Part shown: positions 1 through 64,000 of the stretch, one piece after another
Layout: every line of letters starts with the position of its first letter
Numbering within the stretch: position 1 is the stretch's first letter
Assembly (NCBI RefSeq): GCF_016925535.1
Contig: NZ_CP070496.1
Location: 620,001 to 684,000, forward strand
Direction: 5' to 3'
DNA length: 64,000 nucleotides
Source: Natronoglycomyces albus
GTDB taxonomy: Bacteria; Actinomycetota; Actinomycetes; Mycobacteriales; Micromonosporaceae
Translations under genes and position numbers: made by a program
Notes under the pieces: generated by a model
Told to the model about the DNA's origin: nothing
The model's database searches: none
What the model saw: only the letters and a program-made list of their open reading frames with translations

Positions 1-654
1 AGGATCGGCATAGATGTCTGCGGCGCCTTCGTTGAGTGCCATGGCGACATTCAAGTCGGTATCTATGTTGATTTCAACTTCAACCACATACGTACCGTCG
101 CGGTAGAAGCCATGAACGCGATGCGCGTCCCCGGTGCCTGAGTAGAAGTATCCTTCGTTCCAAGGTCCATCGAAGTCGCCGTCAGAATAGGCTTCCCACT
201 CAGAATTCGGAGAGTCTACGAGCTCTTGGGTTAGGTCTTGGAAGCTCGCCACCCGTTGCTCATATAGTTGGATGGAGTGCTCTTCGGCCTCAAATGGGGC
301 CGCGTGAAGGTAGATGTAGCCACCAACGGTTCCTCCACTCGAGTCTTCGAACTGGATCAGACTATTGCAGGAAATGGCTTCGTAGAAGAGACCCGTCGTG
401 CGAGGTGAGACCGTTGGGCCCTCGGAGAAACGTGCATCTCCAAGGTGAGGAGTGATTGAACTTGGATCGAAGATGTCGCAGATTTCGTCTTCCCAGCTGT
501 ATATTTGGTCCGACACGGCCGTATTTGAATCCGACTCGTTAGCTCCGTTGATGTCACCGTTGGCGTCGTTATTGTCACTGCATGCGGTTGCTATGACAAG
601 AGTGGCGATGAGAGTGGTGGGAAGAATCATGCGTTTGCTGCGGACCGTTTTCAC
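1..654 (-). CDS. Lipoprotein of the CD[MI]F family, C-terminus cut by window edge
   Basis: A 218-codon open frame runs off the left edge, so the C-terminus is missing. The GTG start at 654 has AGAAGGA about 7 nt upstream, which favours it over the ATG at 630. The N-terminus KTVRSKRMILPTTLIATLV followed by IATAC looks like a lipoprotein signal peptide with a relaxed lipobox; after the lipidated Cys comes an Asp/Asn-rich linker. The mature part has a Cys-Asp-Ile-Phe motif and a second Cys about 40 residues later, the same layout as the two lipoproteins at 49.1-50.7 kb (CDMF...C). It lies 51 nt downstream of the YAPAFGL gene, the same order as in the 48.6-50.7 kb cassette. The fold resembles DUF3558-type actinobacterial lipoproteins; function unknown. 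Confidence 0.75.
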   Translation of the reverse strand, partial: MKTVRSKRMILPTTLIATLVIATACSDNNDANGDINGANESDSNTAVSDQIYSWEDEICDIFDPSSITPHLGDARFSEGPTVSPRTTGLFYEAISCNSLIQFEDSSGGTVGGYIYLHAAPFEAEEHSIQLYEQRVASFQDLTQELVDSPNSEWEAYSDGDFDGPWNEGYFYSGTGDAHRVHGFYRDGTYVVEVEINIDTDLNVAMALNEGAADIYADP

Positions 655-705
655 TGCGAAGTCCTTCTCTGTTGATACGTCTGTTTGAGATTCATATGCT
701 TGGGG

Positions 706-1086
706 TCACTGCTGTGGGAGGGGCCCGTCCCAGTTGGTTCCGCCCGGGCCAGCGCTGTTCCCATCCAGATCCAGAATCTTCAGGTCGCGCACATTTTCTT
801 CCTCCGAGAACTGCTCGCCCTCGAGAGTCTGATCCAGCGTTTTGATCAGACCCTTGAGGGTTGCCTTATAGTTCTGGAGGTCTTGCCAAATGTTCGTGAA
901 GGATTCAGAGTAATCTCCGGCGCGCCCAGCCTCGTCGGCAAGACCGAAGGCGGGGGCATAACTGAGCGTCCCACCCTCCTTGAGGTGGATGATGATGTCT
1001 TCCTCAAGGTACTCAAGTTGCATCTCAATAGTAGTTCTAAATAGCGCGACCTCATCAGGGTCAAATACGCGGTCTCCTGAGCTCAT
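706..1086 (-). CDS. Small helical YAPAFGL-motif protein (WXG100-like candidate)
   Basis: This 126-residue protein is predominantly charged and helical, with no signal peptide or membrane segment. A helix containing FDPDE is followed by a turn with the motif GTLSYAPAFGL (about residues 39-49) and a second helical arm with a Trp (NIWQDL), then ENVRDL near residues 97-102. The homologue at 48649-48975 keeps FDPD, LSYAPAFGL, a Trp in the second arm and ENVREL, so these are the conserved positions. A helix-turn-helix hairpin of about 100 residues is what WXG100/ESX-type proteins look like, but there is no strict W-x-G here, so the assignment is inference. GGGAGAG lies 5-7 nt before the ATG. The C-terminal 20 residues are Gly/Pro-rich. 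It is probably cotranscribed with the lipoprotein gene. Confidence 0.75.
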   Translation of the reverse strand: MSSGDRVFDPDEVALFRTTIEMQLEYLEEDIIIHLKEGGTLSYAPAFGLADEAGRAGDYSESFTNIWQDLQNYKATLKGLIKTLDQTLEGEQFSEEENVRDLKILDLDGNSAGPGGTNWDGPLPQQ

Positions 1087-1327
1087 AGTCTCTCCCTGGG
1101 CGGCATGTCTGGTAGTGTATGGGGTTCCTCCAAATACGAGATTACCAAGTCACCGCCAATCTTGTTGACCTAGCAAACTGGTTCTAGGTACAGCTGTGAG
1201 CCACGGATTCTAGACGAACCAGAACGTTTACCCAAAGTGCTTGTTACATCACTGAAAGTGTGTGGTGGCTCGCTGTCCATCGGCTCGTGTTGTTGTGGCG
1301 AGGCAGGGTTTATTGAGTGAGCCTTGC

Positions 1328-2005
1328 TCAGTGTTGGTAGTGCAGTACGGCCATTTCGCCTAGCTGCTCGACATTGCGTAGGCGCAGCGGGTTCCTGGGG
1401 CCGAAGGGGTAGGTGCCCGGTTGGATGAAGCGGGTTCGTTCTGGTCCTCCCAGGATGAATGGTGCGATCGCCAGGTGTAGTTGATCGACTAGCCCTTGTG
1501 ACATGAACTGTGAGAGCACTGTCGCGCCCCCTTCGACCATGAGCTGTTCGTAGTTGCGGCTTCGCATATCGGCGAGGATGTAGCCGAGGTCGATGCTGGG
1601 CCCAGTCGGGACCACTGTCGCCACCTCGGCGAGGCGATCCCTGGTGGAGGCGAGTGCGGAATCCGTGGTGTAGACAAGCTTCTCGGCCCTTCCTGTGAAG
1701 AACTTTGCTTGAGGGTCGAGGTTCCCGGTTGAGGTGATGGTGACCTTCGTTGGCGTGGGGCCTTTGCCAGCCGACTTCCGGTCTCGCCGGCGTTCCTGTG
1801 AACGGACTTCTAGCGTGGGGTTGTCTGCCCGGATTGTTCCCGCGCCAACCAAGATGGCGTCTACTGTAGACCGCAAGTGATCGACGCGATCGAAGTCGGC
1901 CTGATTGGACAGTAGGAGACGCTCGGTGGAATCATCATCGAGGTAGCCATCGAGGGATACGGCGGCGGATATCAGGACGTGGGGTCGAGGGCTGTGAGGC
2001 TTCAT
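1328..2005 (-). CDS. Dihydrofolate reductase-like protein, RibD C-terminal domain family
   Basis: This 225-residue protein belongs to the reductase half of the riboflavin deaminase/reductase fold: ISAAVSLDGYLDD near the N-terminus (nucleotide-pocket strand), VDAILVGAGTIRADNP (about residues 52-67), and MVEGGATVLSQFMSQGLVDQLHLAIAP near the C-terminus are the family signatures. The family reduces diaminopyrimidine ribosyl intermediates with NADPH in riboflavin synthesis, though stand-alone copies often have other or unknown substrates. I place the start at the ATG at 2005 because GGGGAAGAG precedes it; a frame running upstream to 2098 has no family similarity. No deaminase domain and no other rib genes are nearby, so involvement in riboflavin synthesis is uncertain. 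Confidence 0.85.
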   Translation of the reverse strand: MKPHSPRPHVLISAAVSLDGYLDDDSTERLLLSNQADFDRVDHLRSTVDAILVGAGTIRADNPTLEVRSQERRRDRKSAGKGPTPTKVTITSTGNLDPQAKFFTGRAEKLVYTTDSALASTRDRLAEVATVVPTGPSIDLGYILADMRSRNYEQLMVEGGATVLSQFMSQGLVDQLHLAIAPFILGGPERTRFIQPGTYPFGPRNPLRLRNVEQLGEMAVLHYQH

Positions 2006-2203
2006 CGTTACTCTTCCCCATTGGTGTGAGCGGCCGTCCAAATGTTGACTGTCGAGGTGGGAGCCACTCTGCGTGGCCGCGTGTGCGCATGATCCCACGC
2101 CTTAGATACTAACGAAAAAACCTGAACATCATGCACCGCTCACGCTCGGTTATCTCATGGGCACAACAAGGTTCACGGGGTTGACATGCGGCTGTACCCA
2201 GCA

Positions 2204-2233
2204 TTGACCTCGTTCTGTGTTCCACGCTACAGT
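2204..2233 (+). promoter_or_regulatory. Likely promoter of the DUF4272 gene
   Basis: TTGACC (2204-2209) and TACAGT (2228-2233) are separated by 18 nt and lie about 60 nt before the ATG at 2296. This is a good match to a housekeeping sigma promoter. Confidence 0.55.
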
Positions 2234-2295
2234 CGGTAAAGCTCCTTGCCCCCTGTATTACTGCCCCACCATTAATTCAGTGAGGACGATCGTCA

Positions 2296-2961
2296 ATGGC
2301 CCCATTGATTACTGATCCGCGTCACATCCGTCACCGTACGTTCGCAGGCTTGGATCGGCTCGGGCTGGGAGGCCTTCCAGATCGTTTTCCCCTCGCGTTT
2401 TCGCCCAATGACCGCCCTCGGCTGAGGTCGCGTTCCGACATCGAGGCGCGGGCGGCGATCTTGAACGTCGTCCAGGCTCGCGTATTCGACATGCCTGAAG
2501 ACATGGCCATGAGGTGGCTCCTTGACGCGCATGTGCTCGATGAGCTCACTCCCGGCGAATGGGGTTTCATCGCGTGCGGCCGGGGCGACCGAATTCTTTA
2601 CGCCGATCAGCTGGAGAGCCTCTTCGCCCTCGCCTGGATTCTCGGACTTGCTCATCACCTCGACCCGACCACGCCATGCAGTGAGGACCTCCCCGATTTG
2701 CTTCCGGACTTGCGGGCTCCGGAGTCGCTGGCCGATTGGCGAGGCCGCCGCCTGCCCGCTCAGCGGGACCCCGGCGAGATCGCGGAGATGCTGGACCTCT
2801 ATTACTGCCTGGACTGGATGTGTGAGCAGGCGCACCAATCAGGTATGGCTCCACCACATGGTCTCGACGCCAACCTCATTTGGCACCGTCGGTGGGCGCT
2901 TGAGTGGGCCCTCGTCTTCTCGCCCACTAACGCCCCCCGCTGGGATCAAATCCAACTGTGA
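2296..2961 (+). CDS. DUF4272 domain protein
   Basis: The 221-residue soluble protein has the layout of DUF4272: an early Arg-rich stretch leading into ARAAILNVVQARVF, then RWLLDAHVLDELTPGEWGFI, then LESLFALAWILGLAHHLD. The family has no assigned biochemical role. The start is the ATG at 2296, with GAGGA 9 nt upstream. The gene has its own probable promoter, and the next gene (adenosine deaminase) starts 73 nt later, so cotranscription is possible but not needed. No membrane segment or signal peptide. Confidence 0.8.
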   Translation: MAPLITDPRHIRHRTFAGLDRLGLGGLPDRFPLAFSPNDRPRLRSRSDIEARAAILNVVQARVFDMPEDMAMRWLLDAHVLDELTPGEWGFIACGRGDRILYADQLESLFALAWILGLAHHLDPTTPCSEDLPDLLPDLRAPESLADWRGRRLPAQRDPGEIAEMLDLYYCLDWMCEQAHQSGMAPPHGLDANLIWHRRWALEWALVFSPTNAPRWDQIQL

Positions 2962-3034
2962 GCCTCACTGTGCCCGGCCGAATAGTTTCACTCCATTGCC
3001 GGGTTCATCCACGCTCGGTCAGTAGGATGGCCGG

Positions 3035-4099
3035 ATGAGCAATTCCCTTTCGCAAGCAGACGTCCGCAAGCTGCCCAAAGTTCTCCTGCATGACCACCTT
3101 GATGGCGGTCTGCGACCGCAAACCATCATTGAGTTGGCCGAGGCGATCGGCCACCAGTTGCCCGAGTCTGACGCCAAGTCGCTCGGCCGCTGGTTCGCCG
3201 AGTCCGCCGATTCGGGCTCCTTGGAGCGTTACCTCATGACGTTCTCGGAGACCACCGCCGTTATGCAGAACCCGGAGGGCCTCCACCGAGTCGCTTCCGA
3301 ATGTGCCCAGGATCTTGCCGCTGACGGTGTTGTCTACGCCGAGGTGCGGTACGCACCTGAGCAGCATCAGACCAAGGGCTTGTCGTTGGAAGAAGTCGTC
3401 GAGACGGTGCAGGAGGGCTTCGAGCACGGTACGAAGCTCGCGGCTCAGCAGGGGCAGACGATTCGCATCGGGGTGCTCATCGACGCCATGCGCCAGGCCG
3501 ACCGTTCTATGGAGTTGGCCAAGCTCGCCGTGCGTTACCGGGACAAGGGCGTGGTCGGGTTTGACATCGCTGGCCCGGAGATCGGTTTCCCCGCTTCTAA
3601 GCACAAGGCCACATTCGAATATTTGAAGAAGGAGAACCTGCCCTTCACCATCCACGCGGGTGAGGCTGTGGGCGTCGAGTCAATGTGGGACGCGCTGCAG
3701 TTCTGTGGGGCCAATCGCCTCGGCCATGGAGTCCGCCTTATTGATGACATCAAGGGCGACCAGCTCTCCACATTCGCGCAGTATGTACGCGACTTCGGGG
3801 TTGCTTTGGAGACGTGCCCCTCCTCGAACCTGCAAACGGGCGCCGCTGATTCCATTGCCACTCACCCTGCCGGCAAGCTCTACGAGCTGGGATTCCGCAT
3901 CACGATTAACACGGACAACCGCTTGATGAGTTCGACGAGTGTGTCGAAGGAATTCGCGCTCATGTCTGAGGCCTTCGGATGGGGTGTTGGGGATGTCCAT
4001 GCGATGACCTTGAACGCCGCCGCAGCCTCGTTCCTGCATCACGATGAGCGCAACGCTCTCATCAAGGATGTCATTAACCCTGGTTACGAACGGGCCTGA
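3035..4099 (+). CDS. add: Adenosine deaminase
   Basis: Converts adenosine (and deoxyadenosine) to inosine in purine salvage; a cytoplasmic Zn enzyme of the amidohydrolase superfamily. The 354-residue length is typical. Visible motifs are HDHLDGGLRP at residues 18-27 (first two zinc His), FTIHAGEAVG (third metal His and catalytic Glu), NRLGHGVRL (catalytic His) and ITINTDNRLMS (metal Asp). The HDHLDGG form and NTDNRLMS are the actinobacterial variant. An AGGA-type ribosome site precedes the ATG. A strong hairpin follows the stop, so transcription likely ends before the next gene even though that gene is also a deaminase-type amidohydrolase. Confidence 0.95.
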   Translation: MSNSLSQADVRKLPKVLLHDHLDGGLRPQTIIELAEAIGHQLPESDAKSLGRWFAESADSGSLERYLMTFSETTAVMQNPEGLHRVASECAQDLAADGVVYAEVRYAPEQHQTKGLSLEEVVETVQEGFEHGTKLAAQQGQTIRIGVLIDAMRQADRSMELAKLAVRYRDKGVVGFDIAGPEIGFPASKHKATFEYLKKENLPFTIHAGEAVGVESMWDALQFCGANRLGHGVRLIDDIKGDQLSTFAQYVRDFGVALETCPSSNLQTGAADSIATHPAGKLYELGFRITINTDNRLMSSTSVSKEFALMSEAFGWGVGDVHAMTLNAAAASFLHHDERNALIKDVINPGYERA

Positions 4100-4107
4100 T
4101 TCGTCAG

Positions 4108-4147
4108 GAGCGTTGACTCCGCGCCCTGCGGGGAGGAGTCAACGCTC
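4108..4147 (+). terminator. Hairpin after adenosine deaminase
   Basis: AGCGTTGACTCC at 4109-4120 pairs perfectly with GGAGTCAACGCT at 4135-4146, enclosing a 14-nt GC-rich loop. There is no T-run after it, as is common for actinobacterial terminators. Confidence 0.6.
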
Positions 4148-4196
4148 TGGCTGGTTTACGGCAGCCCGGGCACCAAAATGTGACAGGCGGGCGCGT

Positions 4197-4202
4197 TAAG
4201 CT
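4197..4202 (+). promoter_or_regulatory. Possible -10 box of a leaderless transcript
   Basis: TAAGCT ends 6 nt before the ATG at 4209 and no Shine-Dalgarno sequence is visible in the preceding 20 nt. This places the transcription start at or next to the start codon. No convincing -35 hexamer is seen. Confidence 0.35.
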
Positions 4203-4208
4203 CACCTC

Positions 4209-5462
4209 ATGCACATTTTTAAGGCCCCCACGGTGGTGCCCATTGCCTCTGATGTCATCGCCAACGGCGCCGTTGCCGTTGATGAGGGAAAGATCGTCTA
4301 TGTCGGCCCGGCGGACCAGGCTCCCGAATGCGATGACGTCACCGAGTTCACCGGTGTCATGATGCCGGGGTTGGTCAATGCCCACACTCATCTTTGCTAC
4401 TCGTCCTTCTCGGATATGTACACCAACGAGAAGGAATTTTTCGAGTGGATTCAGGAATTCGCTCGCCGCAACCCGACCTTGTCGGACGAGGAGTGGCGCG
4501 CTTCGGTCCAGGCGGGAATCGATGAAAGCTTGCGCCACGGCGTTACCGCGGTGGCGGACGTGGTCTCGCCCGCACCCGCCTTGTCCACAGTGCTGAGTTC
4601 CGAGCTGGCGGGGGTTGCGTATTGGGAGGCGTGTCTCATTGACAACAACGGATGGGAACAGCAGCGTAACACCTGGCGCGACGTTCTGACCGAATCCCGG
4701 GCGACGAACAACTCCGCAATGGACGTGGGCATCAGCCCGCACACGTTGTACACGATTGGTACCGGGGTGGCTAAGTCTCTGGCCGAGCTGGCGCGCACGT
4801 TTGAGATCCGGCTGCACCCGCATTTGGCTGAAACTGAGCACGAGGATCTCTATGTGCGTCATGGGGCGGGTCCATTCGCCTTCATGGCGCGACGCATGGG
4901 CGCGGAGTTTGAGATCGCGGCCAATGGCGGCGAAGGTCATTCGCCGACGGTGCAGATGGAGAAGTCTCGCCTCCTGGGCTCTGATTCGCACGTGGCTCAT
5001 GGAGTTCATGTCGATGAGGACGACCGCAAGATCCTTTTGAAGAACGAAACAGCGGTTGCTTTGTGCGCCCGTTCGAACAAACGTCTGGGTGCGGGAGAGG
5101 CTCCGGTAGCCGCTTACAGGGCCGCTGGAAACAAGGTCGCCATCGGTACCGATTCGCGTGCTTCGGCCCCCGACCTCGATGTCGCCGGGGAGTGGATGCC
5201 ACTGAAGCGACTGGCGTTGTCCCAGGGTGACACTGGTGCAGGCTTGGACGAGTGGCTAGTGCGGGCTGCTACTGAGGGTGGGGCCGACGCGATGGGCCGC
5301 AGCGATATCGGCCGTTTGGTTGAGGGCGCTAGGGCCGATCTGGCAGTTTTTGATGTCCAGGGATCGTCAAATGCGTATTCTGCCCTTGTTTCGGATGCGG
5401 CCGGGCGTTGCTCGGCGACCGTTGTCGCTGGCCGCTTGATCAAGCATGAGCAGGTCAGCTAG
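4209..5462 (+). CDS. Metal-dependent amidohydrolase / deaminase (TrzN/AtzA-like family)
   Basis: The 417-residue protein is a cytosolic (beta/alpha)8 amidohydrolase of the chlorohydrolase/deaminase type. Metal ligands appear in order: NAHTHL (about residues 58-63), LHPHLAETEHED (third His and nearby Glu), DSHVAHGVHVDEDD (His), and IGTDSRASAPDLDVAGEW (Asp). The C-terminal GRLVEGARADLAVFDV is the small beta-domain typical of the family. Known members deaminate guanine, S-adenosylhomocysteine, aminofutalosine or triazines; the substrate cannot be read from sequence. Its position between adenosine deaminase and the menaquinone-related genes makes a purine nucleoside or aminodeoxyfutalosine substrate plausible, as inference only. 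There is no visible ribosome site, so the message may be leaderless. Confidence 0.85.
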   Translation: MHIFKAPTVVPIASDVIANGAVAVDEGKIVYVGPADQAPECDDVTEFTGVMMPGLVNAHTHLCYSSFSDMYTNEKEFFEWIQEFARRNPTLSDEEWRASVQAGIDESLRHGVTAVADVVSPAPALSTVLSSELAGVAYWEACLIDNNGWEQQRNTWRDVLTESRATNNSAMDVGISPHTLYTIGTGVAKSLAELARTFEIRLHPHLAETEHEDLYVRHGAGPFAFMARRMGAEFEIAANGGEGHSPTVQMEKSRLLGSDSHVAHGVHVDEDDRKILLKNETAVALCARSNKRLGAGEAPVAAYRAAGNKVAIGTDSRASAPDLDVAGEWMPLKRLALSQGDTGAGLDEWLVRAATEGGADAMGRSDIGRLVEGARADLAVFDVQGSSNAYSALVSDAAGRCSATVVAGRLIKHEQVS

Positions 5463-5509
5463 GTCGGTAATAATCTATAGTAGACAAACGCGATGATGAT
5501 GCGGGGCTT

Positions 5510-5539
5510 TTGACCTGCCCGGTAACGGTTCTGTATCGG
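5510..5539 (+). promoter_or_regulatory. Possible promoter of the LPxTG protein gene
   Basis: TTGACC (5510-5515) and TATCGG (5534-5539) are 18 nt apart. The -10 match is weak. Confidence 0.35.
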
Positions 5540-5637
5540 CACTTGTGGCTTCGCTCTCAAGCAGTACATACTTACGACACAGTCGCGGCACCTGCGGTGA
5601 CTGCTTGCCCTTCCCGAAATACCCCGGAGATCCCCCC

Positions 5638-7008
5638 ATGTCCTTGACTCGCACTGCTCGCCGTGGCGTGGCCATTTCGACGACTGTTGCTGTCACCGCC
5701 GGATTCGCGGCGGTCGCAATGGCGTCGGCTGCGGCCAGCGAGGTAGGCGAGCCGCTCCTGCGGGTTGCCCAGCCCAACGCCGTCATGGACTCTGTGTACC
5801 CCGGCAAGCGTATTCGGATGTCGGTGACGAATGAATCCAGCATTACTGCCGAGAATGTCCAGTTCGTGATCGAACTTGAGAATCCCGATGTTGACGTCAC
5901 CTTTCTGTATATTCCTAACGCAGAGCAGCCGTGTGAGGTGCTTGATGGCGCTTCGAAAGCCGTGTGCGACGTTGGAGATGTCGAGGGCGGGGAAACCCGG
6001 CACTTTGATTCGATTTCGTTGTATGCCTTGGAAAGTGCGATAGGCACGCCCGCTACCTTGCGTGTTACCTCGGACACTCCGTTTGACAATCGGTATGCGG
6101 TTCAACAGTTCTGGGTCGTGCCTAACTACTTCACTGGAGTTGACCTGACCGTGTGGAGCGTGGAACAAATTCACATTCCCGCCGGTGAGTCGGTTGCTTT
6201 CGGTGCGCGACAGCTGGGCTTTTACAACCAAGGTGACGTTGACGCCGAGGGACTTGGCTTGATTTTGAAGTTCCCAAGCCCCATTTCGGTTGACCCGGCT
6301 CCTGGCTGCACGTCTGTCTCCTATAGGTTCGCCACGACTGTAACTTGTGAGTTTCCTGACCTGGTAGTACCAGGGGCAACGGAGTCTGGTACTCGCGTTG
6401 GGCATGACATCGGGACTCTGTCTATTTCGGAGGAGTCCCAGGTTGATGGTTACTTTGGGTTTATCGACGGGCATGCGGTCGCATTGAATGCTCTGCAGGT
6501 TGAGGTCGAAGTTCCGGACTACTCTGATGATCCGGATGATGATGAGGAAGAAGTCGAAGTCGAGATTTTCAGCCTTCACGATGGAGAGGTTGAACCTGAG
6601 ATCGTAGATATGTCTAACCGATTCATCGTTATGTCAGTGTCGTCGGAGCGAAAGATTGACCCCACCGAGACTCCCACGGACGACCCCACCGAGACTCCCA
6701 CGGACGACCCCACCGAGACTCCCACGGACGACCCGACCGAGACTCCCACGGACGACCCGACCGAGACTCCCACCGAGACTCCCACGGACGACCCGACCTC
6801 GGGTGGCCCGACGACTCAGCCCACTCAGACTGGCGATGTTCCCACCAGCGAGCCCGGTAAGGGTGGCGATGGTCGACTGCCGGTCACAGGAACCAGCCTG
6901 GCGGCCTTCGCCGCAGGTGCGGTAGCTCTGCTGGCAGCGGGGTTGGCCCTGATGTTCCTGGCTCGTGGCAGGAAGTCCGAAGAGGACAGCGAGGTCGCCT
7001 CGCAATGA
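5638..7008 (+). CDS. LPxTG cell-wall-anchored surface protein
   Basis: This 456-residue exported protein has a signal peptide (SLTRTARRGVAISTTVAV, hydrophobic, AMASA before the mature part), an ectodomain of about 300 residues rich in beta-type sequence, an acidic stretch (about residues 297-310), then a Pro/Thr/Asp spacer of DDPTETPT repeats, and a C-terminal sorting signal: LPVTG at about 414-418, a hydrophobic helix and the tail ARGRKSEED. A sortase would join the Thr to the peptidoglycan. The ectodomain holds paired Cys (PCEV...AVCDV, GCTSV...VTCEF) that may form disulphides. It resembles DUF11-type or adhesin-like wall proteins, but no binding partner can be named. The ATG at 5638 with GGAGA upstream is preferred over the ORF's earlier codons. 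No sortase gene is in the window. Confidence 0.85.
   Translation: MSLTRTARRGVAISTTVAVTAGFAAVAMASAAASEVGEPLLRVAQPNAVMDSVYPGKRIRMSVTNESSITAENVQFVIELENPDVDVTFLYIPNAEQPCEVLDGASKAVCDVGDVEGGETRHFDSISLYALESAIGTPATLRVTSDTPFDNRYAVQQFWVVPNYFTGVDLTVWSVEQIHIPAGESVAFGARQLGFYNQGDVDAEGLGLILKFPSPISVDPAPGCTSVSYRFATTVTCEFPDLVVPGATESGTRVGHDIGTLSISEESQVDGYFGFIDGHAVALNALQVEVEVPDYSDDPDDDEEEVEVEIFSLHDGEVEPEIVDMSNRFIVMSVSSERKIDPTETPTDDPTETPTDDPTETPTDDPTETPTDDPTETPTETPTDDPTSGGPTTQPTQTGDVPTSEPGKGGDGRLPVTGTSLAAFAAGAVALLAAGLALMFLARGRKSEEDSEVASQ
6658..6789 (+). repeat. 24-bp in-frame tandem repeat in the wall-spanning region
   Basis: Four near-identical 24-bp units (GACCCCACCGAGACTCCC plus ACGGAC) lie at 6658-6681, 6682-6705, 6706-6729 and 6730-6753, then a 36-bp variant unit with an extra 12-bp half. 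Each unit encodes DPTETPTD. The first three units are identical, and the later ones carry a C-to-G change, which suggests recent expansion by slippage or recombination. Copy number changes would alter spacer length without shifting frame. Confidence 0.9.
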
Positions 7009-7071
7009 CAAAGGCTTTATTCATGGAGAGCTAAATTGGAGGAGTAGCTCTCCATTCCCCCTGGAGGAGAC

Positions 7072-7108
7072 GGGACGCGCCCACTGTGTGGGCGCGTCCC
7101 GTTGTTTT
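7072..7108 (+). terminator. Rho-independent terminator of the LPxTG gene
   Basis: GGGACGCGCCCAC and GTGGGCGCGTCCC form a perfect 13-bp stem with a 3-nt loop, followed by GTTGTTTTC. Confidence 0.9.
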
Positions 7109-7602
7109 CTGCCAGGGGCAAACAGGGGTCGCCTTTTGCGATCCTCTTCGAGGGCTTCATTGCAGAAGCGCTGCGCATATGATGTGAATCTGATTAGCTT
7201 TGGTTGAGATGTCGCGAGGGTGGCTGTCCCACATCGAGGACTGTGGTCGCGCTGCGGGGCGCGTGCCGGGCTGGTGTGCCAGACTCAAAACCCACCGCGC
7301 GGTGATCCCAGTGGAAATCACTGTCGATAACGGTTCCATCACAGAGATGGACATCGAGTGGGATTTCGTTCACGCTTGTTGCGGGTGCGCATGCCGAGTA
7401 TTCGAGTTCATGGCGGTCTGCCAATTCATACAACCGATGAGCGGTCTGGAAGCACTCTATATATATGGAGCCACCGTCGCTGGGGCCGAAACCTGAGATA
7501 GAGGTTCACAAGCTTCAAAGTTGGCGACACGGGACCGACACACCCGGAGCTGGCCGATACCAGTTCCCGGTCTTGAGCGTTGTTGCCTGGCGAACCCCTT
7601 GG
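7109..7602 (+). other. Intergenic stretch without a convincing gene; possible unrecognised transcript
   Basis: No reading frame here has both a ribosome site and protein-like composition. A plus frame (7200-7496) starts at TTG without a Shine-Dalgarno sequence, and an overlapping minus frame is no better. Yet the segment ends in a good plus-strand terminator (7603-7645) that no annotated gene needs, because the LPxTG gene already has its own. A short non-coding RNA between about 7440 and 7645 is therefore possible. Confidence 0.35.
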
Positions 7603-7645
7603 TCCGCCGGAGTCCACACTGATGGGCTCCGGCGGATTTCTTTCC
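7603..7645 (+). terminator. Terminator just upstream of menG
   Basis: TCCGCCGGAG (7603-7612) pairs with CTCCGGCGGA (7627-7636), followed by TTTCTTTCC. It is oriented for plus-strand transcription and stops 24 nt before the next start codon, so it could also act as a leader attenuator. Confidence 0.75.
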
Positions 7646-7668
7646 GTCTTTTGTGACAAGCTGTCTGT

Positions 7669-8373
7669 ATGAGCCAAGAGCACAATCCCGAAGCTCCGGA
7701 TGCCACTGTCAAGGAGCCGCGTCAAGTCGCCGCCATGTTTGATCGAGTTGCCGCCGGTTATGACCGCACGAACACGGTGATGGTGGCAGGTCAGGACCGT
7801 GGTTGGCGGCGCGCTACGCGGGCCGCGCTTGAGCTGGGGCCGGGGCAGCGCTGCCTAGACCTGGGGGCGGGTACGGGAGTGTCGACTGCCGAGCTGGCGA
7901 AGTCGGGAGCCGATGTCGTCGGCGTCGACATGTCGCTGGGGATGATGGCGGAGCACGGCGACCGGGACGTGAATCTGGTGGCGGCGAACGCATTGAATCT
8001 CCCTTTCGGGGACGGTACTTTCGACGCGGTTACGGGATCGTTCTTCATTCGCAATGTTTCCGATGTCGATGCTTGCCTGGTGGAGGCGCGGCGGGTGTTG
8101 AAGCCGGGTGGCCGTTTGGTGTTGTGCGAGATCACACACCCGACCTGGCAGCCGTTCCGTTTCGCGCACGGCCTGTTTGTGAAACATTTTCTGCCGCGGG
8201 TGGCGGGGGCGGTCGGCTCCGATAAAGAGGCTTATACGTACTTGTCAGAGACGATTGACGAGTGGCCGGAGGCGGCTGACTTTGCCGACCAGATCGTGCG
8301 GGCCGGTTTCAAGCAAGTGGCGTGGCGCAATCTCTCAGGTGGGGCTGTGGCCTTGCACCGGGGATACAAGTAG
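7669..8373 (+). CDS. menG: Demethylmenaquinone methyltransferase
   Basis: Last C-methylation step of menaquinone synthesis: transfers a methyl group from S-adenosylmethionine to demethylmenaquinone. The 234-residue length is normal. The UbiE/MenG signature VAAMFDRVAAGYDRTN lies at about residues 19-34, the SAM-binding CLDLGAGTGVS at about 64-74, and the second family signature appears as ARRVLKPGGRLVLCEITHPTW with SFFIRNVSDVD before it. Its place next to a MenJ-like reductase and complex I is consistent with the quinone serving that enzyme. It begins right after a terminator hairpin and no clear promoter lies in the 24-nt gap, so transcription must start within or before the hairpin. Confidence 0.93.
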   Translation: MSQEHNPEAPDATVKEPRQVAAMFDRVAAGYDRTNTVMVAGQDRGWRRATRAALELGPGQRCLDLGAGTGVSTAELAKSGADVVGVDMSLGMMAEHGDRDVNLVAANALNLPFGDGTFDAVTGSFFIRNVSDVDACLVEARRVLKPGGRLVLCEITHPTWQPFRFAHGLFVKHFLPRVAGAVGSDKEAYTYLSETIDEWPEAADFADQIVRAGFKQVAWRNLSGGAVALHRGYK

Positions 8374-9105
8374 GGGCACCAGATAGGGCGCGAATGCTGC
8401 ATGGCACCGATCCATCGAGATCGTGTGCTGCAAGGTGCTGCCTGTCCCGCACGGACCAGGGCATGTGCGCTGGTGGATAGTCGATGGCCTACCGCTGGCG
8501 TGGCCGGGGTGGGTCGGTGTTTACGCAGCTAGTGCGCGGTGAGAGTTGCGACACGCACGGAATCCGAATGTGAATTTTTTTCACCTGGGGACCCCCAATT
8601 TCATGATCTCAGGAATCGTTTGTGGGCGTCAACGATAGATCCGCCGCCTGTGGATAACTCGTTCTTGTGCTGCGGTGACGGCCGGTGATTAACAGCGTTG
8701 CCGGTCGCTCATGGTGTTCCGTGCATCACGGTTGCGCATTCAATACCGCCTCAGGCCCTCGGCTCATTGCTGGCGCTCATGTTTGATACTCAAGCAGCCC
8801 CTTGCGGCCAATGTTCAACCCGCGCGGCAGGAGGCGAGTAACCCTGCCCGTGACGTGGACCCCTCTGGCCTCGCCTTACACACACCTCTGGCTCACCGTG
8901 GGCGCGAGGCACCCCTCGCAGGCTATTGGGCGCCTCGGATGGTTCCAACGGGTACCACTCGAGCTCTCAACCCGCCTTAGATGTGGGCGTTTTTCGAGGT
9001 GAGGACGCATGCTTGTGCTCGTGGCAATTGCGGGAACGACTCCCTCTGGGCGGCCTGGGTGCCGTGACCAGTGGTCTCCAAGTGTGCTCCCGAAAACATG
9101 AAAAG
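8374..9105. other. Long intergenic region upstream of the menJ-nuo operon
   Basis: About 730 nt with no credible gene. Frames at 8711-8980, 8802-9002 and 8926-9114 lack ribosome sites and look like chance ORFs. A run of seven T flanked by GTGAA and CAC at 8570-8585 is a near-palindrome but has the wrong spacing for a Rex site. Otherwise nothing recognisable. Confidence 0.5.
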
Positions 9106-9119
9106 TTAGGTTGACCTAA
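9106..9119. promoter_or_regulatory. Inverted repeat of unknown regulator
   Basis: TTAGGT and ACCTAA flank a 2-nt centre (TTAGGTTGACCTAA), about 45 nt upstream of the Rex operator. The half-sites resemble those of DtxR/IdeR iron boxes, but those are 19 bp long, so this does not fit. It also embeds TTGACC, a possible -35 element, though no -10 at normal spacing follows. Confidence 0.4.
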
Positions 9120-9164
9120 GTAACAGTGGTGGATTGGTGTGGTCTTACACTGCACTCAAGAACG

Positions 9165-9184
9165 CTTGTGAAGATCTTCACAAG
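9165..9184. promoter_or_regulatory. Perfect Rex operator upstream of menJ-nuoA-N
   Basis: CTTGTGAAGATCTTCACAAG is a perfect 20-bp palindrome and contains TTGTGAA-N4-TTCACAA, the known binding site of Rex, the NADH/NAD+-sensing repressor of Gram-positive bacteria. In Streptomyces Rex controls nuo and other respiratory genes. A possible -10 (TACACT, 9147-9152) lies just upstream, so bound Rex would sit on the transcription start. The site is 46 nt before the GTG of the reductase gene, implying that this gene and nuoA-N are induced together when NADH rises. Confidence 0.85.
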
Positions 9185-9230
9185 CCCCGCAGGTCGCCCA
9201 CACCACCGCCCAAAGCCTGAGAGGACCCAC

Positions 9231-10511
9231 GTGAACACTCACGTAGCCCCAGCCGCTGACGTCATTGTCGTCGGCGCAGGACCCGGCGGTTCCGCAGCGG
9301 CATATTACCTTGCCCAACGCGGTCTCGACGTGCTTTTGCTGGAAAAGACCCAGTTTCCCCGCGAGAAGGTGTGCGGTGACGGACTCACTCCGCGTTCGGT
9401 GGCCGCCCTGCTCAAAATGGGCATCGACACCTCCGAAGGCAATGGCTGGACCCGCAACAAGGGCCTGCGGGTCGTCACCCGCGACATCACGCTCGAGTTG
9501 GACTGGCCGACCCTAGACGCCTACCCGGCCTATGGGCTGAGCCGAACCCGACTCGACTTCGACGACCTGCTCGCCCAACGTGCCGTCGAAGCTGGAGCGC
9601 GGCTCCAAACAGCCACTCAAGTCACCGCCCCGACCTTCGACCTGGCCGGGCGCGTCAATGGCGTCCAAGCTCTTCTCGGGCCAGACAAAGAACCCGTCAC
9701 CTACCGAGCCCCACTGGTCATCGCCGCTGACGGTGTCTCGGGTCGGATGGCGTTGGCACTAGGTCTCAACCGCCGCGACGACCGCCCCATGGGCGTGGCC
9801 GTACGCCGCTACTACTACTGCGACGCCAAACACGACGACGACTATCTCGAATCCTGGCTCGAACTGCGGTCCGCCTCCGACCCCGACACACTCCAGCCCG
9901 GTTACGGCTGGATCTTCGGCCTCGGCGACGGCCGCATCAACGCCGGACTGGGAGTGTTGAACTCCTCGGCGTCCTACCAGCAGGTGAACTACCGCCAGCT
10001 GCTACTGGACTGGCTGGCCGCCACCCCAGAGGAATGGGGCCTGCGAGACGAGTCCAACGCCGACGGCCCCATTCGCGGAGCCGCCTTGCCCATGGGCTTT
10101 AACCGGGTCCCGCACTATTCGCGCGGCATGATGCTCATCGGCGACTCCGGCGGCATGGTCAACCCCTTCAACGGGGAAGGCATCGCCTACGCGATGGAAT
10201 CGGGCGACATCGCGGCCGAAGTGGCCGCGAAAGCCTTGGCAGCCAACAGCTCCCCCCGCCGCGAGGCCGCCTTGCGGACCTACCCAGATCAGATCTCTGA
10301 CCATCTTGGCGGCTACTACCGCATGGGTGGGATATTCGTGAAGCTCATCGGCCACCCCGAAGTCATGCGCCTGTGCACCGAACAGGGCATGAAGTCACGC
10401 ACGCTGATGCGCTTCGTACTCAAACTCTTGGCCAACCTCACCGACGCTCGGGGAGGCGACGCCATGGACCGCATTATCAATGGACTGCAACGAGTAACCC
10501 CCAAAGTGTGA
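9231..10511 (+). CDS. menJ: Geranylgeranyl reductase family flavoprotein, probable menaquinone reductase MenJ
   Basis: The 426-residue FAD-dependent reductase belongs to the geranylgeranyl reductase family, which saturates isoprenoid double bonds. The FAD-binding motif DVIVVGAGPGGSAAAYYLA starts at residue 10, followed by LLLEKTQFPREKVCGDGLTP (the family KxCGDGL motif), VIAADGVSGRMA, and the second FAD site MLIGDSGGMVNPFNGEGIAYAMESG. In Mycobacterium MenJ reduces one isoprene unit of menaquinone and lies near a UbiE-type methyltransferase and a polyprenyl diphosphate synthase; here the same partners flank nuo. The GTG at 9231 has GAGAGGA 7 nt before it. nuoA starts 45 nt after its stop, so it is probably the first gene of the nuo operon. 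Confidence 0.85.
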   Translation: MNTHVAPAADVIVVGAGPGGSAAAYYLAQRGLDVLLLEKTQFPREKVCGDGLTPRSVAALLKMGIDTSEGNGWTRNKGLRVVTRDITLELDWPTLDAYPAYGLSRTRLDFDDLLAQRAVEAGARLQTATQVTAPTFDLAGRVNGVQALLGPDKEPVTYRAPLVIAADGVSGRMALALGLNRRDDRPMGVAVRRYYYCDAKHDDDYLESWLELRSASDPDTLQPGYGWIFGLGDGRINAGLGVLNSSASYQQVNYRQLLLDWLAATPEEWGLRDESNADGPIRGAALPMGFNRVPHYSRGMMLIGDSGGMVNPFNGEGIAYAMESGDIAAEVAAKALAANSSPRREAALRTYPDQISDHLGGYYRMGGIFVKLIGHPEVMRLCTEQGMKSRTLMRFVLKLLANLTDARGGDAMDRIINGLQRVTPKV

Positions 10512-10556
10512 CCTGGTCACCCATCGGGCAGTTGTGAAGGGAGGAGGAGCATTGCC

Positions 10557-10916
10557 ATGGAGCTCTACGTACCAGTAGTAGTGATGTTCGCAGTAGGCCT
10601 GGGCTTTGCGATTGTGTCGATGCTGGGTGCCACTTTGGCGGGCCCACGTCGGCCCAACCGCGCCAAATACGAGCCCTACGAATGCGGCATCGAGCCCGCC
10701 CCGGCCGTCGCAGGTGGCACGCGTTTCCCCATCAAGTTTTACCTGACCGCGATGCTGTTCATCGTCTTCGACATCGAGATCATGTTCCTCGTACCGTGGG
10801 CGGTGTACCACGACGTACTAGGACTGTTCGGCCTGTGGGCGATGGTTCTGTTCGTCGGCACGCTCTTCATCACCTTCGCCTACGAATGGCGACGCGGTGG
10901 ATTGGACTGGAATTAA
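10557..10916 (+). CDS. nuoA: NADH-quinone oxidoreductase subunit A
   Basis: Small membrane subunit of complex I, 119 residues with three hydrophobic helices. The hallmark [13 protein letters not shown] (about residues 38-50) is the loop near the quinone channel, with Cys47 the conserved loop cysteine. GGGAGGAGG precedes the ATG. The stop overlaps the nuoB start by one base (TAATG), giving translational coupling. It opens a 14-gene nuo run in the standard A-to-N order with no inserted genes. Confidence 0.96.
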
Positions 10917-11566
10917 TGGGTATTGAAGAGAAACTTCCGTCCGGGGTTCTCCTCACCTCGGTGGAGTCGTTGGTGAACTGGACCCGCAAGGCCTCCCTAT
11001 GGCCGGCGACGTTCGGCCTAGCCTGCTGCGCCATCGAAATGATGGCCACCGGCGCGGCCCGCTACGACACTGGCCGCTTCGGAATGGAGGTCTTTCGCGC
11101 CTCCCCCCGCCAAGCTGACCTCATGATCGTCGCTGGCCGAGTGAGTCAAAAGATGGCCCCGGTTCTGCGCCAGATCTACGACCAGATGGCCGCCCCGAAG
11201 TGGGTTCTGTCCATGGGCGTGTGCGCCACCTCCGGCGGCATGTTCAACAACTACGCCATCGTGCAGGGCGTCGACCACGTCGTGCCCGTCGACATGTACC
11301 TGCCCGGCTGCCCGCCCCGCCCCGAGATGCTGCTCGACGCGATCCTCAAACTGCACGAGAAGATCCAGCACGAGCCCCTCGGCGAGAAGCGTCGCCAAGA
11401 ACAGGCCCAAGAAACACCCCCCGAGGTGCCCTACGGTTCCATGCCTTCCTCGTACCGCTTCAACAAGCAGCTACGCAAGGAATGGACTGAGGCGGCCAAG
11501 GACGGATCGGCCGAACAACTGCGCATCCGCCGGTTCATGGACCGAGTACAGGAGGAGCAGAAGTGA
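10916..11566 (+). CDS. nuoB: NADH-quinone oxidoreductase subunit B
   Basis: Peripheral-arm subunit that carries cluster N2, the last iron-sulfur centre before quinone. Its four ligands are visible: the adjacent pair Cys37-Cys38 in [11 protein letters not shown], Cys103 in GVCATSGG and Cys132 in PGCPPRPE. The 216-residue protein has a charged C-terminal extension of about 55 residues beyond the usual core, as seen in actinobacteria. I start at the ATG at 10916; a longer frame upstream is the shadow of nuoA. The end overlaps nuoC by four bases (GTGA). Confidence 0.96.
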
Positions 11567-12204
11567 GCGACGACAAGAAGGGCCTCTTCGGAGTCTCCGG
11601 CTCCGGTGACACCTCCGGCTTCGGTGGACTCGTACGCCCCGACCCCGTCACCGACGAGATCGTCTCCACCGAACCCCCATACGGTTCCTACTTTGACGAA
11701 GTCGTCGACACGTTCAAAGACCTCCTAGGCGAGGAATCGATTCGCGGAATCGTCGTCGACCGAGACGAACTCACCATCCATGTCGACCCCGACCAGGTCG
11801 CGCATATCTGCCAGACGCTACGCGACGACGAGGCGCTCAAGTTCGAGTTCTGCAACTCGGTCTCCGGAGTCGACTACGAAGGTCGCGAAAAGCGCCTGCA
11901 CGTGGTCTACCACCTCACCTCGATGACGTACCGCCGGCGCATCCGCCTCGAAACCGCCGTCAGCGTCGAAGACCCACACGTGGCCTCCGTGACGCAGGTG
12001 TACCCCACCGCCGACTGGCAAGAGCGCGAAACCTACGACATGTTCGGCGTTATCTTCGACGGACACCCCGCGCTGACCCGCATCCTCATGCCCGACGACT
12101 GGGAGGGCTACCCGCAGCGCAAGGATTACCCGCTGGGCGGCATCAGTGTCGAATACAAGGGCGCCTCGATTCCCCCGCCAGACGAACGGCGCTCCTATGA
12201 GTAA
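11563..12204 (+). CDS. nuoC: NADH-quinone oxidoreductase subunit C
   Basis: Peripheral-arm subunit without cofactors that braces NuoD and NuoB. The 30-kDa subunit signature ERETYDMFG lies at residues 154-162, followed by [23 protein letters not shown]. The N-terminus has about 50 extra residues, Gly/Ser-rich then acidic. Length 213 residues; separate from NuoD here, not fused as in some proteobacteria. It starts at GTG overlapping the nuoB stop. Confidence 0.95.
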
Positions 12205-12246
12205 CCACCCAGTCCCCACCTCCACCACCGTCAAGGAGGGTCAGTC

Positions 12247-13614
12247 ATGAGCGACACCACCAACACACCGGACGCCTTCGCCGCGGGTTCCAACGAAGCC
12301 GACGACGCCTACGCGCCCGAGCGCGCCACCACCGAAGGCCGCGTCTTCACCGTCACCGGAGGCGACTGGGACGAACTGGTCAGCCAAGTCGACCCGGTCA
12401 ACGACGACCGCCTCGTGGTCAACATGGGACCCCAGCACCCCTCGACCCACGGCGTGCTGCGACTCGTGTGCGAGCTCGAAGGCGAGACCGTGCGCTCCCT
12501 GCGCCCCGTCGTCGGCTACCTGCACACCGGCATCGAGAAAAACGTCGAATATCGCACCTGGACGCAAGGCAGCACCTTCGTCACCCGCGCCGACTACCTC
12601 GCCCCGCTGTTCAACGAGACCGCCTACTGCCTGGGCGTGGAGAAACTGCTCGGTGTGGAGGTGCCCGAGCGTGCCACCACCATCCGCGTCCTCATGATGG
12701 AGCTCAACCGCATCGCCAGCCACCTCGTGTGCCTGGCGACCACGGGTATGGAACTGGGCGCCCTGTCGATGATGATCTACGGCTTCCGTGACCGCGAGCA
12801 CATCCTCGACATCTTCGAAGCCGTCTGCGGCCTGCGCATGAACATGGCCTACGTCCGCCCCGGCGGACTGGCCCAGGACCTGCCCGCCGGAGCCGAGAAA
12901 CTCATCCGCGACTTCCTCGCCTACATGCCTAAAGGCCTGGACGACTACGAGAACCTGCTCAACGACAACATCATCTGGAAGGAACGCACCCAAGGCGTCG
13001 CCTACCTCGATGTGTCCGGCTGCCTCTCCCTGGGAGTCACCGGCCCCGTTCTGCGCTCCGCCGGGCTCCCCTGGGACCTGCGCAAAACCATGCCCTACTG
13101 CGGATACGAGAACTACGACTTCGAAGTCGCCACACACAATGGCGCCGACGCGTGGGGCCGCTACCTGGTGCGCATCGAAGAAATCCGCCAGAGTCTGCGC
13201 ATCATCGAACAGGCCCTCGACCGGCTCCAGCCCGGACCGGTCATGGTCGAAGACAAGAAGATCGCCTGGCCCGCACAGCTATCCCTGGGTGGCGACGGCC
13301 TAGGCAACAGCCTCAACCACGTCCGCCACATCATGAGCCAGTCCATGGAAGCTCTCATCCACCACTTCAAACTGGTGACCGAAGGCTTCCGCGTCCCCCC
13401 CGGACAGGTCTATGTGCCCATCGAAGCCCCGCGCGGAGAACTGGGAGTCCACATGGTCTCCGACGGAGGAACCCGCCCCTACCGGATGCACATGCGTGAA
13501 CCCAGTTTCATCAACTTGCAGTGCGTTCCCGCGCTGGCCGAAGGCGGCATGTTGAGTGACGTTATCGCCGGGGGCGCGTCCCTCGACCCCGTTATGGGAG
13601 GTTGTGACCGCTAA
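12247..13614 (+). CDS. nuoD: NADH-quinone oxidoreductase subunit D
   Basis: The 49-kDa-type subunit that forms the quinone-binding pocket with NuoB. The family signature [15 protein letters not shown] is at about residues 59-73, with [13 protein letters not shown] following; the C-terminus ends in DPVMGGCDR, the normal last motif. 455 residues, the N-terminal 45 being a variable Asp/Ala-rich extension. AGGAGG sits 7 nt before the ATG. The TAA stop overlaps the nuoE ATG by one base. Confidence 0.96.
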
Positions 13615-14306
13615 TGGCCTACTCCGAAGAGATTCACGCATCGGCTGAGGAAATCAAGGCGCAATACCCCGAGGGCCGTGAGCGCTCGGCGCTGTTGCCC
13701 CTGCTGCACCTCGTGCAGTCGGTGGACGGCTACATCACGCCCGAAGGCACAGCCTTCTGCGCGGAGAAACTCGGCATCACCAAGGCCCAAGTACAGGCCG
13801 TGTCGACCTTCTACACGATGTACAAGCGCAACCCGACCGGCGACTGGCTGGTGAGCGTATGCACCAACACCATGTGCGACGCCCTGGGTGGACAGAAGAT
13901 CTACGACCGGCTGTCGGACCACCTCAAGGTTGGTCACGACGAGACCACCGCCGACGGCAAGATCACGCTCGAACACGCCGAATGCCTCGCCGCCTGCGAC
14001 TATGGCCCAGTCATGACGGTCAACTACGAGTTCTTCGACAACATGGACGAAGAACAAGCCCTAGAGGTCGTCAACCAGCTGCAAGAAGGCAAAATCCCCG
14101 TCCCCAGCCGGGGCGCGCCGCTATGCACGCTCAAGCAGATTTCGGTACAGCTGGCCGGCTACGGCGATGAGCGCGACGAAGGCAACGCCGGAACCGGCGC
14201 GGGAGATTCCACCTTGGTCGGCCTCCAATTGGCCGCCGAGCACGGCGTCACCGCCCCCCAGTTCGACCCCGACACGCCTCTGGTGTCAAAGGAGGAGGCT
14301 CAGTGA
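13614..14306 (+). CDS. nuoE: NADH-quinone oxidoreductase subunit E
   Basis: Thioredoxin-like subunit carrying the [2Fe-2S] cluster N1a of the NADH-oxidising module. Ligands are Cys83 and Cys88 in SVCTNTMCDALGG and Cys124 and Cys128 in AECLAACDYGP. At 230 residues it is longer than the usual 160-170; the extra C-terminal part (after about residue 165) is low in complexity and typical of actinobacterial NuoE. The end overlaps nuoF by four bases (GTGA). Confidence 0.95.
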   Translation: MAYSEEIHASAEEIKAQYPEGRERSALLPLLHLVQSVDGYITPEGTAFCAEKLGITKAQVQAVSTFYTMYKRNPTGDWLVSVCTNTMCDALGGQKIYDRLSDHLKVGHDETTADGKITLEHAECLAACDYGPVMTVNYEFFDNMDEEQALEVVNQLQEGKIPVPSRGAPLCTLKQISVQLAGYGDERDEGNAGTGAGDSTLVGLQLAAEHGVTAPQFDPDTPLVSKEEAQ

Positions 14307-15631
14307 GTCAGTCCACTTCCGCGCCGCGCGCCGAACTGATCGAAAAGATCACGCCGGTCGTCACCAAGCGCTGGATGTCGCCCAACGCCTGGAAGCTCGA
14401 CGTCTACGAGCAGCTTGACGGCTACGCCGCCCTGCGCAAGGCCCTGCGCCACACTCCCGACGAAATCATCGCCTTCATGAAGGACTCCGGCCACCGTGGA
14501 CGCGGCGGCGCGGGATTCCCCGTAGGCATGAAGTGGGGCTTCGTGCCGCAAAATGACGGCAAGCCCCACTACATGGTCATCAACGCCGACGAGGGCGAGC
14601 CAGGCACCTGCAAGGACCTGCCGCTGATGATGAACGACCCGCACTCGGTGATCGAGGGCGTCATCATCTCCTCCTACGCGATTAGAGCCAACAACGCCTA
14701 TATCTATGTCCGCGGTGAAGCCGTCCACGCCATCCGGAAACTGCGCCACGCGGTCAAGGAAGCCAAGGCGGCCGGCTACCTGGGCCGTAACATTCTCGGC
14801 TCGGGCTTTGACCTCGACATCGTCGTCCACGCTGGGGCTGGGGCCTACATCTGCGGCGAAGAAACCGCCCTGTTGGACTCCCTGGAAGGCTACCGGGGTC
14901 AACCGCGACTACGCCCGCCGTTCCCCGCGACCCACGGCCTATATCAGCAGCCCAGCTGCATCAACAATGTCGGCACCATCGCCGCGGTTCCCCACATCAT
15001 CCTCGGCGGAGCCCAATGGTGGAAGGACCTCGGTTCGGACAACTCCGCGGGCACGATGATCTACTCGCTCTCCGGCCGCGTCAACCGACCCGGACAATAC
15101 GAGTGCGGCATGGGAACCACTCTGCGCGAACTCATTGAGCTAGCCGGTGGCATGCAAGAGGGCCACGAGATCAAGTTCTGGACCCCAGGCGGGTCCTCAA
15201 CGCCGATGCTCACCGCCGACCACATAGACGTCCCGTTGGACTTTGACTCGGTCGCCAAGGAAGGTTCCATGCTCGGAACCACCGCCTTGATGATCTACTC
15301 CAACCAGGACTGTCCGGTTTACGCCAGCTACCGGTGGATCAAGTTCTACCACCACGAGTCCTGCGGCAAGTGCACTCCGTGCCGCGAGGGCAACTACTGG
15401 ATGGTGCACGTCTATGAGCGCATCCTCAGCGGTCGCGGTACCGAAGAGGACCTTCGCACGCTGACCGACGCGTGCGCCAACCTGCTGGGACGCTCCTTCT
15501 GCGGGCTGGGCGACGGAGCCACCTCATGTGTGACCTCCTCGCTGAAGTACTTCCGGCAGGACTACCTCGACTACATCGAGGGCCACCGTCCGCCCCTGTT
15601 CCACCCAGACGAACTGGTAGGAGCCCACTGA
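14303..15631 (+). CDS. nuoF: NADH-quinone oxidoreductase subunit F
   Basis: The NADH- and FMN-binding subunit that accepts hydride from [17 protein letters not shown] at residues 66-78 is the glycine-rich nucleotide loop; [13 protein letters not shown] follows as the FMN contact; [20 protein letters not shown] is the second signature; [12 protein letters not shown] near the C-terminus plus a distal Cys ([10 protein letters not shown]) bind the [4Fe-4S] cluster N3. Length 442 residues, normal. The TGA overlaps the ATG of nuoG by one base. Confidence 0.96.
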
Positions 15632-18078
15632 TGAGTCAGCCAACCACCGTCACCCTCACCATTGACGGCTTCGAGATCACCGTCCCCAAGGGAACACTGG
15701 TGATCCGGGCCGCTGAACAACTCGGGATCGAAATCCCGCGCTTCTGCGACCACCCGCTCCTAGCCCCCGCCGGAGCGTGCCGCCAGTGCCTAGTTGATGT
15801 GGAAGGACAGCGCAAGCCGCTGGCCTCCTGCACCGCCGAATGCACCGACGGCATGGTCGTGCGCACGCAGGAAACCTCTGAGGTCGCCGCCAAGGCCCAA
15901 GAGGGCATCATGGAGTTCCTGCTCATCAACCACCCGCTGGACTGCCCCACCTGCGACAAGGGCGGCGAGTGTCCTCTGCAGAACCAGGCCATGTCCACCG
16001 GGCGCACTGAAACTCGGATGAAGCCAGAGGACAAGCGGACCTACCGCAAAGCCCTCCCCATTTCCAGCCAAGTGCTTCTGGATCGCGAACGTTGCGTTCT
16101 ATGCGCCCGCTGCACCAGGTTCTCTAACGAAATCGCCGGAGACCCCTTCATCGAACTGATGGAGCGTTCGGCCCTCGAACAGGTCGGCATCTACGAAGAC
16201 GAACCCTTCGAGTCCTACTTCTCGGGCAACACCGTGCAAATCTGCCCGGTCGGCGCGCTCACAGGAAGTCAGTACCGCTTCCGGGCCCGCCCCTTTGACC
16301 TGGTGTCCTCTGAGTCGATCTGCGAACACTGCTCGGCCGGATGCGCGCAGCGTTCCGACCACCGACGCGGTAAGGTCATGCGCCGCCTGGCCGGGGACGA
16401 CCCGGCCGTCAACGAAGAGTGGAACTGCGACAAGGGCCGCTGGGGCAACCAGTATGTCGACGCCGCCGACCGTATCCTCACCCCGCTGGTGCGAGGAGAG
16501 GACGGACGACTGCATGAAGCATCCTGGCCCGAGGCCCTACGCAAAGCCGTCGCTGGGCTCCGCGAGGCGAAAGCCGCAGGCGGAGTTGGAGTCCTCCCCG
16601 GCGGCCGCCTCACCGTCGAAGACGCTTACGCGTACTCGAAGTTCGCCCGCGTCGCCTTGGGCACCAACGACATCGACTTCCGCTCCCGCCCTCACTCCTC
16701 GGAGGAGGCGGAGTTTCTCGCCCACGCCGTCGCTGGCGTCTACCCGGCCTCGGGTGGACTGACCTACGACGACATCGAGAAGGCACCGGCAGTTGTCACC
16801 GTCGGCCTCGAAGTCGAAGAGGAATGCCCCATCCTGTTCCTGCGCATGCACAAAGCCGTGCGCAACCACGGACAACAAGCCCACGTCGTCGCCCCCTTCG
16901 CCTCGGCGGGTACCAAGAAGCTCGCGGCGAAGCTGCACGACGTCGTCCCCGGAGGCGAAGCGGCCTACCTTTCCTCAGGAGTGCTCACCGAAGCGCTCAA
17001 GAGCAAGGGCGCGGTACTGCTGGTGGGTGAGCGCCTTGCCAACCAGAGCGGAGCGTTCTCCGCCGCCGTTAAGCTCGCCGCCGACACCGGAGCCCGGCTC
17101 GCCTGGGTACCGCGTCGCGCTGGTGACCGTGGTGCGGTGGAAGCCGGATGCCTGCCGGGCCTCCTGCCCGGCGGGGGACTGGCCGAGTCTCCCGAAGACC
17201 GCGCCCAACTGGCGCAACACTGGGACGTCGACCAGCTGCCGGAAGCCACCGGACGTCCGGCCTGGCAGATCCTCAAGGCAGCCGCCGACGGCGAGCTGGG
17301 TGGACTTCTCGTGGGCGGCGTTGACCCCTACGACTTCGCCGACGCGCCAGAGGCCGAAGCCAGCCTGTACGCGGCCAGGTTTGTCGTCTCGTTGGAGATC
17401 CGCCACTCCTCGGTCACCAAGATGGCCGATGTGGTCCTACCGGTTGCCCCCGACGTCAACAAGTCCGGCTCCTACTTCAACTGGGAAGGTCGCCTGCGCC
17501 TGTTCGACCGGGTCATCAAGTCTGACCTGCTTAGCGACCACCGGGTGTTGCACCTTCTGGCCGAGGGGCTGGGCGCCAAGCTCAACCTCGACGAAGCGCG
17601 CTCCACTCGCGCCGAGATCGCCAGCTTGCCTGACCCGATCACCCGCGCGCCCGCACCGGAGAACGCGGCCGCGAAGCCGGGCGAACCCGCCGCAGGCCAA
17701 GCAGTTCTCGCCACCTGGCGGCAGCTGCTCGACGGCGGCTCGTTGCAAGACAACAACGACCACTTGGCAGGCTGTGCGCCCAGCCCCGTCGTTCGGCTCT
17801 GCCAAGCCACCGCGGATGCCATCGGGGCCGAAAACGGTGGGGGAGTGGCGGTCAGCTCGGCCAAGGGTGGCATTACCTTGCCGTTGGAGATCACCGATAT
17901 GCCCGAGGGCGTCGTCTGGCTTCCCACTAACGCCCCCGGACGCGGCATATACCGCAATCTGGGCGTACAAGCCGGTGATGTCGTCTCCGTCAAGGCATTC
18001 TCCTCACCCTCCCGAGGCGGCGGCTGCTGCCAGGGCGGGTCCACCGTCAGCGCTGCTGGAGCGGAGGCTTGCAAGTGA
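15631..18078 (+). CDS. nuoG: NADH-quinone oxidoreductase subunit G
   Basis: Large iron-sulfur subunit (815 residues) of the electron-input arm. Cys39, Cys50, Cys53 and Cys67 form the N-terminal ferredoxin-like [2Fe-2S] site; [17 protein letters not shown] gives the His/Cys-ligated cluster; [10 protein letters not shown] and the later CPVGAL bind another [4Fe-4S]; CEHCSAGC starts the molybdopterin-oxidoreductase-like domain, which here carries the additional N7-type cysteine set. An odd C-terminal GGGCCQGG lies close to the end. The ATG at 15631 was chosen because the longer upstream frame overlaps nuoF. Confidence 0.95.
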
Positions 18079-19430
18079 ACGACTATCTAGCCCTGTTCGG
18101 AAACGACCCCTTTTGGCTCATCGCCCTCAAAGGGCTCGCGACCTTCATGGTCCTCACCCTCTTGGTGCTCTTCACCATTTGGTTCGAGCGCCGGGTCGTG
18201 GCGAAAATGCAGGTGCGCCCTGGGCCCAACCGTAACGGGCCCTTCGGCTTGCTCCAGTCCTTGGCAGACGGCCTGAAGCTGGCTTTCAAGGAAGACATCA
18301 CCCCCCGCACCGCCGACAGGGTCATCTTCCTGGCAGCGCCGGTCATCGCGGTCACCTGCGCCTTCACCGCCTTCGCGGTGATCCCCATGGGACCCGAGGT
18401 CACCATCCTGGGCCACCTCACTCCGTTGCAGATGACTGACTTTGAAGTCTCGGTGCTGCTGGTGCTGGCCTGCTCGGCGGTCGGTGTCTACGGCATCGTG
18501 CTAGCGGGCTGGGCCTCCGGGTCGACCTACTCGCTGTTGGGCAGCCTCCGCGCCGCCGCCCAAGTGGTCTCCTACGAGATCGCCTTGGGTCTGGCGGTAC
18601 TGGCGGTGTTCCTTCAGTCGAAACTCATGTCGACCTCCGGAATCGTCGAAGCCCAAGCGGGCGGAACTCAGATGATCATCCCCGGCACAGACATCGAATT
18701 TTCGGTGCCCGGCTGGTACTTCCTGGCACTGGCTCCCAGCTTCGTCATCTTCCTCATCGCCATGGTCGGCGAGACCAACCGGGCCCCGTTCGACCTGCCA
18801 GAGGCCGAATCGGAGCTGGTCTCGGGCTTCGCCACCGAGTACTCGACATTGAAGTACGCGTCGTTCTTCCTGGCCGAATACGTCAACATGGTCACCATGT
18901 CGGCCTTGGCCGTCACGTTGTTCCTAGGCGGATGGCGCGCGCCGTTCCCCGAGAACTGGTGGCCTGCGGCCAACGAGGGTTGGTTCCCGCTCATTTGGTT
19001 CTTCGGCAAGGTCCTGCTGCTGCTGTTCGTGTTCGTGTGGCTGCGTGGAACCCTGCCTCGCCTGCGCTACGACCAGTTCATGCGCCTGGGTTGGAAGATC
19101 CTCGTCCCGGTCAGCCTCGTCTGGGTCATGGTGCTTGCCGCTCTCAACATCGGAATGGGTTCGCCCGACACCTCTACCCGGATTGCGCTCGTCGGCGGCG
19201 CGATCGTCATCGTCATGGCAGTCTTCGTCTTCTGGCCATCGCGTGATCCCTATGAGCCGCCCACCCAGCCCGATGCCGGGCTCGGCGGCTACCCGGTTCC
19301 GCCGATGGACCTCGAGGTTCCGCCCAACCCGCGCGCACTCGCCCAGGTCTCGACCAAGGAACCGGCCCAACTGCCCGAGGCCGAGGACGATGATTCCGCG
19401 ACCGCTAACAACCAGGGAAAGGAGGAGTAG
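18075..19430 (+). CDS. nuoH: NADH-quinone oxidoreductase subunit H
   Basis: Membrane subunit at the junction with the peripheral arm, forming much of the quinone chamber. Eight or so hydrophobic helices are visible; [21 protein letters not shown] (shortened here to its core [11 protein letters not shown], about residues 47-57) and [17 protein letters not shown] are the two diagnostic loops. 451 residues, with a Pro-rich cytoplasmic tail of about 60 residues typical of actinobacteria. The GTG start at 18075 overlaps the nuoG stop by four bases and has GGAGG upstream. Confidence 0.95.
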
Positions 19431-20012
19431 ATGTTTGGCACGCTACGCGGCTTCGGAGTCACCTTCTCGCACATGTTCAAGAAGATGGTGACGGAGAAAT
19501 ACCCCGAAGAAGTACCGCCACCTGCGCCTCGCTATCACGGCCGCCACATTCTCAACCGCTACCCCGATGGCTTGGAGAAGTGCATCGGTTGCGAACTGTG
19601 CGCCTGGGCCTGCCCGGCCGACGCGATCTATGTCGAAGGGGCGGACAACACCGACTCCGAGCGCTACTCGCCCGGTGAGAGGTACGCCAAGAACTACCAG
19701 ATCAACTACGCTCGCTGCATTTTCTGCGGACTGTGCATCGAGGCCTGCCCGACCCGGTCGCTCACCATGAGCAACGAGTACGAGTTGGCCGCCGACAATC
19801 GGCGCGATCTGATCTTCACCAAAGAGGACCTCCTGGCCCCGCTGCGCGAAGGCATGCAGCCCGCCCCGCACAAGTCCAAAGCGGGCGCGACCGACGACTA
19901 CTATGAGCGCGGCGTGAATGCCCCCGGTGACGCCGTCGGAGGCGAGTACTCCGATACCGAACGCCGATTGGGTCTAGACCGCGCCGCTCCTGAGAAGGGA
20001 GCAGGTCAGTGA
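19431..20012 (+). CDS. nuoI: NADH-quinone oxidoreductase subunit I
   Basis: Ferredoxin-type subunit with two [4Fe-4S] clusters (N6a and N6b) that pass electrons to NuoB. The two CxxCxxCxxxCP motifs are Cys51, 54, 57, 61 and Cys96, 99, 102, 106. 193 residues; the C-terminal 60 are polar and variable. AAAGGAGGA precedes the ATG directly after the nuoH stop. Ends overlapping nuoJ by four bases. Confidence 0.96.
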
Positions 20013-20746
20013 CCGGCGAAGAAATCGTCTTTTGGATTCTGGCCCCCATCGCCCTTGGCGGGGCGATCGGGCTGGTGTTGGCGCGCAGCGCCATCCACGC
20101 GGCACTTCTGCTGGCGTGCACCATGCTCACCCTCGGTGTCTTCTACATCATGCAGGCCGGGCCGTTTATCGGTTTCGTGCAGATCTTGGTCTACACCGGC
20201 GCGATCATGATGCTGTTCTTGTTCGTCATCATGTTGTTCGGACGAGAAAGCAAGGACTCGATGTTCGAGACTTTGCGCGGCCAACGGTTCTGGGGCGTCG
20301 TCCTCGGCATTGGTTTGGCCGCGCTCATCTCCTCCGGTTTGGCTCACGCCGTCTCCGGCCTCTATGTGACGGGCCTGGAAGGCGCGACCATCGAAGGTTC
20401 GAACGTCAAGGCGATCGCCGACACCCTGTTTGGCACCTACGTGTTCGCCTTTGAAGCCACTGCGGCATTGCTTACTGTGGCCGCGATTGGTGCGCTTATG
20501 TTCGCCCACGCCGAACGCAAGGGCGCGGCTCGGGGCCAAAAGGAGACCAGCCGCCGTCGCTTCGGTCCCGGTAACTACCCCGGGCCCATGCCCGGCCCTG
20601 GCGTGTTCGCCACCTCCGACTCCACCGCCACCCCGGCCCTGTTGCCTGACCGCGAGATCGCCCCCGATTCGCTGTCGGCCTATGTCCCGGTACGGGAATT
20701 GTCGGACGCGGAAGCCGAACCCAAAAACACGGAGAAGGGCGAGTAG
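20009..20746 (+). CDS. nuoJ: NADH-quinone oxidoreductase subunit J
   Basis: Membrane subunit with five hydrophobic segments in the first 170 residues; [20 protein letters not shown]-type helix 3 with the broken pi-helix motif is visible as [13 protein letters not shown] at about residues 61-73. The 245-residue length includes a cytoplasmic tail of about 70 polar residues, longer than in enterobacteria and usual in actinobacteria. GTG start overlapping nuoI. Confidence 0.94.
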
Positions 20747-20749
20747 GCG

Positions 20750-21049
20750 ATGAACCCCGAGTACTACCTCATCTTGGCCGCTGCCCTTTTCTGCATCGGC
20801 GCTGTCGGCGTTCTCGTGCGCCGCAACGCCATCGTGGTGTTCATGTGCGTGGAGCTGATGCTCAACGCCGGCAACCTCACCCTCGTCACCTTCGCCCGCA
20901 CCAACGGTTCGGTAGACGGCCAAGTCATGGCCTTCTTCGTCATGGTGGTCGCGGCAGCCGAAGTGGTGGTGGGGCTGGCCATCGTCATGGCCATCTACCG
21001 TTCCCGCCGATCGGCTTCGGTCGACGACGCCAACCTGCTGAAGTGCTAG
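20750..21049 (+). CDS. nuoK: NADH-quinone oxidoreductase subunit K
   Basis: The 99-residue MrpC-like subunit of the proton path. Three helices; the conserved membrane Glu residues are in [15 protein letters not shown] (helix 2) and [12 protein letters not shown] (helix 3). The ATG lies 3 nt after the nuoJ stop. Confidence 0.95.
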
Positions 21050-21059
21050 CGAGGACGAA

Positions 21060-22973
21060 GTGGACGAAATAGAATACGCTTCCGCCACCGGAGCGTTCAG
21101 CTACCTGTGGCTGCTCATTGCCCTCCCCGCCCTGGGCGCGCTCTTCCTGCTCTTGGCAGGTCGACGCGCCGACAAATGGGGACATTGGGTCGGCGTCGCG
21201 ACAGTGGCCTCATCCTTCGGGTTGGGCCTGTGGATGTTCTTCTCCCTGCGCGGCCTGACCGATAAGACCGCCTATCAGGAACTTTTCCAGTTCCTGTCGG
21301 TCGGAGACCTCACCATCGACGCCGCTTTGCTGTTCGACCCGCTCTCGGCGGTGTTCGTTCTGCTCATCACCGGTGTTGGCTCGCTCATTCACCTGTACGC
21401 GGTCGGATACATGGAGCACGACGAGGGGCGTCGCCGATTCTTCGGTTACTTCAACCTCTTCGTGGCCGCGATGCTGCTGTTGGTCTTGGGCGGCAACTAC
21501 TTCATGATGTTCGTTGGCTGGGAGGGCGTCGGTCTCGCCTCGTACCTGCTCATCTCCTTTTGGCAGATGAAGCCCTCGGCGGCAACGGCCGGTAAGAAGG
21601 CGTTCCTGACCAACCGGGTGGCCGACGTCGGATTCGTTCTGGCACTGTTCACCATGATCGGCGCGGTCGGCTCCGTTGACTTCGACGCGGTTTTTAACGC
21701 CGGAATCGACGGCCAACTCACCTCCGGGGTCACCCTGGCGCTGGGGTTGCTGTTGTTGCTGGCCGCGGTCGGAAAGTCCGGTCAGTTCCCGCTCCAGACC
21801 TGGTTGCCCGATGCGATGGAAGGCCCCACCCCGGTCTCCGCGCTCATCCACGCCGCCACCATGGTCACCGCCGGTGTGTACCTGATCGCCCGCTCGCACA
21901 TCATCTTCGAGCTCAACTCCACCGTGCAGACCACGGTCGTTGCCATTGGTGCGATCACGCTCCTGTTCGGTTGTATCGTCGGTTGCGCCCAGGACGACAT
22001 CAAGCGCATCCTGGCCTGGTCGACGGTCTCCCAGATCGGTTACATGTTCCTGGCCGTGGGGCTGGGCGGCGCGGCCTTGGCGCTGGGCATCATTCACTTG
22101 CTGGCACACGGCTTCTTCAAGGCCGGGCTCTTCCTCGGGGCCGGTTCGGTCATGCACGGCATGAACGACCAAACCGACATCCGCCGCTTCGGTGGGCTAT
22201 GGAAGAAGATGCCCTGGACTTACGCCACTTTCGCGGCCGGGTGGATCGCCATCATCGGCATGTGGCCGTTCTCCGGATTCTTCACCAAGGACCCGATCAT
22301 CCTGGCCGCTTTCGCCCGCGAGGGCTGGCAGGGCTGGGTCTTCGGAGGCTCGGCCCTACTGGGAGCGGCGATCACGGCCTTCTACATGACGCGCCTGTTC
22401 GTCCTCACCTTCCACGGACCTAAGCGTTGGACCGACCCGGATCACCACCCGCACGAGTCCCCACCGGTGATGGTGGTTCCGCTGGTATTCCTGGCGTTGG
22501 GTTCGGTTGGAGCCGGGTTCCTGCTGGCCGCTGGCGTGCCCGAGTGGCTTAGCCCGGTCTTTGGAGAGACGACGCTGGCCTATGGCCACCTTGGCCACAC
22601 CGAGGTCATGATCCTGACATTGTCGGCGGTCGTTCTCGGCGCGGCTCTGGCTTGGTGGCTGTTCCGCTCCGGCGGTGAAAAAGTGCAGCAACCCGCGCGT
22701 ACCGCCATCGTGCGCGCTGCCCGGTCCAGCCTGTACGGAGACCGCGCCAACGAACTGGTCCTCGAAACCCCCGGACGCTTCCTCACCAATGCCTCGGTGT
22801 GGATCGACAACCGGGGCGTGGACGGCATAGTCAATAGTCTGGCCGCCACCATCGGTGGCTCCTCGCGGCGGCTGCTGCGACTCCAGACCGGCTATGTCAG
22901 AAGTTACGCCCTGTCCATTCTCTTCGGTGCCGTGCTCGTCGTGGCGGCCCTGCTGGTGGTGTTTGTGGGATGA
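21060..22973 (+). CDS. nuoL: NADH-quinone oxidoreductase subunit L
   Basis: Antiporter-like proton-pumping subunit with the long lateral helix; 637 residues with about 16 hydrophobic segments. Family motifs include FVGWEGVGLASYLLISFW (conserved Glu of helix 5), GKSGQFPLQTWLPDAMEGPTP (core shown; Lys of helix 7) and SALIHAATMVTAGVYL. The ORF starts at GTG 21060, with CGAGGA upstream. The C-terminus ends in hydrophobic sequence and overlaps the nuoM ATG by four bases. Confidence 0.95.
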   Translation: MDEIEYASATGAFSYLWLLIALPALGALFLLLAGRRADKWGHWVGVATVASSFGLGLWMFFSLRGLTDKTAYQELFQFLSVGDLTIDAALLFDPLSAVFVLLITGVGSLIHLYAVGYMEHDEGRRRFFGYFNLFVAAMLLLVLGGNYFMMFVGWEGVGLASYLLISFWQMKPSAATAGKKAFLTNRVADVGFVLALFTMIGAVGSVDFDAVFNAGIDGQLTSGVTLALGLLLLLAAVGKSGQFPLQTWLPDAMEGPTPVSALIHAATMVTAGVYLIARSHIIFELNSTVQTTVVAIGAITLLFGCIVGCAQDDIKRILAWSTVSQIGYMFLAVGLGGAALALGIIHLLAHGFFKAGLFLGAGSVMHGMNDQTDIRRFGGLWKKMPWTYATFAAGWIAIIGMWPFSGFFTKDPIILAAFAREGWQGWVFGGSALLGAAITAFYMTRLFVLTFHGPKRWTDPDHHPHESPPVMVVPLVFLALGSVGAGFLLAAGVPEWLSPVFGETTLAYGHLGHTEVMILTLSAVVLGAALAWWLFRSGGEKVQQPARTAIVRAARSSLYGDRANELVLETPGRFLTNASVWIDNRGVDGIVNSLAATIGGSSRRLLRLQTGYVRSYALSILFGAVLVVAALLVVFVG

Positions 22974-24535
22974 ACGATTTCCCCTTCCTCTCGGCCCTGG
23001 TGATCACGCCCCTGCTTGGGGCGATCCTGGTCGCCTGTGTGCCGCGCGCCAAGCCGTTCCAGGCTAAGGCGATCGCGCTTGGCGTGTCGGTCCTCGTGGC
23101 CATCTTCGCCGCCGGCGCGGCCCTCACCTTCGACTACGGCTCGGACGCTCCCTGGTTGCAGCAGGTGGAGTCCTACCCGTGGATTCCCGCCTGGGATCTC
23201 TCGCTCACGTGGGGCATCGACGGCATCGCCTTGGTCTTGGTGCTGTTGACCGCCCTGCTGACGCCGATTGCGATTTTGGCCGCGTGGCGTGACCTCAACA
23301 GTCTGCACCGCTCAGTTCCGGCGTTCTTCGCGCTCATCTTGGCCTTGCAGGGCACGATGCTGGCGACGTTCCTGGCTGGCAACGTGCTGTTGTTCTACAT
23401 TTTCTTCGAAGCCATGCTCGTGCCGATGTATTTCCTTATCGGTTCCTATGGCAGTGGGCCTCGTCGCCAGTACGCGGCCGTGAAGTTCTTCCTGTATTCG
23501 TTGCTGGGCGGGCTGGTCATGCTCGTCGCGGTCATCGGAGTGTGGGTGGCCTCGGGCGGCGTCTTCGACTGGGCGACCTTGGTGGGAGCCGATGGCGCGG
23601 ACCCGGCCCTGGCGCTGGAGGCCGGAGCTCTTCAAAACTGGCTGTTCCTAGGCTTCTTCTTGGCCTTTGCCATCAAGGCTCCGTTCTTCCCGTTCCACAC
23701 GTGGCTGCCGGACGCCGGTGGTGCCGCCCCGGCGGCGGTGGCGGCTTTGCTGGTGGGCGTCATGGACAAGATCGGTACCTTTGCGATCATGCGCTACGCG
23801 CTGCCGATGTTCCCCGACGCGGCGCAGACCTTCGCGCCGTGGGCCATTGGCATGGCGGTGATCGGTATCCTCTACGCCGCTTTGGTGGCCATCGGCCAGA
23901 CCGACTTGAAACGCCTGGTCGCCTACACCTCGATTGCCCACTTTGGGTTTATCGGTGTCGGTATCTTCGCCTTTACCCAAGCCTCGGCCACAGGCGCGGT
24001 GCTCTACATGGTCAACCACGGCCTGGCCACCGGCTTGTTGTTCATCGTCGTGGGCATGTTGGCGGCGCGGCGTGGTTCGTCCCTGATCGCCGACTATGGC
24101 GGCGCGGCCAAGACCCTGCCGCTCTTGGCGGGCGTGTTCTTGCTGGCGGGCATGGCCTCTCTGGCCCTGCCGGGTACGGCCCCGTTCGTCTCGGAGTTCC
24201 TCGTCCTGCTGGGCACGTTCAGTGTCAACCAGCCGGTCGCGGTGATCTCCACGCTCGGTATCGTGCTGGCCGCCGCCTATGTGCTGTGGATGTATCAGCG
24301 CACGATGCAGGGCGACCGTAACCCGAAACTGGATCAGATGAAGGCTATGAAGCGCGACCTCACCGTGCGTGAAAAAGCTTTGGTGACACCGCTGGTGGTC
24401 GCGATCATCTTCTTTGGGTTCTATCCGCAGCCGCTGATCAACGCGATTGAGCCAGCCGTGGAGAACACCCTCCAGTACGTCCAGCTCGATTCCACCCCGG
24501 ACGACGTAGCCACAGGAGACGAAGCCGATGAATAG
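22970..24535 (+). CDS. nuoM: NADH-quinone oxidoreductase subunit M
   Basis: Antiporter-like proton-pumping subunit of 521 residues. IFFEAMLVPMYFLIGSYG carries the helix-5 Glu; FFPFHTWLPDAGGAAPAAVAA is the helix 7-8 signature of NuoM (core PFHTWLPDA); LKRLVAYTSIAHFGFIGVG follows. The acidic C-terminus is short. It overlaps nuoN by eight bases. Confidence 0.95.
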   Translation: MNDFPFLSALVITPLLGAILVACVPRAKPFQAKAIALGVSVLVAIFAAGAALTFDYGSDAPWLQQVESYPWIPAWDLSLTWGIDGIALVLVLLTALLTPIAILAAWRDLNSLHRSVPAFFALILALQGTMLATFLAGNVLLFYIFFEAMLVPMYFLIGSYGSGPRRQYAAVKFFLYSLLGGLVMLVAVIGVWVASGGVFDWATLVGADGADPALALEAGALQNWLFLGFFLAFAIKAPFFPFHTWLPDAGGAAPAAVAALLVGVMDKIGTFAIMRYALPMFPDAAQTFAPWAIGMAVIGILYAALVAIGQTDLKRLVAYTSIAHFGFIGVGIFAFTQASATGAVLYMVNHGLATGLLFIVVGMLAARRGSSLIADYGGAAKTLPLLAGVFLLAGMASLALPGTAPFVSEFLVLLGTFSVNQPVAVISTLGIVLAAAYVLWMYQRTMQGDRNPKLDQMKAMKRDLTVREKALVTPLVVAIIFFGFYPQPLINAIEPAVENTLQYVQLDSTPDDVATGDEADE

Positions 24536-26105
24536 CGAAAACACGCTTCTGAGCGCTGAGTTCATAGCGCCCGGCATTGAATGGGCGGCCCTGTCGCCAC
24601 TCATCATCGTGTTCGGCGCGGCCTTCCTCGGTCTGCTGTTCGAAGCGACACTGCCCCGTCACCTGCGGTATGTCGCCCAGGTGCCGTTGGCGGTGTTGGC
24701 CCTCCTGGGCGCTCTGGTCGCGGTGCTGGTCAACGCTGGCACCTCCACTGCGGCGTTCACCCGCGACGGGGAAAGCCTCGGGTCGATCATCATCGACGGT
24801 CCGGGCCTGTTCCTCATGGGCACGATCGTTGTTCTCGGCGCGGTGGCGATACTGCTCTTGGCCGAGACTCGGGCCGGTGGTACGTCCGACTTTGTGGCCG
24901 AGGCGGCCGTGGTGGCCGACAGCCCCGCCGACTTCGAACAGCGCAACGAACCGGCTGCCACTGAGATCTTCCCGCTGGCGCTGTTCGCCATCGCCGGCAT
25001 GATGATGTTCGTGGTCGCCGGGGACCTGTTGACGATGTTCGTGGCCCTAGAGGTCATGAGCTTGCCGCTGTACCTGCTATGTGGTCTGGCTCGTCGCCGT
25101 CGTCTGCTTAGCCAGGAGGCAGCCATGAAGTACTTCCTCTTGGGAGCCTTCGCCTCGGCGTTCTTCGTCTACGGCATGGCGATGGTCTATGGTTTCGCTG
25201 GAACGGTGACGTTCTGGGGCATCTCGGAGGCGGCCGTTGGTTCGACCGCTCCTCGGGTGCTGCTGCTGGCCGGTATCGGTCTGCTTTCGGTCGGCCTGCT
25301 GTTCAAGGCTGCCGCCGTCCCGTTCCACATGTGGACACCCGACGTCTACACCGGGGCTCCGACCCCGGTTACGGCCATGATGGCCGCGTGCGTCAAGGTT
25401 GCCGCTTTCGGCGGTTTGCTGCGGGTGTTCAACATGGCGTTCGATACGACCGCGTGGGACTGGAAGCCGCTGCTGACCGGTATCGCGGTGCTGACGATGC
25501 TTGGGGGCGCGCTCTTTGCCGTCACTCAAGCCAATATCAAGCGCCTGCTGGCCTATTCGTCGATCGCCAACGCCGGTTTCCTTCTCATCGGTGTTATCGC
25601 CCTGGACGGGGCCATTGGCGCGACGATGTTCTACCTACTGGCCTATGGTTTCACCGTTTTGGCGGCGTTTGGGTTGGTTAGCCTGGTGCGCGACCGCGAT
25701 GGCGAGACGACGCACCTGTCGCGTTGGGCGGGGCTGGGCAAGCATTCGCCTTTGGCCGCCGGTGTCTTCACCTTCCTCATGCTGGCCCTAGCTGGCATTC
25801 CGCTGACCAGCGGATTCACTGCGAAGTTCGGCCTGTTTAGCGCGGGTGTGACGGCGGGCGAATGGGGCCTGGTGTTGGTGGCTATCGCCGCCAGCGCGAT
25901 TCTGGCCTTCCCGTATCTGCGGGTGGTTGTGTTGGTGTGGCTCAATGAGCCTGCCGATGATGCGCCGACGGTGAATCTGCCCAGCCCGATGACGGGCACT
26001 GTGGTGGGCGTTGGGGCGGCGGCGACGCTGCTGCTGGGCTTGGTGCCGGGGCCGCTGTTGAATGTGATCAGTGACGCTGGTTCGTTCTTGGCTGGCGGCG
26101 GCTGA
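24528..26105 (+). CDS. nuoN: NADH-quinone oxidoreductase subunit N
   Basis: Third antiporter-like subunit, 525 residues, closing the operon. TMFVALEVMSLPLYLLCGL carries the helix-5 Glu, LFKAAAVPFHMWTPDVYTGAP the helix-7 Lys and substrate path signature (core PFHMWTPDVYTGAP), and IKRLLAYSSIANAGFLLIG the next helix. A 25-residue polar loop after the third helix (around VVADSPADFEQRNEPAA) is an actinobacterial feature. A terminator follows 60 nt downstream. Confidence 0.95.
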   Translation: MNSENTLLSAEFIAPGIEWAALSPLIIVFGAAFLGLLFEATLPRHLRYVAQVPLAVLALLGALVAVLVNAGTSTAAFTRDGESLGSIIIDGPGLFLMGTIVVLGAVAILLLAETRAGGTSDFVAEAAVVADSPADFEQRNEPAATEIFPLALFAIAGMMMFVVAGDLLTMFVALEVMSLPLYLLCGLARRRRLLSQEAAMKYFLLGAFASAFFVYGMAMVYGFAGTVTFWGISEAAVGSTAPRVLLLAGIGLLSVGLLFKAAAVPFHMWTPDVYTGAPTPVTAMMAACVKVAAFGGLLRVFNMAFDTTAWDWKPLLTGIAVLTMLGGALFAVTQANIKRLLAYSSIANAGFLLIGVIALDGAIGATMFYLLAYGFTVLAAFGLVSLVRDRDGETTHLSRWAGLGKHSPLAAGVFTFLMLALAGIPLTSGFTAKFGLFSAGVTAGEWGLVLVAIAASAILAFPYLRVVVLVWLNEPADDAPTVNLPSPMTGTVVGVGAAATLLLGLVPGPLLNVISDAGSFLAGGG

Positions 26106-26164
26106 TCTGGGTATTCGCTAGTCGAGTGAGGCCGGTCTCTTGTGGCCGGTGAGGAACTCTTTGG

Positions 26165-26209
26165 TGGGGAACACACGCATAGTTGTGTGTTCCCCACTTT
26201 TCTCGTTTT
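26165..26209 (+). terminator. Terminator of the nuo operon
   Basis: TGGGGAACACAC (26165-26176) and GTGTGTTCCCCA (26185-26196) form a perfect 12-bp stem, followed by CTTTTCTCGTTTT. Confidence 0.92.
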
Positions 26210-26300
26210 AGGCTACGGTAGAGGTGGAGCCAATGCGGCCGATTGGAAACCCCTTCCCAGTCGGCTCCTGAGATTCCGATCCCCTAAAGGAGTCCTGCGA

Positions 26301-26657
26301 ATGTCTGTGGCGTTCAACCGTGATGACCTCGAGAGTTACCTCACGCGCCTGGGTTCGTTGCGTGAGGGGGCCGAGTCGGCGTATGCCGTTTTGACTCACC
26401 GTCTACAAGCCACCGATATCAAGCCGGGGACGTTTGCCGCGGCGGAGCGGCTGCGGGCTACGCATATGGTGCGGGTAGAGGAGTATGGGGTTCGTTTGCG
26501 CCGTTATGTGGGCGCGTTGGAGGCCCTGGAGCACAGCGTTCGCGAGAAGCTGGCCGCGTGGGAGGCCACTGACGCTGTGGTGGCCTCGGAATTTGATCAC
26601 ATCGACGCGAAGCAGATGGCCGCGCTTGATGGTCACTCCGATCGGTTGCGAGGTTAG
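26301..26657 (+). CDS. Small helical protein, WXG100-like (type VII secretion style)
   Basis: The 118-residue soluble protein is almost entirely helical, without signal peptide. It begins FNRDDLESYL, has a central turn IKPGTFAAAERL, then a second long helix with a Trp (KLAAWEATDAVV). A four-helix or hairpin protein of about 100 residues placed directly before a larger WXG-bearing protein is the arrangement of ESX substrate pairs. It has no strict W-x-G, so the family call is inferred from size, helicity and neighbour. AAAGGAG precedes the ATG at 26301. The stop overlaps the next gene's GTG. Confidence 0.7.
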   Translation: MSVAFNRDDLESYLTRLGSLREGAESAYAVLTHRLQATDIKPGTFAAAERLRATHMVRVEEYGVRLRRYVGALEALEHSVREKLAAWEATDAVVASEFDHIDAKQMAALDGHSDRLRG

Positions 26658-28324
26658 TGGATATGAAACCTGAATTTCCCTCTTCGTCGGGGGATCATTC
26701 TGCCAGTCACGTTGATGGCCACGAGGTGGACCTGATGCGGACTCAGTTGTTCCGTACCTCGACTCCGCACACGTTGGAGACCGCTGCCGATGATTGGGCG
26801 GCGGTGGCCTCGGAGTTTTCCCCGGTACCGCATGACTTGCGCCGTTTTACCGATGAGTTGTTGGAGAATTGGCAGGCCGATGACGGTGATGAGCTGCGGG
26901 CCTTGGTGGAGGACTTGGTTTCGTTCGGCGAGGATCTGTTGGCGGGTATGAACTATGCCGCCGATACGGTTTTGCCTGGCGCGAAAGAGGCTTTGGAGTC
27001 GGCGATTTACTCTGCGCCTTATGCTCTTGACCCGTGGACGTTGCCGCATCCGATCGCGGGCCCGGGCGCGCGGGCGTTGTCTGATTCCGAGAAGTTGGCG
27101 GCTTGGCACGATAGTGGATTCGAGTGTTCGCATCCAGCGGGCTCACCGTGCTCTCTGAACGAAATGTGGTGTGAGGATTTCGTCGAGTGGAATAACACGG
27201 TGCGTTATCGGGAGGAACTCTCGGCGATGAGCGCGGCGATGTCGACGGTGCAGGAGGCCTTTGAGGATGTGGTCGCCGGCTGGGCCGCACCGCCGGAGGC
27301 TCCCGCTTCGACTCCGGGGACGGAGACGGTCGTGACTGGTCCGACTACGTGGACGATGTATCAGGTGGGTCTTGAGGCTGCCGCGACTGGCTACAGCCAG
27401 GGAGCGGAGACTTTTGACTATTATTCGCATGCGTCTTCGGGGCATGATTGGGTTGGTCATGGTTTTGCGGGGTCGGCGCGTGAGGATGCGGCGGCCAGTG
27501 ACGAGGAAGTCGGTGATCGTCAGGTTGTCGCCGATGGCCTCATGGGCGGTGCCGCTACCTCCGCCGGTGGCGCGGCGGTGGCGGCCGCTTTGTCTCAGGC
27601 CAAGTCACAGTTGGCTGACGAGGCGGGGCAGGTTTCTGAGGACCCGCAAGCCGTCGCACCCGGGATTGGGGCCGGACTGGTTTCGGCACCGGGTGCGGGG
27701 GCTCCCGTGGGTGTGGGGGACCGGGGCGAGGGCCTCGGTGGGGCCGCCGGTGCTGGCGACTTCGAGGCTCAGGAGGAGTCGCAGGCGTCGTTTGAGGTGG
27801 AGCCGGTTCAGTCCGGGCAGGAGCCGACGGCGCGTTTGGCTGACGGCAGTGTGACGCTGGGTCCGTATTTGACTGATCAGATTCCTGATTCGGTGTGGGC
27901 GGATATGGCGGCTGGCTTGACTGATTCTCAGTGGGAACAGTTGGCCTCTGACAATCCGTCTCAGGTGCCCCCGCAGTTGGCGGCTCTGGCGCCCGCGAGT
28001 GTGTTTTCCCAGTTTCCTTGCAATGGTGAGGGTTTCGCTTTGCCGTGTGACCCTAGTGGTCGACCGCTGCCATTCGGGGTGGTTTTGGCTCCGGAGTTGG
28101 CCGAGCGTCTGCCCTCGGAGGTTGAGGCGTTGATTGGCTCTTATGACTTTGAGCAGGCTCGGGCGCAGTGGGAGCGCAGTCATCCGGGTAGTCCCAGTTT
28201 GGTGGGGGCTGAGTTCATCGGCGCGCCGATGTCCGCGCCGTTGCTGCCTATCTTGGGGTTGCCTTCTGAGAAGCTTGGTGCTGCGCCGCGGCCGATGGAG
28301 GATTCCGCGGACATATACCGTTGA
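26657..28324 (+). CDS. Large type VII-associated protein with WXG-like helical N-terminus
   Basis: This 555-residue protein lacks a signal peptide and starts with a helical region that includes LLENWQADDGDELRALVEDL (core NWQADDGDEL near residue 71), comparable with AWHGADFDSLHEHI in the protein at 50.7 kb. A middle segment contains four Cys (FECSHPAGSPC, MWCEDF). From about residue 300 it becomes Ala/Gly/Glu-rich and low in complexity, and it ends in a Pro-rich part. The layout matches actinobacterial PPE-like or WXG-containing ESX partners; function unknown. GTG 26657 overlaps the previous stop; ATG 26663, with GAGG 9 nt upstream, is an equally good start. Probably secreted together with the upstream protein. 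Confidence 0.7.
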   Translation: MDMKPEFPSSSGDHSASHVDGHEVDLMRTQLFRTSTPHTLETAADDWAAVASEFSPVPHDLRRFTDELLENWQADDGDELRALVEDLVSFGEDLLAGMNYAADTVLPGAKEALESAIYSAPYALDPWTLPHPIAGPGARALSDSEKLAAWHDSGFECSHPAGSPCSLNEMWCEDFVEWNNTVRYREELSAMSAAMSTVQEAFEDVVAGWAAPPEAPASTPGTETVVTGPTTWTMYQVGLEAAATGYSQGAETFDYYSHASSGHDWVGHGFAGSAREDAAASDEEVGDRQVVADGLMGGAATSAGGAAVAAALSQAKSQLADEAGQVSEDPQAVAPGIGAGLVSAPGAGAPVGVGDRGEGLGGAAGAGDFEAQEESQASFEVEPVQSGQEPTARLADGSVTLGPYLTDQIPDSVWADMAAGLTDSQWEQLASDNPSQVPPQLAALAPASVFSQFPCNGEGFALPCDPSGRPLPFGVVLAPELAERLPSEVEALIGSYDFEQARAQWERSHPGSPSLVGAEFIGAPMSAPLLPILGLPSEKLGAAPRPMEDSADIYR

Positions 28325-28359
28325 TTTTTGACACCGGGGGAGTTCTCGGTGACGTAGAC

Positions 28360-28391
28360 GCGGGTCGCCCCATTGTGTGGGGCGACCCGCG
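28360..28391. terminator. Bidirectional terminator between convergent genes
   Basis: GCGGGTCGCCCC and GGGGCGACCCGC form a perfect stem around ATTGTGT, 36 nt past one stop and 12 nt past the other, followed by GTTTCACGTTTCTT on the plus strand. Confidence 0.85.
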
Positions 28392-28402
28392 TTTCACGTT
28401 TC

Positions 28403-29407
28403 TTAGCTGGTGCGGTTGGCCAGGTAGTCGCAGATGCCCGACAGGGCTTGCCGTGGGCCGCCCTCTGGCAGTTGGTGTACGCGCTTGCGGGAGCGAGCCA
28501 CGTAGTCGTTGAGGACCTCGCGCGCCTGTCGCATTCCCTGGGAGGCGCGCAGCATCTCCAAGGTCTCCGGTAGGTCGGCCTCGTCCACCGGCTGGCTGAT
28601 GAGTTCTCGCAGCCGTGCTTCGGCCGGGTCAGTGCCTCTCAGGGCGAACAGGACCGGCAGGGTGGGGATGCCTTCCATCAGGTCGGTGCCCTGTGCTTTG
28701 CCGAGGCGACCGGAGGAGGATTCGACGTCGATAATGTCGTCGGAGAGTTGGAAGGCGATGCCGATGAGCTCGCCGAATTCGGTGACGGCTTCGATGATGT
28801 CTGGTCCGGCTCCGGAGAACCAGGCTCCGAACTGGGCTGAGGTGGCGATGAGGGAGCCGGTTTTTTCGCTCAGGACGTTGAGGTGCCATTCCAGCGGGTC
28901 GGAATTGGCATCAGGGCCGATTGTCTCGTTGATCTGCCCTTGGACGAGGCGCGATAGGGTCACGGCTTGTTGGCGTACCGCCTCGGTGCCGAGGTCGGCC
29001 ATGGTCTGGGCCGCGCAAGCGAACAGGTAGTCCCCGGTCAAGATGGCCACGGAGTTCGACCAGCGGCTGTTGGCGCTGGGTGCGCCTCGGCGCAGTGGGG
29101 CCTCGTCCATGACGTCGTCGTGGTAGAGCGTGGCCAGATGGGTCAGCTCCACGGCGACGGCGGCCTTGTAGACGGCGTCGTTGTCCGGCTCGCCGAAGTG
29201 GGCGCACATCAGCGTCAGCATTGGGCGGAATCGTTTCCCACCCGCTTGCCGGAGGTGATCGGCGCTTTCGTCGAGGAGGCGGCCGCCGCCTGCGACAGTT
29301 GCGCTCAAACGCCGTTCGACTTCTTGGAGAGAGCGCTGCATCGACACTTCGAAGTTGGGGTCGTCAAACTTCAGCGCCGTTAGCTGTTGCGTCATGCTGC
29401 TGTCCAC
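28403..29407 (-). CDS. Long-chain polyprenyl diphosphate synthase
   Basis: All-trans prenyltransferase that builds the menaquinone side chain by adding isopentenyl diphosphate units. 334 residues; GGKRFRPML marks the IPP site, the first Asp-rich motif is YHDDVMDEAPLRRG, and the second is FQLSDDIIDVESS. The residues before the first motif are small to medium (Ala, Thr, Leu), consistent with a long product (C35-C50), but exact length cannot be read. The pairing with menG and menJ across the nuo operon parallels grcC1 in mycobacteria. The GTG start at 29407 has no ribosome site; TATGGT lies 6 nt before it, so the message may be leaderless. The ATG at 29395 is the alternative. Confidence 0.9.
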   Translation of the reverse strand: MDSSMTQQLTALKFDDPNFEVSMQRSLQEVERRLSATVAGGGRLLDESADHLRQAGGKRFRPMLTLMCAHFGEPDNDAVYKAAVAVELTHLATLYHDDVMDEAPLRRGAPSANSRWSNSVAILTGDYLFACAAQTMADLGTEAVRQQAVTLSRLVQGQINETIGPDANSDPLEWHLNVLSEKTGSLIATSAQFGAWFSGAGPDIIEAVTEFGELIGIAFQLSDDIIDVESSSGRLGKAQGTDLMEGIPTLPVLFALRGTDPAEARLRELISQPVDEADLPETLEMLRASQGMRQAREVLNDYVARSRKRVHQLPEGGPRQALSGICDYLANRTS

Positions 29408-29981
29408 GGGCTAACCATATCGTGAAGTGCCGTGGTTTACGACGCGGTAGCACGGAGGAGTTAGCTCCGTCTAGTCGGCGAGGATGGTGAGAAAGTTTAT
29501 GCTAGTCCGACGGCGGCGTGATGCTGGTGCGGCGGATGCGAGTGGTGAAGCCTGGGAGGGCAGGAGGGGCCAAGTTCAGAGGTTCCGAATTTGCCCTGGG
29601 GTCCCCTATATGGGGAGAAAACGCTAGTTGTCACTAATTTGACCTTGACAGCAAGCGGCCAGGGTGGTGGAGTGAATGGTGGGGACTCACTCCACAACCC
29701 CGGCCGTATCTGGTGAATCGACCTAGCTGGGAAAGGTCGACTCTGTTGCAAGACGGATTCAGGGTGGGGCATGAACCATCTTGTTCGTCAGCGTCGAGGA
29801 ACCGTCGTCGCTGACACTTCCCATACTTCTTGCTACCGGCTGATGACGCAACTATGACTTTTCAATATAGTGATAAGAGCGAGTTGCTGGCGGATACGGA
29901 CGGGGAACAGTAACGTCAAGAGACGGCCTGACTGGACGCGATCGGCCCCGGAACCGATTGCCGAGAGGTGGGAACTTAGAT
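29408..29981. other. Intergenic region with several stem-loops, possible structured RNA
   Basis: No credible gene; a minus frame at 29497-29772 lacks a ribosome site. On the plus strand four inverted repeats follow one another: CCCC/GGGG at 29603-29615, GTGGAGTGA/TCACTCCAC at 29667-29695, TCGACC/GGTCGA at 29718-29740, and GTCAGCG/CGCTGAC at 29787-29815. TATAGT at 29868-29873 may be the -10 of the IclR gene. The stem-loops precede that point, so they are probably not in its leader unless transcription starts further up. Confidence 0.45.
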
Positions 29982-30770
29982 ATGGCTGGAGAACCGAGCT
30001 TCGGTCGTCCCAAGGAAGAGCCCGGCCAGCTGATCCAGAGTGTTCAGCGGGCTTTTCGTATCGTGGAAGCGGTAGGTAAGCGAACTGGCGGCATGACCGC
30101 CAAACAGATCGCCCGAGAGTGCGATCTGCGGCTGCCAACCGCCTACCACTTGCTGCGCACATTGCAGTACGAGGGATACCTCTGCAAAGACGACGATGGC
30201 AAGTTTTCCCTGGGTCTGGAAGTCTCCGACCGCTACCGGGAACTCACTAGCGCCATTCGTGGGCCCATCAACGCCGACGACCTGATGCGTCGAATGTCCT
30301 CCGAGACCGGTTATAGCTATTTCATCGGCCGCATGGTTGACGAACGAGTGGCCATCACCGCGGTCAACGAAGGCGGTCGTTCGCCCCGCGTGGAAGACCT
30401 CATCGTCGGTTTTGACGAGGGAGCCCACGCCACGGCTCTCGGTAAGGCCCTCTTGGCCGGGATGGAAGCCGAACAACGCGAGCGCTACCTCAAAGAAACG
30501 GGTATGCGCCGCTACACGCCGCGCACTCTCACCGAACTGGGCCAGATCGAATACGACCTGGCTTCCTTGGAACGCCAAGGTGTGTACACCGAGATTGGGC
30601 AGTTCCGCAATGGCGTCGGCTGTGCGGCGGTTCTGGTTCGCGGTAAGCAAGACCGCAGCGAATCTGTCGCCTTGGCCGCCGTGATGCCCGCGACCGACCT
30701 GCGGCCCTATGGCAACGTCATCAAACAGCGCCTGCGTCGCGCCGCCGTTGAGATGCAGCCGCTCTTGTAG
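29982..30770 (+). CDS. IclR family transcriptional regulator
   Basis: DNA-binding regulator of 262 residues. The N-terminal winged helix runs from IQSVQRAFRIVEAVG (about residue 17) through MTAKQIARECDLRLPTAYHLLRTL, the recognition helix; the C-terminal effector domain contains SYFIGRMVDERVAI, EGAHATALGKALLAGM and FRNGVGCAAVLVRG, the IclR ligand-pocket features. The effector cannot be named. I start at ATG 29982 (AGAGGTGGGA upstream). It stands alone, with a terminator behind it and no obvious target operon divergent from it. Confidence 0.9.
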   Translation: MAGEPSFGRPKEEPGQLIQSVQRAFRIVEAVGKRTGGMTAKQIARECDLRLPTAYHLLRTLQYEGYLCKDDDGKFSLGLEVSDRYRELTSAIRGPINADDLMRRMSSETGYSYFIGRMVDERVAITAVNEGGRSPRVEDLIVGFDEGAHATALGKALLAGMEAEQRERYLKETGMRRYTPRTLTELGQIEYDLASLERQGVYTEIGQFRNGVGCAAVLVRGKQDRSESVALAAVMPATDLRPYGNVIKQRLRRAAVEMQPLL

Positions 30771-30795
30771 ACCTTTCCTCCCCCGCAGACGCACA

Positions 30796-30840
30796 GACGC
30801 CGACGAGAAACTCACGTTTCCCGTCGGCGTCAGGCTTTTT
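30796..30840 (+). terminator. Terminator of the IclR gene
   Basis: GACGCCGACG-A-GAAAC pairs with GTTTC-C-CGTCGGCGTC around TCAC, followed by AGGCTTTTTCTT. Confidence 0.9.
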
Positions 30841-30931
30841 CTTGGCCCTGTGCCAATGAGGGCGGTTTAACCACCATCATTGCCCCAGGCCGCCTTGTCG
30901 CGAGCAGGATGTGCCCGCGTGCGAATGAGGT

Positions 30932-31324
30932 CTAGGACCTGGTGTGGTCCCCGGGCAGGGCGAGGGTGATGACCCAGCTGATGAACGAGACCAGCAGCGC
31001 GCCGAACATCGCCCAGCCGAAGTGGTCGACCGAGAAGGCCAAGTTCATAGCTCCGGCCAGCCACGCGACCAGCAGGAACAACAGGGCGTTGACCACTAGC
31101 GCGAACAGTCCCAGGGTCAGGATGTAGAGCCCACATCCGACGATCTTGATGATGGGCTTCAGTACCGCGTTGACCACGCCGAAGAGAACCGCGAGGACCG
31201 TGATGGTGATGATGGTTTCGCCGGCGGAGTCCGCCTCGATGTTAATCCCGCTCAGGAGAGCGGCCGTAATCCAGAAGGCCACGCCAGTGGCCGCAATACG
31301 CAGAAGAATACTCACGTTGCCCAT
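30932..31324 (-). CDS. Phage-holin-4-2 / YvlD-like small membrane protein
   Basis: 130 residues with four hydrophobic helices, beginning GNVSILLRIAATGVAFWITA; AVLFGVVNAVLKPIIKIVG and LTLGLFALVVNALLFLLV are the typical YvlD/holin-4-2 features (Asn-Ala-x-x-Lys-Pro between helices 2 and 3). The name reflects similarity to phage holins, but chromosomal single copies are not phage genes and their function is unknown. The ATG at 31324 starts directly at the first helix; a longer frame to 31399 adds an unlikely hydrophilic head. The ribosome site is weak. Confidence 0.8.
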   Translation of the reverse strand: MGNVSILLRIAATGVAFWITAALLSGINIEADSAGETIITITVLAVLFGVVNAVLKPIIKIVGCGLYILTLGLFALVVNALLFLLVAWLAGAMNLAFSVDHFGWAMFGALLVSFISWVITLALPGDHTRS

Positions 31325-31495
31325 CTTTACAGATCCGCGCTGGCCCACAGACAAGGCCCGAGTTGGGTCTTTGTACGTCCACGCAGGGTATTGGGGCACA
31401 AACTAACCGCTACCGGCAATTGCTGAGCATGGAGTCACCGTGTTTCCTAAGCGACGTTGCGACTGGGCCCAAACGAGGCGCCAAACGACAGTGAA

Positions 31496-31588
31496 GCTTA
31501 TGCAAGGGCACTTTCGGCGTTCTCGTCAGCTCGTCTAGGAGCCTAAACCGCGCTTCCTGCCGCCTTGAACTCGCACTTTTGCATAAGC
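31496..31588 (+). repeat. Dispersed repeat copy A with perfect terminal inverted repeats (MITE-like)
   Basis: This 93-bp intergenic element begins GCTTATGCAA and ends TTGCATAAGC, a perfect 10-bp inverted repeat. Its right half (CGCCTTGAACTCGCAC...) recurs at 46.7, 53.3 and 56.4 kb. It carries no gene. Its right end touches a 24-bp perfect hairpin. Confidence 0.7.
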
Positions 31589-31638
31589 GTTGAGTGTGGG
31601 TCGTCATCTGCGATAGATGACGACCCACACTCAACGCT
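31586..31638. terminator. Very long perfect hairpin downstream of korB
   Basis: A 24-bp perfect stem (31586-31609 with 31615-31638, reading AGCGTTGAGTGTGGGTCG onward) encloses a 5-nt loop. It ends 6 nt from the korB stop and probably terminates korAB on the minus strand. Confidence 0.8.
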
Positions 31639-31643
31639 GTTTG

Positions 31644-32657
31644 CTACAGGACCGTCCAGGTGTCTCCGGAGTGCAGCAGGTCGTCCAGCTGGTCACGCTT
31701 GGAGCGCCCTGTGTCGGCCGAGGCGACTTGTTCGCGCACCAGCGCGTCATAGGTGGGCTGCTTCACCTTGCGGAACACCCCGATGGGAGTGGTGTCCAGC
31801 TGGGAGCCAGACAGGCGCGACAACGCGAACGCGTAGTCCGGCTGTGGAACGGTCGGGTCGTGGACGACGATGTCTTTTTCGTCAACCGAATCCTTGTCGA
31901 CGGTCACCATGCCGTACTCGGCTCGCACGACCGCCTTGTCACCAAAGATGATCGGCTGGCCGGCCTCCAGACGAATGAGCGAAGCGTCGCGAGTCTCAGG
32001 CGCCTTCAGCGTCTCAAAGGCGTTGTCGTTGAAGATGGGGCAGTTCTGGTAGATCTCCACGAACGCCGAACCTTCGTGCTCGGCGGCTTCCCGCAGCACG
32101 CTTTGCAAGTGCTTGCGGTCAGAATCCAATGTGCGGGCCACAAACGACGCTTCCGCGCCCAGCGCCAGCGACAGCGGATTGAATGGCGCGTCCACCGAAC
32201 CCATCGGGGAGGACTTCGTGAGCTTGCCCGGCTCCGAGGTGGGGGAGTATTGCCCCTTGGTCAGGCCGTAGATCCGGTTGTTGAACAACAAGATCTTCAC
32301 GTTCACGTTGCGGCGTAGCGCGTGAATGAGGTGGTTGCCACCAATGGACAGCGCGTCGCCGTCGCCAGTCACCAGCCACACCGACAGGTCGGGACGAGAC
32401 ACGCTCAGGCCCGTGGCGATCGTTGGCGCGCGGCCGTGGATCGAGTGCATCCCGTAAGTGTTGAGGTAATAGGGGAAACGCGACGAGCAGCCAATCCCCG
32501 AGACGCACACGATGTTCTCGCGCGGAATTCCCAACTCTGGCAGGAAAGCCTGGAACGCGGCGAGCACGGCGTAGTCACCGCAGCCAGGGCACCAGCGCAC
32601 TTCCTGGTCAGACTTGAAGTCCTTGGGCTTCAATGTCAACGGAATAGTCTCAGCCAT
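31644..32657 (-). CDS. korB: 2-oxoacid:ferredoxin oxidoreductase, beta subunit
   Basis: Thiamine diphosphate-binding subunit of 2-oxoglutarate (or other 2-oxoacid) ferredoxin oxidoreductase, which makes the acyl-CoA in the oxidative TCA cycle with ferredoxin as acceptor. 337 residues. WCPGCGDYAVL (about 22-32) and GIGCSSRFPYYL carry cluster Cys; GDGDALSIGGNHLIHALRRN (core GDGDALSIGGN) is the ThDP motif. It overlaps korA by eight bases. The two-subunit form is that of mycobacterial KorAB. The substrate is inferred from this resemblance. Confidence 0.92.
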   Translation of the reverse strand: MAETIPLTLKPKDFKSDQEVRWCPGCGDYAVLAAFQAFLPELGIPRENIVCVSGIGCSSRFPYYLNTYGMHSIHGRAPTIATGLSVSRPDLSVWLVTGDGDALSIGGNHLIHALRRNVNVKILLFNNRIYGLTKGQYSPTSEPGKLTKSSPMGSVDAPFNPLSLALGAEASFVARTLDSDRKHLQSVLREAAEHEGSAFVEIYQNCPIFNDNAFETLKAPETRDASLIRLEAGQPIIFGDKAVVRAEYGMVTVDKDSVDEKDIVVHDPTVPQPDYAFALSRLSGSQLDTTPIGVFRKVKQPTYDALVREQVASADTGRSKRDQLDDLLHSGDTWTVL

Positions 32658-34503
32658 TCTTCACGACCTCCTCGAGGACTGATTCGAGTTCTTGAGAGGT
32701 GAACGGCAGACCCCGCACCTGGTTGTACCCCTCGATATCGGCGTCAAACTGTGCCTTTAGCAGCAGCGAGAGCTGCCCTAGGTTCATCTCCGGCACGATC
32801 ACCTTGCGGTAGCGGCTCAGCACCTCGCCCAGGTTGGCCGGGAACGGGTTCAAGTATTGGATGTGCGCCTGCGCGATGGAGAGCCCCCGGTCGCGCAAAG
32901 AACGGCACGCCGCCCCAATGGGGCCCCAGGTCGATCCCCAACCCAGCGCCAATACTTCGGCGTCGTCGTTGGGGTCGTCCACGACTAGGTCCGGCACCGT
33001 GACGCCCGCGATCTTCGCGGCGCGAGTGTGGACCATGTAGTTGTGGTTCTCCGGGTCATAGGAGATGTCACCGGTCTTGTCGGCCTTCTCGATCCCGCCG
33101 ATGCGGTGTTGCAAGTCGGGAGTGCCCGGAATGGCCCACGGGCGGGCCAAAGTTTCCTCATCGCGCAGATAGGGCAGGAAGATGGGCTCGCCCTTGTCAT
33201 TGACGGCGTTGAAGCCCGAGGCGTATTCGACGCGCAGGTCAGGCAGATCATCGGAGTTGGGCAGCTTCCATGGTTCTGAGCCATTGGCGAGGTAGCCGTC
33301 CGAGAGCAACATGACCGGCGTGCGGTAATGCACCGCGATACGCGCGGCCTCCAAAGCCATGGAGTAGCAGTCCGAAGGGGACTTCGGGGCGATGATGGCC
33401 ATCGGTGCCTCGCCATGACGACCGTAGAAGGCCATCAGTAGGTCGGCCTGCTCGGTCTTGGTCGGCATTCCCGTCGAAGGACCCGCGCGCTGAACGTCCA
33501 CGATGATCATCGGAAGCTCAAGCGACACTGCCAAAGACATGGTCTCTGACTTCAGGGCGATTCCGGGGCCCGAGGAGGTGGTGATGCCCAAAGCGCCACC
33601 GTAGGCGGCGCCCAGAGCCGCGCCAGCGGCGGCGATTTCGTCCTCGGCTTGCACCGTGGTGACACCTAGGTTTTTGAATCGGCTGAGTTCATGTAGCACG
33701 TCTGAGGCGGGCGTGATCGGGTACGCGCCCAACAGGACCGGCAATTCGGAGGCCACCCCGGCGGCCGCGAGACCCCAGGCGAGCGCCTGGTTTCCGGTGA
33801 TGTTGCGGTAGGTGCCGGGCTCGTGGGTCGCCGGGGGCACCTCGTATCGCACCGCAAAGGACTCGGCGGTCTCGCCGTAGTTCCAGCCCGCGTGCAAGGC
33901 GGCGACGTTGGCCGCGGCGATGTCGGGCTTGGAGGCGAACTTCTTGCCGAGAAATTCCTCGGTGGCGTCGGTGGAACGGGAATACATCCACGACACCAGC
34001 CCCAAGGCGAACATGTTCTTGGCCCGAGCCGCGTCTTTCTTACTGACGTCGAATTCCGCCAGCGCCGCGATTGTCAACGAGGTCAGCGCAACACTGTGGA
34101 CTTGATAGCTCGACAGCGAGTCGTCTTCGAGTGGATTGCCCTCGTAGCCGACTTTTTGCAGGTTGCGTTTGGTGAACTCGTCGGAGTTGACCACGATGAT
34201 GCCACCGGCGGTCAGGTCGCCGAGGTTGGCTTTCAGGGCGGCGGGGTTCATAGCGACGAGTACTTCGGGCTCGTCGCCGGGTGTGAGGATGTCGGAGTCG
34301 GCGAAGTGGATTTGGAAGCTGGACACGCCGGGGAGGGTTCCGGCGGGGGCGCGGATCTCGGCGGGGAAGTTGGGCAGTGTCGACAGGTCGTTGCCGATTT
34401 TGGCAGTTTCAGCGGTGAAGCGGTCACCTGTGAGCTGCATCCCATCGCCGGAGTCTCCGGCAAATCGGATGACGACCCGGTCTAGTTGCCGGACGGTATT
34501 CAC
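32650..34503 (-). CDS. korA: 2-oxoacid:ferredoxin oxidoreductase, alpha subunit
   Basis: Fused gamma-alpha subunit of the oxidoreductase, 617 residues. The N-terminal gamma domain starts RFAGDSGDGMQLTGDRF (nucleotide/CoA-type fold), and the pyrimidine-binding alpha domain includes GNQALAWGLAAAGV, YPITPASDVLHELS and TSSGPGIALKSETMSLA. The C-terminal domain carries LGWGSTWGPI. The GTG at 34503 has GAGGAG 8 nt upstream; a TTG just before it is in the same frame. Cotranscribed with korB. No ferredoxin gene is next to it. Confidence 0.92.
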   Translation of the reverse strand: MNTVRQLDRVVIRFAGDSGDGMQLTGDRFTAETAKIGNDLSTLPNFPAEIRAPAGTLPGVSSFQIHFADSDILTPGDEPEVLVAMNPAALKANLGDLTAGGIIVVNSDEFTKRNLQKVGYEGNPLEDDSLSSYQVHSVALTSLTIAALAEFDVSKKDAARAKNMFALGLVSWMYSRSTDATEEFLGKKFASKPDIAAANVAALHAGWNYGETAESFAVRYEVPPATHEPGTYRNITGNQALAWGLAAAGVASELPVLLGAYPITPASDVLHELSRFKNLGVTTVQAEDEIAAAGAALGAAYGGALGITTSSGPGIALKSETMSLAVSLELPMIIVDVQRAGPSTGMPTKTEQADLLMAFYGRHGEAPMAIIAPKSPSDCYSMALEAARIAVHYRTPVMLLSDGYLANGSEPWKLPNSDDLPDLRVEYASGFNAVNDKGEPIFLPYLRDEETLARPWAIPGTPDLQHRIGGIEKADKTGDISYDPENHNYMVHTRAAKIAGVTVPDLVVDDPNDDAEVLALGWGSTWGPIGAACRSLRDRGLSIAQAHIQYLNPFPANLGEVLSRYRKVIVPEMNLGQLSLLLKAQFDADIEGYNQVRGLPFTSQELESVLEEVVKNG

Positions 34504-34749
34504 CAAGATCTCCTCTTTACACGGGCTGGCCGCACGTGGCGCGGCGTAGGTTGGCCTGTGAGGCTTGTTCGCTGTGAGACTGGATGGGCTGCTGTGGGGT
34601 TTCGCGCGTGGCGTGTTCCCTTTAGCGGCCCTGCCTTGCCGTTGCTGAACAGGCCTCCTCTATATCGATGCTACGTCGTGAGCGGCAATGAGCGCCACAG
34701 CCGTTCTGTCGGTGTGGCGGTGGCCGTACCAGCACACCCACAGGCGGTT

Positions 34750-35607
34750 TTACTCGTCGCCCTCGTCGGTGTCGCCGGGGGATTCGCTGCCGGTGTGTTC
34801 GCTCTCAGTTGGTTCTGGTGTCGGGGATTCTTCCTCATCGGGTTCGTCTTCGATGAGGTGGAATTCTTCCCCGTCGTAGGCGAACTCCAGGTGATCACCG
34901 GCGTGCTTGATGCGGATGACGCCCTTGTCGATGTCGACCAGTTTGAACGTGGCCTCCTCGTCGTTTTGGGGCATCCATACCCAGGCGAACTGTTGTAGTT
35001 GCACTCCGGTGTCGGTTTCGGTGCGGTCGAAGGCGGCCACGGCCGAGCGTCCCTCGCAGTGGAGGGTCATGACTAGGTCATCGCGCCCATCGTCGTTCAC
35101 GTCGCCAGTCAAGAATGCCCCGGTCAGCTCCCACGGAGCGTCGGGCTGGGCTAGTTCCCACTCATTGGGAGGCTCGGCGTGTTGGGCGAATGGGTATGTG
35201 CCCGCCGGGCATTTCGCGGAGTCTCCGGGCAGGTCGAACAGGACGAAGGTGGGTTCGAGTTCTGGCTCGGTTTCGTCCTTGGTGGTGGTGTCGACCTCGG
35301 TGGGGTGTTCTGATGCGGGCTTGGGTTCGGTTTCGGAAGCGGGGGCCGAAATGGGGGCGTGGGTGGTCGTCTCGGTGGCCGCTGGCGGCGCTTCGCCGGT
35401 GAGGTTTTGGGCCACGGCCATCCCGGCGGCGGTGAAGGCGGTGCCGGTGGTGATGGCGACGGTCAGGCCGATGGCGCGTCGGCGTCGCCGGGCGGGGGCG
35501 GCGGCGACTAGGTCGTCCACTCCGGGGGTGCTGAACATGGTTTCGGCGTCGTTGCGGAAGCTGGCGAATGATGCGGAGACGGCGTCGGACTCTTCGTGGT
35601 GGTTCAT
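34750..35607 (-). CDS. Single-pass membrane protein with FG-GAP-like Ca-binding repeat, possible anti-sigma partner
   Basis: 285 residues: an N-terminal cytoplasmic part of about 44 residues ending in Arg-rich RRRRR, one membrane helix (about 45-66), a Pro/Thr/Glu linker, and an extracellular domain with DVNDDGRDDLV at 169-179, the calcium-loop pattern of FG-GAP/VCBS-type repeats, and an acidic tail. The gene follows the ECF sigma factor with a 54-nt gap on the same strand, so it may regulate or be regulated by it. No zinc-binding anti-sigma (HxxxCxxC) motif is visible, so this role is inference. GGGG precedes the ATG. Confidence 0.75.
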   Translation of the reverse strand: MNHHEESDAVSASFASFRNDAETMFSTPGVDDLVAAAPARRRRRAIGLTVAITTGTAFTAAGMAVAQNLTGEAPPAATETTTHAPISAPASETEPKPASEHPTEVDTTTKDETEPELEPTFVLFDLPGDSAKCPAGTYPFAQHAEPPNEWELAQPDAPWELTGAFLTGDVNDDGRDDLVMTLHCEGRSAVAAFDRTETDTGVQLQQFAWVWMPQNDEEATFKLVDIDKGVIRIKHAGDHLEFAYDGEEFHLIEDEPDEEESPTPEPTESEHTGSESPGDTDEGDE

Positions 35608-35661
35608 GCCGGTCCCCTTTCGCCGTTGGCGCCGTTGTTACGGAATGTGTTCATCACTGGT

Positions 35662-36336
35662 TTATTTCCGTGCCTGTTCGCGGGGCTCGTTCGATGGGGC
35701 TGGCCTATTAGTGTTCGCTCTCTGGCGGCCGGTGGCCACGGCACGGTCGGTGACAGTGCCCTTTCCTACATCGCCGGTGCATTGGGTGGTGGTTGCATCG
35801 GTGGGGTCGTTGTCGCTCAAGAGGATGGCCAGTTCGCCACGTGCTCGATGTAGCCAGGACTTCACGGTGCCGGGCTTGGCTCCGGTGGCTACCGCGATGT
35901 CGGCGATCGGCATGTCGGCCACGTAGTGCATGACGATGGCCCGTCTTTGTTTGGGCGGGATTTGTCCGAGGGCTTCGACTAGTGCCACGTGGTCGGGGTT
36001 GGCTCCGGGGGCGGGCTCTGGCGGTTTGGATTTCAGCAGGAAGCGGCGCATGACGGAGTTGCGGCGGTGGCGGCTGGCGGCGAGGTTCCAGGCGACGCGG
36101 CGCACCCAAGCGACAGGGTCGTCGTATCCGCCGATGGAGTTCCAGCGTTGCCATGCGCGCAAGAATGCCTCTTGCACCAAGTCCTGTGCTTCGGTGCCGT
36201 CTCCCAGGTAGGCATAGATTTGGGCGGTGAGCTGGGCAAAGTGGGCTTCATAGAGGTCGGTGAAGTCCGCTTCGGTGCGCAGGCCAGCGTCCAAGATGGG
36301 TATCGATCTTTCTGGGAGGATTCCGAGCCGTTTCAT
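35662..36336 (-). CDS. ECF sigma factor, SigE-family like
   Basis: RNA polymerase sigma factor of 224 residues. Region 2 is FTDLYEAHFAQLTAQIYAYLGDGTEAQDLVQEAFLRAWQ (core EAQDLVQEAFLRAWQ), region 4 is ALGQIPPKQRRAIVMHYVADMPIADIAVATGAKPGTVKSWLHRARGEL (core KPGTVKSWLHRAR), and a 40-residue tail follows. The start is uncertain: I use ATG 36336; the frame continues to ATG 36450, which has no ribosome site but has TACAGT 6 nt upstream and could give a leaderless message. GGAGGAGG is 17 nt upstream of 36336, too far to be ideal. The partner membrane protein is downstream. Confidence 0.88.
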   Translation of the reverse strand: MKRLGILPERSIPILDAGLRTEADFTDLYEAHFAQLTAQIYAYLGDGTEAQDLVQEAFLRAWQRWNSIGGYDDPVAWVRRVAWNLAASRHRRNSVMRRFLLKSKPPEPAPGANPDHVALVEALGQIPPKQRRAIVMHYVADMPIADIAVATGAKPGTVKSWLHRARGELAILLSDNDPTDATTTQCTGDVGKGTVTDRAVATGRQRANTNRPAPSNEPREQARK

Positions 36337-36450
36337 TGTGAATGGCTGGTCGGCCTCCTCCTGCAACGGGGTCCGATGTGCCGCAAGGGAAGCGGTGGTT
36401 GCACAGTGTTGACGTCGCCTCGACGCTTCCGTGTGGGGCACTGTGGTCAT

Positions 36451-36880
36451 CGCTTCACTGTACTTGATGTGGCGGCTTTGCAGTAGTCAAGGCATTGGGG
36501 GTTTGGGCAGGTCGTGGCCTTTGTGGCGGTTGAGAATCAGCGTTTTGGGCACCAGTGGCGGTGCGAATGTGTCATTGGGGTGCAAGCGCGACAAAAGAGT
36601 GTTCATGCAGAAACTCTCTGTCATGTCAAGGGTTCTGTCGCCATGTCGACGCAATGTTATGGGAAGCGTTTTCTGTGGTGGGTGTGCTGGCTGTGAGCCC
36701 CTCGTGGGAAGCGAGATTGTGATTTTGTCGCTAGCGTGTCAGGTAAGCGAATCTCACGGTTCGTTTGACCCAGTGCATGAAAGTCGTTGAGGCGTACGCT
36801 CTTTCGCCTTTGGCCCAAGACGGTCGCGCCCGGATCGCGCTATCGCATGGCCAAGAGGCGCCGCGAGCGAACGACTCTCA
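36451..36880. other. Intergenic region between the sigma factor and tRNA-Leu
   Basis: Frames on the plus strand at 36431-36790 and 36514-36696 have no ribosome site and no protein-like composition. It should hold the promoters of the sigma factor gene (minus) and of the tRNA (plus), but none is clear. TTGACT occurs on the minus strand at about 36493-36498. Confidence 0.4.
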
Positions 36881-36964
36881 GCCCGAGTGGTGGAATCAGG
36901 TATACACAGCCAGCTTAAAACTGGTGCCAGCGCGGCGTTGCGGGTTCAAATCCTGCCTCGGGCA
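36881..36964 (+). tRNA. tRNA-Leu (anticodon TAA)
   Basis: Acceptor stem GCCCGAG pairs with CTCGGGC, discriminator A at 36964. The anticodon arm is CCAG-CTTAAAA-CTGG with TAA at the middle of the loop; a long variable arm follows, then the T arm GCGGGTTCAAATCCTGC. The long variable arm fits leucine. CCA is not encoded. Confidence 0.93.
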
Positions 36965-37215
36965 CTTCTTCGATAGGTCAGATACGGGTCACTAGTTCGC
37001 GTAGTCGAGCAGTTACGAAGCTCACGTCACTGTCGAGTGGCGACGGGCCGAGGGGGATGAGCCAAGCAAAAAACCAGTGCGCAACAGCTGTGATGTCACG
37101 CTGGTGTCAAAATGTGATGTGGTCGCGTCACTCCATGTCTACCTGGTGATGTAGGCGCCCTGTAGGCTAAATGGCACTAAGCAAAGCGTCGAGTAAGTGT
37201 CACCGGAGGAGTGAA

Positions 37216-38019
37216 ATGGAAAGTCGCAACCGTTCATTGCACCAAATGATGAACAGCCAGCGAACTGCCGGCCAACCCACGATCGGGGCCGAGTACGGCT
37301 CGTATGACGGCATGACCCAAGCCCCCCGCGTGGAGACGATGACCGTTGACGACGTCATCGTGCGTACGGTGGGTCTGCTGGGATTGACCCTGGTTGGGGC
37401 GTTCTTCACCTGGACCCTCGCCTCGGGCGGCAACGTGGCTCTCGCCCAGAGCCTTAGCTTTGTCGGCATGCTGGTCGGCTTCGGCGTCATGATCTTCAGC
37501 ATGTTCCGCCCCATCATGAGCCCCGCGGTGGCGGTCGTCTACTGCGTCGGGCAGGGTTTCCTGCTCGGTTTTGTCAGCCTTATCTTCAACCAGATCCACC
37601 CCGGCATCGCCGTGAACGCGGTGATTGGCACGGTTCTGGTCTTCATCGGCATGCTGCTTCTGTACAAGAACCGCGTTGTCCGCAACTCCCCGAAGTTCAC
37701 CAAGGTCATGATGGGTGCCGGTATCGGCTTCGGTCTGCTGATTCTGGTCAACTTCGCCTCGCGCATGATGGGCGCTGACCTGGGTCTGTTCTCGCAGCCT
37801 GGCGAGTCGGGCACCTTGCTGCAGTGGCTCATCGTCATTGGTCTGGTCGCGTTCGCCGCGTTCTCGTTCGTGTTGGACTTCGACATGATCGAGCAGTCGG
37901 TCGCGCAGGGCGCCCCCAAGAAGTTCGCTTGGGCCGGTGCCTTCGGTCTGGCCGCGGGCCTGATCTTCCTGTACTGGACGCTGCTGCAGCTGCTGTCGCT
38001 GTTCCAGGGCGGAGACTAG
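37216..38019 (+). CDS. Bax inhibitor-1 / YccA family membrane protein
   Basis: 267 residues with seven hydrophobic helices after a soluble N-terminus of about 50 residues. PAVAVVYCVGQGFLLGFVS and the Asp-rich pore segment VLDFDMIEQSV with APKKFAWAGAFGLAAGLIFLYWTLLQLL (core KKFAWAGAFGLAAG) are typical of the actinobacterial YccA/BI-1 group. Bacterial members are proposed pH-sensitive calcium leak channels; function here is untested. ATG 37216 has CGGAGGAGTG upstream. It stands alone; the next gene starts 18 nt later with a weak ribosome site and may be cotranscribed. Confidence 0.88.
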   Translation: MESRNRSLHQMMNSQRTAGQPTIGAEYGSYDGMTQAPRVETMTVDDVIVRTVGLLGLTLVGAFFTWTLASGGNVALAQSLSFVGMLVGFGVMIFSMFRPIMSPAVAVVYCVGQGFLLGFVSLIFNQIHPGIAVNAVIGTVLVFIGMLLLYKNRVVRNSPKFTKVMMGAGIGFGLLILVNFASRMMGADLGLFSQPGESGTLLQWLIVIGLVAFAAFSFVLDFDMIEQSVAQGAPKKFAWAGAFGLAAGLIFLYWTLLQLLSLFQGGD

Positions 38020-38037
38020 TCCTAGCCCGGTAGTTCT

Positions 38038-38367
38038 ATGACGACGTCATTGGGGCAGGCGCTCGGTCGCATCGTGCACGGCACGAAGCACTGGACGCCT
38101 GCCCGTTTGCGTGCCCGCCACGGTGCTGAGCCAACGAAGGCTGAGGTGCTCGCGCAGTTGGTGCAGCGGCTGGCCGACCTGACAGCTGAGGTGGAGGCGC
38201 AGCCTCGGCGTACCGTGCCCGCCCCTTCCTCGGACTCGACGTTGCCGGTGCAGCTGGCGGTGATGGCCGCCGACCTGGAGCGGGTGGCCGACCGGCTCGA
38301 TGAGGAGCAGCGGCGGCGCGTTCAGGCCGCGATCGATGAGGCCCGCACTCGCTTGTTTGACACCTAG
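38038..38367 (+). CDS. Conserved hypothetical small protein
   Basis: 109-residue protein, not recognised. It has a basic N-terminal half (KHWTPARLRARHG) and a helical C-terminal half that ends in LERVADRLDEEQRRRVQAA (heptad-like Leu/Val pattern, probably a coiled-coil or helical bundle). No signal peptide or membrane segment. It follows the Bax-inhibitor gene closely on the same strand and converges on cutA with an 7-nt gap. The composition is normal for the region, so it is likely real. Confidence 0.6.
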   Translation: MTTSLGQALGRIVHGTKHWTPARLRARHGAEPTKAEVLAQLVQRLADLTAEVEAQPRRTVPAPSSDSTLPVQLAVMAADLERVADRLDEEQRRRVQAAIDEARTRLFDT

Positions 38368-38374
38368 GTGTCCG

Positions 38375-38710
38375 CTATTTGACTTCCTCGGCCACCCACG
38401 CCGCGTAGCCCGGTGAGGTCCGCACATCGAAGACGAGGAAGCACGGCAGGTCGTAGGGGTGGAATTGATCGACGGCGGCGCGCACCTCTTCGACGAGGCG
38501 GGCGCTGGTGTGGATCGCCAGCCGAGCCTCGGGCTCGTTTTCGACCCGGCCTTCCCAGCGGTAGATGCTCATGACCTGCTGGATGCTTTGCGCGCACGCG
38601 GCCAGACGCTCCTGGATAAGGAGCTCTGCCAGCTCGGAGGCGCTTTCGGGACTGGGACAGGTGACGACGATTTCGACGATGTTCGCGGTGACAGTTGAGT
38701 CCATGTCCAT
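38375..38710 (-). CDS. cutA: Divalent cation tolerance protein CutA
   Basis: CutA1 trimeric ferredoxin-like protein of 111 residues. Features: VEIVVTCPSPESASELAELLIQERLAACAQ (core LIQERLAACAQ), IYRWEGRVENEPEARLAIHT and HPYDLPCFLVFDV (the conserved HPYxxP). Linked to copper and other metal tolerance in E. coli, but the biochemical role is unclear. GAGGACGAT precedes the ATG. Confidence 0.93.
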   Translation of the reverse strand: MDMDSTVTANIVEIVVTCPSPESASELAELLIQERLAACAQSIQQVMSIYRWEGRVENEPEARLAIHTSARLVEEVRAAVDQFHPYDLPCFLVFDVRTSPGYAAWVAEEVK

Positions 38711-38945
38711 ATCGTCCTCGATCGTGTCCCTTTGTGGCCAGGAAATTCAGTTGGTGGTTTAAGGTTTTTGTCAGATACGCCACGTAGCCTTAGAATCGTG
38801 GACGTGAGATTGTTGCCCGATCTACTGGGAAATCGAAGTCAACGGCGAACTCATCGCCCACTGCTAGTACTTCCGTATCCACACCCTCCCCCACCCGGCA
38901 CCACCGCCAGGCTCAAAGCGGCCCGCGCCCCGGTGCACCCGGAAA

Positions 38946-38963
38946 GTTCCCCACATGGGGAAC
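38946..38963. terminator. Short hairpin before the cyclase/AAA gene
   Basis: GTTCCCC and GGGGAAC pair around ACAT, 31 nt before the GTG at 38995. It may be a leader hairpin rather than a terminator; no T-run follows. Confidence 0.4.
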
Positions 38964-38994
38964 ATCACACCCATACTTGTGTGTTGAGGTTGCT

Positions 38995-41900
38995 GTGACT
39001 TGTCCTTTCTGTTCAGCGGACACCATTCCCGGTGCCCGCTATTGCCACACCTGCGGGGGGCCGCTAGCCCCCGAGGCCAACGCGCCGCAGACGGAGCGCC
39101 GTGTCGTCACGGTGCTCTTCGCCGACCTGTCCGATTTCACCGCCTGGTCAGAGGACCAGGACCCCGAGCGGGTTGGAGCGGTGACCGATAGGTTGCTCAA
39201 CGAGTGCGTTCAGGCCGTGGTCGAGTTCGGCGGGCACGTCAATAAACTCACCGGTGACGGGCTCATGGCCGTCTTCGGCGCCCCGCTGAGCCACGAGGAC
39301 GACGCGGAGCGCTCCGTTCGCGCCGCTCAAGCCATGCAGCGCCGGGTCCGCCGCACCCTGAAGGCCGAATCCGGCGGTGGTCTACCCATCGGGCTGCGCG
39401 TCGGGCTGCGCACGGGCCTGGTCGTGGCCGGTATGCAGGCCAACCTCGAATACACCGTCATCGGCGACACGGTCAACACCGCCGCCCGCATCTCCGACGT
39501 GGCGTCGGTGGGTGCGGTGTACGCGGGTGAACAGACCATGCAGGAAACCAAGCACATCGCCTCCTGGCGTCGACTCAACCCGGTCAAGCTCAAAGGCAAG
39601 CGCCTTCCCGTCGAGGTCTATGAGTTGCTGGGTTTCCACGACGAGCCCGGCACCCGCGCCAGCTTGGGCGACCGGGCCCCGTTCATCGGCCGCGACGCCG
39701 AGCTGGGACGAGTCAAGGGCCGCCTGGAAGCCGTGGCCGAACGTAATCAGCCGCAGGTGCTCATCCACACGGCTGAGGCGGGCATGGGCAAGACCCGCTT
39801 TGCCCGCGAATGCCGCACTTTGGCCACCGAACGGGGCGCGCGCGTCCTGATGGTGCGCTCAGCGGCCTACGGCGAGGGCCGCCGCTTCGGGCCCCTGGCC
39901 GACCTGGTCCGCAAAGCCGCGGGCTTGAAATTCGACGACGACCGCGCCACGGCCGAAAAACGTCTCCACCGCATCGCCGATCGACACGTCGACGCCTCCT
40001 ATCTCAAGATCGACGTGCTGTTGGGCCTCCTGGGTCACGCCCGCACCGACGTCGGCGAGTCCCCGGGCGGTTTCACCGGACAAGCGGTCGATTCGGGAAC
40101 CGTACCCACCGCCGTGGCAGACTTGCTGAACCTGCTGGCCACAGAGGGCCCGCTGGTGCTCATCGTTGACGATGTGCACTCCGCCTCCAACGCGGCGCTC
40201 GAATCGCTGGGCCTGGCGGTCTCCCGCCTACGTGGGCCGATCCTCACCTTGCTATTCGCCCGCCCCGAACTCATGCGCGACACCCCCCAGCTGGGCCGCA
40301 TCTCCGAGGCCGAGGTCTACCCGTTGCCACCCCTGGTGGGTGCCGACGCGGCCCGACTGCTCACCGCCTACCTCGACGGCGGCAAGCTCGAGGCCGACGA
40401 CGAGACCAAACTGCTCACCTTCGCGCAAGGTAACCCCTATTACTTGGCCGAGCTGGTCACCTTGCTCACCGAGCAGGAACTACTGGCACTGCGAGACAAC
40501 GTGTGGAAGCTCGCCGAGGGATCGCTGACGGGCCGAGTGCTCTCCCGCGACCTCGCCCAAGTGCTGGGAGCTCGCATCGACGCGCTCCCGGCCGATGCCC
40601 GCGCCTTGCTGCGCATCGCCTCGGTCTTTGGCGACGTCATCCCCGAAGAAGCTATCGACTTCCTGCGCGAGGCCGCTCCCGGTAACGCCGATGCCTCGCT
40701 GATGGAGCTGCTGGAGAGGCGTATGTTGCGCCGCCGCACCTACTCGGGCTACCGCTTTGTCACCCCGCTGCTGCGCCAGGCCGCCTACGCCCCGCTGGGG
40801 ATGGCCGACGCCGCTCACCAACACGCCGCCATCGCCCGCTGGGCCTCCCAGGTGAAGCTAGCCGACGAAGAGGGCGACGAACTCGTCGTCTTCCACGCCG
40901 AACAGGCCCTCCAGTTGGCCAGCCGCGTCTCGCTCAACCGCGACGACGAGGTGTGGGACGTGGTGCCACTGGCCGCAGCCGCGGCCCGCCGCCAAGCCCA
41001 GTCGGCGATGTATTCCTCCGAACCCGAACAGGCCGTGGCCATCATCGACCGGGCCGAGAAGATTCACCCACTGGCCCAGCCGGATAAACTACTGCGGGGC
41101 CGGGCGCTGGTGCGCCTGGGCAATATCCCCCGCGCCATCGAACAAGTCGCCTCGCTAGCCGAGGAACTCAAGCTGCAAGTACCCACCGAAGGCACCGCCG
41201 TCGACACCGCCGAAGTCGCCTTCGAAGACGCCGAGCCAGCCGCCCAAGTGCTGCTGCTGTTGGGCCGCGTCTACCGCTATCGCGGCGATATCGACTTGGC
41301 CCGAGCCTCCTGGAAGGCCGCGCTGGAGGTCTCGGGCATCGCCAACCTCGTTGGCGGGCGCTGCGACGCCCAATGCCGCCTGGGCATGCTCGACTACCTC
41401 TCGGGCGACCTAGACCAGGCCGACGCCCGATTCCTCGACGCGCTGGCGGCCGCCACCGATGCGGGGGATAGGCAGCGCATCGGCTGGGCTTTGCAACACC
41501 GGGCTTGGGTCCTCACCGCACGCGGCGACTTTGTCGCCGCCGAGGAGGTCTTGCAGCGAGCCGACGAAGTCTTTACCGACGCCGGGGATGCGCAGGGACG
41601 CGCTTGGGTGCGCGGAGCCGCCGCCTTCACGTTGCTCATGTCCGGCCTGTTCACTGACGCAAAACGCCTGGCGGACACGTTCTTGCCGGTCGGGGTGAGG
41701 TCGGGCGACCTCTTCGCTGTGGGCCTGTTGCGTTCGGTGGGAGCCGCGGCGTCGGTGGAACTGGGCGACGCCGAGGGGGCCGACCAAGAGGCCGAGGCCT
41801 CCTACGCCGACTTCGAACGCATCGATGACGACTGGGGCCGTGGTTTCGCGCTGTATGTGCGCTCACTGGCCGCCTACCGGCTGCGCCACATTGACGAGGC

Positions 41901-42357
41901 GATGCTCTTGGCCGAGGAGGCCGACCATTTTGCGCGCAGCACCGGCCATCCGCTGTTGCAGCGTCTCACTGAGGCCATGCGCGGCTGGTGTCTGTTGCGG
42001 CAGGGATACACCGCCGAGGCCGCGGCCGCCGCCGAGTCGATTTTGGCTTCGACTCGCGCTGAGGTGCAAAAGTCCTCGCGCGGTGCGCCAATTGTGCTGC
42101 TAGCCGAGGTTTCGGCCGTGGAGGGCAAGACTGGTGACGCGTTGGAGTATTTGGAACGCCTGACGGTGTATCCGGACCAGCCGTGTCTGGGGTGGCCGCG
42201 TCGTCGCGCGATTGGGCGCTATGCGCAGTTGCTGGCCGAGGAAGGCCAATGCGAGGAAGCCACGCACTGGGCGCGTATGACGCTGTCGGCTTTCGGTGAG
42301 GACCCTGAGGCGACCCAGTGGGCCGAGGAGTATTTGCGCACCTCCAGCCGCAGCTGA
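38995..42357 (+). CDS. Zinc-ribbon / adenylate cyclase / AAA ATPase / TPR signalling protein
   Basis: A 1120-residue cytosolic multidomain protein. N-terminal zinc ribbon: Cys3, Cys6, Cys17, Cys20. Class III nucleotide cyclase domain at about 39-205: VTVLFADLSDFTAWSE (metal Asp), GGHVNKLTGDGLMAVFGAP (core KLTGDGLMAVFG, second Asp) and YTVIGDTVNTAARI. AAA/STAND-type NTPase at about 225-500 with Walker A AEAGMGKT (first Gly replaced by Ala, usual in this family) and LVLIVDDVHSAS as Walker B. The rest is helical TPR-type repeats to the C-terminus. These proteins make cAMP (or cGMP) in response to an unknown signal sensed by the repeats. GTG 38995 has GAGG upstream. Confidence 0.88.
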   Translation: MTCPFCSADTIPGARYCHTCGGPLAPEANAPQTERRVVTVLFADLSDFTAWSEDQDPERVGAVTDRLLNECVQAVVEFGGHVNKLTGDGLMAVFGAPLSHEDDAERSVRAAQAMQRRVRRTLKAESGGGLPIGLRVGLRTGLVVAGMQANLEYTVIGDTVNTAARISDVASVGAVYAGEQTMQETKHIASWRRLNPVKLKGKRLPVEVYELLGFHDEPGTRASLGDRAPFIGRDAELGRVKGRLEAVAERNQPQVLIHTAEAGMGKTRFARECRTLATERGARVLMVRSAAYGEGRRFGPLADLVRKAAGLKFDDDRATAEKRLHRIADRHVDASYLKIDVLLGLLGHARTDVGESPGGFTGQAVDSGTVPTAVADLLNLLATEGPLVLIVDDVHSASNAALESLGLAVSRLRGPILTLLFARPELMRDTPQLGRISEAEVYPLPPLVGADAARLLTAYLDGGKLEADDETKLLTFAQGNPYYLAELVTLLTEQELLALRDNVWKLAEGSLTGRVLSRDLAQVLGARIDALPADARALLRIASVFGDVIPEEAIDFLREAAPGNADASLMELLERRMLRRRTYSGYRFVTPLLRQAAYAPLGMADAAHQHAAIARWASQVKLADEEGDELVVFHAEQALQLASRVSLNRDDEVWDVVPLAAAAARRQAQSAMYSSEPEQAVAIIDRAEKIHPLAQPDKLLRGRALVRLGNIPRAIEQVASLAEELKLQVPTEGTAVDTAEVAFEDAEPAAQVLLLLGRVYRYRGDIDLARASWKAALEVSGIANLVGGRCDAQCRLGMLDYLSGDLDQADARFLDALAAATDAGDRQRIGWALQHRAWVLTARGDFVAAEEVLQRADEVFTDAGDAQGRAWVRGAAAFTLLMSGLFTDAKRLADTFLPVGVRSGDLFAVGLLRSVGAAASVELGDAEGADQEAEASYADFERIDDDWGRGFALYVRSLAAYRLRHIDEAMLLAEEADHFARSTGHPLLQRLTEAMRGWCLLRQGYTAEAAAAAESILASTRAEVQKSSRGAPIVLLAEVSAVEGKTGDALEYLERLTVYPDQPCLGWPRRRAIGRYAQLLAEEGQCEEATHWARMTLSAFGEDPEATQWAEEYLRTSSRS

Positions 42358-42380
42358 GGACGGCGTGGATGGTTTTTGGC

Positions 42381-42412
42381 GCCTGAGGCTATCCATCGAT
42401 GGGGCCTCAGGC
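42381..42412 (+). terminator. Hairpin after the cyclase gene
   Basis: GCCTGAGGC (42381-42389) pairs with GCCTCAGGC (42404-42412). There is no T-run. Confidence 0.55.
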
Positions 42413-42941
42413 TCCTCAATGGAGCGAAGCTTACGGGGTTGCACGAGCCGATGAGAAGGCCGAAAGTGCCTATCGCATAATCCCCTTTGCGACGTGATCG
42501 TGATGACGCGCAGTAGCTAAGACAATGCGCAGGGGCGCCAAAGGCGTGGAAAATGTGGAACCCAATGGCGGAAACTGTTCGCGCCAAAGAAAGTTGAAAA
42601 AATTCTTGGCGTGCGGAAGCTGGTCAACGACCCCATTGGCTCACTGAGAGCAACCCTCCGCACGCCACACGGAGGACCCGTTCACTATCCGCCACAACGC
42701 AAATGCGCTGTGGTAGCGACACCTCAACCTTTCGGCCATTTGTTGGTGCCATTTCGGATAGGAGTATACAAGTACAGGGAGCTATATAACTTTGTTACCT
42801 GCCAAAACCCTTCCACGTGTCCAAAACCACCCTCAACACGCCGCCCAAGCAGTGGTTACGGTAAGGCATTCTTATTCTGAATAGGCTGACCTTGTTCATC
42901 CCGTCCTTGACGGGCGAGCTCACATTTGGAGGTTCAACCCA
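42413..42941. other. Intergenic region upstream of the kinase gene
   Basis: No gene seen. A plus frame at 42611-42880 lacks a ribosome site. AT-richer sequence around 42765-42800 (GTATACAAGTACAGGGAGC, TATATAAC) may hold the kinase promoter, but no clear hexamer pair is found. CCACA/TGTGG at 42691-42713 is a small inverted repeat. Confidence 0.4.
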
Positions 42942-45173
42942 GTGAACTCGGTTTCCTCCTACCCCACGGCCGCACGGGCGTCCGTACCGCAGGGGAACCG
43001 GAGACCAGACCAGCCGACAGCCGCCCCAGGCGGACCCGCTGTCGCCGTCCAGTCTCCGCCGCGCCACAGCGGCACCCACGCCCCCCAACAACCGCCGTCC
43101 CCCCACGGCGCACCCCACCACCCTCCAACGCCACAGCACCCCAGCGTTGACCTCGACCCGGCCCACCTCCTCAAGGGCCTCGAAGACCTGACCGGCTACG
43201 CCGAAATCGCGCGCGGAGCCTACTCCATCGTCTACAGCGCCCAAGCACCCAACGGGCGCACCGTCGCCGTCAAGATTGACCGTCGACCACTCGCCGACGA
43301 AGGACAACGCCGCCGCTTCCAACAGGAAGTCACCTCCGCCGGGCGCGTCTCTAAACACCCCTGCGTCGTGCAGATGTACTCCGCCGGATTCACCAGCCAG
43401 GGCCACCCCTATGTGGTCATGGAACACTGCCGCGAATCCCTATCGGACTATCTGGCCCGCGAACACAAGCTCTATCCGGAAGATGTCCGCCAAATCGGCG
43501 TCCGCATCGCCACGGCGCTGGCCGCCGCGCACGCGGAGGGCATCATCCACCGTGATGTCAAACCCGCCAACATCCTTATCAACCAGCAAGGTCAGGTCGT
43601 CTTGGCGGACTTTGGACTCTCTGCTTTGAGTCCGCAACCGGCCCCCGGCCAGCCCATTTCCATCATGGCCACTCCCGCATACGCGCCGCTGGAAGTTTTC
43701 CAGCTGCAAGAGATCGGACCCGCCGCCGACGTGTATTCGTTGGCGGCGACTCTGTATGCGCTGCTTAGCGGTGCGCCGCCGCGCTTTCCGCTGGAGGCGA
43801 CGCGGCCGCTTGACATCAACGAGGTCGCCTCGCTGCTGCATGAACCGGTCGACAACTTGCCGGGTGTCTCGCTGCTGATGGTGGAGATGATTCGCACGGC
43901 GTTGATCAATAACGCCCAGGGGCGCCCGACCGCTGAGGCGTTCGCCGAATATCTCGACTCGATTCCCGAGGAGTCGACCGGGGTCTTCCAAGCCATCGAC
44001 GATTCGATGGTCGCCCCGGAGCCCTCGCCGCCGCGCGAAGGGACTTTCGGAGCGTTCTCGGCCCCGCCGGATGAGGACGTCGAAGCGCCGGTGGCAGCTC
44101 GCGCCGCTGTCGAGGCCGCGCTCGGTAGCCAAGGCATGAACTATGACGCTCCGTATGGATATGAACAGCCGCAGGGGTACGACCAGCCGCAAAACTACGA
44201 CCCGAGCTTCTCCGAGGCGTTGGGCCGTATGCCGGAGAACGTCTCGTCTCCCAACACCGCGCCCACGGCACAGACCGGAGTGGTTCACCCACCGATTCCG
44301 GTACCCGAGCCGGTGAACGACCAAGGCTTTGACCAGTGGGACGACCTCAGCGGTGAATCATTGCCGGGCCGGTCCTTCCCGCAAACGGAAAAGCCCTACG
44401 AGTCGTCGCTAGAGCATTCGCCGGTGCGTCCCTCCCATGACGAGGGCCTATACCGCCATGAGGCGGCGAGTTTTTCGCCTCCGGCGCAGCGCTCGCCCGC
44501 CAAGTCAGCCCCGCTGGTGGACGAGACTCAGCGTTGGGACAACTTCGCTTCGCTGGATGAGGCTGAGGCTCCCGCACCGGAGACATCGGCTGGTCCGAAT
44601 ACCGGCATGACACGCCGCGAGCGCCGCCTCGCCTCGGGCGAGTCCGACTCCTCGATGGGGCAGCTCATCGGCATCGGCTCGGTATCGCTGATTGTTGTCA
44701 TCGCTCTTGTCTTCGGAGCCATTAAGCTCTTCGGCGGCAACGGTTCGGCGCCGCTGGAGGACAACGCCAACGACGGGGTTTATGTCCCCGAATGCACCCT
44801 CGATATGGCCGGAGTGGCATGCGTGGCCGAACCCGTCTGTTTCAACGGGGCTCCCGGTGACGACATCGCCGAGCTGGCGTGCGACAACCCGCACACGTGG
44901 GAGGCCTACGCGATTGGGCAATTGCCCGAAGAGGTGAGTGAACCGACCCACCAAGAGGCGCTTCAGTCGTCAATCGTCACCGACGCGTGTGTGGACGGGC
45001 ACCGTGAGGACGGGCCCTTGCAAGAATTCGTCGGCGCAGACCGCGTGAGCTGGGAGACCGACGTTCACCTTCCCACCGCCGAAGCTTTTGCCAACGGTGA
45101 CCGCACCTTTATGTGCATCGCCCGGCAGGCCAACGGCGAAACCGAGATGGGGCACCGCTTCGCCCGAGGCTAG
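42942..45173 (+). CDS. Transmembrane Ser/Thr protein kinase with extracellular septum-formation-like domain
   Basis: 743 residues. The first about 75 are a Pro/Gln/His-rich disordered head. The kinase domain (about 80-340) has the glycine loop IARGAYSIVY, VAVKID (catalytic Lys), HRDVKPANIL near 203 (catalytic loop) and ADFGLSAL near 222; the activation loop and MATPAYAPLEVF follow. A long acidic, Pro/Tyr-rich linker leads to one membrane helix (about 572-594). The extracellular part of about 140 residues has six Cys (VPECTLDMAGVACVAEPVC..., TDACVDG, FMCIAR) and resembles the septum-formation domain of actinobacterial kinases. The disordered stretch ahead of the kinase is unusual. GTG start with TTGGAGG upstream. 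Next gene is a wall-active enzyme. Confidence 0.88.
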   Translation: MNSVSSYPTAARASVPQGNRRPDQPTAAPGGPAVAVQSPPRHSGTHAPQQPPSPHGAPHHPPTPQHPSVDLDPAHLLKGLEDLTGYAEIARGAYSIVYSAQAPNGRTVAVKIDRRPLADEGQRRRFQQEVTSAGRVSKHPCVVQMYSAGFTSQGHPYVVMEHCRESLSDYLAREHKLYPEDVRQIGVRIATALAAAHAEGIIHRDVKPANILINQQGQVVLADFGLSALSPQPAPGQPISIMATPAYAPLEVFQLQEIGPAADVYSLAATLYALLSGAPPRFPLEATRPLDINEVASLLHEPVDNLPGVSLLMVEMIRTALINNAQGRPTAEAFAEYLDSIPEESTGVFQAIDDSMVAPEPSPPREGTFGAFSAPPDEDVEAPVAARAAVEAALGSQGMNYDAPYGYEQPQGYDQPQNYDPSFSEALGRMPENVSSPNTAPTAQTGVVHPPIPVPEPVNDQGFDQWDDLSGESLPGRSFPQTEKPYESSLEHSPVRPSHDEGLYRHEAASFSPPAQRSPAKSAPLVDETQRWDNFASLDEAEAPAPETSAGPNTGMTRRERRLASGESDSSMGQLIGIGSVSLIVVIALVFGAIKLFGGNGSAPLEDNANDGVYVPECTLDMAGVACVAEPVCFNGAPGDDIAELACDNPHTWEAYAIGQLPEEVSEPTHQEALQSSIVTDACVDGHREDGPLQEFVGADRVSWETDVHLPTAEAFANGDRTFMCIARQANGETEMGHRFARG

Positions 45174-45229
45174 CCCACCACCCCGTATCCACAGATTGAA
45201 CGCGCCCACAGTGCGCATGGAGACATGAC

Positions 45230-45907
45230 GTGATTCCACTTTTGACGCGATTCGCCGCCAAGGGCGCCGCCGTGCTGGTGCTTGTCCTGGGCTCCATCAT
45301 CGGCGGTCATGTGGCCGTGTACGGATCGACTGATATCGAAGAGCGCGACCCGCGCCAAATCGCCGCTGACGACCTGCGGGCCGCTCAGGAAGCTCACCAG
45401 GGCACGCGGCACCGCCACCAGACGTACATCATCGAGGTTGCCGACGCTGACGCCGAAACGAAGGCGTCCATGGTGATCGAGTACGCCAGTGAGTGGGCCA
45501 GCGAATTGAGTGAGGCCGAAGAAGCCGCCATCGAGGCAGCTGCGGTCGCCGAGGCGAACCGCAACACCAACCCGACCTCGGTGAACGTACCGGGAAGTTG
45601 CGACGAGTTCTCCGGCAACCGCGCCACCGGCTGCGCCATTAACCTGGAATGGGGCTTCGACCTGGAGCAGTTCGCCTGCTTGGAAAAGCTGTGGACCAAG
45701 GAATCGGGCTGGAACCACCTGGCCGAGAACTCCATTGGGGCCTACGGGATTCCGCAGTCGCTACCGGGCAGCAAGATGGAAAGCGAAGGCTCCGATTGGC
45801 GCACCAACGCGGTGACGCAGATCCGCTGGGGCCTGGGCTATATCCAGGGCCGCTACGGCCAGCCGTGTGCGGCCTGGGCTCACTCGCAGGCCAACAACTG
45901 GTACTAA
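45230..45907 (+). CDS. Secreted transglycosylase-like protein
   Basis: 225 residues. A hydrophobic N-terminal helix (about 8-28, AVLVLVLGSIIGGHVAVYG) serves as signal or membrane anchor, followed by a helical Ala/Glu-rich region, then a C-terminal domain of about 75 residues: CLEKLWTKESGWN, GAYGIPQSLPG, and GLGYIQGRYGQPCAAWAH, the SLT/lysozyme-like fold found in wall hydrolases. The Glu of KESGWN is the likely catalytic residue. A paralogue lies at 56663-57364. GGAG precedes the GTG. It follows the kinase gene by 56 nt, probably in one operon. Confidence 0.85.
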   Translation: MIPLLTRFAAKGAAVLVLVLGSIIGGHVAVYGSTDIEERDPRQIAADDLRAAQEAHQGTRHRHQTYIIEVADADAETKASMVIEYASEWASELSEAEEAAIEAAAVAEANRNTNPTSVNVPGSCDEFSGNRATGCAINLEWGFDLEQFACLEKLWTKESGWNHLAENSIGAYGIPQSLPGSKMESEGSDWRTNAVTQIRWGLGYIQGRYGQPCAAWAHSQANNWY

Positions 45908-45981
45908 GTCATTCGCGCCGTTGCTAAACGAGCCGAGGAGAACGCCGAAGGTGTCTTTTCATAGGCCGCTAGCTTGAATTT

Positions 45982-46015
45982 GAGGCGGGTTCGGGAAAAT
46001 TCCGGAACCCGCCTC
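45982..46015 (+). terminator. Terminator after the transglycosylase gene
   Basis: GAGGCGGGTTC (45982-45992) pairs with GAACCCGCCTC (46005-46015) around a loop, followed by TTCG. Confidence 0.7.
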
Positions 46016-46933
46016 TTCGCTGTGCGCGACTCAGCTTTGTGCAGGTTGCCGCTCGCGTCTGCTGGGGTTGCGGTGTCGGGCGGTGACGGTGATGCGCGGT
46101 CGTTGTCTCCGGTCTGACGTGCGGTGAAGGCTGTGCTTGTGGTTGGGCTGGGTGGGATCGCCACTGTCATTGGCCGCAACTGTGGGCGGTGGCCTTCGTG
46201 TCCTGCATAAGCCTGGGTTTCTGTTGTGGGTTTCTGTTGGGTGTGTCTGTTGTGGTGACCCACTGGTCTGAGAACGGCATTCGTGGAGCGTTCCCTAAGT
46301 GGTGCTTGCCTAGCCTGGTAGCGGCGAGGTTGTCGCCTGGCCAGGAAGTCCCTTCCCGGGGTGGTTCCAGCGATGCGCAATCAAATCTCGGTGAACCCAT
46401 AGTCCACCTGTGGCGGCGGTTTTGGGCCCGGTGAGTGGTTCGATGTCTACATCCAGTCGGGACGTGCCGTTAGATGAGGGCCATTCTTGACCGACAGCCA
46501 GCTTCGCTGTCAGGGCCGCCCCCACCACAGCGGTTGGTGCGAACGCCTCCAGCGGTGGGTTCGCGTTGCTTGCCTGGCAGGCAAGCTGCGTGGTGTTTAT
46601 CGATGATGGAATTCTTGAGGTTTATGCAACAGGTGCCCTCGGCGTTCTCGTTGGCTTGTTTACCTGCGTAAACTTTGCCTTCTGCGGCCTTGAATTGGCA
46701 CTATTCGCATCAGCCTCATTTATGTAGTTGGGTTGCCAGCCGGTGCGGTGATCGGTCGCGCGGCTGGAGTTTGGTTACGTCAGCCGCTATATAGCTGGCT
46801 GAGGTAGCAGCCGGTTACGGCTGTCTTTGGTGTGGTGGTTGTTTCGTGTGGGTCGGTGACGGCCGGTGTGTCGCGTGTGGACACTGTGCCAGGCGGTCCT
46901 AGGCTCGCATCGATCTTGGTGCCGGTGCCACGC
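46016..46933. other. Long non-coding stretch, strongly G/T-skewed on plus strand
   Basis: About 900 nt without a credible gene; frames such as 45904-46380 (minus) and 46189-46434 (plus) have no ribosome site. The plus strand is notably rich in TG/GT, e.g. 46120-46250. It contains repeat copy B (46619-46715) and a GCTTGCC/GGCAAGC inverted repeat at 46568-46586. It may be decayed coding sequence. Confidence 0.45.
46619..46715 (+). repeat. Dispersed repeat copy B
   Basis: Aligned with copy A: GGCGTTCTCG is identical, then CTGCGTAAACTTTGCCTTCTG, GCGGCCTTGAATTGGCACT (ungapped core) and a degenerate right end GCATCAGCC. The left end GGTTTATGCAAC is also degenerate. Confidence 0.65.
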
Positions 46934-47329
46934 TCACGTGGTGCCCGACAGATCCGGGTGTGCGGCGGCGTAGGTGGTGAAGTTCTCCGCGAAACGCTTC
47001 AACCCATAGGCTGCCTGGCCGAAGACCAGGGTCTTAATCCACCAAGCCCCCGAGGGCAACAGGTAGGCCCGCACGACCGGGTCGCCTTCCCTGGATTCTT
47101 CCCGGTGCACCGCGACCGAGTCGCCCATCCAGGAGCCATACAGGTAGTAGTAATACCCATCGGAGAGAAACCGGCCATAGAATTTGCCCGGCTCGAGGCG
47201 TGCCCCCAACAGGTCAAGCTTGGAAAGCCTGCTGGTGACATTCGCTGGGGCCGGTTGCCCGTTAGCGCTACGCATGGGGTGACCATTGGGTGAGCGCATC
47301 GCCGGGATACGCGGAAACCTGCCACTCAT
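46934..47329 (-). CDS. Unknown protein, distal gene of a two-gene unit
   Basis: 131-residue protein, not recognised. The middle is aromatic-rich (GKFYGRFLSDGYYYYLYGSWMGD) and C-terminal TYAAAHPDLSG; no clear signal peptide. Its start overlaps the upstream gene's stop by four bases (ATGA), so the two are cotranslated and may form a complex. It lies about 1.4 kb from the type VII-like cassette but reads in the opposite direction. Confidence 0.6.
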   Translation of the reverse strand: MSGRFPRIPAMRSPNGHPMRSANGQPAPANVTSRLSKLDLLGARLEPGKFYGRFLSDGYYYYLYGSWMGDSVAVHREESREGDPVVRAYLLPSGAWWIKTLVFGQAAYGLKRFAENFTTYAAAHPDLSGTT

Positions 47330-47682
47330 GACGCACCACCAAGCACAGATGCGGCCAGGTTTTGTGACACCTGGTTAAGAATGGCGTCCTTCCACTCAGG
47401 TGAACGGGCCAGAAACGGCGTCTCCCACACCACCTCAGTAAAGCGACCTCGCATCAGAGCGATCGTGGCCACCGGGATCACCAGCGATTGTCCTTGCAAG
47501 TTCAACGCCAACGCTGAGCCGCGTTCGGGATGCGGGGAGACCATGTAACGCCCCGGCCCAAAGGTGAACTCGACGACTTGTTCACCGGTGGTCTTCACCA
47601 GCGACGAAACATCCGATTGCGGCGAGCGCGACGACGTTGAGTAGACCGGATCAGATGCCGATAGGTCACGTGGATTACTCAT
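47326..47682 (-). CDS. Unknown protein, first gene of a two-gene unit
   Basis: 118 residues, not recognised. Ser/Asp-rich N-terminus, then FTFGPGRYMVSPHPERGSALALN and MRGRFTEVVWETPFL, which look like beta strands of a small domain. No membrane segment. No good ribosome site stands out ahead of the ATG. Coupled to the next gene by a four-base overlap. Confidence 0.6.
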   Translation of the reverse strand: MSNPRDLSASDPVYSTSSRSPQSDVSSLVKTTGEQVVEFTFGPGRYMVSPHPERGSALALNLQGQSLVIPVATIALMRGRFTEVVWETPFLARSPEWKDAILNQVSQNLAASVLGGAS

Positions 47683-47836
47683 CGCCCACCGCCCAAAGCC
47701 AGCGCCGATACCCGCATCTGCCAGGGCATATGCGGGTCAAAAAGATGTGAAGATATGGGTGTTGAGTACTCGTTTTTGGGTGCACGGAAGCGTATGGTGG
47801 TTCGTAGCATTACGAACTCCGTTTCTTGATGCTGGA

Positions 47837-47935
47837 GGGCGGTCCGCGGGAACGATTCTTAGCGGAAACCTGGTCCTACGGACCGCCCGATTCCATGTTT
47901 AGTTGTGCCCACCCAAAGCGGTGGGCGTTTTTCTG
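47837..47935 (+). ncRNA. Candidate small RNA with long stem and terminator
   Basis: GGGCGGTCCG (47837-47846) pairs perfectly with CGGACCGCCC (47879-47888) around a 32-nt apical region, and is followed by a terminator: GCCCACC (47907-47913) with GGTGGGC (47920-47926) then GTTTTTC. No open frame needs this terminator. The size of about 100-120 nt and the two-stem form suit a small RNA, but no known family matches and no clear promoter was found. Confidence 0.4.
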
Positions 47936-48648
47936 TGCCCATCAACGGTAAGACCTCAAGGGCCGAAGATGCGGTATTGACATCCCGTTGCTCGTGTCGC
48001 GTAGGCGACAGAGCCACCAGAAACCACAACCGACCCACAGTCGGCGGCGCACAGAACCCGATGGCGGCGCTCCTCCCCAGAAACGCACCAGCGCTAGGCG
48101 TTGCGGCACAGGCACACCCGCACCACCACATCCAACCCAGTGACAACAGCCCGCCACATCGGATAGCACGAAACTATCCCGGACCAAACCACAGAAGTCA
48201 ACCACCACAACCCAAACCGCCCCGCGTGTCGCCCCAAACTAACCAGACCCCACGCCTAAAGCGAGACGCAGAACACATCTCTTCGGGGTGTTCGGAAACC
48301 TGTGCCTGCAGGGGCCCGAGAGCGGAATCGGCTCTGTTTGTCTTTGTGAGTGGCCCCGGGGAACAGCCGTCGCAACGGCGACACTTCGTTTCGTCCCGCA
48401 CACGCTGACCCCATGGATTTGCGCGTTTTCGATGGAATTGCCATAACCCACCGAGAAGCCCTCACTTTTGAAAGGTGTCGTCGTGCCCTTGACACTTTCG
48501 GCTGCACGGCAAGCGCAGCCGAAGAACCTCCCTATCCACGCCCCGGACCGAAGCTTCGGCGCTCATCGTGCCGATGCATTGTCATTGCGGACCCGGGAGG
48601 GGCTGGCCTGATGTCGGGGTTCTCTCTAGACCAAAAGCGAATCGTTAC
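47936..48648. other. Long non-coding stretch before the YAPAFGL cassette, C/A-rich
   Basis: No frame has a ribosome site and protein-like composition. The plus strand is rich in CCA/ACC between 48010 and 48250. Weak inverted repeats, e.g. AGAGC/GCTCT at 48319-48335 followed by GTTTGTCTTT, suggest another terminator. It should contain the promoter of the downstream cassette. Confidence 0.4.
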
Positions 48649-48975
48649 GTGAGTCGTGAATTTGACCCCGATGCGGCCAAGTCGATCCATTCTGAGCTTG
48701 TGCATCTGATTGAGAAGCTGGAAGTGAATCAAGACATGGTCGGTCGAGGCGACCTGAGTTACGCCCCGGCCTTCGGGCTAGTCCTCAGCGGCCAGAACAC
48801 CGCGCAAGCGAACTATGAAAACCTGCACTACACCGCTTGGAACAACCTCGACGCCACCAGGCGGGGGATGTATTCGGCCCTGTCGTGGCTCGAGATGGTG
48901 ATGAAACAGCATGGCATCACCGAGTATGAGAACGTGCGCGAATTGGACGCCTTGAAAGAGGCCACAGATGAGTAG
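48649..48975 (+). CDS. Small helical YAPAFGL-motif protein, second copy
   Basis: 108 residues, helical, no signal peptide. FDPDAAKSIHSELVHLIEKLE is the first helix, GDLSYAPAFGL (about 34-44) the turn, TAWNNLDATRRG the second arm with its Trp, and YENVRELDALK the end. It matches the protein at 706-1086 at FDPD, LSYAPAFGL, the Trp and ENVR. I start at GTG 48649, where homology with the other copy begins; the ribosome site is poor and the upstream frame has no similarity. A lipoprotein gene follows 153 nt later, as in the other cassette. Confidence 0.75.
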   Translation: MSREFDPDAAKSIHSELVHLIEKLEVNQDMVGRGDLSYAPAFGLVLSGQNTAQANYENLHYTAWNNLDATRRGMYSALSWLEMVMKQHGITEYENVRELDALKEATDE

Positions 48976-49128
48976 TGAGGCACGAGGACGCGGTTCGTCC
49001 CTGCGACAATCGACAGCAATGATAGATAAGCGTCGACACCCGGCTCCCAGGCCGGGACACACCCTTGCAAGCGCAGGTGAACCGCCCGTAGGCTCCTATT
49101 CGCATCCTGGATGGAAGGGAATAGCCCA

Positions 49129-49869
49129 GTGAGTGAAGCGTCGCGGCTGACCGGGGTTGCCCTGGCTGTGTTGGCATTGCTGGTAGCTAGCGGATGCGCT
49201 ACCGATAACGGCGATTCCGACACTGACACCGGTAGCGATGGCTTGCCTGGTCTGCCGGCCATGTCACTCACCGAGCTAGAGCCCTCGTGCGACATGTTCC
49301 TCGAAGAACAGCTACGGGATTTCTTCGGCTACGTCGAATGGTCATACCCACCAGTCGAGTCGCCGTACGGCTCGGGAACAAGTCCGAGTGCCATCACCTG
49401 TGAAGGCACCGTTGTCTGGCCAGAATTTGAGTTGTCTTCAGGCCGTACGAACGCCGCAGAAGCATCACTTTTCACGTACCTATGGCCGCTCGAACCAGTT
49501 GACGAAGCCTCAAAAACCTTCCAGGCTCGTGTTGAATTTATGGTCGATTATGACGAAGGGCAAGGACGTACTGAATTCTTTGCTGAAGAATCCCCGGAAG
49601 GCGCATGGGACCAGGCAAATCTCTATGCCCACGGAGACGACCACGATTGGTACTTGCTTTTTCTCCAACAAGATGACTTCGTCTTGGAGATTAGTTTCCG
49701 GCATGAGCAAGATCCTGGTGAACGGCGAGCGGATTTGAGCCAGGGCGCAGCAGCCGGTGAGTGGTCGGTCTTCGATTTCGACCGCGAATCGGCCAGTCAA
49801 TTCCTTATCGAGGACTACATGCCTGCGGTGCATGAGAACTTCCTAACCCTGCTGGATCGGACGGAGTAG
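49129..49869 (+). CDS. Lipoprotein of the CDMF family, tandem copy 1
   Basis: 246 residues. Signal peptide with lipobox LLVASGC, then an Asp/Gly/Thr-rich linker. The mature domain has SCDMFLEEQ, a second Cys about 35 residues on (ITCEGT), LYAHGDDHDWYLLFLQQDDFVLE and LSQGAAAGEWSVFDFDRESAS near the end. The next gene encodes a close relative, so this is a tandem duplication. Resembles DUF3558-like lipoproteins; no known ligand. GTG 49129 has GGAAGGGA upstream, better than ATG 49111. Surface-anchored on the outer face of the membrane. Confidence 0.82.
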   Translation: MSEASRLTGVALAVLALLVASGCATDNGDSDTDTGSDGLPGLPAMSLTELEPSCDMFLEEQLRDFFGYVEWSYPPVESPYGSGTSPSAITCEGTVVWPEFELSSGRTNAAEASLFTYLWPLEPVDEASKTFQARVEFMVDYDEGQGRTEFFAEESPEGAWDQANLYAHGDDHDWYLLFLQQDDFVLEISFRHEQDPGERRADLSQGAAAGEWSVFDFDRESASQFLIEDYMPAVHENFLTLLDRTE

Positions 49870-49905
49870 GCCCCTCACATGAACTTTATGGAAAGGAATA
49901 AGCCT

Positions 49906-50652
49906 GTGCGCAACGCATCGCGGCTATCCACAATCGCCCTTCTTACCTCGGCCCTGCTGGTGGCTACCGCATGCGCCACCGACAACGGGAACAACGCGAA
50001 CGGGAACGATGACAGCGGGGATGACCTGCCGGGTCTGCCCGCCATGGCCTTGACCGACCTCGACGCCTCCTGCGACATGTTCCTCGAAGAAAAGGCAGAA
50101 GACTTCTTCGGTTACGTCGACCGACCCAACCCACCAGTTCAATCCCCCTACGGCTCGGGCATCTCCCCCCACTCCATCAGCTGCGAAGGAAGCATCCACT
50201 GGGCTGAATACGAATTCTCCCCAGGGCGAACCAGCACTCCCAAAGGCAATCTCTGGCTCACGGTCTATCCAACGGAGTCAATCGCCGAGGCCGAGGAAAC
50301 CTATGCGGGACGGTTGGAATTCGTCGCCGACCGGGACAAAGAAAACCACGGGGAGGACTTCTTCGTCGAAGAAAACCCTGAAGGCCCCTGGGACCAGGCA
50401 TACCACTACGCCTACGAAAACAGAGGCGACCGCTACTATTTCTTCTTCCAAACCGACGACTTCGTCGTCGAACTCAGCTTCAACCACGGGCAAGATCCCA
50501 GTGAAGAATCCTCCGATCTCAGTCAGGGAGCAGGCCCCGGTGAGTGGTCAGTGTTTGACTTCGACCGCGACTCAGCCAGCGCGTTCCTTATCGAGGACTA
50601 CATGCCCGCGGTGCATGAGAACTTCCTTAGCTTGCTGGAACGAACGGAGTAG
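49906..50652 (+). CDS. Lipoprotein of the CDMF family, tandem copy 2
   Basis: 248 residues and clearly homologous to the preceding protein over the whole length: lipobox LLVATAC, LPGLPAMALTDLDASCDMFLEE, ISCEGS, and C-terminal LSQGAGPGEWSVFDFDRDSAS...EDYMPAVHENFLSLLERTE (shortened). Differences concentrate in the middle of the domain. GTG 49906 with GGAAAGGA upstream. Gap to copy 1 is 36 nt and to the next gene 7 nt, so all belong to one operon. Confidence 0.82.
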   Translation: MRNASRLSTIALLTSALLVATACATDNGNNANGNDDSGDDLPGLPAMALTDLDASCDMFLEEKAEDFFGYVDRPNPPVQSPYGSGISPHSISCEGSIHWAEYEFSPGRTSTPKGNLWLTVYPTESIAEAEETYAGRLEFVADRDKENHGEDFFVEENPEGPWDQAYHYAYENRGDRYYFFFQTDDFVVELSFNHGQDPSEESSDLSQGAGPGEWSVFDFDRDSASAFLIEDYMPAVHENFLSLLERTE

Positions 50653-50659
50653 GCCTCTG

Positions 50660-52507
50660 ATGAGCGTTCACGATGACTTCGAAGAACACAAATACTTCAC
50701 TCCACAGACAGGCGTGGGTGGGTGGAAAAAGGAAGCCCTGGACTCCACCGAACTGCTGCTGTCGACCAACTCCTGTTCCTTGGATGGCTGCACCCTGGCC
50801 CGTAACCCCGCCGATCAGGCCTGGATCGAACTCATGTCCGCCATCCCCAAAGAAGACAGCCTAGTCAGGGACCTACATACTGCTCCCAGTTCTGCGGTCA
50901 TGCCCAGCGAGCACATGTTTAATGACATCGTCTCCCTACTACGCCCCGACAACGGCGAGCGCCACTCCATGGAATCCATTAGTAAGCTGTGGCACGATCA
51001 GATCGCCAGGCCGCTATATGAGGATGCGGACTCGCTTGAGGCGGTGTTGAAGGACGCGTCGCATGCCTGGCACGGGGCGGACTTCGATTCCCTACACGAG
51101 CACATCCAGCAATGCTTGAACGCTCTGCGGACCACGGCCGATCACGCCGAGGTGGTCTCCACCGAACTGCACGAGCAGTCCGAGACCATCCACACCCTGC
51201 AAGGTGGCGATTCCGGGGAGATCCCCTTTCCTGCCCCGCAGTTCTTTGACGCCAATATTCGTAAAGAGTCCGCCGATGTGCATGTGCGGCCGCCGTTTTG
51301 GTCCGAGGGCAACTGCCAGCGCGTGACCATGGATGAGGCCCTAGCCATGGTGGGGGCCGACCCGGAGGCGACCGAGGAATTCCACCAGCGCGAGCTGGCC
51401 CGGGCAGAGGAAATCATTGACCAGCGCCTAGCCCAGATGACCGATGAGGAAATCGAAGCCACCCACCTGGGCACCCTGGAGCAAGAAGCCATCGCCCAGG
51501 CCCGCGAAGAGATCGCCCCGGAAGTCGACAACTACAAGCAGAGCGTCCATAACGGACAACTGGGCGAGTCCGAACGCATCAACGCCGTCGTCCTCGACCA
51601 CCGCGACCAAACCGACGCCACTTTGTCTACCTCGAAATACACGATGGAACCGGTCGAGGTCGAGCACACCGATCACACCGAACGAGCCAACGGCTCGGGC
51701 TATGGCGGCCTGAACATGCCCGGCCCCACCGGCACCCCCGATGCCTCCGGCATGACCCAACCCGGTGGCTACACCCCCGGCGTCTCTCCCACCCTGCACG
51801 AGGTGGAAACCGGTGGCTCCGGTGGCAGTGGCCCCAACTGGAGGCTGCCAGCCAGCGCCAGCAGCAGCGACGATGCGGTCAGCGACGGCCTCTACGCCGG
51901 TAATCCCGGCAGCCTCGGCGCGCCCGGGGCAAGTCCCGGCGGCGCGGCCCCCGGTGCGGCACCCGGTGCAGCGGGCGGGGGCGGAATGTTCGCTCCCGGT
52001 GCCCGTGGCGGCCCAGGCGGCACAACCGGTGGCGCACAACGCGGCCCCGGCGGCATCGGCAGCGTGGCCGGACGCGGTGGAGCCACAGGCGGCGCGGCCA
52101 GCATCGGACGCGGCGGCACCGGCGGCGGCGGTGGTGTTCGCGGCGGTGCCGGCGGCATGGGCATGATGGGCGGCGCAGCCCCTGGGCAAGGCAACCAGCA
52201 ACAAGGAGCGAAGAAGAGCGAGCAACGTACGCTCTCCGCCATGGGCCGCCCGGCTCCCGGTACAGCGAAACCCTCTAAAGAGCAGACCAAGGAACAGGCC
52301 AAAGGCAAGGACGACAAACCAGCCGAGAAGAAAAGCCCCCTGGCGGCCGCGTTGGAGAAACGCCAGGCACACAAAGCCGAACGCGAACCAGCCCCCGTCA
52401 CCCCACCAGACCCCGACCAGGGCCACGAACTAGACATCCACGACCAATTCGATATCGAAGACGACATCTGGGGAGCCCACTCCGCCCGCAAAGACGAATA
52501 TCGTTAG
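50660..52507 (+). CDS. Large WXG/Gly-rich protein, type VII secretion style
   Basis: 615 residues, no signal peptide. N-terminal about 190 residues are helical, with KLWHDQIARPLYEDADSLEAVLKD then AWHGADFDSLHEHI, a W-x-G near residue 137 with a helix on either side, the hallmark of the WXG100 fold. Next comes an acidic coiled-coil-like stretch (about 230-310), then a Gly/Pro/Ala-rich low-complexity region (about 350-515) with GGM/GGA repeats, a Lys-rich part, and an acidic end (DIHDQFDIEDDIWG). Proteins with this layout accompany ESX systems in actinobacteria. It is the last gene of the cassette, 7 nt after the lipoprotein. Confidence 0.78.
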   Translation: MSVHDDFEEHKYFTPQTGVGGWKKEALDSTELLLSTNSCSLDGCTLARNPADQAWIELMSAIPKEDSLVRDLHTAPSSAVMPSEHMFNDIVSLLRPDNGERHSMESISKLWHDQIARPLYEDADSLEAVLKDASHAWHGADFDSLHEHIQQCLNALRTTADHAEVVSTELHEQSETIHTLQGGDSGEIPFPAPQFFDANIRKESADVHVRPPFWSEGNCQRVTMDEALAMVGADPEATEEFHQRELARAEEIIDQRLAQMTDEEIEATHLGTLEQEAIAQAREEIAPEVDNYKQSVHNGQLGESERINAVVLDHRDQTDATLSTSKYTMEPVEVEHTDHTERANGSGYGGLNMPGPTGTPDASGMTQPGGYTPGVSPTLHEVETGGSGGSGPNWRLPASASSSDDAVSDGLYAGNPGSLGAPGASPGGAAPGAAPGAAGGGGMFAPGARGGPGGTTGGAQRGPGGIGSVAGRGGATGGAASIGRGGTGGGGGVRGGAGGMGMMGGAAPGQGNQQQGAKKSEQRTLSAMGRPAPGTAKPSKEQTKEQAKGKDDKPAEKKSPLAAALEKRQAHKAEREPAPVTPPDPDQGHELDIHDQFDIEDDIWGAHSARKDEYR

Positions 52508-52841
52508 CGGACCGCACGCGGTGGGGTGGCCCCTGCGCGGGCTTGCTCCACCGTGAACTTGGGTGGTCAATGTGGACCAGCACGTTGTGCGCTCACCAAA
52601 CGTGGACAGCAAAATCGTTGCATATGCTATAAAATGGTCTCTGGCTATTGGTAGCCAAACCCTCACCGGTCGCCAACTCTATTGGGAGGATGAAATCACA
52701 GCCCCTCGGAACTTCGCATGCATTATGACGGGTCAGCAACATCTGATGGAGTCGAATGACTTACCGCAGAACCTGATATGAGACTAGGGCGCGAGTGCGC
52801 CATGCATCGTGGCAGCCTCACTTGTTGTTACAGGAGCTTGT
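52508..52841. other. AT-richer intergenic region, possible decayed coding sequence
   Basis: Base composition drops sharply here compared with the neighbours and stays low to about 53.9 kb. A plus frame from 52563 to 52781 (72 codons) has protein-like residues (IKWSLAIGSQTLTGRQLYWEDE) but no ribosome site, so it may be a gene remnant. CTTGTTGTTACAGGAGC just before 52842 holds a ribosome site for the next entry. Confidence 0.4.
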
Positions 52842-53125
52842 ATGAGTAGCGATCTGATCGAGTCGAGTGAGCCAGCAGAGCGAGCGTTAGTGAAATAGAG
52901 TCGTTTCTCTTTATCGAAGAGTATGTCCAGGAAGTTGTAAAAGCGCTCCTCGATTTTCCCAAATTCTATGAACGTATCTATGGTTCGCTCCCATGTGCTC
53001 GATCGTCTGACGGGCGCGATGACCCCGACTGCCGTGATATTGAAATTGACTATAGTTTCAGTCCGGAAGGCTTGAAACTAGACAAAATTCGCAACGAATA
53101 CCGAGACGCCCTGCGAAGGCATTGA
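52842..53125 (+). pseudogene. Frameshifted small gene of unknown function
   Basis: A gene begins at ATG 52842 with GGAG 6 nt upstream and reads MSSDLIESSEPAERALVK before a TAG at 52896-52898. In another frame, an open stretch with no start codon of its own continues through ESFLFIEEYVQEVVKALLD, FPKFYERIYGSLPCARSS, IEIDYSFSPEGLKLDKIR to TGA at 53123-53125. Joining the two by a one-base change around 52885-52898 gives a protein of about 94 residues. The second part has normal codon-like composition and helical sequence. Either a recent frameshift or a sequencing error explains it. Not recognised; the surroundings suggest an imported gene. Confidence 0.6.
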
Positions 53126-53483
53126 GAAAGCGGTGGCCTTAACCTTTACCGTAATGTCCAGCATGGATCGGGGTCGCCTGAACACTACTTGCTCCAAGCA
53201 TGATGCGATGTGGGAATCAGCTACCATTACCTGGTTGGGTACCTCGTTCCCCTGCGTAAACTCCGCCTTCTACGGCCTTGAATTTGTATTTTTGCATAAG
53301 CCTCGCAGGCGATGAGTTTATTTATGTGCGACCCTGATGCGAGGACGAGACCGTAGCCCCATGCGCGACTTTCGCATCTCTCAGGTTCGGGCATATGTCT
53401 ACCTCGGCCAGCCATTTCCATCTCGCCTCCCGGTGTCTTTTCGCCCGCAGTGCGCGGAAAATAACAAATAGCAAGGGGCTATT
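53126..53483. other. AT-richer intergenic region with repeat copy C
   Basis: A frame at 53133-53315 has no ribosome site. The right half contains dispersed repeat copy C. Nothing else recognised. Confidence 0.4.
53205..53301 (+). repeat. Dispersed repeat copy C, left end degraded
   Basis: Clear from CCTGCGTAAACTCCGCC (53250 onward) through ACGGCCTTGAATTTG to the intact right end TTGCATAAGC (53292-53301). The left 45 bp align only loosely with copy B, so the left boundary is approximate. Confidence 0.55.
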
Positions 53484-53921
53484 GTGAATCAAGAACATTC
53501 TGACCCTAAATACCAACCAATTACTCTCCCGCTCACCATCAAGGCTGCGCAAGTTGCGCTATCTTTCGCGGCGATAACCGCACTTTTCTGTATCGCGGTT
53601 TCGATACAATCATCGATAATGCCTGATCCCATCTTGGGCAACGCTAGGATGTCGGTATGGTGGACGATAGTCATCGTTCCTATCGGTATCTGGCTGGCTC
53701 TATCGTTCACGATAGCGGCACGTGAAATTACCGAAGGATCAGAGGAGGCGCGTAAGCGTGGAATGACGAGGGCCCTTCTGCTTTTCGTACTCTCTATGAT
53801 AATCGCTTTTCTAGCGGAGTTTGAGTACTTGGCGCTCGGATTTATTCCAATTGGATTTATTTGGGTGATGCTGTCAAATTACGAATCAGTTATGTTCTGC
53901 AAGAGGGAAAGTGAAGATTAG
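53484..53921 (+). CDS. Unknown four-helix membrane protein in AT-rich island
   Basis: 145 residues with four hydrophobic helices: AAQVALSFAAITALFCIAV, WWTIVIVPIGIWLALSF, ALLLFVLSMIIAFLA and YLALGFIPIGFIWVML. The short polar loop between helices 2 and 3 (REITEGSEEARKRG) is probably cytoplasmic. Not recognised; could be a DUF-type membrane protein. GTG start with AAGGGG 6 nt upstream. Codon use is AT-richer than neighbouring genes, which suggests acquisition. It stands alone. Confidence 0.65.
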   Translation: MNQEHSDPKYQPITLPLTIKAAQVALSFAAITALFCIAVSIQSSIMPDPILGNARMSVWWTIVIVPIGIWLALSFTIAAREITEGSEEARKRGMTRALLLFVLSMIIAFLAEFEYLALGFIPIGFIWVMLSNYESVMFCKRESED

Positions 53922-54011
53922 ACCTCTAGAGTCGCCGCACCCTTCGGCGCTGAGGCAAGGCTAGACGTGATCTGCTCCAGCGTCAGAGGGCAGACGCTTT
54001 CAGAACCGAGA

Positions 54012-54042
54012 GGGGTCCGGGAGTCTTCGACTCCCGGACCCC
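54012..54042. terminator. Strong hairpin downstream of phoH
   Basis: GGGGTCCGGGAG (54012-54023) pairs with CTCCCGGACCCC (54031-54042), loop around TTCG. It lies 48 nt past the phoH stop on the minus strand. Confidence 0.75.
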
Positions 54043-54089
54043 CTGTCGGTCGTTGCGGTTATGCCGATGGCGTTGGCTCGTATGTGGGC

Positions 54090-55376
54090 CTAGTTCATCA
54101 GCAGGTTGGTCACGATTTCGGCGATGTCGGAGCGTTCCGACCGCGTCAGCGTGACGTGGGCGAACAACGGGTGGCCTTTGAGCGCTTCGATGACGCTGGC
54201 CACGCCGTCGTGCCGACCCACGCGCAGGTTGTCCCTTTGCGCGACATCGTGCGTGAGCACGACCTTCGAATTGCGGCCGATGCGCGAGAGCATCGTCAAC
54301 AACACGCCGCGCTCGAGCGACTGTGCCTCGTCGACGATCACGAACACATCGTGCAAGCTGCGGCCGCGAATGTGTGTCAGCGGCAGCACTTCCAGCATTT
54401 CCCGTTCGAGAACTTCGTCGATGACGTGCTTGTTTGTCACCGCCGAGAGCGTGTCGAAAACCGCCTCCGCCCAGGGCGACATCTTCTCGCCCTCAGTGCC
54501 CGGCAGGTACCCGAGGTTTTGCCCGCCGACGGCATACAGCGGTCGAAACACCAGGACCTTGCGGTGCTTTTGCGCTTCGAGCACTTGCTCGAGGCCAGCG
54601 CATAGGGCCAGTGCTGACTTTCCGGTCCCGGCCTTTCCTCCCAGGGACACGATCCCTACTTCGTCGTCCATCAACAAGTCGATGGCGATGCGCTGTTCAG
54701 CGGACCGCCCATGAATGCCGAAGACTTCACGGTCGCCGCGGACTAGACGCACTTGCTTGTCAGCAGTGACCCGCCCCAGCGCCGAAGAAGACGTGCCGCC
54801 CAGGCGTAGCCCCGTGTGGCAGGGCAGGTCTTCGTCCGCTGGTAGGTCGATGGTTTCGCCGCGGTGCAGGGCCGCCATTTCGACGTCAGTGACGCCTAGG
54901 TCGGCAATCCCTGGCCAGGTGGGGTCAATAGCCTGTCCATGTCGGTACTCCTCTGCGTTGATTCCGACCGAAGCCGCTTTCACCCGCAATGGCATGTCCT
55001 TCGTGACCAGCGCGACGTCCTCGCCGGTTTGGGCGAGGGCGCGGGCCACGTTGAGGATGCGGGTGTCTCCCGAGTGCGGGTCGAACCCGGCGGGGAGGGC
55101 TGAACAGTCGGTGTAGTTGAGCTCGACGCGCAGTGTCCCGCCTGATTCGTTGGCGGGTAGCGGTTTGTCGAGTTGACCGTGTTTGATCCGGAGTTCATCT
55201 AGGCGGCGCAGGCATTCGCGTGCGAACCAACCCAGTTCCGGGTGATGACGTTTCCCTTCCAGTTCGCTGATCACGACCAGGGGCAAGACGACAGTGTGTT
55301 CTTCGAACCGACTGAAGGCTCCTGGGTCGGAGAGCAGGACGGATGTGTCGAGGACGTATGTGCGCGATGTAGGCAC
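54090..55376 (-). CDS. PhoH family protein with N-terminal PIN domain (PhoH2 type)
   Basis: 428 residues. N-terminal PIN-type nuclease domain: [12 protein letters not shown] (first Asp), [11 protein letters not shown] (Glu), then [12 protein letters not shown] and [15 protein letters not shown] (later acidic residues). The PhoH ATPase domain follows, with Walker [14 protein letters not shown] near 245, [25 protein letters not shown] (Walker B) and [13 protein letters not shown] at the end. In mycobacteria this fusion is an RNase with RNA helicase activity. GTG 55376 with GGAGGCGACC upstream. It stands alone. Confidence 0.92.
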
Positions 55377-55667
55377 GGTCGCCTCCTGGGACTCTCGATG
55401 TAGGGGAATACCCCGTTGATGCCCTAACCATAACCAGGAACTGTGACATCACGCTAGGTAAAGTTCCGAAATAGCCCACAGATGACCTCTGTGGGAAAGA
55501 CGCCGGATATAACTGAGAGTGCTCGGATGATTATCCATAGTGGCACTTTGTTGCGAGATAGCCTCATGAGCTGGATTCGTGTTCGAAGGTCGTGCCCAGG
55601 CTCGATGGCGCGACGTTCACGCCCTGGGTGGCTGTTGCGATATGAATGCTCTCGGTAGGGTTTACGG

Positions 55668-56186
55668 ATGATTATTTGGATAAATGGAACGTTCGGGGTC
55701 GGGAAGACGACCACGACCCGGGTCGTCGCCAGCTTGGTGAAGAACGCCAAGATCTTCGACGCCGAGTATGTCGGCTACACGCTGCGGTCAGTGCTGGCCG
55801 ACATTGAGCCGGTCGAGAACTTCCAAGACTGGCGGCCGTGGCGTTCGCTGGTGGTCGAAACCGCGCGTCATATTGTCGACTTTGCTGGCGGGCCATTGAT
55901 CATTCCGCAGTCGGTGCTTGTCGAGCAGTACTGGGTCGAGTTGGCCGAAGGCTTCGAGAAGGCGGGCCTTCCGGTGTCGCACTTCTGCCTCCACGCCGAC
56001 CGCGACACCATCGTCAAACGTATCGAAGGCGACGAGGTCGAGGTTTCGGCCAAGCAATGGCGCCTGGATCACCTGGACCGCTACGAGGCGGCGCGACCGT
56101 GGTTGGGCGCGTCGGCGACCACCATCGACACCACCGAGATTTCGGCAGTCGAGGCCGCTGAAACGATTGCCGCGCAAGTAAAGTAG
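55668..56186 (+). CDS. TmrB-like P-loop ATPase
   Basis: 172 residues, a small P-loop protein. MIIWINGTFGVGKTTTTRVVA starts with the Walker A at residues 7-14 (NGTFGVGKTT core), and FDAEYVGYTLRSVL, then IIPQSVLVEQYW, and the LID-like CLHADRDTIVKRIEGDE match the tunicamycin-resistance protein TmrB and related nucleoside-kinase-like enzymes. TmrB binds tunicamycin with ATP; whether this one does is unknown. No partner genes on its strand nearby. Confidence 0.82.
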   Translation: MIIWINGTFGVGKTTTTRVVASLVKNAKIFDAEYVGYTLRSVLADIEPVENFQDWRPWRSLVVETARHIVDFAGGPLIIPQSVLVEQYWVELAEGFEKAGLPVSHFCLHADRDTIVKRIEGDEVEVSAKQWRLDHLDRYEAARPWLGASATTIDTTEISAVEAAETIAAQVK

Positions 56187-56308
56187 CCCACTGTCCTCGC
56201 CGCTGGCCCGAGGTTGATCGGCGGTGCGACCGGACCCGGGTTCGCAGAGTGCGCCAATCGTGGCGTGGGCGCTCCGTTTCCGTTGGGGCGCAGTAAAGGT
56301 GAACGAGA

Positions 56309-56397
56309 AAAGAAGTGCTTACGGCATTCTGGTCGGCCCGGTTGCTATTGGCAAACCTCGCCTCCTGCGGCCTTGAATCCGCACTTTTGCATAAGCC
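56309..56397 (+). repeat. Dispersed repeat copy D
   Basis: AAGTGCTTACGGCATTCTGG on the left and CTGCGGCCTTGAATCCGCAC then TTTTGCATAAGCC on the right align with copies A-C. The left end is degenerate, the right end intact, and a perfect hairpin follows 2 nt later as in copy A. Confidence 0.65.
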
Positions 56398-56398
56398 T

Positions 56399-56434
56399 CA
56401 CTGAACGACGCACATTAATGTGCGTCGTTCAGTG
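56399..56434. terminator. Perfect hairpin adjoining repeat copy D
   Basis: CACTGAACGACGCACAT and ATGTGCGTCGTTCAGTG form a 17-bp perfect stem around TA, followed by TTT. Confidence 0.75.
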
Positions 56435-56498
56435 TTTCCAGGATTGGTCAGAGGTGTGAATATGCAGCCGTGTCTTGCTTTATAGCCCCATTAACGAC

Positions 56499-56535
56499 GG
56501 GTGGGACCGAGCCGTCGCTCAGTCCCACCCTTTTC
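56499..56535 (+). terminator. Rho-independent terminator
   Basis: GGGTGGGAC (56499-56507) pairs with GTCCCACCC (56522-56530), followed by TTTTCTG. It points in the plus direction, but the only upstream plus gene is 310 nt away. Confidence 0.75.
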
Positions 56536-56662
56536 TGTTGATTCTGATAATGAGTGATCGAGTCGCATTCTTCCTCTGCTACTCAATCCTTTATGGAGGA
56601 ATTCGGTCGCGGCCGAATTATGGTCGAACAAACCGGCGAGCCCGCAATAAGGGCCAGACCTG

Positions 56663-57364
56663 TTAGTACCAGCCGTTGGCCTCGGAGTGTGCCCATGCGG
56701 CGCACGGGGCCCCGTAACGGTCGCTGATGTAGCCCAGGCCCCAGTGAATTTGGGTAGCCGGGTTGGTTTGCCAGTCGCCACCCGAAGAGGCCATCTTGTC
56801 GCCTGGCAGCGATTGTGGAATGCCATATGCCCCGCTAGAGGGGTTCTGGGCCGTTTCGTTCCAGTTGGATTCGCGTTCCCACAGGTTGTCCAGGCAGCTA
56901 AATTGGTCGCCGCCGAAGCCGAAGTCACCCAGCATGTTGCAGGCGATCAGCCGGTTTCCGCTGTAGGAGTCGCAGCCGTCAGCTGCGGTGGGAGGAGCCG
57001 GTGAGGACTGTTCCTCCTCGGGTTCCGACTCGGGCTCCGGTTCGGGTTCGGGTTCGGGCTCCGGCTCCGGTTCGGGTTCCGGGATTTCCGGGCGCTCGTC
57101 CTCATCGAGTGCGTCGGGCCGCCACAGTTCTCCATCACCATTGTCGTTCAAAGCGGCCAATAGTGCCGAGTCGAAAGGCTCGGCGTTGGCAATGTGGGTG
57201 ATGTCGGCCGGAGGTAGTGTTTCCTCGGTTTCGGATGAGCCGGTATTTGCGTATGCGACTCCGGCGGCGCTGACTCCCAATACGGCGATACTTAGACCGG
57301 CCACAATGGGACGTCGGAATTGTCGCAACATCTTGCGACTGTTGGTAATGATGTGATTACTCAC
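56663..57364 (-). CDS. Secreted transglycosylase-like protein, paralogue of 45230-45907
   Basis: 233 residues. Signal peptide or anchor (RRPIVAGLSIAVLGVSAAGVAYA), then an acidic Pro-Glu repeat linker (PEPEPEP...) of about 25 residues that could span the wall, and the transglycosylase domain: CLDNLWERESNWN, SGAYGIPQSLPG, GLGYISDRYGAPCAAWAH. The C-terminal domains of the two paralogues are close to identical in motif, including the CAAWAHS end. Glu of ERESNW is the probable catalytic acid. GTG 57364 with GGAGG upstream. Confidence 0.87.
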   Translation of the reverse strand: MSNHIITNSRKMLRQFRRPIVAGLSIAVLGVSAAGVAYANTGSSETEETLPPADITHIANAEPFDSALLAALNDNGDGELWRPDALDEDERPEIPEPEPEPEPEPEPEPEPESEPEEEQSSPAPPTAADGCDSYSGNRLIACNMLGDFGFGGDQFSCLDNLWERESNWNETAQNPSSGAYGIPQSLPGDKMASSGGDWQTNPATQIHWGLGYISDRYGAPCAAWAHSEANGWY

Positions 57365-57563
57365 TCGGGATTGACCTCCTCAGTCAACAGACCCGCCTAG
57401 GCTGCCAGTGAGAAAGTGTTATCGACAAGTGATAGTGAGATATAACCCAGGAGAGTAACCAAAGGTCTAGGCGCTATAACCGGAACGGCTTTTGTTATCA
57501 ACCGTTTGCTGTGGCGCGATATTTCTTCTGAGGTAGGGAAGAAGACTTTGCCCGAATTGGTGG

Positions 57564-58343
57564 CTACTTGCCGTATCGGCGGTTGCGATTGGAGAATGAC
57601 CGCAATGCCCGAAGGAAGTCCACCCGCCGGAAATCGGGCCAGTTGGTGTCGCAGAAATAGAACTCAGAGTAAGCAGACTGCCACAGAAGGAAACCGGAGA
57701 GTCGCTGCTCGCCACTGGTTCTGATCACCAGGTCGGCATCTGGCTGTCCGGTTGTGTACAAGTGCTTTCCGATCGTGTCGGAATCCAGCAGCTCGCATGC
57801 CTCGTCCAGGCTCTTGCCCTGGGCGGCGTACTCGGTCAGGGCCGACTTCACCGCGTCGGTGATTTCCTGATGCCCGCCGTAGCCGACCGCCAAGTTCACC
57901 GACGCGCCCCCGGTGCGGCCCTCAGTGCGTTCCTGCGCGGCCTTCAAAGATGCGGCCAGGTCTTCGGGTAGCAGATCCAAAGCGCCGACAGTCTTGATGC
58001 GCCAGGGCAGTCCCGCACTGGAGAGATCCGCGGCGAGGTCGGCGATGATTTTCAGCAGCGGATTGAGCTCTTCGGCAGGGCGGGAGAAATTTTCTGTGGA
58101 AAGCATGTAGACGGTCACGTGGCTAACGCCGAACTCGTCGCACCAGGTCAGGAAGCGCTCTAGGTGTTTGGCTCCGGCGCGGTGTCCATCGTTGGGATCG
58201 GTGTAACCCATGCTGCGGGCCCAGCGGCGGTTGCCGTCGATCATGATGCCGACGTGGCGAGGCACTGGCTTGCCTTCGATCTGCTTGGCGAGCTTGCGCT
58301 CATAGACCCGGTAGATCATGTTTTGTACACCCATAACCGACAA
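57564..58343 (-). CDS. Cis-prenyltransferase (undecaprenyl/decaprenyl or short-chain Z-isoprenyl diphosphate synthase)
   Basis: 259 residues, the UppS fold. HVGIMIDGNRRWAR (about 30-43, the catalytic Asp), GHRAGAKHLERFLTWCDEFG, VTVYMLSTENFSRPAEE and LVIRTSGEQRLSGFLLWQSAYSEFYF are all diagnostic motifs. Makes the lipid carrier for peptidoglycan or an intermediate of it; product length cannot be read. The start is TTG 58343 with AAGGGG 7 nt before, or ATG 58334. It is on the same strand as pckG but separated from it by a hairpin. Confidence 0.92.
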   Translation of the reverse strand: MSVMGVQNMIYRVYERKLAKQIEGKPVPRHVGIMIDGNRRWARSMGYTDPNDGHRAGAKHLERFLTWCDEFGVSHVTVYMLSTENFSRPAEELNPLLKIIADLAADLSSAGLPWRIKTVGALDLLPEDLAASLKAAQERTEGRTGGASVNLAVGYGGHQEITDAVKSALTEYAAQGKSLDEACELLDSDTIGKHLYTTGQPDADLVIRTSGEQRLSGFLLWQSAYSEFYFCDTNWPDFRRVDFLRALRSFSNRNRRYGK

Positions 58344-58383
58344 GTGTATGCCCCTTAGAGCTGCCCTAGCCGCCAGCCTGGAG

Positions 58384-58431
58384 GCGCATCTGAGGGGACG
58401 GAACCCGTAGGCTTCGTCCCCTCAGATGCGC
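58384..58431. terminator. Strong hairpin after pckG
   Basis: GCGCATCTGAGGGGACG (58384-58400) pairs with CGTCCCCTCAGATGCGC (58415-58431). It lies 14 nt past the pckG stop on the minus strand. Confidence 0.8.
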
Positions 58432-58444
58432 AGATTGGTCGAAA

Positions 58445-60271
58445 CTAGTCGTTCATACCCAAGCGCTGCTTAAGCGCGTCAAGCTCCGCCCACAGCATCG
58501 CGGGGAGCTTGTCGCCGAACTTGGCGAACCACTCCTCCACAAGCGGAATCTCCTCTTTCCACTCCTCGACGTCGACTCGCACCGACGCGGCGAGGTCCTC
58601 GGGGTCCGTGTCGAGCCCGGAGATGTCAATGGCTCCCGGGGTGGGCACGAATCCGATGGGGGACTCCACGGCCTCTCCACGGCCCTCCAGCCGTTCCACG
58701 ACCCACTTGAGAACCCGGGCGTTCTCGCCAAAGCCCGGCCACAGGAAGCGGCCGTCTTCGCCTCGGCGGAACCAGTTGACGTAGAAGACGCTCGGGAGCT
58801 TCTGGGCGTCATCGGCGGCCTTGCCCACTGAGATCCAGTGGTTGAAGTAGTCGCCGGCGTTGTAGCCGATGAACGGCAGCATCGCCATGGGGTCACGTCG
58901 CACCACCCCGACCTTGCCGGTGGCCGCGGCGGTCGTCTCCGAGGACAAGGTCGCGCCCATGTACACACCGTGGACCCAGTCGCGAGCCTGTGTGACCAGC
59001 GGAATCGTCGATGCGCGCCGCCCGCCAAAGAGGATCGCGTCGATCGGTACGCCGCGCGGGTCGTCGTACTGCTCGGCCAATACCGGACACTGCTTGATCG
59101 GGGTGCAGAAGCGGCTGTTCGGGTGCGAGGAGGGCCCCTTTGAATTGGGCGTCCAGTCATTGCCGTGCCAGTCAATGAGGTGGTCAGGGGCTTCACCCAT
59201 GCCCTCCCACCAAATGTCACCGTCGTCGGTCAGCGCCACGTTGGTGTACAGCGAGTGGCCCTTTTCGAGCGTGCGCATCGCGTTGGGGTTGGTCTTGTAG
59301 TCGGTGCCGGGGGCGACGCCGAACAGGCCGTACTCGGGGTTCATGGCCCACAGGCGGCCGTCCTCCCCGTAGCGCAGCCAGGCGATGTCGTCGCCCAGAG
59401 TCTCTACCTTCCAGCCGGGAATGGTCGGCTCCAGCATCGCCAAGTTGGTCTTGCCGCAAGCGGAGGGGAAAGCCCCGGTGATGTGGTAGACCTTGCCCTC
59501 TGGGCTGGTCAGACGCAGGATCAGCATGTGTTCGGCCAGCCAGCCGTTGTCGCGACCCATCGCCGAGCCGATGCGCAACGAGTAGCACTTCTTGCCCAGC
59601 AGCGAGTTTCCGCCATAGCCGGAGCCAAACGACCAGATTTCCCGGTCCTCGGGGAAATGGGTGATGTACTTGGTCTCGTTCGAGGGCCAGGGAACGTCGG
59701 TCTGGCCGGGCTCCAAGGGAGCGCCCACCGAGTGCAGGGCGGGCACGAACTGGGCGTCGTCGCCCATCGCCTCGAGCACCTTGCTACCCATGCGGGTCAT
59801 GATGTGCATCGAGGCCACGACATAGGCCGAATCGGTGATTTCGACGCCGAACATCGGGTTCTCGGCTTCGATGGGGCCCATGCAGAAGGGAATGATGTAC
59901 ATGGTGCGGCCCTTCATGCAGCCGCGGTACAGGTCGGTCATGATCCCGCGCATCTGCTCGGGATCCATCCAGTTGTTGGTGGGGCCGGCGTCAGCCTTGT
60001 CGTGCGAACAAATGAAGGTGCGCTCTTCGACGCGGGCCACGTCGGTGGGGTCGGTGCGGGCCAGGAAGGAGTCGGGCCGCTTCTCCTCGTTGAGCTTGGT
60101 CAAGGTGCCGAAGGCGACCAGTTCGCTGGTGAGACGGTCCCATTCCTCATCGGACCCGTCGCACCACACGACGCGGTCGGGGGTGGTCAGCTCGGCTACT
60201 TCCTTTACCCAATCCAGTAGGCGCGGGTGTTGAGTCGGTGGCTGGTTGAGGCCAGTTTTTACGGCGTCCAC
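58445..60271 (-). CDS. pckG: Phosphoenolpyruvate carboxykinase (GTP)
   Basis: GTP-dependent PEPCK, linking oxaloacetate to PEP. 608 residues, normal length. [15 protein letters not shown] is the phosphate-binding kinase-1a motif with the signature Cys, [13 protein letters not shown] follows as kinase-2, and [20 protein letters not shown] and [20 protein letters not shown] are the substrate motifs; [19 protein letters not shown] the guanine-site region. The ATG has AGGGAGA upstream. The gene has a long upstream region of over 1 kb without genes. Confidence 0.96.
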
Positions 60272-61210
60272 TAGTTCTCCCTAAAGCAGCAGCGTTGTCG
60301 GTCAGGCCGATGCGCGGTAGGCAGGTTGCGCGGCCTGCGCTCGGCAGGCCGAAGAGCCTGTGTGTTGTCGGTAGGCCCAAGAGCCGTAACAGGTCTGTCT
60401 TCCGCTTGCGGTGGGGTGCTGTGGAGCCTGGTCGTGTAGTCGGGGCGTGCCCATACCCGCTGGGTAGGAACAGCGCCTCGGCCTTGCCAGTCACTGACAG
60501 CACTCCGTTCTCGCTACGGAAACAAATCTGATAGGAGCTCAAGGGGCCCTGGGGTCGGTCAGGAGCGCACCCACAACCGGGCCATCGCAGCGCCCACATC
60601 TGTGGAACGCTGGCACCGGCCGGGCTGGAGTGCCTGTACAAACCCCATAGGTGTTGTCGGTAGGTTGTGGCTTACCCAAAAGGCGCTCCATGGAGAACCT
60701 GTCGGCGTACGTGCCGACCTCTTGCGGCCGTGGCCATGCTTGGTCAACAGCGCTCATTTGTCTAAGCCGTGGTGTGAACCGAGCCCGTCGCCTTCCTGTC
60801 AAGCACAAGACAGGGGTCCCATCCTCGCCGTGGTCGGAGTTATCGCCGTCGTTTCGTGGTGAAACTGCGCGATGAGCTCCTCGCCACGGGCGTGGATACT
60901 GGCACGATGGCTCCCGGTTCGCTTGGACCCGACACTACGCGGTAACGCGGGCCCCTCCAGGCAGCTCGGCTCTGGCAAAACCCCATATTCCGGGAAAATC
61001 AGACGTAGCTTTGATCCTGCCGCTTGAACGTGCGCGAAAGGCGGCTAAATGATTGCGTTTTCTGCGCAGGTCTGCACGATTAAGCATCACATTATGATTT
61101 ATGCCCTATGACGTGGGAAACTATCGGTTGCGAAAGTCCGTGGCGGGCCCCACATATTGCTCGCCGTCGCTGCGGACAATCGCCGCGACCGGGCGCCGTC
61201 AAGATGCCTC
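60272..61210. other. Long intergenic region upstream of pckG
   Basis: About 940 nt with no credible gene; frames at 60539-60808 and 60602-60862 are chance. It has three copies of TTGTCGGT(A)GG near 60295, 60368 and 60655, and inverted repeats such as GGCCTGC/GGCAGGCC at 60332-60350. It should contain the pckG promoter on the minus strand; no clear match. Confidence 0.4.
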
Positions 61211-61239
61211 TTGACACAGTGGACTGAATGGAACAGGAT
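61211..61239 (+). promoter_or_regulatory. Possible promoter of the small secreted protein gene
   Basis: TTGACA at 61211-61216 is a consensus -35. CAGGAT 17 nt on is a weak -10. Confidence 0.45.
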
Positions 61240-61274
61240 AACAGCGTTCCCTCCCTTTCTCGAAAGGACTACAT

Positions 61275-61568
61275 ATGAAACGCGCCCTAGCAGGCAGCGC
61301 CGTCGCGCTGTTCGCCGCCGCATCCGTCGCCGCTTTCGCCACCCCCGCCCACGCCGCAACCCCCGCCCAAGTCAACTGCAACTTTGCCGAAGTCTTCACC
61401 ACCTTCGACGATGGCCAAGGTCAAGGCTCCCTCGGCTTCACCACCCGCAACACTCAACTGACGGTCCACGAAGGCAACGGCGATGCCTGGTACCTGACCG
61501 TAGAAGAGGGTTGGCTAGCCGGTAAAGACGGCTGGATCGAATCCGATTGCGTCGTCTTCCAGGCCTAA
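61275..61568 (+). CDS. Small secreted protein with SH3-like domain
   Basis: 97 residues. Signal peptide KRALAGSAVALFAAASVAAF with a typical AHA-A cleavage site near residue 28, leaving about 70 residues with two Cys (VNCNF, SDCVV) that may pair. The repeat of Trp-Tyr-Leu and GWLAGKDGWIESDCV are the features of bacterial SH3-like domains, which bind wall peptides. Function unknown. AAAGGA precedes the ATG; own promoter and terminator, so a single-gene unit. Confidence 0.8.
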   Translation: MKRALAGSAVALFAAASVAAFATPAHAATPAQVNCNFAEVFTTFDDGQGQGSLGFTTRNTQLTVHEGNGDAWYLTVEEGWLAGKDGWIESDCVVFQA

Positions 61569-61610
61569 CAGTGCCCTCTAGCCCCAAAACGATCCCCTAG
61601 AGAACATCGC

Positions 61611-61653
61611 GTTCCGGTTGCCGTGGGCCTACCTGGCCCACGGCAACCGGAAC
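61611..61653 (+). terminator. Terminator of the SH3-like gene
   Basis: GTTCCGGTTGCCGTGGGCC pairs with GGCCCACGGCAACCGGAAC around TACCT, followed by TTTC. Very stable 19-bp stem. Confidence 0.9.
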
Positions 61654-61881
61654 TTTCACGCCAGCGCGACGTATGGCTATGGGCTCGGGTGGTGAAACCC
61701 CAAACTCGCCTCACATGGGTGGGTGGGGCGCAAACGCCTTTGGTTAGTACGCGGCTAGATCTACGGCAAGCCAGATGTGGGGGCGGGGGAGTTTAAGCAT
61801 GTGGTGAGTCGGCCTCATTGTCGAATGCGCGGCGCGAGTTCGCTGGTATGTGTGCGGTAGCGACTTCCTGGCACATCTTGT
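61654..61881. other. Short gap, nothing recognised
   Basis: About 230 nt between the terminator and the stop of the next minus-strand gene. A plus frame at 61818-62096 is the shadow of that gene. Confidence 0.4.
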
Positions 61882-62436
61882 TCAGGAGTTGGGTCCGCGC
61901 TTGCGCAGATCATCCACACTGGACATCGCGTGCCGTAGTTCCGCCAGCCACTCTTCGGCGTGCTGTTCCACCAGCCGCACGCACCACGCCAGCGCGTCCT
62001 CGCGGGACCGCGCTACCCCCGAGTCCACCAGAGTGTCCAGAACTTGACGTTCCTGCTGCCGCAGTCGCGCTGTCACGGGGACGGCCTGGTGGGTAAAGAT
62101 CAAGGTAGTGTCGCCGCAGCGGGCCCCCCAGGAAGCCAGCCGCCGGTAGCGGTACTGCAATTGCCCCGAGATTTGAATCCGGATATCCCGCGTGCCTTCG
62201 CGGAAGCTGGAAATGCGGCCCTCTTCGGTTGCCGCCCGGTCGTTCTCCGTGGAGTCCGGAGGGTGGTCCGGTGCCGGTAGCGGACAGATGACGATCAGCT
62301 CATCGGTGTCGGAACTGATTTCTGGAGGCCCCGTTAGCCAGCCCTCGGGCATCGCCCCGAAAACCCAAGCGGCGGCGTCGGAGGTGGAAGGAAGCGGCCC
62401 CAGCTGCCAATTCGCCGTGGCATCTCCATTGTTCAT
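61882..62436 (-). CDS. Hypothetical protein with ribbon-helix-helix-like C-terminus
   Basis: 184 residues, not recognised as a named family. The first about 110 residues are a beta-rich domain with Trp at both ends (WQLGPLPSTSDAAAWVFG, WGARCGDTTLIFTHQ). The C-terminal part, TARLRQQERQVLDTLV, DSGVARSREDALAWCVRLVEQ, HAEEWLAELRHA, matches the short helix pairs of ribbon-helix-helix proteins; it may bind DNA or dimerise. ATG 62436 with AAGGGAGA upstream; the frame continues to 62550 without ribosome site. Confidence 0.7.
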   Translation of the reverse strand: MNNGDATANWQLGPLPSTSDAAAWVFGAMPEGWLTGPPEISSDTDELIVICPLPAPDHPPDSTENDRAATEEGRISSFREGTRDIRIQISGQLQYRYRRLASWGARCGDTTLIFTHQAVPVTARLRQQERQVLDTLVDSGVARSREDALAWCVRLVEQHAEEWLAELRHAMSSVDDLRKRGPNS

Positions 62437-62570
62437 GGGGTCTCCCTTCTTCGTTAGGTCTTCACATATACCCGATGGCACAGCGATTGCGCCAACCGCG
62501 CGTCGAAAGTGTGCGGTGTGACCGCCCTGCGCCCCAACAGGGTTGGGCACATTGTCTACACCAGGTGTGT

Positions 62571-63566
62571 CTACTGGTCGTCCTCATGGGCGTCGATGCG
62601 CTCGCTAGCCGCGCTGATGAGAGCCGCCCACTGTCGCATTGTTGACTCGTTGGCGACCAGATAAGTGTCCACGGACTCCCACAGCGCTGTTTCGTGGATT
62701 TCGCGCAAGCGCGTCTCGTCGGCACATTCGGCGTGATGGGTGGCCAACTCGATTTCGTCGGCCTTGCGAGCGGCGAAGTCCGCGTCGGTCAACTCTTCGG
62801 TGTGATACCAAATGTCGGAGGCGGTGTTACGCGCGTCGATGGGCGCCTCTAGATCCCAACCGCGTTCCGACATGCATTCGCTCCATTCGTCCACGGCGCT
62901 GAGGTATCCCTCATCGGCGTGAACCTCCTCGAACACGATCCCGAATAGCCGATCGCGAACGATGAACTTCGCTTCGATGAAATCCTCTAGATCTGAGCCG
63001 AAAACGATCTGGTCGCCTTCGGCCTGGCAACCGACGGTCGGATACTGCAAGCGGGTGCCGTCGGGCATCTGGACCACTTCGTGGTCGGGCAGCCGATCGG
63101 AGGAGACATCGGCGTCATTCGGATCGTAGCCGCGTAGCGCGATCCAGTAGGCGGACCGTTCTTCGGCGGGAAGCTGGGTGAAGTCGTTCGGCCCACTCGG
63201 CTCCACATCGTTGGGGGAGGCTCCGTAGCCATTCTCGCGCGCCTGGTCGGTCTCCGGGGCGGTGATGGTGGCGCTGGAGAGGACTGTTTCCCATGGTTCT
63301 TGCCGGTCGGATCGATTGATGAGGAGATCCTCGGCGTGGACGGTAAAACCGTCGGCTTCCAAACATGCCCGGTAAATCCGTTCGAGGCCCGCCAGCACGT
63401 GCTGGAACTGATCATCCACCTCGTGCCATTGGGAGATGGCCGCCGTCATCGCCTGCTCCTGGTCACCGTTGCCCTTCTCCGGTTCGGAGGCCGTACAGGC
63501 GGAGGCAACCACGACGGTGGCCGCGGTGGAGGCCAAGATGAGGGTGAAACGGCGAGATGGGCGCAC
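62571..63566 (-). CDS. Hypothetical lipoprotein
   Basis: 331 residues. Signal peptide RPSRRFTLILASTAATVVV ending in lipobox VVVASAC. The mature protein is acidic and helical, with several Cys-containing segments (IYRACLEADGF, VGCQAEGD, WSECMSERGWD, HHAECADE), suggesting disulphides. No family recognised. GTG 63566 with AAAGAG upstream is better than the ORF start at 63647. No clear partner: the gene downstream starts 135 nt later. Confidence 0.75.
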   Translation of the reverse strand: MRPSRRFTLILASTAATVVVASACTASEPEKGNGDQEQAMTAAISQWHEVDDQFQHVLAGLERIYRACLEADGFTVHAEDLLINRSDRQEPWETVLSSATITAPETDQARENGYGASPNDVEPSGPNDFTQLPAEERSAYWIALRGYDPNDADVSSDRLPDHEVVQMPDGTRLQYPTVGCQAEGDQIVFGSDLEDFIEAKFIVRDRLFGIVFEEVHADEGYLSAVDEWSECMSERGWDLEAPIDARNTASDIWYHTEELTDADFAARKADEIELATHHAECADETRLREIHETALWESVDTYLVANESTMRQWAALISAASERIDAHEDDQ

Positions 63567-63906
63567 GCAAGACTCTTTCGCGTAACTCGATAGGTGCGGG
63601 CACGGTAACACGTGCCATTGACATAGTCGCGTCAGGCTGTAGCCCATGTGGAGGTGGCGAAATCACCTTCGTCGCCGCATTGCCTCCACCGCCTCGCCCC
63701 GTGAACGCCGAAAACGCCCGATGAGCACTCCGAACACTCATCACCCCAGCTTAGATCGTGTGCGGTAACCGTGTGGGCACTCAAGACTTAACGGTGCGGG
63801 GCGCGCCTAGATCTCATTCACGCGGCAATCGAGCCCGGGGCGAGCTCGCGCCCGGCCGGGCCACAGGGTGGCGCAACCATCTGCACGCGCATGGGCGGCA
63901 AGCAAC
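63567..63906. other. Intergenic region near right edge
   Basis: About 340 nt, no gene seen. GC-rich inverted sequence CCCGGGGCGAGCTCG around 63835-63850. It should hold the promoter of the lipoprotein gene. Confidence 0.4.
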
Positions 63907-64000
63907 CTAAATGCCGCGCAAAAGTAGCACCGACATGACGCACATGAGGACCCCGGCCGCCACGACACTGGTCAGAATCTGCGGCGGGCGGGCTTTGACC
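63907..64000 (-). CDS. C-terminal end of a membrane protein cut by window edge
   Basis: An open frame of 31 codons from the right edge ends at TAG (63907-63909). It reads VKARPPQILTSVVAAG, then VLMCVMSVLLLRGI, a hydrophobic C-terminal helix after a Pro-rich stretch. Too short to name. Confidence 0.45.
   Translation of the reverse strand, partial: VKARPPQILTSVVAAGVLMCVMSVLLLRGI

What the first reader, a model, noticed from the sequence alone, without database searches (positions are those of the whole stretch)
48649..52507. A four-gene YAPAFGL-lipoprotein-lipoprotein-WXG cassette, with a second copy at the left edge
Seen: a small helical protein with the motif LSYAPAFGL, two tandem lipoproteins of a CDMF...C family, and a large protein with a W-x-G helical head, Gly-rich middle and acidic tail, all on one strand; the last three genes are spaced 7 to 36 nt apart. 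Positions 1086 to 1 repeat the first two genes in the same order and with the same conserved residues. Known: WXG proteins are substrates or partners of type VII (ESX) secretion. Inferred: this is an accessory ESX-type module in which lipoproteins act at the membrane for the small helical protein; no such set is known to me by name.
Basis: partly seen in the sequence, partly recalled or inferred. Interest (0 to 1): 0.72.

Follow-up and report, generated by a model that had tools for sequence, protein, structure and literature searches.

The report
Dispersed WXG-pair and lipoprotein cassettes
An actinobacterium carries six scattered copies of a small gene set that looks like cargo for the type VII secretion machine, four of them with one or two membrane-anchored lipoproteins added, a set that our literature searches did not turn up and that resembles the PE/PPE proteins of mycobacteria.

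Summary
The window carries a four-gene cassette: small APAFG protein, two tandem lipoproteins, large W-x-G/Gly-rich/acidic-tail protein. The left-edge copy is a complete three-gene cassette whose large gene lies just outside the window. The genome has six cassettes, all over 170 kb from its two eccB (ESX) loci. In four genomes 24 of 24 small genes sit beside a large gene. Lipoproteins occur only where the small gene comes first (12 of 16, against 0 of 8 large-first). In 150 genomes of the order, strong matches are limited to the window's genome and Glycomyces. The large head is a WXG100 hairpin by profile and predicted fold. The small protein is a profile relative of one encoded beside eccB, with its own WXG100/Gly-rich/WLTEDEMVW partner, in a related genus. 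The lipoprotein model has the PknH-sensor/TiME/Mog1 fold. Best reading: multiplied, dispersed type VII substrate pairs without EspG, analogous to PE/PPE, with an extracytoplasmic lipoprotein. A C-terminal tail (xWG...DPY) is strongly conserved. Secretion and the lipoprotein's role are inferred, not shown. Against: no linkage to ecc genes seen in carriers; YxxxD/E export motif in only 2 of 63 small proteins tested.

The parts
48611..48652 (+). 13-codon leader MSGFSLDQKRIVT, truncated start of a 428-aa gene kept whole in the sister copy; its TGA overlaps the GTG of the small gene
   Evidence: sequence read directly; comparison with L020
48649..48975 (+). small helical protein (108 aa, APAFG family), putative WXG100/PE-like partner of the large protein
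48763..48777 (+). APAFG motif in the small protein, at the expected interhelical turn (expected by analogy; no structure predicted)
   Evidence: G34, L36, P40, G43, Y56 invariant in 24 sequences, F42 and W64 in at least 90%
49129..49869 (+). lipoprotein 1 (246 aa; lipobox Cys 23; CDMF motif)
49906..50652 (+). lipoprotein 2 (248 aa; conserved Cys pair 56/93; predicted PknH/Mog1-like fold)
50660..52507 (+). large protein (615 aa): Cys-containing N-terminus, WXG100 hairpin, small beta element, long helices, Gly-rich spacer, acidic conserved tail
50966..51199 (+). WXG100 helical hairpin of the large protein (residues 103-180; W137-H-G139 in the turn)
51677..52400 (+). Gly-rich low-complexity spacer of the large protein (approximate limits)
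   Evidence: residues 331 to 40 before the end are 57-82% G/A/S/P/T/N/Q in 24 cassettes
52442..52504 (+). conserved C-terminal tail (DQFDIEDDIWGAHSARKDEYR)
706..1086 (-). small protein of the second (left-edge) cassette
1..654 (-). lipoprotein of the left-edge cassette, cut by the window edge; the large gene follows outside (L022 7896-6154)

Best explanation
The cassette encodes a cargo pair of a type VII (ESX) secretion system plus, in half of the copies, lipoprotein(s) that work with the pair outside the membrane. Proposed steps: (1) the small APAFG protein and the WXG100 hairpin of the large protein form a helical bundle in the cytoplasm, as PE-PPE, EsxA-EsxB and Lap-LXG pairs do (inferred from fold and relatives); (2) the pair is taken by EccC of one of the genome's two ESX systems and exported without an EspG-type chaperone (inferred; EspG was sought and not found over its cut-off); (3) the large protein stays at the cell surface, its Gly-rich stretch acting as a flexible stalk and its conserved xWG...DPY tail as an address or docking tag (inferred); (4) the lipoprotein, with a predicted PknH-sensor/TiME/Mog1-like fold, goes out by Sec, sits on the outer membrane face and binds the exported pair or its ligand as receptor or holder (inferred). 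Shown here: co-conservation, dispersal and block-wise co-divergence, WXG100 fold of the large head (predicted model and profiles), profile relation of the small protein to an eccB-adjacent protein, predicted fold of the lipoprotein, conserved tail, purifying selection between two copies.
For: Six cassettes in the own genome. 24 of 24 small genes are beside a large gene in four genomes, and the 14 full-length lipoprotein matches in those genomes all lie inside cassettes (only 18 of 48-93 first-look candidates per genome were scored). 40 of 44 named loci have a small gene beside the large one on the same strand; in the other 4 the large ORF runs off the locus (8 of the 44 overlap loci already studied). 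The large head matches Pfam WXG100 in 11 of 24 members (best 4.7e-6) and EsxA by profile (8.1e-5); its model matches EsxEF at Z 8.9, rmsd 1.0 A over 67 residues and EsxA/EsxB with Foldseek probability 1.00 but E 0.14 or more. Small profile against the eccB-adjacent small family: 95.5%, E 1.4e-8; large against its partner: 88%, E 3.1e-6; that partner is over the WXG100 cut-off (28.9 bits). eccB is directly beside the small gene in 13 of 14 loci. Carriers gave no match to the eccB-adjacent small protein (0 of 4), and their eccB (own 0.84-Mb locus and three Glycomyces) is followed by an unrelated YPPQ-rich protein. Small and large co-diverge within genomes: 1 of 10000 permutations as high, 5 of 10000 with near-duplicate copy B removed. 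Tail: xWG in the last 35 residues of 45 of 45 complete large proteins in named loci, against WG in 11 of 205 other ORFs, and in 23 of the 24 of the four genomes.
Against: No secretion data. No cassette was found linked to ecc genes. A YxxxD/E motif C-terminal to the hairpin occurs in only 2 of the 63 small proteins tested (of 64 distinct ones; [FHW]xxx[DE] in 26), whereas all 10 aligned eccB-adjacent relatives have YxxxE. The small protein matches WXG100 only weakly (hhalign 51%; Pfam 3 of 24 members, best 0.011), and its fold was not predicted. None of the 17 of 24 full-length cassette large proteins that I scanned reached the WXG100 curated cut-off, and 6 of them had no Pfam match at E 0.1 (best 26.1 bits, cut-off 27.3). 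Co-divergence can come from duplication of whole blocks without physical contact; the lipoprotein part of that test weakens when copy B is removed (lipoprotein-large 17 to 189, lipoprotein-small 5 to 27 of 10000). The lipoprotein is absent from 12 of 24 cassettes. Its fold matches have identity of 12% or less, Foldseek E above 0.001, and no meaningful match by sequence profile in the PDB (best E 0.21).
Confidence: 0.57

Rival explanations
1. Effector-immunity cassette: the large protein is a secreted toxin, the small protein its targeting partner, and the lipoprotein(s) protect the producer, as TilA does against TslA in S. aureus.
For: The S. aureus/Listeria tslA set is also a four-gene cassette of a lipoprotein, an effector and two small helical partners, with the small genes downstream of the effector (PMC10730906, passages). 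Tandem lipoproteins in copies A and B; predicted fold shared with T6SS immunity proteins TplEi (Z 7.8) and Tsi3 (Z 7.2).
Against: No toxin domain found: the stretch between head and tail is 57-82% G/A/S/P/T/N/Q in all 24 large proteins, and Pfam gives only weak WXG100-type or chance matches, or none, in the 17 full-length proteins scanned. The C-terminus is conserved, not polymorphic. All 8 large-first cassettes and 4 of 16 small-first ones lack a lipoprotein.
Confidence: 0.15
2. The pair is exported but the lipoprotein is a separate Sec-exported sensor or lipid carrier (PknH-sensor/LpqN/TiME-like) that merely shares the operon; there is no direct contact.
For: The lipoprotein fold is closest to the PknH extracellular domain (Z 10.5, rmsd 3.7, 157 residues) and TiME (Z 9.9); absent from half of the cassettes; its co-divergence with the large protein is weaker without copy B (189 of 10000).
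Against: The 14 full-length lipoprotein matches in four genomes all lie inside cassettes, between small and large (candidate lists capped); co-divergence with the small protein holds without copy B (27 of 10000).
Confidence: 0.23
3. WXG100-like heads are used outside secretion: the proteins form an internal or envelope scaffold and are not type VII cargo.
For: Not found linked to ecc genes; canonical export motif missing from most small proteins.
Against: Homologous pair encoded beside eccB in other genera, with YxxxE in the small protein and the same tail core; the four carriers tested have ESX (own 2 eccB loci, Glycomyces 1 each).
Confidence: 0.05

Closest known systems
eccB-adjacent small/large pair of other genera (e.g. 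L069, L154, L157; no name found)
   Same: Small helical protein with a P-rich turn (PPALG in most) followed by a WXG100-headed, Gly-rich protein ending in WLTEDEMVW; significant profile matches to both cassette proteins.
   Different: One match per genome, inside the ESX locus; intact YxxxE; no lipoprotein in the pieces read; tail ends APPPVLG-like rather than DPYA.
PE/PPE pairs of mycobacteria
   Same: Small plus large helical pair, low-complexity C-terminus, many paralogues away from the secretion locus (general knowledge; PE helix-turn-helix and PE-PPE bundles in PMC9600955 passages).
   Different: No PE match among 24 small proteins and PPE (PF00823) only at 12.7-14.1 bits against a cut-off of 26; no EspG over cut-off in 5 genomes; a lipoprotein in the cassette; conserved C-terminal tail. 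Glycomycetales were reported to have ESX-4 clusters, and pe, ppe and espG to have joined later ESX types (PMC4791881 passages).
LXG effector with Lap1/Lap2 (T7SSb)
   Same: Adjacent small helical proteins fold like WXG100 and target a larger helical-headed effector; Lap1 carries FxxxD instead of YxxxD/E (PMC9600955 passages).
   Different: No toxin domain found; one small protein; Actinomycetota; no LXG match in the Pfam scans.
TslA-TlaA1-TlaA2-TilA cassette (S. aureus, Listeria)
   Same: Four-gene set of effector, small helical partners and a lipoprotein (PMC10730906 passages).
   Different: TslA has an N-terminal lipase and reverse layout; TilA is DUF576; here the lipoprotein is PknH/Mog1-like by model and no enzyme domain was found.
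ExsI-ExiR of Corynebacterium glutamicum
   Same: T7SS-secreted protein that works with a membrane receptor (PMC12607788, outline and abstract only).
   Different: No sequence comparison made; relation of ExiR to these lipoproteins unknown.
PknH extracellular domain / TiME / LpqN / Mog1-PsbP fold
   Same: Predicted fold of the lipoprotein: Z 10.5, 9.9, 7.0 and 8.3 respectively.
   Different: Identity 12% or less; none is known to me as part of a type VII substrate cassette (recall).

Membership tests
WXG100 superfamily (large head) | Helix-turn-helix of about 80-100 residues with W-x-G in the turn | tested here: met
   G139 invariant and W137 in at least 90% of 24, in the turn of the modelled hairpin 104-134/140-180; EsxEF Z 8.9 rmsd 1.0 over 67 residues
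WXG100 superfamily (large head) | Pfam PF06013 at or over curated cut-off (27.3 bits) | tested here: inconclusive
   11 of 24 N-terminal stretches match at E<=1, best 4.7e-6 (bits not shown); 17 of 24 full-length proteins scanned reach at most 26.1 bits
WXG100 superfamily (small protein) | Sequence or profile match to WXG100 | tested here: inconclusive
   Pfam 3 of 24 members, best 0.011; hhalign 51%, E 1.5e-4; PDB profile top hit MAB_3113 of 4i0x at E 0.11
PE family | Pfam PE match | tested here: not met
   PE is not among the 21 families matched by any of 24 small proteins at E<=1
PPE family | PF00823 over cut-off | tested here: not met
   12.7 bits full length, 14.1 bits N-terminus, cut-off 26
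Type VII secretion substrate | YxxxD/E export motif after the hairpin of one partner | tested here: not met
   2 of 63 small proteins tested; 10 of 10 eccB-adjacent relatives have it; not counted in the large protein
Type VII secretion substrate | Genetic linkage to ecc genes (common, not required) | tested here: not met
   Carriers: over 170 kb away or on other contigs; relatives: 13 of 14 loci beside eccB
Type VII secretion substrate | EccC-dependent export | not testable with these tools
   needs a mutant and secretome
LXG/WXG polymorphic toxin | Variable C-terminal toxin domain | tested here: not met
   Low-complexity spacer in 24 of 24 and WG tail in 23 of 24 (copy F has VFA)
DUF3558 lipoproteins | PF12079 match | tested here: inconclusive
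   1 of 14 at E 0.081
PknH-sensor/Mog1/PsbP-like fold | alpha/beta fold shared with PknH ECD, TiME, Mog1, DcrB, LpqN | tested here: met
   Predicted model only: pLDDT 75.9, pTM 0.75; Z 10.5, 9.9, 8.3, 8.4, 7.0 (the tool gives 7-8 as a typical best Z without a clear match); Foldseek alone gave no E below 0.001
Bacterial lipoprotein | Signal peptide with lipobox Cys | tested here: met
   Hydrophobic N-terminus ending A-S-G-C / A-T-A-C at residue 23; Cys in at least 90% of 14; pattern recalled, no predictor run

The most novel reading that the evidence does not exclude
A lineage-specific counterpart of the PE/PPE system that arose in Glycomycetaceae (reported with ESX-4 clusters): an eccB-adjacent cargo pair left its locus, multiplied into 5-7 dispersed cassettes, replaced the canonical YxxxD/E signal, dispensed with EspG, recruited a PknH/Mog1-like lipoprotein as extracytoplasmic receptor, and uses the C-terminal tail (WG core shared by three kinds of WXG100-type head, DPY end by two) as a portable type VII or surface-retention address tag.
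Probability: 0.25. Interest if true: 0.72.

Novelty: new variant of a known kind. Interest (0 to 1): 0.52.

Why it matters
If right, large dispersed families of paired type VII cargo are not a speciality of mycobacteria: a non-mycobacterial lineage reported to carry ESX-4 clusters would have built its own, without EspG. It would supply Glycomyces (soil and plant organisms, recalled) for testing what ESX-4 exports, what replaces YxxxD/E, what a conserved C-terminal tail does, and whether a surface lipoprotein receives exported cargo.

Tried and rejected
Polymorphic toxin with immunity lipoprotein: considered seriously, not favoured (no toxin domain found, conserved tail, many cassettes without lipoprotein). 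Defence system: no PADLOC match for the four window proteins. NCBIfam: no family over cut-off for the cassette proteins scanned. DUF3558: one weak match in 14. A GDSG stretch in the large protein that recalls serine proteases: dropped on reading, because the serine is not conserved in alignment A7. F-BAR resemblance of the large model (Z about 8, rmsd 6-10) taken as chance likeness of long helices. Long ORFs that seemed to fuse small and large (L031, L036, L040) are overlapping frames, not fusions. The lipoprotein profile also matched 18 other genomes, but only over the signal peptide and linker (profile columns within 1-84). Left out of the counts and not followed: weak large-like matches at C1:328620 (E 0.096), C1:3607074 (E 7.9e-6) and in G119 (2.8e-4), and those in G112, G145, G027, G037, G062 and G132 (8.6e-10 to 9.4e-4). 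In some searches only 18 and 14 first-look candidates per genome were scored. In the automatic pairing two L062 small genes went to the same large gene; the table was corrected by hand. The co-divergence test kept near-duplicate copy B in its lipoprotein part; the rerun without B gave weaker figures, both are told; confidence was lowered from 0.58 to 0.57 and the separate-lipoprotein rival raised from 0.22 to 0.23. Large-first cassettes alone (7 pairs) gave 278 of 10000. Papers: 'Glycomyces' with 'type VII secretion' 0 papers, 'DUF3558' with 'type VII secretion' 0; further searches were seen as listings only, except PMC9600955, PMC10730906, PMC4791881 and PMC3482391 (passages; the last not used in the argument) and PMC12607788 (outline and abstract). 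'Not described' rests on these searches of an open-access library only.

Full report
OBSERVATION. The four genes exist as described: small 48649-48975, lipoproteins 49129-49869 and 49906-50652, large 50660-52507, with gaps of 36 and 7 nt between the last three. The left-edge copy is also complete: small and lipoprotein in the window on the minus strand, large gene just outside (L022 7896-6154). Searches of the own genome (4.01 Mb, 3 contigs) found six small, six lipoprotein and six large genes (one weak large-like match at E 0.096 left out). They form six cassettes: A (window) and B (3.82 Mb) small-lipo-lipo-large; C (3.48 Mb) and D (left edge) small-lipo-large; E and F (2.28 Mb) two tandem small-large pairs without lipoprotein.

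ORIGIN OF THE WINDOW COPY. A and B belong to a segmental duplication (window 46193-52507 against L020 4337-12210, matched in pieces). B keeps two extra genes before the small gene (428 and 120 aa). A keeps only the first 13 codons of the first of them, and their TGA overlaps the GTG of the small gene (read). dN/dS between A and B (own Nei-Gojobori script) is 0.15 (small), 0.20 (second lipoprotein), 0.20 (large), 0.12 (large head) and 0.27 (first lipoprotein, 58% identical): consistent with purifying selection.

CO-CONSERVATION. In 150 genomes drawn from the order, the small profile matched 6 genomes: the own genome, three of one sister genus with 5-7 copies each, one of a third genus, and one weak. 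The sister genus is Glycomyces, since contig lengths equal those of G. arizonensis, G. harbinensis and Glycomyces sp. TRM65418. In the four carrier genomes, 24 of 24 small genes sit beside a large gene. The strong large matches are the same 24 (two weak ones in carriers left out), and the 14 full-length lipoprotein matches are all inside cassettes. In those two calls only 14 and 18 candidates per genome were scored, so further weak relatives are not excluded. The other 18 genomes in the lipoprotein tally match only the signal peptide and linker. A scan of named genomes gave 44 loci: 43 in 20 Glycomyces species or strains and one in a MAG. 40 of the 44 have the small gene beside the large on the same strand; in the remaining 4 the large ORF runs off the locus. 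8 of the 44 overlap loci already counted. Gene order is small-first in 16 and large-first in 8 of the 24. The lipoprotein is present in 12 of 16 and 0 of 8 respectively, always between small and large (automatic pairing of one locus corrected by hand).

CO-DIVERGENCE. Within genomes, distances between small proteins follow those between large proteins (60 paralogue pairs, A/B pair left out, r 0.68, 1 of 10000 permutations as high; small-first only, 26 pairs, r 0.88, 5 of 10000). With copy B removed altogether: 56 pairs, r 0.65, 5 of 10000; small-first 22 pairs, 17 of 10000; large-first only 7 pairs, 278 of 10000. Lipoprotein distances follow the large (17 of 10000) and small (5 of 10000) with 12 cassettes, and less strongly without B, 11 cassettes: 189 and 27 of 10000. 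This shows that cassettes diverge as blocks without much reshuffling. It is consistent with contact but does not prove it.

THE LARGE PROTEIN. N-terminal stretch with invariant C39, C44 and C219; W55, W111, G139, D141, H208 and R210 invariant in 24. Pfam WXG100 in 11 of 24 N-terminal stretches, best 4.7e-6; EsxA by profile at 8.1e-5; hhalign to the genome's own WXG100 proteins 89%, E 2.1e-6. Of 17 full-length cassette proteins scanned (of 24) none reaches the Pfam cut-off and 6 have no match at E 0.1. AlphaFold2 of residues 1-330 (37 rows, pLDDT 81.1, pTM 0.70) puts the hairpin at 104-134 and 140-180 with W-x-G in the turn. Foldseek: EsxA/EsxB/EsxEF at probability 1.00 (E 0.14 and higher); VIA: EsxEF Z 8.9, rmsd 1.0, 67 residues. 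After the head comes a spacer of 57-82% G/A/S/P/T/N/Q in 24 of 24, then a C-terminal tail, typically W-L-x-E-D-D-D-V-W-G...D-D-P-Y-A; WG is in the last 35 residues of 23 of 24 (copy F lacks it). In named loci xWG lies in the last 35 residues of 45 of 45 complete large proteins (of 52) and 44 of 45 end in a DPY-like motif, against WG in 11 of 205 other ORFs. In the own genome a DNA pattern for the tail hits 5 places, control 0. Four are cassette tails (A, B, D, E; C and F differ from the pattern); the fifth is internal and antisense to a murG-like ORF (murG recognised by eye). In Glycomyces 7 of 2566 long stop-to-stop ORFs outside the large family carry the same tail. The two of this kind that I scanned (one of the 7, in L061, and a close variant in L055) have a different WXG100-type head (E 0.005 and 1.6e-5, both under the cut-off).

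THE SMALL PROTEIN. D6, G34, L36, P40, G43 and Y56 are invariant in 24; F42 and W64 in at least 90%; P-[AG]-[FL]-G in 63 of 64 distinct sequences. The closest relatives found are small proteins encoded beside eccB in another genus of the same GTDB family and in one further family: 14 of 150 genomes matched, eccB adjacent in 13 of the 14 loci, profile comparison 95.5%, E 1.4e-8. Where the downstream gene could be read, the neighbour is a WXG100-headed, Gly-rich protein with the tail WLTEDEMVW (not read in L150, L151 and L155), matching the cassette large head at 88%, E 3.1e-6. The cassette carriers gave no match to that small protein (0 of 4). Downstream of eccB they have an unrelated YPPQ-rich protein: own 0.84-Mb locus and three Glycomyces. 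This suggests, but does not prove, that an ESX-locus pair was relocated and multiplied. Against canonical export: YxxxD/E after the hairpin in 2 of 63 tested, though 10 of 10 relatives have YxxxE. A changed motif is possible, as FxxxD in Lap1 (PMC9600955 passages).

THE LIPOPROTEIN. Lipobox Cys 23; mature Cys pair 56/93, P122, W162 and D197 invariant in 14 (lipoprotein 2 numbering). AlphaFold2 (12 rows, pLDDT 75.9, pTM 0.75). Foldseek found no match with E below 0.001, a sequence profile found nothing below 0.2 in the PDB. VIA gives PknH extracellular domain Z 10.5 (rmsd 3.7, 157 residues), TiME 9.9, DcrB 8.4, Mog1 8.3, TplEi 7.8, EagT6 7.7 and LpqN 7.0. I read this as one fold class, above the unrelated rows at about 5.5; only the top rows exceed the Z 7-8 that the tool calls typical without a clear match. 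It does not tell function.

MACHINERY. Two eccB loci in the own genome (0.84 and 3.27 Mb), one in each of three Glycomyces. No cassette was found near them; the Glycomyces genomes are drafts, and in two of the three all cassettes are on other contigs than eccB. EspG: 0 of 5 genomes over the cut-off, two weak matches under it. A published survey reports ESX-4 clusters in Glycomycetales (PMC4791881 passages).

VERDICT. A real, strictly conserved, lineage-specific set of type-VII-like cargo pairs with optional lipoproteins. The secretion route is the best inference; the role of the lipoprotein and of the tail is open. Known kind (WXG100 cargo pairs), new variant. Interest is raised by the parallel to PE/PPE and by the conserved tail, and lowered by the lack of any functional evidence and the missing export motif.

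Noticed in passing
window 46193-52507 and L020 4337-12210: Segmental duplication between 0.67 and 3.82 Mb, 75-94% identical in pieces, with a 1.55-kb piece (two genes) missing in the window copy.
   Followed up: partly
window 46655-46705 and 53243-53293; L020 30-124: A 51-nt direct repeat (80% identical) flanks the cassette and recurs near copy B; possibly a remnant of a small mobile element.
   Followed up: no
L061 9642-10769, L058 10151-11323, L073, L093, L096, L097, L102: A second protein type with the same C-terminal tail, encoded in loci of large-first cassettes in Glycomyces; a WXG100-like head of another kind was seen in the one of these seven that was scanned and in a close variant in L055.
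   Followed up: partly
L057 5959-7306, L065 9664-11186: Further small-plus-large helical gene pairs next to Glycomyces cassettes (97 + 338 aa; 111 + 396 aa), suggesting islands of type VII cargo.
   Followed up: no
G000:C1:3607074-3607487: A distant seventh large-like protein in the own genome (425-aa frame, E 7.9e-6).
   Followed up: no
window 38977-45173: A cyclase/AAA/TPR protein (1126 aa) followed by a serine/threonine kinase with a weak Septum_form match near its end, upstream of the cassette.
   Followed up: no
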